Shown one piece after another: positions 1 through 40,310 of a stretch of DNA of 40,310 nt. A model generated the notes under the pieces. It searched no databases and was not told the origin of the DNA. It was given only the letters and a program-made list of their open reading frames with translations. The stretch covers positions 1 to 40,310 of the forward strand of contig NZ_AWNK01000004.1 of NCBI RefSeq assembly GCF_000469585.1, written 5' to 3'. Made by a program: the position numbers and the translations under genes. Source of the stretch: Chrysiogenes arsenatis DSM 11915. Lineage in GTDB: Bacteria > Chrysiogenota > Chrysiogenetes > Chrysiogenales > Chrysiogenaceae. The number at the start of each line of letters is the position of its first letter. Within the stretch, counting starts at the first letter, position 1.

Positions 1-38
1 GCTGACATCTCCATTTATGCTTGCCTCGGAGGTGGATT

Positions 39-806
39 ATGAGTCGAGTAGCTGACGCTTTGCTGGTGCAGCACAATCTCAAAGCTCTCAATCTCACCAA
101 TATGGCTCGCAACATCGAACAGCAGTTGCGTCAGGCCAGAGACGGCGGAATCGATTATGGCCAATTTCTGTTGGAACTAACGGAGTTGGAATTACGCATC
201 CGCTCCGAAAACAACGAGAAACGACGAATTAAAGAGGCGAAATTCCCTCTGCTCAAGACACTGGAAAATTTCGACTTTGAAGCTGTACCCGAACTCGACA
301 AGCGTCTAATGCGAGATCTGGCCGTGGGAGACTACCTTAATGAATGCCGCAACGTGATCCTGATGGGTAAAAGCGGTGCAGGCAAAACGCACCTAGCAAC
401 CGCTCTCGGTATCGAGGCTTGCCGTCAAAGCAAGCGAGTACGCTTCGTTACCGGCTACACTCTTGCTAATGATCTTGTGGAAGCCCGCACCGAGAGAGAT
501 TTAAATCGCCTACTCGGTAAATATACCCGGCTTGACCTGCTCATTCTCGATGAACTCGGATACGTGCCGTTCTCAAAAGAAGGAGCGGAATTACTCTTCC
601 AGATCCTCGCTGAACGCCATGAACGCGGTTCGGTGATCATTACCACCAACCTTGGCTTTGCTGATTGGACGCAGATATTTGGTGATCACAATATGACCGC
701 TGCGCTCCTCGATCGGCTAACTCATCGCGCCCATATCATCGAATGCACTTGGGACAGCTATCGCCTCAAGCAGTCTCTGAAAGGAGGAAAAAAGAAAACC
801 CTTTAG
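39..806 (+). CDS. istB: IS21 transposition helper ATPase IstB
   Basis: This is the AAA+ ATPase that assists the IstA transposase of IS21-family elements in target selection and strand transfer. The Walker A motif GKSGAGKTH lies near residue 115, and the Walker B region LLILDELGYVPF near residue 174. It is followed by the sensor-like ITTNLGFADW and the C-terminal ALLDRLTHRAHII segment characteristic of IstB. I chose the ATG at 39 because GGAGG at 28-32 sits six bases upstream; an in-frame TTG at 21 would lack such a site. The product is 255 residues, full length for the family. The partner istA should lie immediately upstream, outside the window. The gene ends about 80 bases before the element terminus. 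Confidence 0.93.
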   Translation: MSRVADALLVQHNLKALNLTNMARNIEQQLRQARDGGIDYGQFLLELTELELRIRSENNEKRRIKEAKFPLLKTLENFDFEAVPELDKRLMRDLAVGDYLNECRNVILMGKSGAGKTHLATALGIEACRQSKRVRFVTGYTLANDLVEARTERDLNRLLGKYTRLDLLILDELGYVPFSKEGAELLFQILAERHERGSVIITTNLGFADWTQIFGDHNMTAALLDRLTHRAHIIECTWDSYRLKQSLKGGKKKTL

Positions 807-834
807 CTGTACGATTAATTTACTAACCACCGAG

Positions 835-880
835 GGTGGTCAAAATTCGGTGATCACAGGTGGTCAATTTTCGGTTGTCA
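835..880. repeat. IS21 subterminal direct repeats
   Basis: Two 22-base repeats, 835-856 and 859-880, differ at only a few positions. They are the presumed transposase binding sites at the right end of the IS element. Confidence 0.8.
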
Positions 881-2188
881 TAACGACACCAACGAAGTGA
901 TATTCTCAGAAGTACCATTGGAATAGGTACCAGTCGCTACAAACTGTCGCGTCAAACCATTCACAACGCTTGGATTCACCGGCGTTACTGCTATCGAACT
1001 CAGGGTCGCGGCAGTGACGGTCAGCGTGCTAGTACCAGATATACTGCCAAGGGTGGCGGTGATCAGCGATGTACCAGCCGAAATACCCGTTGCTAAACCA
1101 CTGTTTACCGATCCATTCGGATTCAACGTCGCCACAGCAATGGTGCCAGACGACCATGTCACCAACGAAGTAATATTCTCTGAGGTACCATTCGAGTAGG
1201 TACCAGTCGCTACAAACTGTCGCGTCAAACCGTTCACAACGCTTGGATTCACCGGCGTCACGACGATGGAACTCAGGGTGCCTGCGGTTACGGTCAACGT
1301 AGTGTTACCAGAAACACTGCCAAGGGTGGCGGTGATAACTGATTGACCCGCCGATACTCCGGTAGCAAGACCACTAGCGGCTTCAAAGTTGGGATTCAAC
1401 GTGGCCACAGCTGGTGTGCCAGATGACCATGTCACCAACGAAGTAATATTCTCTGAAGTACCATTGGAATAGGTACCGGTCGCCACAAACTGTCTCGTCA
1501 AACCGTTCACAACGCTTGGATTCACTGGCGTCACGACGATGGAACTCAAGGTGCCTGCGGTTACGGTCAGCGTGCTAGTACCAGATATACTGCCAAGGGT
1601 GGCGGTGACCAGGGACGTGCCAGCCGAAATACCCGTTGCTAAACCACTGTCAGCCGATCCATTCGGATTCAACGTCGCCACAGCTGGTGTGCCAGACGAC
1701 CATGTCACCAACGAAGTGATATTTTCTGAGGTACCATTCGAGTAAGTACCAGTCGCCACAAACTGTCGCGTCAAACCGTTCACAACGCTTGGATTCACCG
1801 GCGTCACGACGATCGAACCCAGGGTGCCTGAGATTACCGTCAGCGTGGTATTACCGGATAAAGTGCCGAGTGTGGCCGTAATAACCGATGCTCCTGTCGC
1901 AACCCCAGTTGCGCCACCTGTAGATGAAATGGTAGCAATAGTAGGCGTTCCTGACGACCATACCACCTCATCGCTGATATCATCAGTGGTGCCATCAGAG
2001 TACAATCCTGTTGCAATAAAGTCTTTACTGAGGCCGATGATAACCGTAGAACTTGCTGGCGTAACGGTTATCGAGCTCAGAGCTCGCGGAACACCATCCC
2101 AATGCCCACCACCACCGCCACAGCCCGTGATGGAACCAAAAACAATCAACATGAAACAAATAATACTATACCACTTGAACTTTTCCAT
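878..2188 (-). CDS. Ig-like (BIG2) repeat lipoprotein, 3' end cut off by an IS element
   Basis: This is a predicted exported lipoprotein. A hydrophobic segment is followed by the lipobox ITGC near residue 23 and a run of glycines. It then contains tandem bacterial Ig-like domains of the BIG2 type, a fold common in surface adhesins and extracellular scaffolds. The first domain is divergent. The next ones are almost identical 91-residue units, each carrying the motifs VTPVNPSVVNGL and GTYSNGTSENITSLV. The fifth domain stops after about 40 residues because the IS21 element has inserted: the last two codons and the TGA stop are supplied by the IS terminus. The original protein was therefore longer, and whatever lay C-terminal to the Ig array is separated or lost. 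The ATG at 2188 has a GGAG about nine bases upstream. Ligand and function are unknown. Confidence 0.85.
   Translation of the reverse strand: MEKFKWYSIICFMLIVFGSITGCGGGGGHWDGVPRALSSITVTPASSTVIIGLSKDFIATGLYSDGTTDDISDEVVWSSGTPTIATISSTGGATGVATGASVITATLGTLSGNTTLTVISGTLGSIVVTPVNPSVVNGLTRQFVATGTYSNGTSENITSLVTWSSGTPAVATLNPNGSADSGLATGISAGTSLVTATLGSISGTSTLTVTAGTLSSIVVTPVNPSVVNGLTRQFVATGTYSNGTSENITSLVTWSSGTPAVATLNPNFEAASGLATGVSAGQSVITATLGSVSGNTTLTVTAGTLSSIVVTPVNPSVVNGLTRQFVATGTYSNGTSENITSLVTWSSGTIAVATLNPNGSVNSGLATGISAGTSLITATLGSISGTSTLTVTAATLSSIAVTPVNPSVVNGLTRQFVATGTYSNGTSENITSLVSL
881..1820 (-). repeat. 273-base tandem repeats encoding Ig-like domains
   Basis: The segment CAAACTGTCGCGTCAAACC and its flanks recur at about 273-base spacing (near 938, 1211, 1484 and 1757), matching the 91-residue domain. 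The copies are close to identical in DNA as well as protein, which implies recent duplication or gene conversion. Confidence 0.9.
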
Positions 2189-2594
2189 ACCAACAACTCC
2201 ATTTCTCTTTTAACTACTTAGGAAAGCGATAGTTACAAAGATTCACCGATAATTATTCACTCACCCTCCATTCATCACGACTATAAAATCGCTCGCACAT
2301 GGATGCATTAGAGCAAATATGATGCCAATGAAATGCTACGCAAACAGCAACGCTATCCCTTTGTTTTCATTAAGTCTCAAAATGAGTTAAAAGTCGAAAA
2401 GATGATGATAGATTTGAAATACCTCAATATTTAACAGATCTACGGCATATTGAGGGCAAGGTATGGCACAGAAAAAAAGCGACTGAAACGACACGAAACG
2501 AAAATCAGACGAATCTCTAGCGGGTTAAATACTTATATACAAATGGGAAACATAGCTAACAATAGATTTAACGAGAAGACGAACGACGACCAAT
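2189..2594. other. intergenic stretch without recognisable gene
   Basis: These roughly 400 AT-rich bases lie between the Ig-repeat lipoprotein gene, whose promoter should lie here reading leftward, and the end of the zincin gene. Only short open frames occur, none with a convincing ribosome binding site. No strong hairpin with a T run was seen. Confidence 0.6.
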
Positions 2595-2966
2595 TCAATA
2601 CGCGCCGAGCTCATCGAGTCGGTCGTCGCTAAGACCAAAATAGTGGGCAATTTCGTGGTACAGGGTAATTTCGATCTCCCGTTGAATTGATGCGGGAGTA
2701 CCATCACTGGCCTCAATAATTGGTTCCAGAAAAAGGGTAATCATATCCGGCTCTGAGCCAATACCGTCATGCGTGCGCTCGGTAAGCGGTATCCCTTCAT
2801 ATAATCCCAGTAAGGTTTCGTCATCCTCCATGCCAAGTTCACGCAATAACCGTGCCGAGGGTTTCCGTTGGATAGCGATAGAGACGTTATGTATCCGTTC
2901 GCGTAAAGTGGGTGGCAAGGCACGGAACGCCGCATCTGCCAAATCGGCGAATTCATCTTCGGTCAT
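2595..2966 (-). CDS. small zincin-like metallopeptidase (DUF1025/PF06262 type)
   Basis: This 123-residue protein carries the zinc-binding signature HEIAH near residue 105, followed by YFGLSDDRLDELG. This is the arrangement of the small minimal-zincin family PF06262, in which the two histidines bind zinc and the glutamate is catalytic. The N-terminal half (EFADLADAAFRALPP...) also matches the family style. Substrates of this family are not established. It is the last gene of the fbpABC operon, with 21 bases between the fbpC stop and its ATG, so it is probably co-transcribed with the iron importer. Whether it takes part in iron uptake is unknown. No signal peptide is seen, so it should be cytoplasmic. 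Confidence 0.85.
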   Translation of the reverse strand: MTEDEFADLADAAFRALPPTLRERIHNVSIAIQRKPSARLLRELGMEDDETLLGLYEGIPLTERTHDGIGSEPDMITLFLEPIIEASDGTPASIQREIEITLYHEIAHYFGLSDDRLDELGAY

Positions 2967-2987
2967 AACGCGTGCCCACTCCCACCA

Positions 2988-4097
2988 TTATCTTCTCACC
3001 GTTTCCGCCTGCTGCGGTGCAAGGCAGGCATCACCGGCACAAATCTGTCCGGGGAAAATAAAGACTTGCGAGGGATCAAGGGTAACCATCACCCGCGCAC
3101 CATCACGCAATGGAATTCTCCCCGCAATTTTCGCGTGGATGTGGGTAGGGCATTGTGGTCCGCAAAATTCAAGCCGCATGTGAATTAAGGTACTGCCGAC
3201 CAGCATACGGGTCGCACTGACTTCAGCCGCCACTCCATGAGGTGCATCTTCCGCAAAACTCACCTGCAGCGATTCGGGGCGGAAAAAGATTTCCACTGGC
3301 GTCATATCAGGGATGTGCGCCGCGTCTAACTGCCCAAACGGTGTAGCGACGACACCCGCTTCGACAAACCCCTCAATACGGTTCACATCACTAAAGAACG
3401 ATGCCACAAAGGCGTTGATCGGATGATAGTACAATTGCTGGGGGTTATCGATCTGCACAATCACCCCCTGAGACATCAACGCAATACGGTCGCCCATAAA
3501 CATCGCTTCTTCGGGATCGTGCGTGACCATCACAGCGGCAATGCCGGTTTTTTTGAGAATGTGCAGCGTCTCATCACGGATGTGCGAACGCAAACGGGTA
3601 TCAAGGCTCGAAAACGGCTCATCGAGCAAGAGGATTTTCGGCTCTGGCGCGAGAGCACGCGCTAAGGCAACCCGTTGTTGTTGCCCACCCGAAAGCTGGT
3701 GCGGAAAATGGTCAATGAATTTCTCCATCCCCACTAACCGTAACGCGGCCAAAGTTTTCGCCCGCACACTCTCTTTGGGCAACGAACGCAACCCGAAAGC
3801 AACATTCTGGCGCACGTTGAGATGCGGAAAGAGGGCAAAATCCTGAAACACCACTCCGGTATGGCGCTGCTCAGGTGGAGTCGACTTGCCAGTAGAGGCA
3901 ACAATATTTCCACCAATCGCAATTTCCCCATTTTGCAATATTTCGAGGCCAGCGATCAGGCGCAGTAACGTCGTTTTGCCACAACCCGAAGGGCCAAGCA
4001 GGCAGATTACCTCTCCCGCCGCAACGGTAAAGCTGACATCTTGCAAAACGTTATGTGGGCCAAACGCGTGGTGTACGTGCGAAATTGAAAGAATCAT
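2988..4097 (-). CDS. fbpC: ferric iron ABC transporter, ATP-binding subunit
   Basis: This is the ATPase that powers import of Fe3+ delivered by the periplasmic binding protein FbpA through the FbpB permease. Walker A (GPSGCGKTT) is near residue 36, the ABC signature LSGGQQQRV near 135, and Walker B (ILLLDEP) near 157, followed by the H-loop MVTHD. The C-terminal third (EIFFRPESLQVSF onward) is the TOBE-type regulatory domain of this transporter class. I placed the start at 4097, where GAGGAG lies a few bases upstream; a longer frame to 4136 would run into the permease gene. The product is 369 residues, normal for the family. Related spermidine or sulfate ATPases look similar, and the iron assignment rests mainly on the neighbouring FbpA. 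Confidence 0.9.
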   Translation of the reverse strand: MILSISHVHHAFGPHNVLQDVSFTVAAGEVICLLGPSGCGKTTLLRLIAGLEILQNGEIAIGGNIVASTGKSTPPEQRHTGVVFQDFALFPHLNVRQNVAFGLRSLPKESVRAKTLAALRLVGMEKFIDHFPHQLSGGQQQRVALARALAPEPKILLLDEPFSSLDTRLRSHIRDETLHILKKTGIAAVMVTHDPEEAMFMGDRIALMSQGVIVQIDNPQQLYYHPINAFVASFFSDVNRIEGFVEAGVVATPFGQLDAAHIPDMTPVEIFFRPESLQVSFAEDAPHGVAAEVSATRMLVGSTLIHMRLEFCGPQCPTHIHAKIAGRIPLRDGARVMVTLDPSQVFIFPGQICAGDACLAPQQAETVRR

Positions 4098-4113
4098 AGC
4101 TCTCCTCAATCGG

Positions 4114-5754
4114 TTAGTGTGCCGCCCGCGAACCACGAATGGCGAGCGTGATAAGTATCACGGGAATAATACCAACGGCGACAATAGCCAGCGATGAACT
4201 GGCCGACTGGATTAAAAACCCGTCGTTTGCCATTTCGTACGAGCGTATCGCCAAAGTTTCAAGCCCAAAAGGTCGCATCATAAACGTGGCAGGGAGCTCC
4301 TTCATCACATCCACAAATACCAGAATAAGCGCCGTAAACAAACTCCCCCGCATCAGTGGAGCGTGTACCTTCATCAGCGTTGAACTGGCACTATGCCCCA
4401 ACGTGCGCGCCGCGCCATCCATATTCGGCGTGATTTTCGCCAGACTCGCTTCGACCGTGTTGAGCGAAACGGAAAGGAAACGCACCAAGTACGCGAAAAT
4501 CAACGCCAGCCACGTTCCGGTAAAGAGTTGCCCCGTCGAGATATTCCAATGCTCACGGAAAAAATTGGCGGCAATATTGTCCAGATACGTGAAGGGAATC
4601 ATCACACCCAAAGCAATAATAGCTCCCGGAATCGCATACCCCAGCGAGGCGAAACGGAGCGCAATGCTCTTGCCGCGCGAAGGTTGCAGCCGATGCCCAT
4701 ACGCCAGAATCACCGCCACAATCACCGCCACAAACGCCGCCAAACCAGCAAGGGCAAAGCTATTGTAGGCCATCGCAAAAAAACGGCTATCGACAAAATC
4801 CCACGTAGTAATAGTCCAATACCCCATCGCCGCGACGGGAAGAAAAAAACCAAAGAAAACGGGAAGAGCGCAAACCAACGAAGCCGCCATACCTTGCCAG
4901 CCCGAAAGGGTGTGCCGTGATGCAATCCGATCGGCGCGCGAGGAACGTTCCGTTTTGCTCATCCCGCGCGACCACCGTTCCAAGAGAATCAGGGAAAAGA
5001 TAAACAGCATCATCACCGCACCAAGTTGTGCCGCTGCCGCCACATTCCCCATCCCCAGCCACGTGCGATAAATGCCCGTGCTGAACGTATCCACCGCGAA
5101 AAAATCAACCGTTCCAAAATCATTCAGGGTTTCCATCAACACCAGCGCCAAACCACCGGCAATCCCCGGACGCGCCAAAGGGAGCGCCACCAGAAAAAAT
5201 GATTTCCACGCTCCGCACCCAAGGGTACGGCTCGCTTCCAGTACCGTGGCGGATTGTTCCAAAAAAGAAGCACGTGCCAGCATATAGACATACGGGAAAA
5301 AGACCAACGTCATCATAATGATCGCTCCCCATAAAGAGCGGATCTGCGGGAACCAGTAGTCGGACGCGCTACGCCAGCCAAACCAGTCACGCAGCATTGT
5401 TTGAATTGGCCCCGAGTATTCCAGCAAACCGGTATACGTAAATGCGATAACATACGCCGGTATCGCTAGCGGTATCAGCAGCGCCCATTCAAAAAAACGG
5501 TGCCCAGGAAAACGCGTCATCGTCACCAGCCACGCCGTCGCAACGCCAAGCAGCAAGGTCCCGCTTCCGACTCCAAGCATCAGCCACAAAGAATTAGCGA
5601 CGTAGCGCGGGAGCACCGTCGCGAACAAATGGCTCCAGAGTTCCGACGAAGGGGTAAATATATAGCTCAATACAACGAAAACTGGGATGCCCACCAAAAT
5701 GGCGGCACCCCACGTCAACGTTGTCCACAATGAAAATATTCGCAAATTCGTCAT
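4114..5754 (-). CDS. fbpB: ferric iron ABC transporter, fused permease
   Basis: This is an inner-membrane permease of 546 residues with two homologous halves. Each has about six membrane segments and an EAA-type coupling loop (EASRTLGCGAWKSFFLVALPLARPG near residues 175-200; EASLAKITPNMDGAARTLG in the second half), the double-permease layout typical of FbpB/AfuB/SfuB. Its ATG at 5754 directly abuts the fbpA stop (TAA then ATG) and has GGAG just upstream inside fbpA, so translation is probably coupled. A gap of 16 bases separates its stop from fbpC. It forms the channel of the FbpABC complex. Confidence 0.92.
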   Translation of the reverse strand: MTNLRIFSLWTTLTWGAAILVGIPVFVVLSYIFTPSSELWSHLFATVLPRYVANSLWLMLGVGSGTLLLGVATAWLVTMTRFPGHRFFEWALLIPLAIPAYVIAFTYTGLLEYSGPIQTMLRDWFGWRSASDYWFPQIRSLWGAIIMMTLVFFPYVYMLARASFLEQSATVLEASRTLGCGAWKSFFLVALPLARPGIAGGLALVLMETLNDFGTVDFFAVDTFSTGIYRTWLGMGNVAAAAQLGAVMMLFIFSLILLERWSRGMSKTERSSRADRIASRHTLSGWQGMAASLVCALPVFFGFFLPVAAMGYWTITTWDFVDSRFFAMAYNSFALAGLAAFVAVIVAVILAYGHRLQPSRGKSIALRFASLGYAIPGAIIALGVMIPFTYLDNIAANFFREHWNISTGQLFTGTWLALIFAYLVRFLSVSLNTVEASLAKITPNMDGAARTLGHSASSTLMKVHAPLMRGSLFTALILVFVDVMKELPATFMMRPFGLETLAIRSYEMANDGFLIQSASSSLAIVAVGIIPVILITLAIRGSRAAH

Positions 5755-6762
5755 TTATCTCCAGCCAGCACGATCCATAATTTTTACCGCTTCTGCTTGA
5801 TGCTTTTCGAGTTCCGCCAAGGGTAAAGTATCCGCCTTGAACGTTCCCAGCGCTTTTATCGGCCCCGAAATAGCCACCGCGCTATTGACAGGAAACTCGT
5901 TGTTTTCGTTGGCATACACCTCTTGAGCCGCTTCGCTGGCTAAGAATTCAATCAGCGCAATCGCCGCATCTTTATTCTTCGCACTTTTTGTGACCCCAGC
6001 GCCACTCAGGTTCATATGCGTACCACGTGAATCCTGATTTGGCCAGAGCATTTGTACCGCTTTAACCGTTTGTTGATCTTTTTCTTTATCAGAGCTTAAT
6101 AGTCTTCCAAAATAATAGGTGTTCGCAATTGCAACATCACATTCGCCAGCAGCAACCGCATAAATCTGAGCCGTGTCATTATCCTGAGGCTGACGGGCAA
6201 AGTTTGCCACTAAACCGCGCACCCACGCTTCAGTAGCTTCTACCCCATGATGCGCGACCATAGCTGCCACCAGCGACTGATTGTAGATGTTTGACGAACT
6301 GCGCACGCAGATTTTTTTACCCAACGCTGGGTTTGCTAGAGCCTCATAACTGTTTATCGCGTCAGCCTGTATTCTGTCGGGAGCATAAAAAATGACCCGC
6401 GAACGAGCGGAAAGTCCAAACCACTGATTATCGCTATCGCGATAGTGCGCCGGGATGATTTGCTTGAGTTTTTCCGACTCAATAGGCTGCAAAACGCCAG
6501 CCACTTTCGCCGCAACAAGATTCCCCGCATCAACCGTGATCAGCACATCAGCCGGGCTATTTTCCCCTTCGCGAATCAAACGCTCCAAGAGACCGCCAGC
6601 GGCACCAGTTAAGAGAAGGTAATTGATACCCGTCTCCGCTTTAAATTTCTGAAGCAATGGTTCCATCAAATGAGCTTGACGGTACGAATACACATTCACC
6701 GTCTGCGCTACAGAATAGCTGGCAAATGCTGTGAGAAAGAGCAAAATAACTAGGAGACGCAT
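5755..6762 (-). CDS. fbpA: ferric iron ABC transporter, periplasmic binding protein
   Basis: This is the iron-binding receptor of the FbpABC importer. The N-terminus MRLLVILLFLTAFASYSVAQ is a clear Sec signal peptide with cleavage expected after SVA. The mature protein opens with VNVYSYRQ and contains NTYYFGRLL near residue 215. The adjacent tyrosines there are the Fe3+ ligands conserved in FbpA/FutA/HitA proteins. I chose the ATG at 6762 because GTGAGG lies about eight bases upstream and because it starts exactly at the signal peptide; an upstream in-frame start at 6822 would add 20 polar residues. It is the first gene of the operon fbpA-fbpB-fbpC-zincin. I saw no convincing Fur box upstream. 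Confidence 0.92.
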   Translation of the reverse strand: MRLLVILLFLTAFASYSVAQTVNVYSYRQAHLMEPLLQKFKAETGINYLLLTGAAGGLLERLIREGENSPADVLITVDAGNLVAAKVAGVLQPIESEKLKQIIPAHYRDSDNQWFGLSARSRVIFYAPDRIQADAINSYEALANPALGKKICVRSSSNIYNQSLVAAMVAHHGVEATEAWVRGLVANFARQPQDNDTAQIYAVAAGECDVAIANTYYFGRLLSSDKEKDQQTVKAVQMLWPNQDSRGTHMNLSGAGVTKSAKNKDAAIALIEFLASEAAQEVYANENNEFPVNSAVAISGPIKALGTFKADTLPLAELEKHQAEAVKIMDRAGWR

Positions 6763-7014
6763 GCGAAACCTCACAAGAAATGATTCACAACTCTGAATAG
6801 AGTTGAGGCGCGGATTTATCATAGTAGCATCAAAGTAGTCAATACATTTTATATAAACTTTGCAGAGTCTAATTTTTATGCGTATTTCGTTTATTGAGTG
6901 TCATGTTCAGACGGTGGCAATATCCAAAGACATGCCGAATGTCATGCGGAAAAGTTAATCAGGGATCAAAATTAGTGTCAGGTTGTGTGAATTTAGCACC
7001 AGCTTTTTATGTAG

Positions 7015-7074
7015 ATATGTCGCTTGATTCGACATATACTCCATACATGTCGAAAAAAGACATTTTTTTCGACA
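7015..7074. promoter_or_regulatory. two adjacent dyads upstream of the Fic gene, candidate operator
   Basis: Dyad 1 is ATATGTCG (7015-7022) facing CGACATAT (7030-7037). Dyad 2 is TGTCGAAAAAA (7048-7058) facing TTTTTTCGACA (7064-7074). The core TGTCG/CGACA therefore occurs four times in about 60 bases, ending about 28 bases before the Fic start codon. TATACT at 7035-7040, inside dyad 1, resembles a -10 box. The arrangement suggests a repressor site; the Fic protein itself has a C-terminal winged helix and is a candidate repressor. Confidence 0.6.
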
Positions 7075-7102
7075 CGTATACGCCTTGCAGCAGGAGCCAG
7101 AT

Positions 7103-8185
7103 ATGACCTTCAATCCACGCCGACCTTATAATGACCTGCCAGAATTACCACCGCATGTTGAGCTTGAAAGCAAGGCCGTTCTGAAAGCAGCAATTGGTGC
7201 AAACAGAGCGTTGGCGGAACTGAAAGGCGTCGGCGAACTGGTGCCAAATCAAGCCGTTCTGGTTCAATCAATTGGCCTACAAGAAGCAAAACTTTCATCT
7301 GAAATCGAAAATATCGTAACAACCAACGACGAACTCTATCGTGCTTTCGCCAACCATGGCGCAAAAGCTCATTTGCACACCAAAGAAGTACTGCGGTACC
7401 AAGAAGCACTCTGGCATGGATTCAGTGCCATCCGCCAGCACAACCGTCCATTAACCACCAACTTGTATGAAGAGCTGTTTCAAATCATCAAGCAAACCAC
7501 CGCTGGTGTGCGCAAAACTCCTGGAACAAAATTGACAAACAGCCAAGGCGACATCATTTACACGCCACCAGAAGGGGAAGCCGTACTGCGTCAGAAACTT
7601 GCTAACTTTGAAAAGTTCATCTACGCCGAAGATGGAGTCGACCCGCTGGTCAAACTCGCGGTAATCCACTACCAATTTGAAGCGATTCACCCTTTTACCG
7701 ATGGCAATGGGCGTACTGGGCGGATCATCAATATCCTTTACCTCATTGAGCACAATCTGCTGGAAATTCCTATTCTCTACCTAAGCCGTTATATTATCGA
7801 AAACAAAAACGACTACTACGCCGGACTCCGGGGGATTACTGAGCGCCAAGCGTGGGAAGACTGGATACTCTACCTTCTGCGTGGAGTAGAAATAACCGCT
7901 CAACAGACGCGCGCGAAAATCCTGTCAATCCGTGATCTGATGTTCGCAGACATGGAAACCGTGCGCACCCAGCTCCCAAAGGTATACAGCAAAGAACTGC
8001 TGGAATTGCTCTATCGGCAACCCTACTGCAAAATCCGCTTTCTAGAAGAAGCAGGTATTGCGCATCGGCAGACTGCTTCAAGCTATCTCAAAAGCCTAGA
8101 GCACATCGGCATTTTACGAGCGATCAAAGCGGGTCGCGAAGTGTACTACATCAATCAAAGGTTTCTGGATTTACTGAGCAAGTGA
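7103..8185 (+). CDS. Fic family protein (class II AMP-transferase) with C-terminal winged helix
   Basis: Fic proteins transfer AMP, or other nucleoside monophosphates, from NTPs onto hydroxyl side chains of target proteins. The catalytic loop HPFTDGNGRTGR begins at about residue 196, with the catalytic His, the phosphate-binding glycines and Arg all intact. An inhibitory helix motif of the form S-x-x-x-E-N (SSEIEN, about 65-70) precedes the core, which places it in class II, the self-inhibited type. The last 60-70 residues (CKIRFLEEAGIAHRQTASSYLKSL) form a winged-helix DNA-binding domain common in this family. The ATG at 7103 has AGGAG six bases upstream. The paired dyads in front suggest autoregulation. 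It lies next to rhuM, hsdS remnants and a KAP NTPase, an accessory setting. Confidence 0.92.
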   Translation: MTFNPRRPYNDLPELPPHVELESKAVLKAAIGANRALAELKGVGELVPNQAVLVQSIGLQEAKLSSEIENIVTTNDELYRAFANHGAKAHLHTKEVLRYQEALWHGFSAIRQHNRPLTTNLYEELFQIIKQTTAGVRKTPGTKLTNSQGDIIYTPPEGEAVLRQKLANFEKFIYAEDGVDPLVKLAVIHYQFEAIHPFTDGNGRTGRIINILYLIEHNLLEIPILYLSRYIIENKNDYYAGLRGITERQAWEDWILYLLRGVEITAQQTRAKILSIRDLMFADMETVRTQLPKVYSKELLELLYRQPYCKIRFLEEAGIAHRQTASSYLKSLEHIGILRAIKAGREVYYINQRFLDLLSK

Positions 8186-8278
8186 GTAGCCATATGGCAC
8201 GCGCCAAATAGCGGCTGTATAAACATCTCTGCTGTAAAATGACACGATATTGAGTAGAATAAAAAACGGAGGGCGGCG

Positions 8279-8326
8279 ATGAATGAAAGATACGTCTCAC
8301 ACGAAACCGCGAAGGATTTCGAATGA
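8279..8326 (+). CDS. 15-codon ORF coupled to rhuM (leader or remnant)
   Basis: ATG at 8279 follows a strong GGAGGG (8268-8273) at five-base spacing. The frame encodes MNERYVSHETAKDFE and its TGA overlaps the rhuM ATG as ATGA. It could be a leader that couples translation into rhuM, or the stub of a deleted upstream gene. There is no homology evidence. Confidence 0.35.
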   Translation: MNERYVSHETAKDFE

Positions 8327-9381
8327 GTAAGAAGAAAAAAACCGGCAAGGACGTCTCCATTGTCCGTTCTTCGGCAGCGGAATATCTGACCTTCGTTGCC
8401 GCCAGCGGCAGCGGTGGTGTCGAAGCGGTGTATGCCGACGAAAGCATCTGGCTGACCCAGAAGATGATGGGCGTGCTTTACGATGTTGAAACCCATACCA
8501 TCAACTACCACCTGAAAAAGGTTTTTTCAGACAGTGAGTTGCAGGAGGATTCAGTTATTCGAAATTTTCGAATAACTGCCGCAGACGGCAAAAACTACAA
8601 CACCTTGCACTACAAACTCCCCGCCATTATCGCCGTCGGCTACAAGGTCAACTCAGAGCGGGCCGTGCAGTTCCGCAAGTGGGCCACCACCATCATCGAT
8701 GAGTACACTATCAAGGCCTATGTGATGGACGATGAGCGCATCAAAAGCGGTGGCTCCATCCTGACCGAACAATACTTTGAAGAGCAACTGCAGCGCGTTC
8801 GGGAAATTCGACTCTCGGAACGCAGGTTCTACCAGAAGATCACCGACATCTACGTCACCGCCATCGACTACGACGTCACCGCCCAAGCCACCAAACGCTT
8901 TTTCGCTACAGTGCAAAACAAGTTACATTGGGCCATCCACGGCCAGACGGCGGCGGAGGTCATTGTCAACCGCGCCGATGCCGACAAGCCGCACATGGGC
9001 CTGACCACCTGGAAAGATGCTCCGCAAGGCAAAATCCAGAAATTCGATGTCAGCGTGGCAAAGAACTATCTGACCGAAGAGGAAATGGCGCAACTAGCCC
9101 GGCTGGTCAACGCCTATCTGGATGTGGCCGAAAGCATGGCGCAGCGCAAAATCCCCATGACCATGCAGGACTGGGAAACCCGCCTGAACAAATTCATCGA
9201 AGCTACCGACCGCGAGATTCTACAGGACGCCGGTAAGGTTACAGCAGAGATCGCCAAAGCCCACGCCGAAAGCGAGTTCGAGAAGTACCGCATTGTGCAG
9301 GATCAGTTGTTTGAAAGCGACTTCGACCGAATGCTGAAGCAGATCGGCACGCTACAGAAACCGGGGAGCGGCGATGAATAA
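8323..9381 (+). CDS. rhuM: RhuM family protein
   Basis: This 352-residue protein has the features of the RhuM family, named from a Salmonella pathogenicity-island gene. The N-terminal part (ESIWLTQKMMGVLYDVETHTI) looks like a DNA-binding element similar to those of phage antirepressor-like proteins, and is followed by the conserved LPAIIAVGYKVNSERAVQFRKWA block. The C-terminal half contains the family segments ATKRFFATVQNKLHWA and PMTMQDWETRLNKF. The molecular function is not established. RhuM genes often sit inside or beside type I restriction loci, and here the stop codon overlaps the start of an hsdS fragment (ATGAATAA). AAGGAT in front of the ATG is a modest ribosome site. Confidence 0.88.
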   Translation: MSKKKKTGKDVSIVRSSAAEYLTFVAASGSGGVEAVYADESIWLTQKMMGVLYDVETHTINYHLKKVFSDSELQEDSVIRNFRITAADGKNYNTLHYKLPAIIAVGYKVNSERAVQFRKWATTIIDEYTIKAYVMDDERIKSGGSILTEQYFEEQLQRVREIRLSERRFYQKITDIYVTAIDYDVTAQATKRFFATVQNKLHWAIHGQTAAEVIVNRADADKPHMGLTTWKDAPQGKIQKFDVSVAKNYLTEEEMAQLARLVNAYLDVAESMAQRKIPMTMQDWETRLNKFIEATDREILQDAGKVTAEIAKAHAESEFEKYRIVQDQLFESDFDRMLKQIGTLQKPGSGDE

Positions 9382-9655
9382 GCAAACCGCACAACTGTTG
9401 GAAAAGCACTTCGACACCGCATTTACTGCACCCGACGGCATCGCCAAATTGCGTGAACTGATCCTGACCCTCGCCATGCAAGGGAAACTGGTGGAGCAAA
9501 ACCCGAATGATCCGCCAGCTTCAGAGTTGCTTCGGGAGATTGAGCGGGAAAGAGCCTCACGCGAAGGCACGAAGGCGCGAAGGCGCCAGGGGAATTCGAA
9601 GAGAATAATTCCCCTCCTTTGGAGGGGTGGCAGGCGCAGCCTGACGGGGTGGTGA
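9374..9655 (+). pseudogene. hsdS: N-terminal fragment of type I restriction specificity subunit (hsdS)
   Basis: The first 60 or so residues (HFDTAFTAPDGIAKLRELI, LAMQGKLVEQNPNDPPASEL) are the conserved start of HsdS proteins, which provide target recognition for type I restriction-modification complexes. The frame then leaves the family and reads through a dispersed repeat (GTKARRRQGNS...), ending at 9655. Both target recognition domains are absent, so this cannot act as a normal specificity subunit. The start overlaps the rhuM stop, as expected for a former rhuM-hsdS operon. Confidence 0.8.
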
Positions 9656-9660
9656 CTCCA
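9552..9660. repeat. dispersed intergenic repeat inserted in hsdS
   Basis: There are two parts. One is a short quasi-tandem stretch built on GCGAAGG (about 9558-9590). The other is a hairpin-forming element with stem CCCCTCC/GGAGGGG (9611-9617 and 9621-9627), continuing to GACGGGGTGGT. Sequences of this second style occur as dispersed non-coding repeats in many bacterial genomes. Here the repeat interrupts hsdS. Confidence 0.6.
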
Positions 9661-9670
9661 AGGAACAACG

Positions 9671-9796
9671 ACGAATAAACGAACTTTCGAGTTGCTAGAA
9701 CAGCACTTCGACACCGCCTTTGCCGCGCCCGACGGCATCGCCAAATTGCGTGAACTGATCCTGACCTTCGCCATGCAGGAAAATTGCGTGAGTTGA
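9671..9796 (+). pseudogene. second hsdS N-terminal fragment, start codon lost
   Basis: This is a diverged copy of the first fragment. Codons from 9674 read NKRTFELLEQHFDTAFAAPD, then continue KLRELILTFAMQ and hit TGA at 9794-9796. The position of the start codon is ACG instead of ATG. The DNA of 9690-9779 matches 9398-9482 closely. A third short match, AAATTGCGTGAGTTGATG, follows at 9781. Confidence 0.7.
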
Positions 9797-9828
9797 TGCT
9801 TAAGAAGGAGGTTGGCAAGGCGGTTTAG

Positions 9829-10135
9829 ACGTGTGAAGTTCGGGCACTGGCAACGAGGAAGGACAAAGCAATTGACGTCGGACAGTACTGTTTGTTGAAA
9901 TTGAGATCTTGCAGCATGGCCGTGTGCATTGTAATCTTCTCATTACTTGGTAACGAGACGCAATAGCCCCGCCACTATCTGTTACCGAAAACGGTAACTT
10001 TACAACCTGGTTTTTTTGATACTTAGCGACTGCCTCCAACAATGCCAAGCTCTGCGACATCATTCTATTCCAGATTCAGCTTAACTTCAAAGTCGTGTGT
10101 ATGAGCGGCATTACCCCACAGAAGGGAAAATCAGT
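9829..10135. other. non-coding stretch before the KAP NTPase gene
   Basis: No convincing gene is present. A perfect 7-base-pair hairpin, GTTACCG/CGGTAAC (9981-9987 and 9992-9998), could be an operator. An 87-codon minus-strand frame at 9800-10063 crosses it, but I recognise no family in it. A 12-codon frame (10101-10139) overlaps the KAP start codon as ATGA but lacks a ribosome site. Confidence 0.45.
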
Positions 10136-12301
10136 ATGACAAATCATGCAAACTACTCATCAGATGCGCCAATATCGAGCCCGGATAAGGATAGATTCTC
10201 CAGATGGCCTTTTTCCAAACGGATCTCCGAGGTCATCGCTAAAAAGAGTGATCCAAGTAGCATCGTGATCGGATTATATGGGGCTTGGGGTGATGGTAAA
10301 ACTACAGTTCTGAACTTCATAGAAGAAGCATTAAAAACCGAATCAAATGTAATATGCATCAGGTTTAATCCTTGGCGATATGGCACAGAAGAACAATTAC
10401 TGGAAGGATTTTTTCATAACATTGCCGATGCCCTTGACACAAAACTCATAACTTCAGGTGAGAAAGTAAAGGACATCATCAAAAAAGTTGCACCGGCAGC
10501 TGCCGGTGCACTTGGCCAAAAGGGGATAGGCGATGGGGTTGCTCAATTTATGGCTGGTCCATCCTTAAATGAACTCAGGTCTAGAATAGAAACAACATTG
10601 GAAGAAGCTAAAAAAAGGGTCGTGATATTAGCCGACGATATCGACCGGTTGGAAAAAGAGGAAATTCACGCAACATTTAGACTGGTAAAGCTGACAGCCG
10701 ACTTTAAATTTACTTCATATATACTGGCATTTGATGAGCAAGTGGTTTCATCAGCTTTACAAGATAGATATGGTGCCGGGGTTGAGAACGCAGGAAAAGC
10801 GTTTCTTGAAAAAATTATTCAGGTGCCACTGAATTTGCCGTCTGTCGATAGGAAGATTTTAAGAGGTTTTTGTTTTGAAGGTGTCGACAGTGCTCTCACT
10901 TTAGCTGAAATAAAGTTAACGGAACAGCAAGCTCAAGAATTTGCAAGAAACTTTACGGCTGCTTTTGACAAAAGACTAAAAACACCAAGAAAAGCCCGGA
11001 TGTATGGCAATATTTTATTGTTCTCGTTGCCTATTCTTAAAGGAGAGACAAATCCAGTAGATGTCATGTTGATAGAAGGTGTGAGAGTATTCTTTCCTAA
11101 AGTGTATGAGGTAATCAAAAAAAATGCGGAGATGTTCACCGGTAGCGTAAGAGATTCGTATAGTAGTAACCGCGATAAAGAAAAATCACTTACTATAGCC
11201 ACCATTGAAGGGTCAATAGATTCGTCAGACCCAGAAGAAATCGATGGGATATTAAGCCTATTAAAATCCATGTTCCCTAAGCTTGAAGCAGTGTACGGAA
11301 ACACACACCACGGGAGAGATTGGGAACAAAGCTGGTCGGATGCACAGAGGATATGCTCTCCTTCTTATTTTCAAAGATATTTCGCATATGCGGTTCCCGA
11401 GGATGATATCTCAGACCAGACCATTCAAAACCTGATCGAAGTTTCATCAAAAGATGATCTCGCTGAGACCGCAAAAGTATTCGATCAATTATTAACGACG
11501 CAAAATGCAGATAGGCTCATCCGGAAACTACGCTCAAAAGCAAAATCCATTTCACGAGAATCATCTATGACATTGGCAGAAGTTCTTCTGCTGCATTCAG
11601 ATCGATTCCCTAATCCAGAAAATTTATTCAACTTCAATAATCCATTTGCTCAAGCCGCAATGCTTGTTAGTGGTCTAATTCAGAATATCTCTGATAAAGG
11701 TGAAAGAATATCTTTATCTCAGCTCTGCATCAGAACAGCACCAGACATTGAATTCTCAGTGGAAATTTTTCGATGGTTACGAGTGAAGGATAAAGATCGA
11801 CCAGAAATAGACGGTTTTACCGAAGATGAAATAAGTGCCATTGGCAAAATTTTAGCCGAGCGAATTAAATCGATTCTGGAGAGTGATGTAGATATCACAA
11901 CAGTCTATCCTAAAATATGCGACCGCTTATTGTATCAAGTTAAAAAATACATCGGCAAATCAGAAGTCGAAGAATATCTCGCCAGCATCTTCAAAACCAG
12001 TGAACAATCTGTTTTCAGGTTCTTAGACACCTTCACTCCAACGGCCTGGGGGATGGAATCCGGGATCTCACGTAAGTCAGACCTCGAAAGAGAGCAGTAT
12101 AATTCAATAGTTGGCTTAATTGACCCTGAAAGTATTCTCTCAGCAATAACCCATGAAATAGGTCAACTACCCTCTGTTTCAATCGAATATCCAGGAGACG
12201 ATAAAGATAGAAACCAATTACTTGCAAACCAATTTCTTTGGCTACACGACTATGTCCTTAAAGAGCAGGCGAAAACTGATGCTGAAAATGACCAACAGTA
12301 A
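10136..12301 (+). CDS. KAP family P-loop NTPase
   Basis: This 721-residue protein has a Walker A motif GAWGDGKTT near residue 50, the family signature FNPWRYG about 30 residues later, and Walker B ILADDIDRLEKEE near 165. Together these define the KAP NTPases, the group that includes the F-plasmid phage-exclusion protein PifA. The segment between the Walker motifs has only a short Ala/Gly-rich hydrophobic stretch and no clear paired membrane helices, so this looks like a soluble member. The long C-terminal half is unassigned. The ATG at 10136 follows AAGGG at eight bases. The gene is visibly more AT-rich than everything around it, suggesting horizontal acquisition. A defence role is inferred from family and context. 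Confidence 0.85.
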   Translation: MTNHANYSSDAPISSPDKDRFSRWPFSKRISEVIAKKSDPSSIVIGLYGAWGDGKTTVLNFIEEALKTESNVICIRFNPWRYGTEEQLLEGFFHNIADALDTKLITSGEKVKDIIKKVAPAAAGALGQKGIGDGVAQFMAGPSLNELRSRIETTLEEAKKRVVILADDIDRLEKEEIHATFRLVKLTADFKFTSYILAFDEQVVSSALQDRYGAGVENAGKAFLEKIIQVPLNLPSVDRKILRGFCFEGVDSALTLAEIKLTEQQAQEFARNFTAAFDKRLKTPRKARMYGNILLFSLPILKGETNPVDVMLIEGVRVFFPKVYEVIKKNAEMFTGSVRDSYSSNRDKEKSLTIATIEGSIDSSDPEEIDGILSLLKSMFPKLEAVYGNTHHGRDWEQSWSDAQRICSPSYFQRYFAYAVPEDDISDQTIQNLIEVSSKDDLAETAKVFDQLLTTQNADRLIRKLRSKAKSISRESSMTLAEVLLLHSDRFPNPENLFNFNNPFAQAAMLVSGLIQNISDKGERISLSQLCIRTAPDIEFSVEIFRWLRVKDKDRPEIDGFTEDEISAIGKILAERIKSILESDVDITTVYPKICDRLLYQVKKYIGKSEVEEYLASIFKTSEQSVFRFLDTFTPTAWGMESGISRKSDLEREQYNSIVGLIDPESILSAITHEIGQLPSVSIEYPGDDKDRNQLLANQFLWLHDYVLKEQAKTDAENDQQ

Positions 12302-12387
12302 CTTCGCTTTGCTGCAAATTTAGTCCACAGCGTTTGCTGCTATATGAATAGTGCAAAATTGCCATATCAACCATCCGGAGCAGTTTC

Positions 12388-14256
12388 ATGTGTGGCATCA
12401 CGGGAATTTTTGATCGACACCAACGCGAACGAATCGACGCAAACGCGCTCCGCGCTATGACCTCCGCCCTACTCCATCGTGGGCCGGATGACGTCGGTTT
12501 TCACCAAGAAAAAAACCTGGGACTCGGCTTTCGTCGTCTCGCTATTGTCGATTTAGTCGGCGGCAACCAACCGCTCTACAACGAAGATCGCTCACTGGTG
12601 CTGATTTGTAATGGCGAAATCTTTAACTTCCGTGAATTGCGCGCTGGTTTAGAACAGCGCGGCCATCGCTTTACTACCAACACGGACGTCGAAGTCATCC
12701 TGCACCTGTACGAAGAAGAAGGGGTCGCTTTCATCCCGCGCCTGAACGGCCAATTTGCGTTTGCACTCTATGACACCACGCAGCGCCGCGTACTGCTGGC
12801 GCGCGATCATGTTGGGATAGCGCCGCTTTTTTATACCGATCAAGACGGGCTTTTCCTTTTCGCCTCAGAAATCAAGGGACTCTTGCAACATCCCAGCGTC
12901 AAGCGCGAAGTCGATCTCACTGGCCTTGATCAAGTCTTTGCCTTCCCCGGCTGTCTCGCCCCACGCACCATGTTTCGCCACATTCGCAGCCTGCAAGCGG
13001 GCCATTATATGCTGGTGGGAAAAGACGGTATGAGCGAGCACCAATACTGGGATATGCACTACCCGCGCGAAAGGGAAATTGCCTATCAGGATGAAAACCA
13101 TTATCTGGAACGACTGGACGAAGCCCTGCAAAATGCTGTCAAGCTCCGCCTGCTCGGCGATGTTCCCGTCGGCTATTACCTTTCTGGTGGGCTTGATTCT
13201 TCGATGATTGCCGGAATTTTACATACCTTGATTCCCGACGAACGACGCCATTCCTTTTCGATAGGCTTTACCCAGCCAGAAATTGACGAAACGCACTTTC
13301 AACGGATGATGGCCGCCCATGTTGGCTCCATCCACCATGAATCCCGCTTTGACTGGCCACAGATCAGCGAAGGCTTCCGTACTATGATTCGCCATGCCGA
13401 AAGTCCACTGCGCGAAAGTTACGACACCTGTTCCATTGCACTATCGCGCGCGGTGCGGGAAGCGGGGATGAAAGTGGTGCTGATTGGCGAAGGGGCGGAT
13501 GAGCTTTTTGCTGGTTACTACGGATATAAGTTTGACCGCCAGCGGCAAGAGTTAGGCGATGACGACCCCTTTGACCCCGAAGCGCTGCTGGAAAAAGAGT
13601 TGCGACAAGAGCTGTGGGGCGATGAATCCTTTATTTACGAAAAAAATCTCTACCAGTTTCAGGGCGTGCGCGAAGCACTCTACTCCAGCCGCGCGCTGGA
13701 GCAGTTCCATGAATTCAATGCTGTGCGCGCGGGGGTGGTTGATACCCGCAAGCTCGTTGGGCGTCACCCCGTTCATCGCCGCGCCTATATTGATTTAAAG
13801 TTGCGCCTCGCCTCGCATTTATTGTCCGATCATGGCGACCGCGCGGCCTTTGCCAATTCGGTGGAAGCGCGTTACCCATTTCTGGATATCAACGTACTGA
13901 ACCTCGTCCGTGAAATTCCTCCTGACCTTAAACTCCACGGCTTAACCGAAAAATATCTCCTGAAACGGCTTGGCGAAAGGTATATCCCCGCGCCCATTCG
14001 CGAACGGCAAAAATTTGGTTTTGTCGCCCCCGGCAGCCCATATTTGCTTGGGCAATCGCTGGAATGGGTGCAGGATACCCTTTCGCGCAGCACGATTGAG
14101 CGACAAGGGTTTTTTAATCCCGATGTCGTCGAACGGCTGATAGCTCAGTACCGTTCACCCGGATTTCAACTCAATGTGCCGTATGAAGATGATTTATTGA
14201 TGATCGTCCTGAGTTTTGGCATATTTATGGATGAGTTTGCGATGCCTGCGTTGTGA
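12388..14256 (+). CDS. asnB: glutamine-dependent asparagine synthetase-like amidotransferase (AsnB family)
   Basis: These enzymes transfer ammonia from glutamine to an AMP-activated carboxylate. Cys2 (MCGITGIF) is the class II glutaminase nucleophile. The N-terminal domain runs to about residue 200 and includes HRGPDD and ICNGEIFNF. The synthetase domain has the ATP-binding loop SGGLDSS at about 266 and GEGADELFAGY near 370. The region HAESPLRESYDTCS in the second domain differs from housekeeping AsnB and resembles the versions found in secondary-metabolite clusters. CGGAG precedes the ATG by seven bases. Only 29 bases separate it from the NRPS gene in the same direction, so it probably amidates a carboxyl group of the peptide or a precursor. 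Ordinary asparagine synthesis remains possible. Confidence 0.88.
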   Translation: MCGITGIFDRHQRERIDANALRAMTSALLHRGPDDVGFHQEKNLGLGFRRLAIVDLVGGNQPLYNEDRSLVLICNGEIFNFRELRAGLEQRGHRFTTNTDVEVILHLYEEEGVAFIPRLNGQFAFALYDTTQRRVLLARDHVGIAPLFYTDQDGLFLFASEIKGLLQHPSVKREVDLTGLDQVFAFPGCLAPRTMFRHIRSLQAGHYMLVGKDGMSEHQYWDMHYPREREIAYQDENHYLERLDEALQNAVKLRLLGDVPVGYYLSGGLDSSMIAGILHTLIPDERRHSFSIGFTQPEIDETHFQRMMAAHVGSIHHESRFDWPQISEGFRTMIRHAESPLRESYDTCSIALSRAVREAGMKVVLIGEGADELFAGYYGYKFDRQRQELGDDDPFDPEALLEKELRQELWGDESFIYEKNLYQFQGVREALYSSRALEQFHEFNAVRAGVVDTRKLVGRHPVHRRAYIDLKLRLASHLLSDHGDRAAFANSVEARYPFLDINVLNLVREIPPDLKLHGLTEKYLLKRLGERYIPAPIRERQKFGFVAPGSPYLLGQSLEWVQDTLSRSTIERQGFFNPDVVERLIAQYRSPGFQLNVPYEDDLLMIVLSFGIFMDEFAMPAL

Positions 14257-14285
14257 GTGCATCGAGTACCATGATGGGGTGAGTG

Positions 14286-17200
14286 ATGAATCGAAAAATC
14301 GTCCACAGCGTCTTTGAGCATATCGCAGCCACATTTCCCGAACATCACGCCATCGAAGAAAGCTCCGGCGCCTCTATCACCTACCGCCAACTCAACAAGC
14401 GCGCTCATGCCATAGCTTCGCTTCTGGTTGCACGCGGCGTTGGCCGCAACGTGCTGGTCGGCGTCTTGTTTCCAACTGGCATCACGTATGCCGCCACCAT
14501 CCTTGGTGTCCTTAAAGCAGGTGGTCTCTTTCTGCCGCTGGAACTTGGTTTACCGCGTCCGCGCTTACAACACATCCTGAGCCACACCACGCCATCGGTC
14601 ATTGTCACCGACGTCCACGGACAAAACGGCCTCGCCGATATGCTGGTCGAATTTGGCCTCGCCACATCAACCATCCTCTTGGTGTTCACCGCAGCGGGGT
14701 TTCATGAACAGCGCTTTTGCGATGGACACTGGCAAACCACAGCAATTGCGGACGCAGAAGCAACCGATCCGCTCCCCATGATCAATGAACCCGACGATAG
14801 CTGTTATGTTATCTACACGTCTGGTTCAACGGGCGTTCCAAAATTCATTGAAGGGTGGCACAAAGGGTTAGCGCACTACTGCCATTGGCAGGCCACAGAA
14901 TTTGGCTTGAACGAAACCTCGCGCATCAGCCAAATGGCGCCGGTTACGTTTGAAGCGAGTCTCAAAGACTTTTTTGTGGCGCTCTGCTGTGGCGCAACCC
15001 TGTGCATTCCCGCCGCCGACGTGAAAGAAAACCCTGCACGGCTGATTGAGTGGATTGAATCATCGGCGCTGACGCTGCTGCAAACGGTTCCATCCTATTT
15101 GCGCCTCATAACGCGGGAAGCCGCTTCACAAGCGCGTAGCGGAGGATTTTTTCCCAGCTTGCAACTCGTCTTTCAGTCAGGCGATACGCTCTACGGCAAA
15201 GACGTCAATCACTGGCGGCACGTCATCGGCACCCACGCCGAATTGGTCAACCTCTACGGCCCCGCCGAAGTGACTTTGCTCAAAACATTCCACCGCATCC
15301 CGCCAGAACCGCTCAAACCCAATGAAATCGTCCCCATCGGCAAGCCAATCACAAATACCGTCATTTTAATCCTGAGCGGCCACACCCTGTGCCCGCCGGG
15401 AAAAATCGGCGAAATAGCGGTCAAATCACCCTTTATCGTCAAAGGATACTACCGCTCGCCGGAACTTACCGCCGAAAAATTTGTCCAAAACCCTCTGCAG
15501 AATGAAACGCGGGATATTGTCTACCGCACGGGCGATTTAGGACGCTATCGCCCCGACATGACCATCGACTTTGTTGGCCGTCTCGATAGTCAGGTAAAAG
15601 TGTATGGCAACCGGATCGAGCTGGCTGAAATCGAAAGCGTGCTCCTCGCCATGCCGCAGATTGGTCAGGCGGTCGTAGTGCCGCACCGCACCGATGAAAT
15701 GGAAAACGTGCTCGCCTGCTACTACACCGAACTGGAACCCATCAGCCACACCGCGCTCCGCGAACATATACTGGCCTCACTCCCAGACTATATGGTTCCC
15801 GCCTATTTTATTCCGATGGCCAGCTTACCTTTAAGCTTAAATGGCAAAGTTGACCGCAAAGCGTTGCCCAAACCGGAAGTACTGGTCATCGGCAGCTACG
15901 AAGCACCGGTCGGCACCACCGAAATACAGTTAGCCGAAATTTGGGGCGAAATCCTTGGACTCAAACGGATTGGGCGCGCCAACCCCTTTATGGAAATTGG
16001 CGGGGACTCGCTGAAAGCGATTCGCATTATCGCCCGTATGTACAAAGTGTTCAGCGTTGAAGTCAGCGTACGCGACTTTTTTGCTTCGCCCACCATTGGC
16101 GCACTCGCTACGTTTATTGACCGTGCGCGCCACACACACTATGAGCCGATTCCGGCGCTGCCTGACGCTGCAAGCTATCCCCTTTCGCATGCCCAAAGGC
16201 GGCTTTGGATGCTCGACCAGATGGAAAAAGGCTCTGCCGCCTACACGATGGCCTCCGCCTTTGTGATCGAAGGTTCCTTCTCACTCGCAGCCTTTACACA
16301 GGCGATCCACACGCTGCATCAGCGGCATGAAACCCTGCGCACCACCTTCATCGCCATCGATGGCGTTCCGCGTCAAAAAATTGAAACATCCCTTGCGCCG
16401 GATGTCACCGTGCGCGATGTTAGCCACACTCCCGACCCCGAACACACGGCGCGTGAATACTTTACCACCGAAGCGGCTCGCCCTTTTGACCTCACAACGG
16501 GGCCGCTCTACCGCATTGCACTGCTGACTTTGGCACCACAACGCACCGCCTTCGTCTTTTCGATTCATCATATCATCAGCGATGTTTGGTCGTTGGGAGT
16601 GATGACGGCGGAGCTTTCAACCCTCTATAATGGGTTTAGCACTGGCCAAACACCGCACTTGCCGCCGCTGCCGATCCAGTATCGCGATTTCGCCGCCTGG
16701 CAAAACCAAAAAGTAAACGATCCCGCCACGTTGCAGCGCGACCGCACCTACTGGTTGCAGCAACTCGCCGCACCATTGCCGGTGCTCGACCTTCCCGCCG
16801 ATTTCCCGCGCCCTCCCGTCAAAACCTATGCCGGAGCTGTGGTTCGCTTCACACTTGATCCTGCTATTGCGCAACCACTGCGCGCGCTGGCAACGGCGCA
16901 GGGAGCCAGTCTGTTTGCCCTGCTGCTCGCACTGGTGCGGGTACTCATGTTCCGCTACACGGCGCAAGAAGATCTGATTATCGGCACACCGGTCGCGGGG
17001 AGAGTGCATCCCGACCTTGAGCCACAAATCGGCTTTTTCCTGAATACGCTGGCATTGCGCGATCAGGTGCGGGCGGATGATCGCTTCTGCGATCTGCTCA
17101 CGCGTGTCATGGCGACGAATACATCAGGCTTCGACCACCAAAACTATCCGTTTGATCAACTCGTCGATGAGCTGGAGTTGCCGCGCGATGTCAGCCGTTC

Positions 17201-20200
17201 ACCACTTTTTGACCTGATGGTCGTACTGCAAAATACGGGGCAAATTCCATTTACCCTCGACGGAGCTACCGTGCGCGAATTGGCGCAGATGGAAAATATC
17301 AGCAAGTTTGATCTCGATTTTGTCTTTCAGGAAAACGATGACACCATTGATGTTATTGTGGAATACAACCGTGACCTGTTCGTGCCGCAACGGATTCACA
17401 ACATGGCTCACCATTTCTGCATGCTGGCCGAAGGGGTGGTCGTCAATCCGACCGCGCGCGTCAGCGATTTGCCACTGTTAACAACCGCCGAACTCCAGTG
17501 GATTCATCACGATTTCAACGCCACCGCGGCACCGTGGCCGCAACAGGCCACGCTGGTATCGCTCTTTACCGAACAGGTGCAGCGCACACCCAATACAATA
17601 GCGGTACGTTTTGAGGATCAACACCTGAGTTACGCTGACTTGCAACGCGAAGCCGAGCGCATCGCCGCGCTGCTGCAACAATACCGCATCGAGACGGGGA
17701 GCATAGTTGCGATTCTCGCCGAACCGGCGCTGCACATGCCTGCATGGTTACTGGGCATCCTGCACGCTGGTTGCACGTATCTGCCGATCGACCCGACGTA
17801 CCCCGCCGAGCGAATCCGCTTTATGCTCGAAGATTCCCACGCGGCACTGGTTTTGACGCAAGGCCATCTGCTGGCAACCCACTCCGCCATCGCCTTGCAA
17901 GGGATTACGGCAGAAGCGATCATCGAACGCACCGCACCGCGCGCCCAAATCCTTGACGTAGACGCTCTTCCCGTCGTCAATCGCGCCTTAATCGACCATA
18001 CGCGCTACCACCGTTTTATCGGGCAGTCGATGGTCAAACACGCTGTGGCAATTCAGGCCACACGTGGCTGTCCCTACCAGTGCGCCTACTGCCACCAAAT
18101 TTGGCCACGTAACCACGTCTACCGTTCGGCGGAAAATATCTTTGCCGAAGTCCAAGCACTCTACCAACTTGGAGTGCGCCGCTTTGTGTTTATCGACGAT
18201 ATTTTTAACCTCAACCGTGACAATAGCCGCCGATTTTTCGAGCTGATTCTGGAGCACAGTTTGCAGCTTCAAATCCACTTTCCCAACGGCTTACGCGGCG
18301 ACTTGCTGACGCCAGACTACATCGACCTCATGGTGGCTGCCGGAACGGTAAGCTTTGCGCTGGCGCTGGAAACGGCGTCACCACGCCTACAAACAATGAT
18401 CGGGAAAAATCTCAACCTCGACCGCTTCCGCGACACATTGCAGTACATTACCACGCACCATCCGCAGGTTATCTTAGAGCTGTTCACCATGCACGGTTTC
18501 CCCAGCGAAACCGAAGCCGAAGCGCTGGCAACGCTGGAATTCATGCAGTCCATCAACTGGCTCCATTTTCCCTATGTGCATATTCTCAAGATTTTCCCCG
18601 GCTCCGCTATGGAACAACTGGCGCTCGACAACGGCATTGATGGCTCAGCGATTCGCCGTTCACACTCCCTTGCGTTCCACGAATTACCGGAAACGCTCCC
18701 CTTTGATGCCGCCTTTACCAAGCAGTACCAATCGGAATTTTTCCAAGGGTATTTCTTAAACCGCGAACGACTCCGCCACGTACTGCCGCACCAAATGCGC
18801 GTGTTAACCGAAGATGAGCTGGTACAGAAATACAATAGTTATTTGCCGCTGGAAATTCACAGTTTTGCGCAACTGCTGGAGTTTTTCGGTATCCCACACC
18901 ATGAACTGGGCGACGCCCAGTTTTTACAGGAAGATTCTGTCGCCGTCCCTGAGCTTTCGCATCGCTTTTATGACCGTTTTCCGCGCCCAGCCGTGCCGGA
19001 AAAAGGCGCATTGCGCATTGTGCTGCTCGACCTTTCGCAACTGTTCAGCGAACACGCTTCACTGTTTTACGACGTGGTCGAACCGCCACTGGGTCTTATG
19101 TCGCTCCTCAGTTATCTGCAGCAACAATTCGGCAGTCACATCGATGGACGGATTGCTAAAGCGCGAATTGATTTCGATTCTTTTGCCGAACTCCGTCAAT
19201 TGCTTGATGAAACCAAACCTGAACTGATCGGCATTCGTACCTTGTCGCTCTATCAGGAGTTTTTCCACGAAACAGTGGCGCTGCTCCGCCAGTGGGGGAT
19301 AGAAGTGCCAATTATTGCCGGTGGGCCGTATGCCACCAGCAGCGTCGCGCACGTCCTCCAAAACCGCGCGGTCGACCTTGTGGTGATCGGCGAAGGGGAG
19401 GCAACACTCGCCGAACTCGTGGGGATGATGCTGCGCCACGAACACCGTCTACCGGACGAGGCACACCTGCGCGCACTCCCCGGCATTGCCTTTGTGCCGC
19501 GCGCAGCGCAAAAGCAAGCGTACGCAGGTACGCGGCCATTGGTGCGACTGGAGCCAGAACACTCCCCCACGCCAAATAATTGTGTCGTTCATCCGCCACA
19601 GCTTGACCCTTCCGCTGCCGCCTATCTGCTCTACACTTCCGGCTCAACCGGTACACCCAAAGGGGTGCTGGTTGAACACCGCAACGTGGTGCGACTCCTG
19701 TTTAACGACCGGATGCCCTTTGACTTTTCTTCCCGCGATGTCTGGGTGCAGTCGCATTCATTCTGCTTCGATTTTTCCGTCTGGGAAATGTACGGCGCGT
19801 TGCTCCGCGGTGGCACGCTGGTGATCCCAAAACGGGACGAGGTGCGCGACATCGCCCGTTACGTGACACTTGTCAAAAACAGTGGCGTGACGGTGCTCAA
19901 TCAAACTCCAGCCGCCTTTTACGGATTTATTGACGAAGCCTTGCGCACCGATTTCGACTGGAGTTCGTCGCTCCGCTACGTGATTTTTGGTGGCGACCGA
20001 CTCGAACCGACCTATCTACGCCGCTGGGCGGAGCGCTTTCCGTCCGTAGCCCTCATCAATATGTATGGTATTACCGAAACCACCGTGCACGTCACGTTTC
20101 ACCAATTATCGCTGGAGGAGCTTGCGATTGCGGGGAAAAGCCCTATCGGCACACCCATTCCCGAAACCACCGTGTATGTTTGCGACGCTTCAATGAATCT

Positions 20201-22376
20201 CCTGCCCGTCGGCATTCCCGGCGAGTTCTACGTCGGCGGCAGCGGGGTCAGCCGTGGTTACCTGAATCGTCCAGAACTCCAAAACCAGCGTTTTATTACC
20301 AATCCATTTGGAACTGGGAAACTCTACCGCACTGGCGATCTCGGGCGTTGGACATGGACAGGCGGACTGGAGTACCTTGGCCGCAATGACCAGCAAGTGC
20401 AAATCCGTGGCTTCCGCGTGGAACTTGGCGAAATCGAAAGCCGCCTGCTTGCTCATCCCGCCATCCGTGAATGTGTGGTACTGGCATTAACTGGTGCCAA
20501 CGACACATTGGCGCTGGCCGCATGGCTGGTGTTTGAACACGAGGTCACCATCGCCGCACTGCGCGACCACCTAGCGCAAACTTTGGCTGATTACATGATT
20601 CCAGCGTGGTTTACACCCATCGATGCGCTGCCATTGACAGCGAATGGCAAGCTTGACCGCCGTGCCCTCCCCGATCCACGAGAAGCACATGCCCCCAGCC
20701 TCGATTTAGGCACCACGCTTGTCGCCCCACGCAATGACACCGAACAGATTGTGGCAACGGTATGGGAAGGGGTGCTTGGCCTTAGCGCTATCGGCATTCA
20801 CGACAACTACTTTGCCCTCGGTGGCGATTCGATTCGCGCGATTCAGGTCATCTCCCGCTTACAGCAGCAGGGATGGCAGGCGGAAATGATTGACGTGTTT
20901 CAATTCCCCACCGTGGCGGGACTGGCAAGCCGCATTACGCCGTACGAGCGGGTGATCGACCAAAAGCCGGTGACAGGCAATGTCACCCTCAGCCCCGTGC
21001 AACGCTGGTTCTTCGAAACACATGGCGCGGGAGTGCACCATTACAATCAATCGATTCTGCTCACCTCACGGGAACGGTTGGATGGAACAAAGCTGCGCAC
21101 GCTCTTGTCAGCCTTGGTCGCGCATCATGACATGCTCCGCACCGCGTTCACCCAGAGCATCGATGGTTGGCGTCAAACCATTCAGCCAATCGGCACGCCG
21201 CTCCGTTTTGAAATCGTCGATTTCACTCGCACAACACATCCCGCGCAGGCCTTAGAGCAACATGCCGCAGCGTTACAAGCAAGTTTTGATATCGCGCAAC
21301 CACCGCTGCTTACCGCCGCCCTTTACCAACTACCGGACGGCGACCGTCTGTGCATAATCATCCATCATTTGGTGGTAGATGGTGTTTCGTGGCGTATTCT
21401 GGCAGAAGATGTCGTGACCGGATATCGTCAACTGGTCGCCGGAAAACCACTAGCACTGACACCGAAAAGTGATTCTTTTGCCGCGTGGATGGTGGCCTTA
21501 CAAACCTACGCGACGAGTGATACGCTGCAGCGCGAACGCTCGTATTGGCAGCATATATCCGAGCGTGCGACGACTATCGCGCCACTTCCTTTTGGCACCG
21601 CAACCCCAACCGCCGTGGCCGCAGATTTTGATGATATCGCGCATACGCTACCCCCCGCGCTCACCGATCAACTGCTGCGTCACGCCAATCGCGCCTACGC
21701 CACCGATGCGGTTGACCTCCTGCTCACCGCAACGGCGCTCGCCCTCACCGATTGGAGTGGTTCGCGATGTCACCTGATTACCTTAGAAGGTCATGGACGT
21801 GAGGAAATTGGAGTGAAGCTCGATGTCTCGCGCACCGTGGGCTGGTTTACCACGCTCTTTCCGCACCTGCTGGAGGTTTCTGAACGCGACGATAGTGGCT
21901 ACCGCGTGCGTGTCGTCAAAGAAGGGATGCGTGCCATACCCCATCACGGGATTGGCTACGGCGTCCTGCGTTGGCTCACACCAAATGCCGCGCACGATGC
22001 AACGTTACCATCACTGCCGCGCATCAGCTTTAATTACTTGGGGGTGTTTGACGCCACCGTCGATGATGGCGCATGGACGCTTTCCGACGAACCACACGGC
22101 TCAACCGTCGGCGGCGATAATATCAGCCCTTTTGATCTGGAAATCACCGGTGCGGTGGTGGGCGAGGTGCTCCGCATAGCATTGCGCTATAACCGTCATG
22201 CGCTGGAAGAAAAAGTTGCCAAAAGGCTGCTGCAACAGCTTGTAAGCCATCTGCAAGAGATTATCGCGCATTGTTGTCAGGTCGAAACGACGGTGATCAC
22301 GCCGAGCGATATTAGCTACGACGGTCTTGATATTGATCAGCTCGACACGCTGCTGGAGAGTTTGGGGGATTCGTGA
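14286..22376 (+). CDS. two-module NRPS with radical SAM-B12 insertion in the second adenylation domain
   Basis: This 2,696-residue synthetase has the order A1 (about 5-530), PCP1 (Ser575 in GGDSL), C (about 630-1070), A2 (starting about 1085), PCP2 (Ser2182 in GGDSI) and E (about 2230-2650). A1 has an altered A3 motif, SGSTGVPKFIEG. The condensation active site is HHIISDV (761-767), with Val replacing the usual Gly. A2 is interrupted after its LHAGCTYLPIDPTYP motif by a radical SAM domain (Cys1262, 1266 and 1269) and a cobalamin-binding-like domain, then resumes at YTSGSTGTPKG near 1785. A2 pocket residues read DFWNIGMVH plus the A10 lysine, the classical threonine code. E has HHLVVDG (2360-2366), EGHGRE and DVSRTVGWF. 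No initiating C or thioesterase is present. The C-terminal tail (TPSDISYDGLDIDQLDTLL) resembles a donor docking segment. The ATG at 14286 follows GGGGTGAG. Confidence 0.93.
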   Translation: MNRKIVHSVFEHIAATFPEHHAIEESSGASITYRQLNKRAHAIASLLVARGVGRNVLVGVLFPTGITYAATILGVLKAGGLFLPLELGLPRPRLQHILSHTTPSVIVTDVHGQNGLADMLVEFGLATSTILLVFTAAGFHEQRFCDGHWQTTAIADAEATDPLPMINEPDDSCYVIYTSGSTGVPKFIEGWHKGLAHYCHWQATEFGLNETSRISQMAPVTFEASLKDFFVALCCGATLCIPAADVKENPARLIEWIESSALTLLQTVPSYLRLITREAASQARSGGFFPSLQLVFQSGDTLYGKDVNHWRHVIGTHAELVNLYGPAEVTLLKTFHRIPPEPLKPNEIVPIGKPITNTVILILSGHTLCPPGKIGEIAVKSPFIVKGYYRSPELTAEKFVQNPLQNETRDIVYRTGDLGRYRPDMTIDFVGRLDSQVKVYGNRIELAEIESVLLAMPQIGQAVVVPHRTDEMENVLACYYTELEPISHTALREHILASLPDYMVPAYFIPMASLPLSLNGKVDRKALPKPEVLVIGSYEAPVGTTEIQLAEIWGEILGLKRIGRANPFMEIGGDSLKAIRIIARMYKVFSVEVSVRDFFASPTIGALATFIDRARHTHYEPIPALPDAASYPLSHAQRRLWMLDQMEKGSAAYTMASAFVIEGSFSLAAFTQAIHTLHQRHETLRTTFIAIDGVPRQKIETSLAPDVTVRDVSHTPDPEHTAREYFTTEAARPFDLTTGPLYRIALLTLAPQRTAFVFSIHHIISDVWSLGVMTAELSTLYNGFSTGQTPHLPPLPIQYRDFAAWQNQKVNDPATLQRDRTYWLQQLAAPLPVLDLPADFPRPPVKTYAGAVVRFTLDPAIAQPLRALATAQGASLFALLLALVRVLMFRYTAQEDLIIGTPVAGRVHPDLEPQIGFFLNTLALRDQVRADDRFCDLLTRVMATNTSGFDHQNYPFDQLVDELELPRDVSRSPLFDLMVVLQNTGQIPFTLDGATVRELAQMENISKFDLDFVFQENDDTIDVIVEYNRDLFVPQRIHNMAHHFCMLAEGVVVNPTARVSDLPLLTTAELQWIHHDFNATAAPWPQQATLVSLFTEQVQRTPNTIAVRFEDQHLSYADLQREAERIAALLQQYRIETGSIVAILAEPALHMPAWLLGILHAGCTYLPIDPTYPAERIRFMLEDSHAALVLTQGHLLATHSAIALQGITAEAIIERTAPRAQILDVDALPVVNRALIDHTRYHRFIGQSMVKHAVAIQATRGCPYQCAYCHQIWPRNHVYRSAENIFAEVQALYQLGVRRFVFIDDIFNLNRDNSRRFFELILEHSLQLQIHFPNGLRGDLLTPDYIDLMVAAGTVSFALALETASPRLQTMIGKNLNLDRFRDTLQYITTHHPQVILELFTMHGFPSETEAEALATLEFMQSINWLHFPYVHILKIFPGSAMEQLALDNGIDGSAIRRSHSLAFHELPETLPFDAAFTKQYQSEFFQGYFLNRERLRHVLPHQMRVLTEDELVQKYNSYLPLEIHSFAQLLEFFGIPHHELGDAQFLQEDSVAVPELSHRFYDRFPRPAVPEKGALRIVLLDLSQLFSEHASLFYDVVEPPLGLMSLLSYLQQQFGSHIDGRIAKARIDFDSFAELRQLLDETKPELIGIRTLSLYQEFFHETVALLRQWGIEVPIIAGGPYATSSVAHVLQNRAVDLVVIGEGEATLAELVGMMLRHEHRLPDEAHLRALPGIAFVPRAAQKQAYAGTRPLVRLEPEHSPTPNNCVVHPPQLDPSAAAYLLYTSGSTGTPKGVLVEHRNVVRLLFNDRMPFDFSSRDVWVQSHSFCFDFSVWEMYGALLRGGTLVIPKRDEVRDIARYVTLVKNSGVTVLNQTPAAFYGFIDEALRTDFDWSSSLRYVIFGGDRLEPTYLRRWAERFPSVALINMYGITETTVHVTFHQLSLEELAIAGKSPIGTPIPETTVYVCDASMNLLPVGIPGEFYVGGSGVSRGYLNRPELQNQRFITNPFGTGKLYRTGDLGRWTWTGGLEYLGRNDQQVQIRGFRVELGEIESRLLAHPAIRECVVLALTGANDTLALAAWLVFEHEVTIAALRDHLAQTLADYMIPAWFTPIDALPLTANGKLDRRALPDPREAHAPSLDLGTTLVAPRNDTEQIVATVWEGVLGLSAIGIHDNYFALGGDSIRAIQVISRLQQQGWQAEMIDVFQFPTVAGLASRITPYERVIDQKPVTGNVTLSPVQRWFFETHGAGVHHYNQSILLTSRERLDGTKLRTLLSALVAHHDMLRTAFTQSIDGWRQTIQPIGTPLRFEIVDFTRTTHPAQALEQHAAALQASFDIAQPPLLTAALYQLPDGDRLCIIIHHLVVDGVSWRILAEDVVTGYRQLVAGKPLALTPKSDSFAAWMVALQTYATSDTLQRERSYWQHISERATTIAPLPFGTATPTAVAADFDDIAHTLPPALTDQLLRHANRAYATDAVDLLLTATALALTDWSGSRCHLITLEGHGREEIGVKLDVSRTVGWFTTLFPHLLEVSERDDSGYRVRVVKEGMRAIPHHGIGYGVLRWLTPNAAHDATLPSLPRISFNYLGVFDATVDDGAWTLSDEPHGSTVGGDNISPFDLEITGAVVGEVLRIALRYNRHALEEKVAKRLLQQLVSHLQEIIAHCCQVETTVITPSDISYDGLDIDQLDTLLESLGDS
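17900..19575 (+). other. radical SAM plus B12-binding insertion inside the NRPS
   Basis: This is a sub-region of the NRPS gene, in frame with it. The first half has CPYQCAYC for the 4Fe-4S cluster (codons 18069-18092), then RRFVFIDDIFNLNRDN and LALETASPRLQ, the usual strand motifs of a radical SAM barrel. The second half (from about 19009) has EPPLGLMSLLSYL, IIAGGPYATS and VVIGEGEATLAEL, the pattern of the N-terminal cobalamin-binding domain of B12-type radical SAM enzymes. Class members of this type mostly methylate unactivated carbon or phosphorus, or catalyse ring changes. The activity here is unknown. Confidence 0.88.
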
Positions 22377-22382
22377 CGGCCT

Positions 22383-24254
22383 TTAGCCACCGTCGTGCAA
22401 TTCCTCCCAAACGCGGTAACTCTTTTCCAGCTCTTGTTTGACTTTTTCGAGTTCGCTGGTCAGGGTCATCACTCTGGCGTAATCCGCCGCGTTGGCGATG
22501 ATACTTTCTTCGAGCGTTCCGCGTTGCTGCTCTAATGTCTCAATCGTCGCTTCAATTTTATCGACTTTGTAGCGGTCAACTTTTTTGGGTTTACTCTGCT
22601 GTGTTGTTACCGGCGGCTGTTCTGCTGGCAACTCGGCTTTCGTTGCCGCTTTCAGGCTGGCATGGTATTCGGCATAGTTCCCCCGGAAAAGCTCCAGCCC
22701 ACCGTCATTCATCAGGAGCAACTTATTGCAGACCTGCTCCAGAAAGTAGCGATCATGTGAAACGGCAACTACGGTTCCGGGAAAAGCTCGCAGGGCGTCG
22801 ATAATGGCATCAACTCCTTCAATATCAAGGTGATTGGTCGGTTCATCCATAATCAAGAAATTCCCGCAATCCATTTCCAAACAGGCAAAACTCAGGCGCG
22901 AGAGTTCGCCGCCACTGAGAACGCCCACTGTTTTTAGGTGTTCCTCACCACGAAACTGATATTTACCGAGCAACGAGCGGATTTGCTGAATGGTGGCACT
23001 CGCGCGAATTTCATTGAGCTGCTGGATGAGCGTCAATGGCCGTTGTAGTTCGTGATGTTCCTGAGAAAAATAGCTGACACGTACGAGATTGCCAAAATGG
23101 AACGTCCCTTGGTCGGCAGTTTCGTGTCCGGCAATAATTTTCAGCAGGGTCGACTTGCCACTCCCGTTTGGCCCGATAATGCCAAGCCGATCGCCGTTTT
23201 CCACTTCTAGCGAAAGTTCTTGCAACACGGTTTTGCCGTGATAACTTTTGCTGATGCGATCTACCTGTAAGACGGTTTTGGCGGAGGGGAGATATTCTGG
23301 GGTGAAGCGGGCGCTAAACTCCCTACTTTCGCCTATCTCCATTGTTTGGTTGTTTTCCAGAAAGCGATCGAGTTGTTTTTCGCGACTTTTGGCCTGCGTG
23401 TAGTTGCCCCACGAGTGTTGCCGCCGGATGTATTCCTGTTCTTTTTGGATTTTATCGGCAATGGCCTGATTTTCGCGCGCCACGGTTTTATGCACGAGTT
23501 CCCGTTGTTCGAGATAATGGCGATAACTGCCGCGATATTCAAAAATACGTCCGGAGTCGACTTCTACAATTTTTTGTGCCAACGATTCGATTAAGTAGCG
23601 GTCGTGCGAAACAATGAGTGTTGCTTTGTCGTAACGCTTCAGGAAGTTTTCCAGCCATTTGATGTTTTCAATATCAAGGTGGTTGGTCGGTTCATCCAGC
23701 AGCATGAGGTCAGGCGAAAGGGCAACCAGCTTGGCGAGCGCCAAACGGCTTTTCTGTCCACCGGAAAGGGTTTGCGGCTCGCGTTCGTAATCAGCGCTTT
23801 GAAAGCCGACACCAGCTAAAACGCTACGCGTGACGGCTTCAATGCGGCTTCCGCCGTAGAGTTCGAAGCGGGTTTGCAGTTCGGCGGCACGATTCATGAT
23901 TTTTTCCAGACGAACTGGATCGTTAAATACCTCAGGGCGCGCCATGGTTTCGTGCAGCGTCAGCAGTTCGCTTTCCATATCGCGCAACCAACTAAAGGCT
24001 TCCAACACGGTTTGATAGACGGTTGCGCTAAAATTTTCCAACCGTTGGTTCATGTAGCCTATGGTTCCATGGCATTTGATCGTTCCGCTGTCAGCCAGCA
24101 TTTCACCGGTAATCAAGCGGAGCAAGGTTGATTTCCCGGAACCATTTATCCCCATCAAAATGGTTTTTTCACCCCGTTTCAGGCGGAATGAAGCATCCAG
24201 AAAAAGTTCGCGATCACCCAAAAATTTACGGATTTGAGAAACTTCAAGAATCAT
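22383..24254 (-). CDS. ABC-F family ATPase
   Basis: This 623-residue cytoplasmic protein has two ABC ATPase domains and no membrane segments, the ABC-F layout of ribosome-associated translation factors and antibiotic-resistance proteins. The first domain has GINGSGKSTL near residue 36 and LSGGQKSRLALAKL. The second has GPNGSGKSTL near 355 and LSGGELSRLSF. Each is followed by DEPTNHLDIE. The C-terminal end is a charged coiled coil (VDRYKVDKIEATIETLEQQ), as in Uup-like proteins. The start is set at ATG 24254, where MILEVSQI begins the domain; the upstream extension to 24344 is not protein-like. The ribosome site is weak. It converges on the NRPS with only six bases between stops. It is most likely housekeeping, though a self-protection role for the peptide product cannot be excluded. 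Confidence 0.88.
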   Translation of the reverse strand: MILEVSQIRKFLGDRELFLDASFRLKRGEKTILMGINGSGKSTLLRLITGEMLADSGTIKCHGTIGYMNQRLENFSATVYQTVLEAFSWLRDMESELLTLHETMARPEVFNDPVRLEKIMNRAAELQTRFELYGGSRIEAVTRSVLAGVGFQSADYEREPQTLSGGQKSRLALAKLVALSPDLMLLDEPTNHLDIENIKWLENFLKRYDKATLIVSHDRYLIESLAQKIVEVDSGRIFEYRGSYRHYLEQRELVHKTVARENQAIADKIQKEQEYIRRQHSWGNYTQAKSREKQLDRFLENNQTMEIGESREFSARFTPEYLPSAKTVLQVDRISKSYHGKTVLQELSLEVENGDRLGIIGPNGSGKSTLLKIIAGHETADQGTFHFGNLVRVSYFSQEHHELQRPLTLIQQLNEIRASATIQQIRSLLGKYQFRGEEHLKTVGVLSGGELSRLSFACLEMDCGNFLIMDEPTNHLDIEGVDAIIDALRAFPGTVVAVSHDRYFLEQVCNKLLLMNDGGLELFRGNYAEYHASLKAATKAELPAEQPPVTTQQSKPKKVDRYKVDKIEATIETLEQQRGTLEESIIANAADYARVMTLTSELEKVKQELEKSYRVWEELHDGG

Positions 24255-24432
24255 TAGTAGGGGTAACCTTTCATTATCTTTTTTGATTATTTTGTAGAAA
24301 TATTTATACTGTTCCTGTTTTCTCGGGCATGTGGCATTTTGCAAAGTTCAACTATAGCAGAATTGCATTCACATCTCACTACCCGGAAACGAATTCCTTT
24401 GGTTCGAGGCCAAGGAAAAAAGGAGGCACGAG

Positions 24433-25290
24433 ATGACTCAGCAGATTGTTGTTCGCCCCGAAGATGCCGATCGGGAGCGTTGCTTTAACGCCAAAGGGAA
24501 AATGGTAGACAAGTTTTACGCCAAAGAGTTGGTCAAACTGCAAATCGAGCTGGCGAAACTGCAAAAATGGGTGAAAGAGAGCGGCAATAAAGTGCTTATC
24601 ATTCTGGAGGGTCGTGATGGTGCCGGCAAAGGGGGGACGATCAAAGCCTTAACCGAACACCTGAATCCCCGCGTTGCGCGCGTCTCAGCACTCGCCAAAC
24701 CCAGTGATGTCGAACAAGGGCAGTGGTATTTTCAGCGCTATTTCCGCGAACTGCCGAATAGTGGCGAAATCGTATTTTTTGACCGGAGCTGGTATAACCG
24801 TGCTGGCGTGGAACGGGTGATGGGCTTTTGCAATCATGAGCAGTATAAAGAGTTTATCTATCAAGTACCGAATATTGAACAAATGTTGCTGGGGAGCGGT
24901 TTTTTGGTGTTCAAATATTTCCTTGATGTCGGCCAAGACGAGCAATCCAAACGGATATTGAGCCGTAAAACAGAACCATTAAAAATGTGGAAACTCAGCC
25001 CAATCGACGAAGAATCACTCAATCTCTGGGATCAATATACCGAAGCCTTTCAAAAGATGTTCAGCCGCACGCATACCCCGTATTCCCCATGGATTATTGT
25101 CGATTCAAATGACAAGAAACGTGCGCGAATCAACCTGACACGTGACCTCTTGGCCAAAATTGATTACGAAGGTAAAGATCAGAATGCTGTCTGCCTACTG
25201 GCAGATCCCGGCGTCGTATCACCGTATTCGCAGGCGACGTTTGCCACAGAGCCATGTCAAATCAAAAAGGTGAAGAAGAAAAAGCATTGA
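24433..25290 (+). CDS. ppk2: polyphosphate kinase 2
   Basis: PPK2 enzymes move phosphate between inorganic polyphosphate and nucleotides, generally favouring formation of NDP or NTP. The P-loop EGRDGAGKGG lies near residue 58, the Walker B-like FFDRSWYNRAGVE near 115, and the lid segment SRKTEPLKMWKLSPID near 177. The 285-residue length is that of one-domain PPK2. It has an excellent AAGGAGG before the ATG. The lysine-rich C-terminus (KKVKKKKH) is unusual but simple. Whether it prefers AMP, ADP or GDP cannot be settled by eye. Confidence 0.93.
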   Translation: MTQQIVVRPEDADRERCFNAKGKMVDKFYAKELVKLQIELAKLQKWVKESGNKVLIILEGRDGAGKGGTIKALTEHLNPRVARVSALAKPSDVEQGQWYFQRYFRELPNSGEIVFFDRSWYNRAGVERVMGFCNHEQYKEFIYQVPNIEQMLLGSGFLVFKYFLDVGQDEQSKRILSRKTEPLKMWKLSPIDEESLNLWDQYTEAFQKMFSRTHTPYSPWIIVDSNDKKRARINLTRDLLAKIDYEGKDQNAVCLLADPGVVSPYSQATFATEPCQIKKVKKKKH

Positions 25291-25328
25291 AATACTCTCA
25301 ACGCCACGAAATAACACGATATTCTTAT

Positions 25329-25354
25329 ACGGGCAGACCGGCATGTCTGCCCGT
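25329..25354. other. perfect hairpin downstream of ppk2
   Basis: ACGGGCAGAC (25329-25338) faces GTCTGCCCGT (25345-25354) around a six-base loop. On the plus strand it is followed by AAAAAA rather than T, so it is not a textbook terminator for ppk2. The minus-strand reading lacks a T run on the correct side. It may act with Rho, stabilise mRNA, or be a dispersed repeat related to the terminator at 26289. Confidence 0.6.
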
Positions 25355-25462
25355 AAAAAACCACCTTTCGTCGGGCAATCCTGCCATTTTACATTCCCAC
25401 CATTTTCTCGTAGTAATTTCTGTGGTAAAAGGTTCGAAATACCCGAATAAGGTGGAAACCGT

Positions 25463-26272
25463 ATGAGTGCTGATACCAAGACGACTGTTCCAGGCGGCGT
25501 GTGGGTCAAGTGTAAGAAATGTAAAGATTCGATATACAGCAAAGATTTTCAGGAAAACCTTTATGTCTGCCCAAAATGTCATTACCACGAACGGCTGACA
25601 GGACAACAGCGGATTGAAACCCTGCTCGACGCGGGGACGATTACGGAATACGACGCAAACCTCTCTCCGGTCGATATGCTCGACTTCATCGATTCCAAGC
25701 CTTATTCAAAGCGCATTACAGAAACACAGACCGCTCTTGGTCAAAAAGACGCGATTGTTTGTGCTTCAGGTGAATTGCTTGGCCACAAGGTTGAAGTGGC
25801 GGCCTTTGATTTCTTTTTTATGGGGGGATCAATGGGATGTGTGGTTGGCGAAAAGATTACGCGCGCAGTGGAGCGTGGTATTGTCAACCGCCATCCGGTT
25901 ATCATTGTTTCGTGTTCCGGCGGAGCGCGCATGCAGGAATCAACGCTCAGCTTGATGCAAATGGCGAAAACATCTGCGGCGCTCTCGGAGCTTGCCAAAG
26001 CCAAAGTGCCGTATATCAGTATACTTGCCGACCCGACCACCGGTGGAGTAACGGCATCGTTTGCTATGCTTGGTGATTTGAACATCGCGGAGCCGGAAGC
26101 GCTTATTGGCTTTGCTGGGCCACGGGTTATTGAACAAACCATCCGCCAGAAGCTACCAGAAGGGTTTCAGCGCTCGGAGTTCCTGCTGGAGCACGGGATG
26201 CTCGATTTGGTACTCCCACGCCAAGAGCTACGCCCGAAGATTGCGCACGCCCTCGCGCTATTCGGTTTTTAG
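25463..26272 (+). CDS. accD: acetyl-CoA carboxylase, carboxyltransferase beta subunit
   Basis: AccD with AccA forms the carboxyltransferase that makes malonyl-CoA, the first committed step of fatty-acid synthesis. The N-terminal zinc ribbon has Cys17, Cys20, Cys36 and Cys39 (CKKC and CPKC). The crotonase-type core contains FMGGSMGCVVGEK, CSGGARMQES and the oxyanion segment DPTTGGVTASFAMLGD. The length of 269 residues is slightly short of typical but complete. AAGGTGG precedes the ATG. A terminator follows directly, so accD may be the last gene of a transcript starting at or after ppk2. Confidence 0.96.
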   Translation: MSADTKTTVPGGVWVKCKKCKDSIYSKDFQENLYVCPKCHYHERLTGQQRIETLLDAGTITEYDANLSPVDMLDFIDSKPYSKRITETQTALGQKDAIVCASGELLGHKVEVAAFDFFFMGGSMGCVVGEKITRAVERGIVNRHPVIIVSCSGGARMQESTLSLMQMAKTSAALSELAKAKVPYISILADPTTGGVTASFAMLGDLNIAEPEALIGFAGPRVIEQTIRQKLPEGFQRSEFLLEHGMLDLVLPRQELRPKIAHALALFGF

Positions 26273-26288
26273 GTTTTTTATGCGAAGT

Positions 26289-26321
26289 GTGGGTGGACGG
26301 GTGTGTCTGCCCACATTTTTT
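26289..26321 (+). terminator. Rho-independent terminator after accD
   Basis: Stem GTGGGTGGAC (26289-26298) pairs with GTCTGCCCAC (26305-26314), including two G-U pairs, with a six-base loop and then ATTTTTT. It lies between the convergent accD and PHP genes, 17 bases after the accD stop. Confidence 0.8.
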
Positions 26322-26323
26322 GG

Positions 26324-27163
26324 TTACTTGCCTCGCAGTGCCTGAAGTTCTTCCAGCACGCGATAGGGAATATCAAGCGACCCGTCGCCGCGCCCAAGCA
26401 CAACTCCCGGACGATTCCCGCCATGAAAATCAGAGCCGCCCGTCGCCACTAAACCCAATTGATCGGCAAGGGAAGCAAGCATGAAGCGCTCTTCCAGCGT
26501 GTGTTCTGGGTAGTAGACTTCGACTCCGGCAAGTCCTTTTGATTTCAAATGCTGCAATAGTTTACGAAAGTCACGCTCGCCACGTAACGGCAAGGTTCCC
26601 GGATGGGCAACAACTGGCAAACCACCAGCGGCCAGAATCAACTCAATCGCCTCTTCCGGTGTCAATCGCTCTTTCGGCACATACGCTTTTCCTGTTGCGC
26701 CAAGATAGAGGCCAAATGCCTCCTGATGGGAGCGAACATACCCTTTGGTTTGCAGAATCTGAGCCATATGCGGACGCCCGACGACGTCGCCTGCCACCTG
26801 CTGTACCTCTTCAAGTGTAATGTCAAAACCAAGCGCATTCAGCTTTTTAATCATCTGCAAATTGCGCTCATCGCGCGCTTCGACCAAATCAGTCGTTTGA
26901 ATTGAAAGCGCATTGCTTTGGTGGTCGATATAATATCCGAGTAGGTGAAGGGAACGGCTTTTGAAGTGAGCGGAAATTTCTATGCCAGCAACACCTTCAA
27001 TGGCATGGTGTTCACAGGCAGTAAGAAACTCCGCCACGCCGCTGACAGTATCGTGATCTGTCAGCGCCACCGCTTCCAGCGAATTGGCCGCCGCTTGTGC
27101 GACCAGTTCGCTCGGCGTTAAGGTTCCATCAGAAGCGGTAGAATGTGTATGCAGATCTATCAC
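26324..27163 (-). CDS. PHP-domain phosphoesterase (RNase AM/YciV-like)
   Basis: This is a 279-residue PHP (polymerase and histidinol phosphatase) family metal-dependent phosphoesterase. Metal-binding motifs are visible in order: [11 protein letters not shown] at the N-terminus, LTDHDT near 37, EIS near 62, VAHPG near 190, and SDFHG near 250. The closest functional relatives are nucleoside 3',5'-bisphosphate phosphatase and the E. coli 5'-to-3' RNase AM. It starts with GTG at 27163, overlapping the ugd stop by four bases (GTGA), with GGTGGG about nine bases upstream. It is thus co-transcribed and probably translationally coupled with ugd. Its substrate is inferred from the family only. Confidence 0.85.
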
Positions 27164-28509
27164 GGACGGTTACCCACCGTATCGCGTCCAATGCAACGGT
27201 AGGTAAAGCCATTCTGCCGAAGTTTGATCGGGTCATACAGATTGCGACCGTCAAAAATGACGGGTGTTTTGAGCAGCGAACGTACTTTATCAAAATCAGG
27301 ACGACGAAATTCGTTCCACTCCGTGATGATGAGCAGTGCGTCAGCGCCTTCTAGCGCATCATAGCGATTATCAGCGTAATGTATGGTATCGCCAAAAATA
27401 TGTCGCGCTTCGTTCATCGCTTCGGGATCAAATGCCGTAATCGTCGCACCGAGATTCAGAAGCTCTTTAATAATAGTAATGCTGCTCGATTCGCGCATAT
27501 CATCGGTGTTCGCTTTAAAGGCCAATCCCCAAACCGCAAAATGGTGATCTTTGAGCACACCGGTCACGGCGCTCACTTCGTAATGACTCATGACTTTATC
27601 GACCAACACTTCTTTCTGGTCGCGGTTGACCGCCTCGACAGCGTCCAGCACACGCAACGTCATCCCATGTTCACGCGCTGTTTTCATAATTGCTTTCACG
27701 TCTTTGGGAAAACAACTTCCACCATATCCAACGCCAGGATACAAGAAGCTGTAGCCAATACGATTATCAGAACCAATCCCTTCGCGCACAGCAGCGACGT
27801 CCGCACCAACGAGATCACACAAATTGGCAATTTCGTTCATAAAAGAAATCCGCGTTGCCAGCATGGCGTTGGCAGCATATTTTGTCATTTCCGCGGAACG
27901 GATATCCATCGTCAAAACCCGGTTATTGCGCATCATAAACGGTGAGTAGAGTTCTTTCATGATCTCAAGAGTGCGAACATTATCGGCGCCGATAACCACA
28001 CGATCCGGCTTCATAAAGTCTTCTATCGCCGCCCCTTCTTTCAAAAACTCTGGATTGGAAACCACATCGTATTCATACTCTGCTTCCCGCTTAGCGAGTG
28101 CTTGACCGATAGCTTGCCGCACTTTATCCGCCGTTCCCACTGGAACTGTCGATTTATCGACGATGATTTTATAGCCGTTCATGTGCTCGCCAATAGCCGA
28201 AGCTACCCGTAAAACATATTGCAGATCAGCACTCCCATCTTCACTTGAAGGAGTTCCGACCGCAATAAACAGCACCAGCGAATTTTCTACTGCATCGCGA
28301 ATATCAGTGGTAAAAATCAAACGCTCTTCTTCGTAATTGCGCGCTACCATCGCTTCTAAACCCGGCTCATATATGGGGAGAATTCCCGCTTTGAGATTGG
28401 CAATTTTTTGTTCATCGATATCAACACAAATAACCTGATTGCCCGTTTCTGCAAAACAGGTGGCGGCAACAAGCCCAACATAGCCAACGCCGATAACTCC
28501 AACTTTCAT
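27160..28509 (-). CDS. ugd: UDP-glucose 6-dehydrogenase
   Basis: Ugd oxidises UDP-glucose to UDP-glucuronate with two NAD+, supplying sugar acids for capsule, exopolysaccharide or LPS. The Rossmann motif [10 protein letters not shown] is at residues 6-15, the [10 protein letters not shown] block near 118, and the catalytic cysteine in GGSCFPKD at about 266. The C-terminal UDP-binding part contains [16 protein letters not shown]. The 449-residue length is normal. GGAGGAG lies just before the ATG. The closely related UDP-ManNAc dehydrogenases are less likely, given the motif set. It is divergent from glmU across 180 bases. Confidence 0.93.
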
Positions 28510-28636
28510 AAAAACTCCTCCATATCAAAAGCGATCTTTTTTCTTCTCAGCAACTTCATTGCAAATGGGGCGTGAATTATATATAAATAGCGACGAAAAT
28601 TCATTAATAAGTTACTACAATCACTAAATCGATTGG

Positions 28637-28669
28637 TCAGGGGCAACTGGGTTCACCTGAACGCCCTGA
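28637..28669 (+). promoter_or_regulatory. two-tier hairpin in the glmU leader
   Basis: The outer arms TCAGGG (28637-28642) and CCCTGA (28664-28669) enclose an inner stem GTTCA/TGAAC (28651-28655 and 28658-28662), ending 11 bases before the glmU ribosome site. It could be an mRNA structure or a protein site. There is no known family match. Confidence 0.3.
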
Positions 28670-28690
28670 TCCGTACCACTGGAGGTATCA

Positions 28691-30091
28691 GTGTTCGCTA
28701 CCATCATACTGGCGGCTGGAAAAGGAACCCGCATGAAATCGGACGTACCCAAAGTACTGCACCCGGTTGCAGGAATTCCTATGCTTTTTCACGTTATCAA
28801 AGCTGCCCAAGCGGCGGGAAGTGAACGAACGGTTGTTGTGTATGGTCATGGTGGCGAGTTGGTTCCGCAAAAAACCGCCGAGAGCTTTGATGGAATCGCC
28901 TTTGCCTTGCAGGAAACGCTGAATGGAACTGCCAAAGCGGTTGAAGCAGCGAAAACTGCCATCGGTACGTATTCCGGCGATATCCTTATTCTCTGTGGTG
29001 ACACGCCGTTAGTTGATGCGGCGCTACTCGCAAACTTTCTGGAACATCATCGCCGCGCGAAAGCTGACCTCTCCGTCCTCAGTGCGACACTCAACGATGC
29101 CGGGAATTATGGCCGGATCGTCCGTGATTGGAATGGCAAATTTCGCTCCATCGTCGAAGCGCGCGATGCGTCTCCCGAAGAAAAGCAAATCCGCGAAATT
29201 AACAGCGGTATCTACCTCGTCAAGCGGGACGTGTTGTTTCAAACGCTCAGTGAAGTCCAGTGCACCAATGCGCAGCAGGAATACTACCTGACTGATATCG
29301 TTGCCCATGCGCTCTATCACGGCTACACGTGTCAGGCTATCGACGGGAAAGCATTTGAAAAAACGCTCGGGATCAATTCCCGCGCCGAGCTGGCACAAGC
29401 GACGCAAATCCTGTATCGACGGAAAGCGCAGGAGTTGATGGAAAATGGCGTAACCTTTGTCGATCCTTCAAGTACCTATATCGAAGCCACCGTGCAAGTG
29501 GGTCGTGATTCAATTTTGTATCCGAACGTCTTTCTCGAAAAAGGGACGACCATCGGCGAACGGGTCACCATTCGTCAGGGGTGCACGCTCATTGGATGCA
29601 CGATTGGCAATGATGGCTACCTGAAAGATGGTTGTTACTTGGAAGGTGCGGTATTGGGTGACGACGTTGCTGTTGGCCCATATGCTCACTTGCGTCCCGG
29701 TTCCGTGCTCGAAAATCATGTCAAAATTGGTAATTTTGTCGAAATCAAAAAAAGCCATATCGGTGAAGGCTCCAAAGCCTCTCACTTGAGTTATATTGGA
29801 GATGCCACTCTAGGCCGTGATGTCAACATCGGGTGCGGCACAATTACCTGTAATTACGATGGGTTCGGGAAGCATCGTACCGTACTCGAAGACGGTGTTT
29901 TTGTCGGCTCTGATACTCAACTCGTTGCACCTGTTACGGTAGGCAAAGGAACCATTATTGCCGCCGGAACAACCGTGACGCGCGATGTTCCTGAAGAATC
30001 GTTAGTCATCAGCCGTGTTGAACAAAAAGTACTGAAAGGGTGGGCAGCGCGATTCCGCGAGAAAAAACTGCGAGAGAAAGATGGCCGCTGA
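28691..30091 (+). CDS. glmU: bifunctional GlcNAc-1-P uridylyltransferase / GlcN-1-P acetyltransferase
   Basis: GlmU acetylates glucosamine-1-phosphate and then makes UDP-GlcNAc, the precursor of peptidoglycan and lipid A. The N-terminal pyrophosphorylase domain opens with LAAGKGTRMKS (7-17) and contains LCGDTPL. The C-terminal half is a left-handed beta-helix of hexapeptide repeats (about 250-445) with the catalytic His at about 365 in SHLSYIGDA, followed by GCGTITCNYDG. The start is GTG at 28691, with GGAGG at 28681. The 466-residue length is complete. Its 3' end overlaps the next small gene by 11 bases. Confidence 0.96.
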   Translation: MFATIILAAGKGTRMKSDVPKVLHPVAGIPMLFHVIKAAQAAGSERTVVVYGHGGELVPQKTAESFDGIAFALQETLNGTAKAVEAAKTAIGTYSGDILILCGDTPLVDAALLANFLEHHRRAKADLSVLSATLNDAGNYGRIVRDWNGKFRSIVEARDASPEEKQIREINSGIYLVKRDVLFQTLSEVQCTNAQQEYYLTDIVAHALYHGYTCQAIDGKAFEKTLGINSRAELAQATQILYRRKAQELMENGVTFVDPSSTYIEATVQVGRDSILYPNVFLEKGTTIGERVTIRQGCTLIGCTIGNDGYLKDGCYLEGAVLGDDVAVGPYAHLRPGSVLENHVKIGNFVEIKKSHIGEGSKASHLSYIGDATLGRDVNIGCGTITCNYDGFGKHRTVLEDGVFVGSDTQLVAPVTVGKGTIIAAGTTVTRDVPEESLVISRVEQKVLKGWAARFREKKLREKDGR

Positions 30092-30296
30092 ACAATTGGC
30101 AGGTGTTGCACTTTCAACCAGCACAAGCGATACACCGGAAGCATTTACCCGTGACGATGCGCTGGATGCGATGACACCGACGGTACTCATCCTGCTCGCG
30201 ATCATTGTCCTCTTTCTGGTCGGCCGCCGTCAGCGCGAGTTAAATCGCCGCAAAGATCAGCAAATAGCACGCTTGGCTCGGCGGAACCGTGGATAA
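30081..30296 (+). CDS. small single-span membrane protein
   Basis: This 71-residue protein has one hydrophobic segment (TVLILLAIIVLFLVG, about 33-47) followed by a strongly basic tail (RRQRELNRRKDQQIARLARR), so the C-terminus should face the cytoplasm. Its ATG lies within the last codons of glmU, preceded by GAGAGAAAG, and its stop overlaps the next start (GTGGATAA). This tight packing supports it being a real translated gene. I recognise no family; function unknown. Confidence 0.6.
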   Translation: MAAEQLAGVALSTSTSDTPEAFTRDDALDAMTPTVLILLAIIVLFLVGRRQRELNRRKDQQIARLARRNRG

Positions 30297-30531
30297 TCTC
30301 GATACACTCTTAAAAGTGGCCAAATTATCGCACATCGAAGTACGCACGGAAAAACTTCGTGGCGCAACCAGCGGCGGATTTTGCCACCTTGGAGGCAAGC
30401 CCGTCGTGTTTCTCAATCGCGACCATAAGCGAAACGTGCGTGCGCAGGTGTTACACCGTGCGCTCGACGAAGCGCGCGATCAAGGGGTTGTTTTATGGGA
30501 ACCAGAAGTCGACCCACCACCAGAACGCTAA
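30289..30531 (+). CDS. small conserved-looking protein of unknown function
   Basis: This 80-residue protein starts at GTG 30289 inside the end of the preceding gene. The middle segment RGATSGGFCHLGGKPVVFLNRD followed by a helical QVLHRALDEARDQGVVLWEP resembles a small uncharacterised family seen in deltaproteobacteria-like genomes; this is a memory-based impression. No membrane segment or signal peptide is present. It lies in a glmU operon, with alaS about 290 bases further on. Confidence 0.6.
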   Translation: MDNLDTLLKVAKLSHIEVRTEKLRGATSGGFCHLGGKPVVFLNRDHKRNVRAQVLHRALDEARDQGVVLWEPEVDPPPER

Positions 30532-30561
30532 AGTTACCGTGAGGCATTGCGGCTTTCACCC

Positions 30562-30737
30562 GTCATCTCGAACGGAGTGAGAGATCTTAGATTTCTCCTC
30601 GCTTCGCTCGTTCGAAATGACACTGAGCAATAAGTAGGGGTTGTCAGATTTCTCCTCGCTTCGCTCGTTCGAAATGACACTGAGCAATAAGTAGGGGTTG
30701 TCAGATTTCTCCTCGCTTCGCTCGTTCGAAATGACAA
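30562..30737. repeat. 57-base direct repeats with an inverted flank
   Basis: The unit beginning AGATTTCTCCTCGCTTCGCT starts at 30589, 30646 and 30703, an exact 57-base period; the third copy is partial. In front, GTCATCTCGAACGGAGTGAG (30562-30581) is an inverted, diverged copy of the unit's CTCGTTCGAAATGAC side, so the block can fold into a long hairpin. Repeats of this kind are widespread non-coding dispersed elements in bacteria. No gene overlaps it convincingly. Confidence 0.85.
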
Positions 30738-30820
30738 GAGCGAGCGCACTGCATTTCTAGCCACCATAGATACCGAACAATTTATAAATAATTTCCATAC
30801 CGTAAAGGAGCATCGATTCC

Positions 30821-33472
30821 ATGCAAGCAAGCCAAATACGCCAGAGATTCCTTGATTATTTTGCCAGCAAAGGGCACGCCATCGTCGCATCGTCAAGCCT
30901 TATCCCGCATGACGACCCCACGCTACTCTTCACGAATGCGGGGATGAATCAATTTAAAAATATTTTCCTTGGGAACGAATCACGCGACTATACCCGCGCC
31001 ACCACCTCACAAAAATGCGTCCGTGCTGGCGGAAAACACAATGACCTTGAAAACGTCGGCGTTACCGCACGTCACCATACCTTTTTTGAAATGCTGGGGA
31101 ACTTCAGCTTTGGTGACTACTTTAAGCGCGATGCCATCGCGTACGGCTGGGAATTTGTCACGAAGGAAATGGGCATCGACCCTTCGCGCCTGTGGGTCAG
31201 CGTCTTCCGCGATGATGACGAAGCGTTTGCCATCTGGCGTGATGAAATCGGCGTTCCTACTGAGCGTATTCTGCGTTGCGGGGAAAAAGACAATTTCTGG
31301 CAAATGGGCGATACCGGCCCGTGCGGCCCGTGCTCTGAAATCCATTACGACCAAGGGCCAGCCGTACCGTGTACCGTGGGTGGCGCGTGTGGCGTCGAGT
31401 GCGAATGTGACCGCTATCTGGAGATTTGGAACCTCGTATTTATGCAGTACGACCGGCAAATCGACGGAACTCTGGTTCCACTCCCCAAGCCTTCGATTGA
31501 TACCGGCATGGGACTGGAGCGCCTTAGCGCCGTCGTTGCTGGTGAGCAGTCCAACTATCATACCTCGCTGTTTCTCCCTATTCTGGAACAAATTGCCCGT
31601 GACTGCGGCAAAACCTATCAAAAAAGTACCAGCGAGAACGACGTTTCCATGCGCGTCATTGCGGATCACTTGCGTGCCATGACCTTCCTGATTGCCGATG
31701 GCGCCATTCCGTCCAATGAAGGGCGTGGCTACGTGCTGCGTCGCATTATGCGCCGCGCCATGCGTCACGCCAACCACCTTGGCAAAAAAGAAGCCTACAT
31801 TTATACCCTCGTCGCGCTGATGGATACGCTTTATAGTGATGTCTACCCAGAAATCCGCAGTAACCGCCGCCTGATCGAAGAGATCATTCTTCAGGAAGAA
31901 AAGCGCTTTGCCAATACACTTGATCATGGCCTCGCCATTTTGGACGAAATGTGCCGCGAACTCCGCGCCGCGGGAAAAAATACGCTTGATGGCGAAAGTC
32001 TCTTCAAACTCTACGACACCTACGGATTCCCGCTCGACCTCACGGTCGACATCCTCGAAAAGCAAGGAATTGGTGCCGATGAGGCTGGCTTCTATACGGC
32101 TATGCAACAGCAAAAAGAACGGGCACGCGCTTCATGGAAAGGGGCAACCAATGCCGTTTCCAGTGAGTCGATACGCCAGATCGAACAGAGCATGACGCAA
32201 CAGTTCTGCGGCTACGAGCATCTGGAACACTCTGCTACCGTTATCGCCATTCTGGATGAAGCCGAAAACCGCATTGAAACCCTTGCCGCTAGTCAAACCG
32301 GAACTATCGTACTTGACATCACGCCATTCTATGCGGAAAGCGGCGGACAAGTAGCCGATAGTGGCGTACTCGAAAGTGATGGCGTGCTTTTTGAAGTCAG
32401 CAGTGTCAATAAATCGTTTGGCGGTATCCACCTGCACCGTGGCACGCAACGCGAAGGATCGTTGCGTGTTGGCATGACCATCAACGCCGTGGTCAATCGC
32501 CCCCTGCGGATGAACATTGTGAAAAACCATTCAGCAACACACCTTTTGCAAGCCGCTCTGAAAAACACCATCGGCGAACATATCAAACAGGCCGGATCGC
32601 TCGTCAACGGCGAACGGCTGCGCTTTGATTTCACCCACTGGAAAGGGATGAGCCCAACGGAGCTCGAAGAGCTGGAAAATGCCGTCAACGCCCAAATTTT
32701 CGCCAATGCCCACGTTGCCAAAGAAGTCCTGCCGATTGACGAAGCCGTCTCACGTGGCGCAACGGCTCTGTTTGGTGAAAAATATGGCGATGAAGTGCGT
32801 GTGGTGACGATGGGCGATTACAGCATGGAACTCTGTGGCGGTACTCACGTCGATGCGACCGGTGAAATTGGACTCTTCAAAATCCTCTCCGAATCGGCAA
32901 TTTCCGCCGGTGTGCGCCGCATCGAAGCCACCACTGGCCGCAATGCGTTGCGCTTATTGCAAACGACACTGGGAACACTCGAAACCATCGCACAAACCCT
33001 GAAATGCCCGATTGACGACATTCCGCTCAAACTCGCGCGTCAACAAGAAAGTCTCCGCTCCGTAGAACGCGAACTGCGTGAAACCCGTGAAAAACTGGCA
33101 GCCCTTGAAATCGGCGCATTGGCCGCGCAGGTACAAACACTGGCCTGCGGCACCACGATATTAGTCACCGCCCTGACGGGGAAAACGATAGATGAGCTGA
33201 AAACCGCTGTCGATATTGCCCGCAATCAAATCGGCGACGGCATTGTCGCGCTGGGAAGTGTACTTGACGATAAAGTCTCATTTGTGGTTGGTGTTCCCGA
33301 AGCACTCACCAGCAAAATAAAGGCGGGTGACATCGTCAAGTGCATGGCACAAATAGCTGGTGGCAGTGGAGGCGGGAAACCAACCTTTGCACAAGCTGGC
33401 GGAAAACACCCCGAAAAGCTTGGCGAAGCGCTGGAAGCGGCACGCGAAATGATTGCGAGAATTTTTCAATAA
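30821..33472 (+). CDS. alaS: alanyl-tRNA synthetase
   Basis: AlaS charges tRNA-Ala and edits mischarged Ser and Gly. The class II catalytic core occupies the first 240 residues (FTNAGMNQFKNIFLG, TSQKCVRAGGKHNDLENVG). The editing domain has zinc ligands His570 and His574 (NHSATHLL) and Cys672 and His676 (CGGTHVDATG). The C-Ala domain ends with GGSGGGKPTFAQAGG. The 883-residue length is full. AAAGGAG precedes the ATG. An insertion rich in cysteines after GPCGPCSEIHYD (CTVGGACGVECECD) is a known variable feature. Confidence 0.97.
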   Translation: MQASQIRQRFLDYFASKGHAIVASSSLIPHDDPTLLFTNAGMNQFKNIFLGNESRDYTRATTSQKCVRAGGKHNDLENVGVTARHHTFFEMLGNFSFGDYFKRDAIAYGWEFVTKEMGIDPSRLWVSVFRDDDEAFAIWRDEIGVPTERILRCGEKDNFWQMGDTGPCGPCSEIHYDQGPAVPCTVGGACGVECECDRYLEIWNLVFMQYDRQIDGTLVPLPKPSIDTGMGLERLSAVVAGEQSNYHTSLFLPILEQIARDCGKTYQKSTSENDVSMRVIADHLRAMTFLIADGAIPSNEGRGYVLRRIMRRAMRHANHLGKKEAYIYTLVALMDTLYSDVYPEIRSNRRLIEEIILQEEKRFANTLDHGLAILDEMCRELRAAGKNTLDGESLFKLYDTYGFPLDLTVDILEKQGIGADEAGFYTAMQQQKERARASWKGATNAVSSESIRQIEQSMTQQFCGYEHLEHSATVIAILDEAENRIETLAASQTGTIVLDITPFYAESGGQVADSGVLESDGVLFEVSSVNKSFGGIHLHRGTQREGSLRVGMTINAVVNRPLRMNIVKNHSATHLLQAALKNTIGEHIKQAGSLVNGERLRFDFTHWKGMSPTELEELENAVNAQIFANAHVAKEVLPIDEAVSRGATALFGEKYGDEVRVVTMGDYSMELCGGTHVDATGEIGLFKILSESAISAGVRRIEATTGRNALRLLQTTLGTLETIAQTLKCPIDDIPLKLARQQESLRSVERELRETREKLAALEIGALAAQVQTLACGTTILVTALTGKTIDELKTAVDIARNQIGDGIVALGSVLDDKVSFVVGVPEALTSKIKAGDIVKCMAQIAGGSGGGKPTFAQAGGKHPEKLGEALEAAREMIARIFQ

Positions 33473-33542
33473 TCGCAGAGGAAAGTTCTCGCAAACTCGA
33501 GATAACTGGTATAAGGTCTCGAAAAAATTTCAGGAGGCCATC

Positions 33543-34025
33543 ATGGCACAAGCAATTACTGGCGACGAAGTAACCATTCACTATACTGGAACTCTCGAAG
33601 ATGGAACTGTTTTCGACTCTTCTACAGATCGTGAGCCGTTCGTATTCACCCTTGGCGAAAATAGTGTCATCCCAGGATTTGAAACCGCTATCACGGGTAT
33701 GGAAGTCGGAACAGAAAAAACTGTTACCATCCCAGCAGAAGAAGCCTACGGCGATTATGATCCTGAACTACAGCAAGAAATCAGCCGCGAAGCCCTTCCT
33801 AGCGATATTCTTCCTGAAGTCGGCATGGTACTTGAGGCACAATCTGAAACGGGCGAAACAACGCATGTAACGATTACCGACATCACCGAAGAGACCATTA
33901 CTATCGACAGCAACCACCCGCTCGCTGGCGAAGATCTGACGTTTGAAATTAAACTCCTGAGCGCACAAAAAGGGACAACAAAGAAAAAAGAACATTGCGG
34001 AAGCGGTTGCGGCTGCGGCCACTAA
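33543..34025 (+). CDS. slyD: FKBP-type peptidyl-prolyl isomerase, SlyD-like
   Basis: This 160-residue protein has an FKBP domain opening with VTIHYTGTLEDGTVFDSS and VIPGFETAITGM, interrupted by an insert-in-flap chaperone domain (about 70-125), as in SlyD. The C-terminus is a short metal-binding tail, HCGSGCGCGH, matching the nickel- and zinc-binding tails of SlyD, though much shorter than in E. coli. The chosen ATG has AGGAGG upstream; a longer frame from 33453 begins inside alaS and is not FKBP-like. It probably assists folding and may serve in nickel delivery. It lies 70 bases after alaS. Confidence 0.9.
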   Translation: MAQAITGDEVTIHYTGTLEDGTVFDSSTDREPFVFTLGENSVIPGFETAITGMEVGTEKTVTIPAEEAYGDYDPELQQEISREALPSDILPEVGMVLEAQSETGETTHVTITDITEETITIDSNHPLAGEDLTFEIKLLSAQKGTTKKKEHCGSGCGCGH

Positions 34026-34038
34026 GCTTTATTTGTTA

Positions 34039-34515
34039 TCACGTTAAGTTTGGGAAACCTCTCTGCCGGAGTACCTCATACAGCGCCACCGAAACGGCGT
34101 TAGACAAATTGAGGCTCCGGCAGTGTTCTTGCTGAAGCATGGGCAAACGATAGAGATGTTCACCGCACTGCGCGCGAATATCGGCTCCTAGACCCGTTGT
34201 TTCACGCCCAAAGAGGAGAAAAAGTGGCTCAACTGACGCTGGCATTTCGGTATGCCACTGTGTAGCAAACTTTGTAAACGCGCAGAGTGTTCCGTTGACG
34301 TGCGCTACGAACTCAAGAAAAGCTGAAAAATCTGGATGAACCCTTAATTGTACGTGTTCCCAGTAATCCATTCCCGCGCGACGAAGGTGTTTTTCGTCGA
34401 GAGAAAATCCAAGGGGCTCTATCAGGTGAAGCGTTGTTCCTGTCACGACACACAGCCGACCAATGTTCCCGGTGTTGGGCGGTATTTCTGGTGAATAAAG
34501 CGCAATATGTATCAT
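34039..34515 (-). CDS. trmL: tRNA (cytidine/uridine-2'-O-)-methyltransferase TrmL
   Basis: This is a SPOUT-class methyltransferase modifying the wobble base of certain leucine tRNAs. Motifs: IALYSPEIPPNTGNIGRLC at the N-terminus, HLIEPLGFSLD, LLFGRETTGLG, and the C-terminal knot SLNLSNAVSVALYEVLRQ. The 158-residue length is typical. The gene converges on slyD (13 bases between ends) and is divergent from the Csd4-like gene, with only 35 bases between start codons. Confidence 0.93.
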   Translation of the reverse strand: MIHIALYSPEIPPNTGNIGRLCVVTGTTLHLIEPLGFSLDEKHLRRAGMDYWEHVQLRVHPDFSAFLEFVAHVNGTLCAFTKFATQWHTEMPASVEPLFLLFGRETTGLGADIRAQCGEHLYRLPMLQQEHCRSLNLSNAVSVALYEVLRQRGFPNLT

Positions 34516-34550
34516 ACGGTATCGGTTCCTTCTCTTTTCAAAGTCATCAT

Positions 34551-36002
34551 GTGCTGCGCCGACTCGGCGTACTGCTTGCGTGCTTCGGCATCATTCTTGG
34601 CATAAGTCAATCCGTTCAGGCGGCCAATCAACCATTGCCACCCGAATGGCATTTTGATGTCTACCCCGTTCCCCGCGCCACAGAATGGCAGCCAGGGCCA
34701 AAGATACTCTTTGTTGGTGGCATCCACGGCGACGAATCAGGCGGGCACCGGAGTGCGGCGTACGCGCTGCAAGGCAGCGTGAGTCGCGGTGATGTGCACA
34801 TCATCCCGTATATCAACCGTCAGGCTGTTATTATGCACCGCCGTGGCGTCAATGTCGATATGAACCGCATTTTTGGCGAACCCAAACCTGATCTCCCTGA
34901 ATCTGCGGTAGTGCGTAAACTCAGCGCACTCATGCAAAATTACGACTACATCCTGACGTTGCACGATGGTTCCGGCTACTACTCACCAACGTACCAGAAC
35001 AGTGACCGCAATCCAATGCGCTATGGTCAATCGCATATCATTGATACCGAACATTATTCACGAACCAAACATGGTGACATGTGTTTGCGTTGTGTGGCCG
35101 ACGATGTTGTCAGCAAAGTGAACGCCGAAATTGCCGATCAAAATCACCATTTCCATGTCAATAACACGAAAACTGGCGAGTCCGGTACCATTCACGTTGA
35201 GCAACGCGCGAGTTTAACCTATTACGCTCTCACGAAACTTGGTATTCCAGCCTTTTGTTCCGAAGCGTCAAAAATGCTGCCAGACCTTCGCCATCGCGTC
35301 CGTTACCATCTGAAAGTTATGCAGGCATTTGTGGATACAGTTGGTGGGGAACTGATGACGCCACCGGATGACCTAGAAAGTATCGGTTGGTATTTGGAAG
35401 ACACAAAACGTTTAGAGCACGTCGAAATTGCCATCAACGGGCTTGCGCGACGCGTACTTCCGTGGGGGCGCCTCTACTTACTCCCTGGTGATACCGTAGA
35501 AGTGCTTGGGTTTGGCAATCGCGAGCACCACGGTTGGACAGCAGATATCCTTGGTGTTGGTTCAAATGTCGATACGGCTATCCCCTTTGCTGTCACACAA
35601 GAAAGTCGCATCGTCATCCGTAAAGAACACGAAGTTCAGGGTGAAATTCGCCTGCATATGACCGAAAACCCTACGGTTGAGTTTGCACTCTCCGTCGATG
35701 GCGCCCCACCAATAAAGCTGCGTCAGGGCGAGGTTGTGGTGATGAGCAATACTCTTGTCATTGGTGAAGCATTATCTCGCTCCGGCTCTACAGGCGATAT
35801 CGTCAATTTTTCAGGCTATGTACCGCCAGGAGGGAGCCCTATTCCCGACGACCGCCACTATCTGATTACAACTGAAGAACTCGATTGGCGCTATTCGGTC
35901 AATAAACGTGGACTTCTCTACCGCGTACAAGGGCTGGCCTCCGATCATCGCACCTCCACCGGTGAAGTCTACATTCAAATCCTTGATCGGCACGGAAAAT
36001 AG
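34551..36002 (+). CDS. csd4: Csd4/Pgp1-like peptidoglycan DL-carboxypeptidase (M14 family)
   Basis: Csd4 and Pgp1 trim peptidoglycan tripeptides to dipeptides in the periplasm and are required for helical shape in Helicobacter and Campylobacter. With a GTG start at 34551 the protein is 483 residues and opens with a signal peptide (LRRLGVLLACFGIILGISQSVQA). Zinc ligands fit the HxxE...H pattern: His59 and Glu62 in GGIHGDES, and His138 in LTLHDGSGYY. Glu238 (FCSEASK) is the likely general base. The block RGVNVDMNRIFG and the LHDGSGYY context are close to Csd4. The C-terminal part (about 290-480) should hold small beta domains. The start lacks a good ribosome site; a GTG at 34491 is an alternative, but it would place 20 residues before the signal sequence. 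Confidence 0.82.
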   Translation: MLRRLGVLLACFGIILGISQSVQAANQPLPPEWHFDVYPVPRATEWQPGPKILFVGGIHGDESGGHRSAAYALQGSVSRGDVHIIPYINRQAVIMHRRGVNVDMNRIFGEPKPDLPESAVVRKLSALMQNYDYILTLHDGSGYYSPTYQNSDRNPMRYGQSHIIDTEHYSRTKHGDMCLRCVADDVVSKVNAEIADQNHHFHVNNTKTGESGTIHVEQRASLTYYALTKLGIPAFCSEASKMLPDLRHRVRYHLKVMQAFVDTVGGELMTPPDDLESIGWYLEDTKRLEHVEIAINGLARRVLPWGRLYLLPGDTVEVLGFGNREHHGWTADILGVGSNVDTAIPFAVTQESRIVIRKEHEVQGEIRLHMTENPTVEFALSVDGAPPIKLRQGEVVVMSNTLVIGEALSRSGSTGDIVNFSGYVPPGGSPIPDDRHYLITTEELDWRYSVNKRGLLYRVQGLASDHRTSTGEVYIQILDRHGK

Positions 36003-36065
36003 GACTACTGTACGGTATGCACATTTGGTGCAGCGACAAAGCCGACATTCACCGCTGGAGGAATT

Positions 36066-36974
36066 ATGCGCACCAATATCTTCATACTCTTATTCGTACT
36101 TCTGCTCAGTACCACATCATCACTCGCGGCCGTTATCGACATTTTTCCACTGATTCCAGCGACATCGTCCCTTACCACCGAGGAAAAACAGCGTATTGCT
36201 GACACGATACGTCAGCAGATCCGCACGGCAAACGAAGCGGTACCGTCTGAAGATCGCATAGCGTTCTGGAATACCGTGGAACGGCTCACCCCGAACGACC
36301 GAACTCAACTGCGCGACTTGATCCTTCGTAGTGAAATAGCCCTGCTGGAAAACTTTTATCGCGATGCATTGTCCACGCTTCAGCAAGGAGGAGCGACCAA
36401 GTCAGTGGCTCGGGAACGGCTGGAGCAAGAGTTGATTGATCAACGCCTCCTCTCTTTGTGGCGTCGTGACGAAATGGATGAATCTATGCGTCGCATTGCC
36501 GCTGGTGAACCCGTGCGCTTTGACGTTTTCCCTGCCGCCGTTACGGTCGAGCAAATTCAGCAACGGTTGAAAGATCTCACCAATGCCCGTCGTTACGTAG
36601 GGATGCTTTTTCTGCGCCCGGCACAACTGACAAACCAGCCAGATAATGCGCTTATTCCTGCAAACATGACCTTATCCCCTTTTACGATTACGCTCCAAGG
36701 GCGTAGCGGCTCCGTTGAAGGAACCATCAGTATTGATCTGCGCCTTGCCACACGCGACCGCGCACAAGGGCGCCAGGAGATTTTGAACAAAAAAGATGCT
36801 ATCGAACAAACGGTGCGTAATATCGCCTTTCATTGGCGCGCTGCGAACCTTGACGGCGCACCCGATGGTCAAAACCGATTTGCTCGCGAAATCGCACGCG
36901 ATTTAGGGTATATTCTTGCGGTTGCCCGGCTTGAAGCTGTCACTATTACCGCGCTCGACATTCTGGGCGAATAA
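36066..36974 (+). CDS. exported protein of unknown function
   Basis: This 302-residue protein has a clear signal peptide (MRTNIFILLFVLLLSTTSSLAA, cleavage about 21). The mature part is rich in charged helices (TEEKQRIADTIRQQIRT, ARERLEQELIDQRLLSLWRR) and then carries a more beta-like segment (FTITLQGRSGSVEGTISIDLRLAT). I recognise no family. GGAGG lies five bases before the ATG. It sits between the Csd4-like gene and the cysteine desulfurase in the same direction, 63 bases after the former and 20 before the latter, so it may be co-transcribed and periplasmic. Confidence 0.7.
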   Translation: MRTNIFILLFVLLLSTTSSLAAVIDIFPLIPATSSLTTEEKQRIADTIRQQIRTANEAVPSEDRIAFWNTVERLTPNDRTQLRDLILRSEIALLENFYRDALSTLQQGGATKSVARERLEQELIDQRLLSLWRRDEMDESMRRIAAGEPVRFDVFPAAVTVEQIQQRLKDLTNARRYVGMLFLRPAQLTNQPDNALIPANMTLSPFTITLQGRSGSVEGTISIDLRLATRDRAQGRQEILNKKDAIEQTVRNIAFHWRAANLDGAPDGQNRFAREIARDLGYILAVARLEAVTITALDILGE

Positions 36975-36994
36975 GAGGAGGCGAGTAGTTATCC

Positions 36995-38152
36995 ATGTCC
37001 CACTATCTCTACTTTGACCTTTTGGCCACGACGCCCTGCGACGAGCGGGTCGTGGCAGCAATGCTTCCCTACTTTACTGAGCAATATGGAAACCCAGCAA
37101 GCACGGTGCACCGAGCAGGCAAACGGGCGCTCAACGCCGTACATCATGCCCGCGAACAGGTAGCTGCGCTCATCGGGGCTCATCATTCGGAAATTATCTT
37201 CACCGCTGGAGCTACCGAAAGCAATAACCTTGCTCTCCTTGGGATCGCTCCGGACGTGAGACAACCAAACGGACGTCGGAAAATACTGACGTCATCCATC
37301 GAACATCGCGCGGTACTTGCCCCTTGTCGCTCCCTCAAGCATCGAGGGTTTTGCGTCATAGAGCTTCCTGTTGCGTCGACGGGACGACTCAATATGGACG
37401 CCCTCGAAGAGGCCATCGACAGCGATACACTGCTTATTTCGGTGCAACTCGCCAATAATGAAATCGGCACCATTCAGGACATCGCTGCCATCTGTGCACT
37501 TGCTCGCGAATATGGCGCTGCCGTTCACTGTGATGCTGCTCAGGGTGTTGGCAAAATTCCCGTTCAGGTAGCAGAGCTCGGCATCGACTTTCTCTCTATA
37601 AGCGCGCATAAATTTTATGGTCCCAAAGGGATCGGCGCACTCTATTGCCGCCACGATTCTCCTTTTCGCCTCGTACCAATGCTGCACGGCGGGACGCACG
37701 AACATGGCTTACGCCCGGGGACGTTGAACGTTCCCGCAATCGTCGGTTTTGGTGAAGCGTGCGCCATTGCCCAGCAAGAACTGGCGCATGACATGGCGCA
37801 TGCCGCGGCACTGCGCCAACTTTTTATCGACTTGATATGCCACGCCATCCCTGAGAGCCGTATCAATGGCGATAGCCACTTCCACCTTCCAGGGTGCATC
37901 AGCATTACCCTGCCAGAAGTCGATGCCGAATCAATCATGCTGGCTACCCCTGACATTGCGATGAGTTCCGGTGCCGCCTGCACCTCTGATATCCCAGAAC
38001 AATCACACGTCTTAAGCGCTATTGGCTTACCGCCGGAAGCCGCAGCGGGAACGCTCCGTCTCGCGTTCGGGCGCGGCATTCGAGAAGAAGACGTGCGCGC
38101 TGGTGTTGCGTTACTCACCGAAGCGTACTTCCAAACGCTTGAGCTGAGTTGA
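36995..38152 (+). CDS. cysteine desulfurase (NifS/IscS family)
   Basis: This is a PLP enzyme that takes sulfur from cysteine for Fe-S clusters, tRNA thiolation or other uses. The N-terminus reads YFDLLATTPCDERV, in place of the usual YxDNxATTP. The cofactor lysine is at about 206 in SAHKFYGPKGIGALY. The reactive cysteine is at about 329 in SSGAACTSDIPEQSHVL, the group I (IscS/NifS) long-loop form. The 385-residue length is normal. GAGGAGG precedes the ATG by about a dozen bases. No iscU or other Fe-S scaffold gene lies nearby, so the specific pathway is not evident. Confidence 0.92.
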   Translation: MSHYLYFDLLATTPCDERVVAAMLPYFTEQYGNPASTVHRAGKRALNAVHHAREQVAALIGAHHSEIIFTAGATESNNLALLGIAPDVRQPNGRRKILTSSIEHRAVLAPCRSLKHRGFCVIELPVASTGRLNMDALEEAIDSDTLLISVQLANNEIGTIQDIAAICALAREYGAAVHCDAAQGVGKIPVQVAELGIDFLSISAHKFYGPKGIGALYCRHDSPFRLVPMLHGGTHEHGLRPGTLNVPAIVGFGEACAIAQQELAHDMAHAAALRQLFIDLICHAIPESRINGDSHFHLPGCISITLPEVDAESIMLATPDIAMSSGAACTSDIPEQSHVLSAIGLPPEAAAGTLRLAFGRGIREEDVRAGVALLTEAYFQTLELS

Positions 38153-38165
38153 AGGGAAAGTTGTT

Positions 38166-38813
38166 ATGAACATCTTTTTTATTGCCGATGTTATCGGCCT
38201 GAGCGCTTTTGCTGTTAGTGGCTTTCTGGTTGGTGTACGTGCGCGGCTTGATCTACTGGGGGTTATCATAGCCGCTTTCCTGACGGGGGTTGGTGGCGGA
38301 ATAGCGCGCGATGCGATTGTCAACACGACGCCATTCGCCTTTCGCGAAAACTATCCCTTGATTGTCATCATCGTCTCGCTGGTGCTCGCACTACTCTTCC
38401 GTTTACACCGTCGCGGAGATGTCGACCGTCATGCATTGCTTATTGTTGCCGATAGCATAGGGCTGATTGCGTTTAGTATTACCGGTGCACTGGTTGCTAT
38501 CGAACATCAACTGAATTTTTTTGGCATCATTTCGTTAGCATTCCTGACCGCTGTCGGCGGAGGTATTATTCGTGATGTGATGATTAATGAAGTTCCATTT
38601 ATTTTAAAAACTGATTTTTACGGGAGCGTGGCGCTCCTGATTGGTATTGCCTTTTACTGGCTTGATCGCACCGAACTTTTGAGCGATCTGGCTATTTTTG
38701 TCGTCGCTGCGGTGGGACTCAGCCTGCGCCTTTTTGCGTATTTTACTGGCTGGAAACTCCCAACTTTTGACACTTCACCAACTTCACCAAAAGATGGAGG
38801 AACTCATGAGTGA
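38166..38813 (+). CDS. TRIC/YicG-type membrane protein (UPF0126)
   Basis: This 215-residue inner-membrane protein has about seven hydrophobic segments arranged as two repeats. Each repeat contains the glycine-rich hallmark GVGGGIARD (near 41) or AVGGGIIRD (near 127). This is the UPF0126 family, related to trimeric intracellular cation channels; some members have been linked to glycine transport. The gene starts 13 bases after the desulfurase stop with GAAGGGAAAG upstream, and its end overlaps the sirtuin start by eight bases. Confidence 0.9.
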   Translation: MNIFFIADVIGLSAFAVSGFLVGVRARLDLLGVIIAAFLTGVGGGIARDAIVNTTPFAFRENYPLIVIIVSLVLALLFRLHRRGDVDRHALLIVADSIGLIAFSITGALVAIEHQLNFFGIISLAFLTAVGGGIIRDVMINEVPFILKTDFYGSVALLIGIAFYWLDRTELLSDLAIFVVAAVGLSLRLFAYFTGWKLPTFDTSPTSPKDGGTHE

Positions 38814-39633
38814 CGCCCTCACACGTGCGGCTACAGCGCTTCGAGACGCAACAGAAAGTGTTTTATTTTTAACCAGCGCTGGCATGAGTGCCGATTCAGG
38901 CATTCCCACATTTCGCGACCGTGATGGATACTGGCGCAATTTTCCGCCATTCAAAGAGCTGGGACTGGTGGCCGAAGAGTTGGCTTCACCCTACTCTTTT
39001 CGTATCCGTCCAGAGCGCTCGTGGGCTTTTTACGAGTGGCGTCGGCGCAATGCTCACACCAATCAGCCACATGCAGGCTATGCGATCCTGAATGCACTTA
39101 TGCAGCGGAGCCAACACAGCTTTGTGCATACGACAAACACCGACGGCTACCATATACGCAGCGGGATTGAACCCACATCGGTGCGCGAAGTGCACGGTTC
39201 CATGTGGCGGCTGCAGTGTTTACGCGGCTCACGCTGCCGGTATGGATATCGTGATTCTCTCGATGTGCCGCTCTGCGACCTGAACGAAACGACGATGATA
39301 GCCACCACTCTCCCCAAATGCCCGGAGTGCGGCGAACTCCTCCGTCCGCATATACTCATGTGGGGCGATAGTGACTATATTGGTCACCCTATTCAGGACG
39401 ATAATTTCACCAGTTTTCTGACGGAAGTCACCACACCGCAGGTCGTTGTGCTTGTTGGGTCGAGTGCAGCGGTGCCAACCAACGATTATTTGGCAGCACG
39501 CTTACAGCGGCAGGGATCGCTCATAATAACAATCAATCCTGACTCTGCCTCACTAGAAGTCTGCCGCCCGGACATTTACCTCCCTTTTAAGGCCGCACAC
39601 GCTTTCGAAGAACTGGCGCTCAAGGTACTTTAA
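38806..39633 (+). CDS. Sir2-like NAD-dependent protein deacylase
   Basis: Sirtuins remove acyl groups from lysines using NAD+. The NAD-binding motif TSAGMSADSGIPTFRDRDG is near residues 24-42. TTNTD replaces the usual TQNxD, and the catalytic base is His130 in EVHGSMW. The four presumed zinc cysteines are Cys138, Cys144 (five residues apart, wider than usual) and Cys172, Cys175 (CPEC). The second glycine motif is LVGSSAAVPTND. The ATG at 38806 with GGAGG (38796-38800) gives 275 residues; longer frames reach into the previous gene. The atypical TTNTD and Cys spacing place it in a divergent Sir2 subgroup. Confidence 0.87.
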   Translation: MSDALTRAATALRDATESVLFLTSAGMSADSGIPTFRDRDGYWRNFPPFKELGLVAEELASPYSFRIRPERSWAFYEWRRRNAHTNQPHAGYAILNALMQRSQHSFVHTTNTDGYHIRSGIEPTSVREVHGSMWRLQCLRGSRCRYGYRDSLDVPLCDLNETTMIATTLPKCPECGELLRPHILMWGDSDYIGHPIQDDNFTSFLTEVTTPQVVVLVGSSAAVPTNDYLAARLQRQGSLIITINPDSASLEVCRPDIYLPFKAAHAFEELALKVL

Positions 39634-39653
39634 CAGTATAAGAATCATATTTT

Positions 39654-39682
39654 TTGACAGAGATAGTAACAATTGCTATCAT
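39654..39682 (+). promoter_or_regulatory. sigma-70-like promoter of the HDOD gene
   Basis: TTGACA at 39654-39659 is a perfect -35 box. A 17-base spacer separates it from TATCAT at 39677-39682, which matches five of six -10 positions. The start codon lies about 74 bases beyond the -10. Confidence 0.75.
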
Positions 39683-39755
39683 CCTCTCCGGCGTATGAAA
39701 AGTGACAAAATGTAGGAATGCGTATTCTGCAATAACGGAAAAAACGGAGGAATGT

Positions 39756-40310
39756 ATGCCCGATACGGTGAAAAATCTTGAGTTGATTGATATGCCCGAC
39801 ATGGAAAAAGCCCGTTCCTTAATCAACCACATCGGCTTACCGCACCAACCACGCGTCGTCATGCAGGCCTTACGTGAAACGCAAAAAGAGTCGCCCGATT
39901 TTGGCCGTATCGTTCAAATTATCAACTCCGATACCGCGATGGCAGCAAAAATATTAAAACTGGTCAATGCTCCGGCTTGGGGCCTGCGCCAACACATATC
40001 GTCTATCTCGCAAGCGCTGGCGCTGCTTGGCATTCCTCGCTTTAATGTATTGGTCATTACTAGCGCCCTCAAAGAAGCCGTTGTAGGGGATGATGCATCG
40101 CTCCATACGTTCTGGCTCCACTCCGTTAACGTGGCGCGTGGCACAGAATACATTTTGGATCACCAGCATATCTTCCGTAATTTTTCCGAATTGATCCCAG
40201 AACAAGTCTACCTCGCTGGACTGTTTCACGATGCGGCCGTCCCAATGATTGCCAAACGTTACCCGCTTTATCGCGAGTTTTTTCCGTTCCTGCTGCGCGA
40301 GCGCGACCGC
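39756..40310 (+). CDS. HDOD domain protein, truncated by the window end
   Basis: The first 185 codons are visible. HDOD domains are HD-related but generally non-enzymatic modules found in signalling proteins that often act with cyclic-di-GMP or chemotaxis systems. The typical pattern is present: LPHQPRVVMQAL, IVQIINSDTAMAAKILKLVNAPAWGL, ISQALALLGIPRFNVLVITSAL, then the HD-like FWLHSVNVARG and YLAGLFHDAAVPMI, which still has an HD pair. The ATG at 39756 has GGAGG at 39746-39750. A frame opening at the overlapping ATG 39752 stops quickly, which supports this start. The C-terminal part lies beyond the window, so any additional domain is unknown. Confidence 0.88.
   Translation, partial: MPDTVKNLELIDMPDMEKARSLINHIGLPHQPRVVMQALRETQKESPDFGRIVQIINSDTAMAAKILKLVNAPAWGLRQHISSISQALALLGIPRFNVLVITSALKEAVVGDDASLHTFWLHSVNVARGTEYILDHQHIFRNFSELIPEQVYLAGLFHDAAVPMIAKRYPLYREFFPFLLRERDR

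Follow-up and report, generated by a model that had tools for sequence, protein, structure and literature searches.

The window analysed here, a stretch of 40,310 nucleotides of Chrysiogenes arsenatis DSM 11915, belongs to a draft genome of 2.83 Mb in 22 contigs and contains a non-ribosomal peptide synthetase (NRPS) gene whose second adenylation (A) domain is interrupted by a radical SAM (rSAM) core and a B12-binding domain. It is preceded, at a distance of 26 bases, by an asparagine-synthase-like gene with which it likely shares an operon. Pfam recognizes condensation, AMP-binding (in three stretches) and PP-binding domains on the synthetase, together with one Radical_SAM and one B12-binding match; a domain reading of its 2697 residues reveals no thioesterase domain. 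The features are:

12388..14256, + strand: asparagine-synthase-like glutamine amidotransferase (asnB-like) gene (TIGR01536, 467.7 bits against a cut-off of 267.1; PF00733, PF13537)
14283..22376, + strand: NRPS gene, 2697 aa, A1-T1-C-A2[rSAM-B12]-T2-E, a single ORF without internal stop
14289..15872, + strand: A1 adenylation domain (Pfam), with the unusual code EAKQFSLLLK, read by alignment
15927..16118, + strand: T1 carrier domain (PF00550, aa 549-612)
16173..17498, + strand: C condensation domain (domain search)
17538..17897, + strand: N-terminal half of A2, delimited by motif positions and homology edge, with motifs a1 (from 17625) and a2 (AGCTYLPIDP, from 17766)
17898..19580, + strand: the insert, a circularly permuted, putatively cobalamin-binding radical SAM unit (Pfam, profiles, alignments)
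18054..18542, + strand: Radical_SAM core PF04055 (Pfam), with CxxxCxxC at 18069-18092 (CPYQCAYC, from 18069)
19080..19421, + strand: B12-binding domain PF02310 (Pfam), C-terminal to the rSAM core, with GGPYATS from 19320 and GEGEATL from 19389
19581..20672, + strand: C-terminal part of A2, motifs a3 (SGSTGTPKG, from 19638) to a10, code DFWNIGMVHK by alignment
20703..20927, + strand: T2 carrier domain (Pfam)
20958..22322, + strand: E (epimerization-type condensation) domain, with motifs HHLVVDGVSW, EGHGR and NYLG
22299..22373, + strand: C-terminal tail TPSDISYDGLDIDQLDTLLESLGDS, COM-donor-like by sequence likeness and so interpreted here

In the A1 code a Glu replaces the amine-binding Asp235, and for this reason the starter unit may be something other than an ordinary α-amino acid. 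The synthetase is adjoined by a segment (7085-12301) that holds Fic-like and RhuM-like genes, assigned by eye, and a KAP-NTPase gene; G+C drops to 39-42% at 10-12 kb within this segment, which looks like a mobile or defence element.

Homology of A2 to other A domains stops near aa 1205 (nt 17897) and restarts near aa 1767 (nt 19581), with about 560 extra residues standing in frame between motifs a2 and a3. Both domains of the insert are matched above the curated Pfam cut-offs, the Radical_SAM core at aa 1258-1420 (E 2.8e-17) and the B12-binding domain at aa 1600-1713 (E 5.4e-11, 42.8 bits against a cut-off of 32.1), and both lie in the one open frame of 2697 residues. The sequence-only reading, which had described radical SAM and B12 motifs within an A2 domain intact on both sides, is thereby confirmed, with a1 and a2 upstream and a3 to a10 and an intact code downstream; the edges it gave, 17900-19575, fall within a few bases of the homology limits (~17898-19580). 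Its description of a complete B12/rSAM unit holds as well, but it overlooked that the order of the two domains is swapped. The code DFWNIGMVHK we take to be the exact textbook code for Thr, and A2 is predicted to be an A domain for this residue.

An interrupted A domain is expected to show core motifs a1-a10 on both sides of an in-frame insert, an established insertion site (a2-a3 or a8-a9) and a fold that accommodates the insert. A2 has the motifs and the first of these sites, and its AlphaFold2 model folds around the insert. Superposed on the uninterrupted A domains 4d4i, 4d56 and 4d4g, the model of A2 with its insert (pLDDT 82, pTM 0.77; 11 sequences) gives TM scores, by target length, of 0.86-0.87 (0.87 for 4d4i and 4d56) in alignments of 1034-1036 columns that run across the insert, and suggests that A2 would still fold around it; an A domain unable to close, which the sequence-only reading had named as a ground for doubt, is not what the model indicates. 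The insert modelled by itself (17 sequences) reaches pLDDT 90.2 and pTM 0.90, and its B12 region is built of five strands.

Sequence comparison shows the insert to be a circularly permuted version of the usual B12/rSAM enzyme, with the rSAM core first and a canonical B12 domain second. The B12 domain is N-terminal in all of the ordinary B12/radical SAM proteins compared. Against a Roseibium protein, residues 406-526 of the insert align to target positions 30-151 and residues 33-259 to positions 181-409; the same swapped order is seen with every other target in which both domains matched, and the ApyD profile of NCBIfam is matched first at positions 164-389 and then at 2-159. Because protein and profile matches alike swap order, the permutation cut lies in the linker between the B12 and rSAM domains, with the former ends joined. 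The new N and C termini should then be adjacent, as nesting in a loop demands. A chance likeness of the B12 domain was considered and rejected, given a PF02310 match over its cut-off, the NCBIfam profiles and the protein alignments.

The profiles closest to the insert are those of B12/rSAM enzymes, including ApyD, PhpK, BzaD and the KedN5-type methyltransferases, and its PDB matches by sequence and fold include MgmA, TsrM, OxsB and AprD4, with AprD4 best on both counts and MgmA (9ccb) second by sequence. Foldseek also matches MetH-type cobalamin proteins, and BchE is among the related matches; since this method follows chain order and can superpose a permuted chain only part by part, it backs the rSAM part and the B12-type folds only separately. 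In terms of the two recognized classes, the insert resembles class 1 in its CxxxCxxC-bearing core (PF04055) and in its B12 domain, a canonical Rossmann fold that carries GGP and GEGE (PF02310), but the order is reversed, the class 1 B12 domain being N-terminal to the core. With class 2 (Mmp10 and DUF512 proteins) it shares a C-terminal B12 domain, but not its DUF512-like, four-stranded form: the insert has no DUF512 match and has five strands in the model. Membership of class 2 was rejected on these grounds.

The insert belongs to a family of at least 67 distinct copies, the one in the window included, the 66 others being 40-60% identical to it over its length; a scan of contigs recovered it at no fewer than 17 loci, with 40-56% identity. 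One Ca. Aminicenantes genome holds 34 insert matches and another 19, with more genomes of that class represented, and further copies occur in Ca. Aminicenantes, Acidobacteria, Halothermothrix and Ruminiclostridium metagenome-assembled genomes (MAGs) and in Desulfosediminicola flagellatus, whose genome is complete. MAGs are the source of most copies, and specificity codes were read by alignment throughout. The distribution is sporadic: a single genome carries the insert among 345 from the D. flagellatus phylum, a single one among 300 from that of Halothermothrix and a single one among 321 from the class of the gammaproteobacterial MAG described below. Fifty other genomes of the window's own phylum gave no relative of the insert and only generic rSAM matches. 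No match was found on viral contigs with a single-sequence scan, those found there with a two-row profile were no closer than ordinary B12/rSAM enzymes, and plasmids and phages yielded only ordinary rSAM proteins.

An A-domain N-terminal half lies directly upstream, at the a2-a3 position, in 58 of the 67 copies (57 besides the window); the downstream code is readable in 49 of these, while three are truncated and six lie at contig ends. Where it could be measured (51 cases), the boundaries are the same, with 560-598 residues between the A halves. The sequence-only reading had proposed looking for other A domains with a radical SAM insertion at this point, and had counted an absence of relatives, or an assembly join at either edge, against itself; relatives are plentiful, and the join is not borne out. 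That the window locus is an assembly or chimeric artefact is scarcely credible to us: it does come from a single draft genome of 22 contigs, but the same layout recurs in the complete D. flagellatus genome (L108/L270) and in many independent MAGs, at the same point in all 51 measurable cases, and an assembly join was rejected on the strength of these relatives. In D. flagellatus the interrupted module, C-A[ins]-T-E, forms one subunit of a multi-protein NRPS operon (L270:4878-19499), and its A code is DVQNLGMVDK.

Some A domains of the family are interrupted twice. Those with the code DPWY[IF]GT[IV]NK (L240:3062-9091:-, aa 1480-1840; L253:2667-8591:-, aa 1440-1795; L254, L265, L267) have, besides the rSAM-B12 unit at a2-a3, another domain at a8-a9, some 330-360 aa long. 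This second domain has CxxCG, YPG and CNVC motifs and gives the impression of a PP-loop (WbpG-like) amidotransferase. An N-methyltransferase had first been guessed for the second gaps of the DPWYIGTINK domains; the one copy searched had no Pfam match. The A domain at L249:2-4876:- (aa 1105-1475) is doubly interrupted as well, and its a8-a9 insert is a methyltransferase of the class I SAM type that weakly matches PRMT5.

In a further eight copies the insert stands between a complete A domain and its T domain (L104:1-13929:+, aa 3054-4025; L217, L230, L243, L248, L255, L261, L262), the A code being CVQ[YF][IV]AHVVK, a Pro-like code with Cys in place of Asp235. Some of these modules sit beside a decayed second a1-a2 segment, as might be expected were the insert a non-catalytic relic or structural spacer, and one copy (L231) lacks CxxxCxxC. 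We hold this explanation to be very improbable. CxxxCxxC is kept in 66 of the 67 copies, GGP[YH] in all 67 and GEGE in 63, and in the A-insert-T modules it is the surrounding A domain that has decayed around an intact insert, the opposite of a decaying insert. dN/dS is ~0.07-0.13 in the two close insert pairs on which the estimate rests, other pairs being saturated at synonymous sites; on this sequence measure, the inserts are under purifying selection. The remaining copy is free-standing, a protein of 574 aa (L113:9923-11644, + strand) in a gammaproteobacterial MAG; by eye, its neighbours include aminotransferase and acyl-activating genes.

Quick trees were used to follow the history of the family. 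With ordinary-order relatives included, all permuted sequences fall together (support 100), and within them the embedded ones make up one subgroup (96), to which the free-standing copy is sister. This topology fits a single permutation followed by a single insertion; an alternative history is that the free copy arose by an early excision. On a tree of the A-domain cores, on the other hand, the interrupted state takes 27 changes, at least 12 of them forced by well-supported branches. Recombination has thus repeatedly brought inserts together with new substrate-selecting cores. On the tree of the 67 inserts the A code changes 30 times, compared with 51.5 when codes are shuffled, and none of 200 shuffles was as low. 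Pro, VMN, PWY and CVQ types are largely grouped, while Thr, Ile and Asn types are scattered and intermixed. Because inserts cluster by A code, those of Pro type being largely grouped, the insert probably senses the loaded residue; because the Thr, Ile and Asn inserts intermix, it would be only partly tuned to it. Among the codes of the interrupted A domains we read seven each as Thr, Ile and Pro, five as Glu-like, three as Asn, two as Leu and one as Val; further codes, that of D. flagellatus among them, fall outside these assignments. The sequence-only reading had offered threonine as an example substrate. The A2 code predicts just that, but the chemistry is not specific to Thr, the other host codes being Pro, Ile, Glu, Asn, Leu and Val; a Thr-specific enzyme was rejected because the family is attached to A domains of many codes.

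What reaction, then, would suit such a range of residues? The embedded domain is, in our judgement, probably a cobalamin-dependent rSAM side-chain C-methyltransferase that acts on the residue held by the adjacent carrier domain; C-methylation, which the sequence-only reading had given as an example, is thus still preferred. Most host residues have neither OH nor SH in the side chain, and the amine of Pro is secondary, which makes methylation at carbon the reaction most naturally shared by them all; O- or S-methylation is excluded for most hosts by the Pro, Ile, Leu and Val codes. The host genome encodes CobS of cobalamin synthesis. Most rSAM enzymes that depend on cobalamin are methyltransferases (PMC11659888, PMC13331322), the trans-acting B12/rSAM enzyme DscE C-methylates an NRPS peptide in vitro at Val (PMC12858407), and in known A-M-A domains methylation comes after loading on T (PMC11355689).

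The strongest PDB match, by sequence and by fold, points elsewhere. AprD4 keeps a B12-like domain yet is a radical SAM diol dehydratase, and to our knowledge it works without cobalamin; OxsB and BchE, which also match the insert, show that B12/rSAM enzymes do other chemistry too, and rSAM reactions as a whole are diverse. The intermixing of Thr, Ile and Asn inserts and the copy without CxxxCxxC also weigh against the favoured reading. One may thus imagine a radical enzyme of another type, B12-dependent or merely B12-domain-containing, that performs desaturation, dehydration, ring formation or rearrangement on the tethered residue. We regard this as unlikely, since the cobalamin-dependent members are predominantly methyltransferases, the Pro, Val, Leu and Ile hosts offer no hydroxyl to dehydrate, and the B12 motifs are well kept across copies.

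Among methyltransferases, the α-carbon is the simplest position common to all of the codes, and MgmA, the second PDB match by sequence, is reported to make 2-methylglutamine from a glutamine (PMC11796369). MgmA-like α-methylation nevertheless seems quite improbable for this family. An E domain, with intact motifs in the window, follows the interrupted module in eight copies, the window's included, and epimerization requires an α-hydrogen, which should therefore survive the insert's action; the side chain is for this reason the likelier target. Side-chain recognition is also suggested by the Pro-module inserts, which mostly form a branch of their own. An rSAM epimerase is unlikely as well, with an E domain following in eight modules and a B12 domain present.

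For side-chain C-methylation in the window, A2 would activate L-threonine and load it onto T2. A first SAM would make methylcobalamin in the embedded domain, and a second, reductively cleaved at the [4Fe-4S] cluster, would give the 5'-deoxyadenosyl radical. This radical would take a side-chain hydrogen from the tethered residue, and the resultant carbon radical would accept the methyl group of methylcobalamin. The modified Thr would be β-hydroxyvaline or β-hydroxynorvaline, the α-carbon of which the E domain would then turn to D. The dipeptide would probably be handed over in trans. Another contig of the same genome, C1, encodes a C-A-T-C-A-T-TE synthetase (L268:7704-14747:-) that starts with a C domain and ends in a thioesterase; its start, NVKNIYPLTPLQEGILFH, is COM-acceptor-like, as the window NRPS end, TPSDISYDGLDIDQLDTLLESLGDS, is COM-donor-like. 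This COM-like tail on one protein and head on the other suggest a split assembly line in which the window NRPS passes its dipeptide to that of C1. The product is likely a four-residue peptide, X-D-(modified Thr)-Gly-Y, the Gly presumably specified by the code DILQLGVIWK.

On balance we favour the view that these proteins constitute a family not described before, of cobalamin/radical SAM C-H methyltransferases that are built into the assembly line and act in cis. Circular permutation would have made them fit for insertion into a loop, and recombination would have joined them, in anaerobic bacteria, to A domains with seven or more predicted specificities. If this is true, nature has a modular route to C-methylating chosen residues during non-ribosomal synthesis. 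Interrupted A domains are valued as bifunctional engineering parts. The nested enzymes known to us perform N-, O- or S-methylation, oxidation, reduction or Asn dehydration/isomerization; a nested B12/radical SAM unit would bring the C-H functionalization of unactivated carbons into the module and couple it to the residue that has just been loaded there. A new B12/rSAM domain order comes with the family, and so does a testable idea of the reason for it: a linker cut gives adjacent termini, and these are needed for insertion into a loop. The hosts are, we presume, mostly anaerobic, which would explain why a radical enzyme has not been met within the NRPSs of classical aerobic producers. As D. 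flagellatus is a named strain with a complete genome, its product should be reachable.

The open-access literature searched yielded no report of a radical SAM insert in an A domain, nor of a permuted B12/rSAM enzyme. Like the class 1 enzymes (TsrM, TokK and OxsB, and those of MgmA, ApyD and PhpK type), the window unit has an rSAM core, a canonical PF02310 domain and a five-stranded B12 region in its model, whereas those enzymes are free and of ordinary order and the window unit is reversed and embedded in another domain. Class 2 shares the position of the B12 domain C-terminal to the rSAM core (PMC13331322, PMC11659888), but that domain is dissimilar and four-stranded there. According to a review of December 2025, Mmp10 is the sole characterized enzyme with a C-terminal cobalamin domain (PMC13331322), and this domain is of the four-stranded kind (PMC13331322, PMC11659888). 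In discodermin biosynthesis, DscE offers a precedent for a B12/radical SAM enzyme that C-methylates a non-ribosomal peptide (PMC12858407), although it is a separate protein and was shown to act once the peptide is complete, while the window enzyme is part of its synthetase. The AMDH domain of CysH, from the cystobactamid synthetase, is likewise a non-methyltransferase tailoring domain within an A domain, with homologues tied to substrate (PMC7966384).

The closest architectural parallels are TioN and MarQ, whose methyltransferases document a2-a3 as an interruption site (PMC11355689). Here, too, a catalytic domain lies in frame between a2 and a3, the A core motifs are retained, and the residue that this A domain loads is the probable substrate of the inserted domain. 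The sequence-only reading knew of no characterized synthetase with the layout of the window; the site has in fact been described, and it is the cargo and the domain order that are, provisionally, apparently new. The cargo of TioN and MarQ is a SAM-dependent S-methyltransferase, whereas that of the window, about 560 aa long, combines a B12 and a radical SAM domain, from which one would expect carbon rather than sulfur chemistry.
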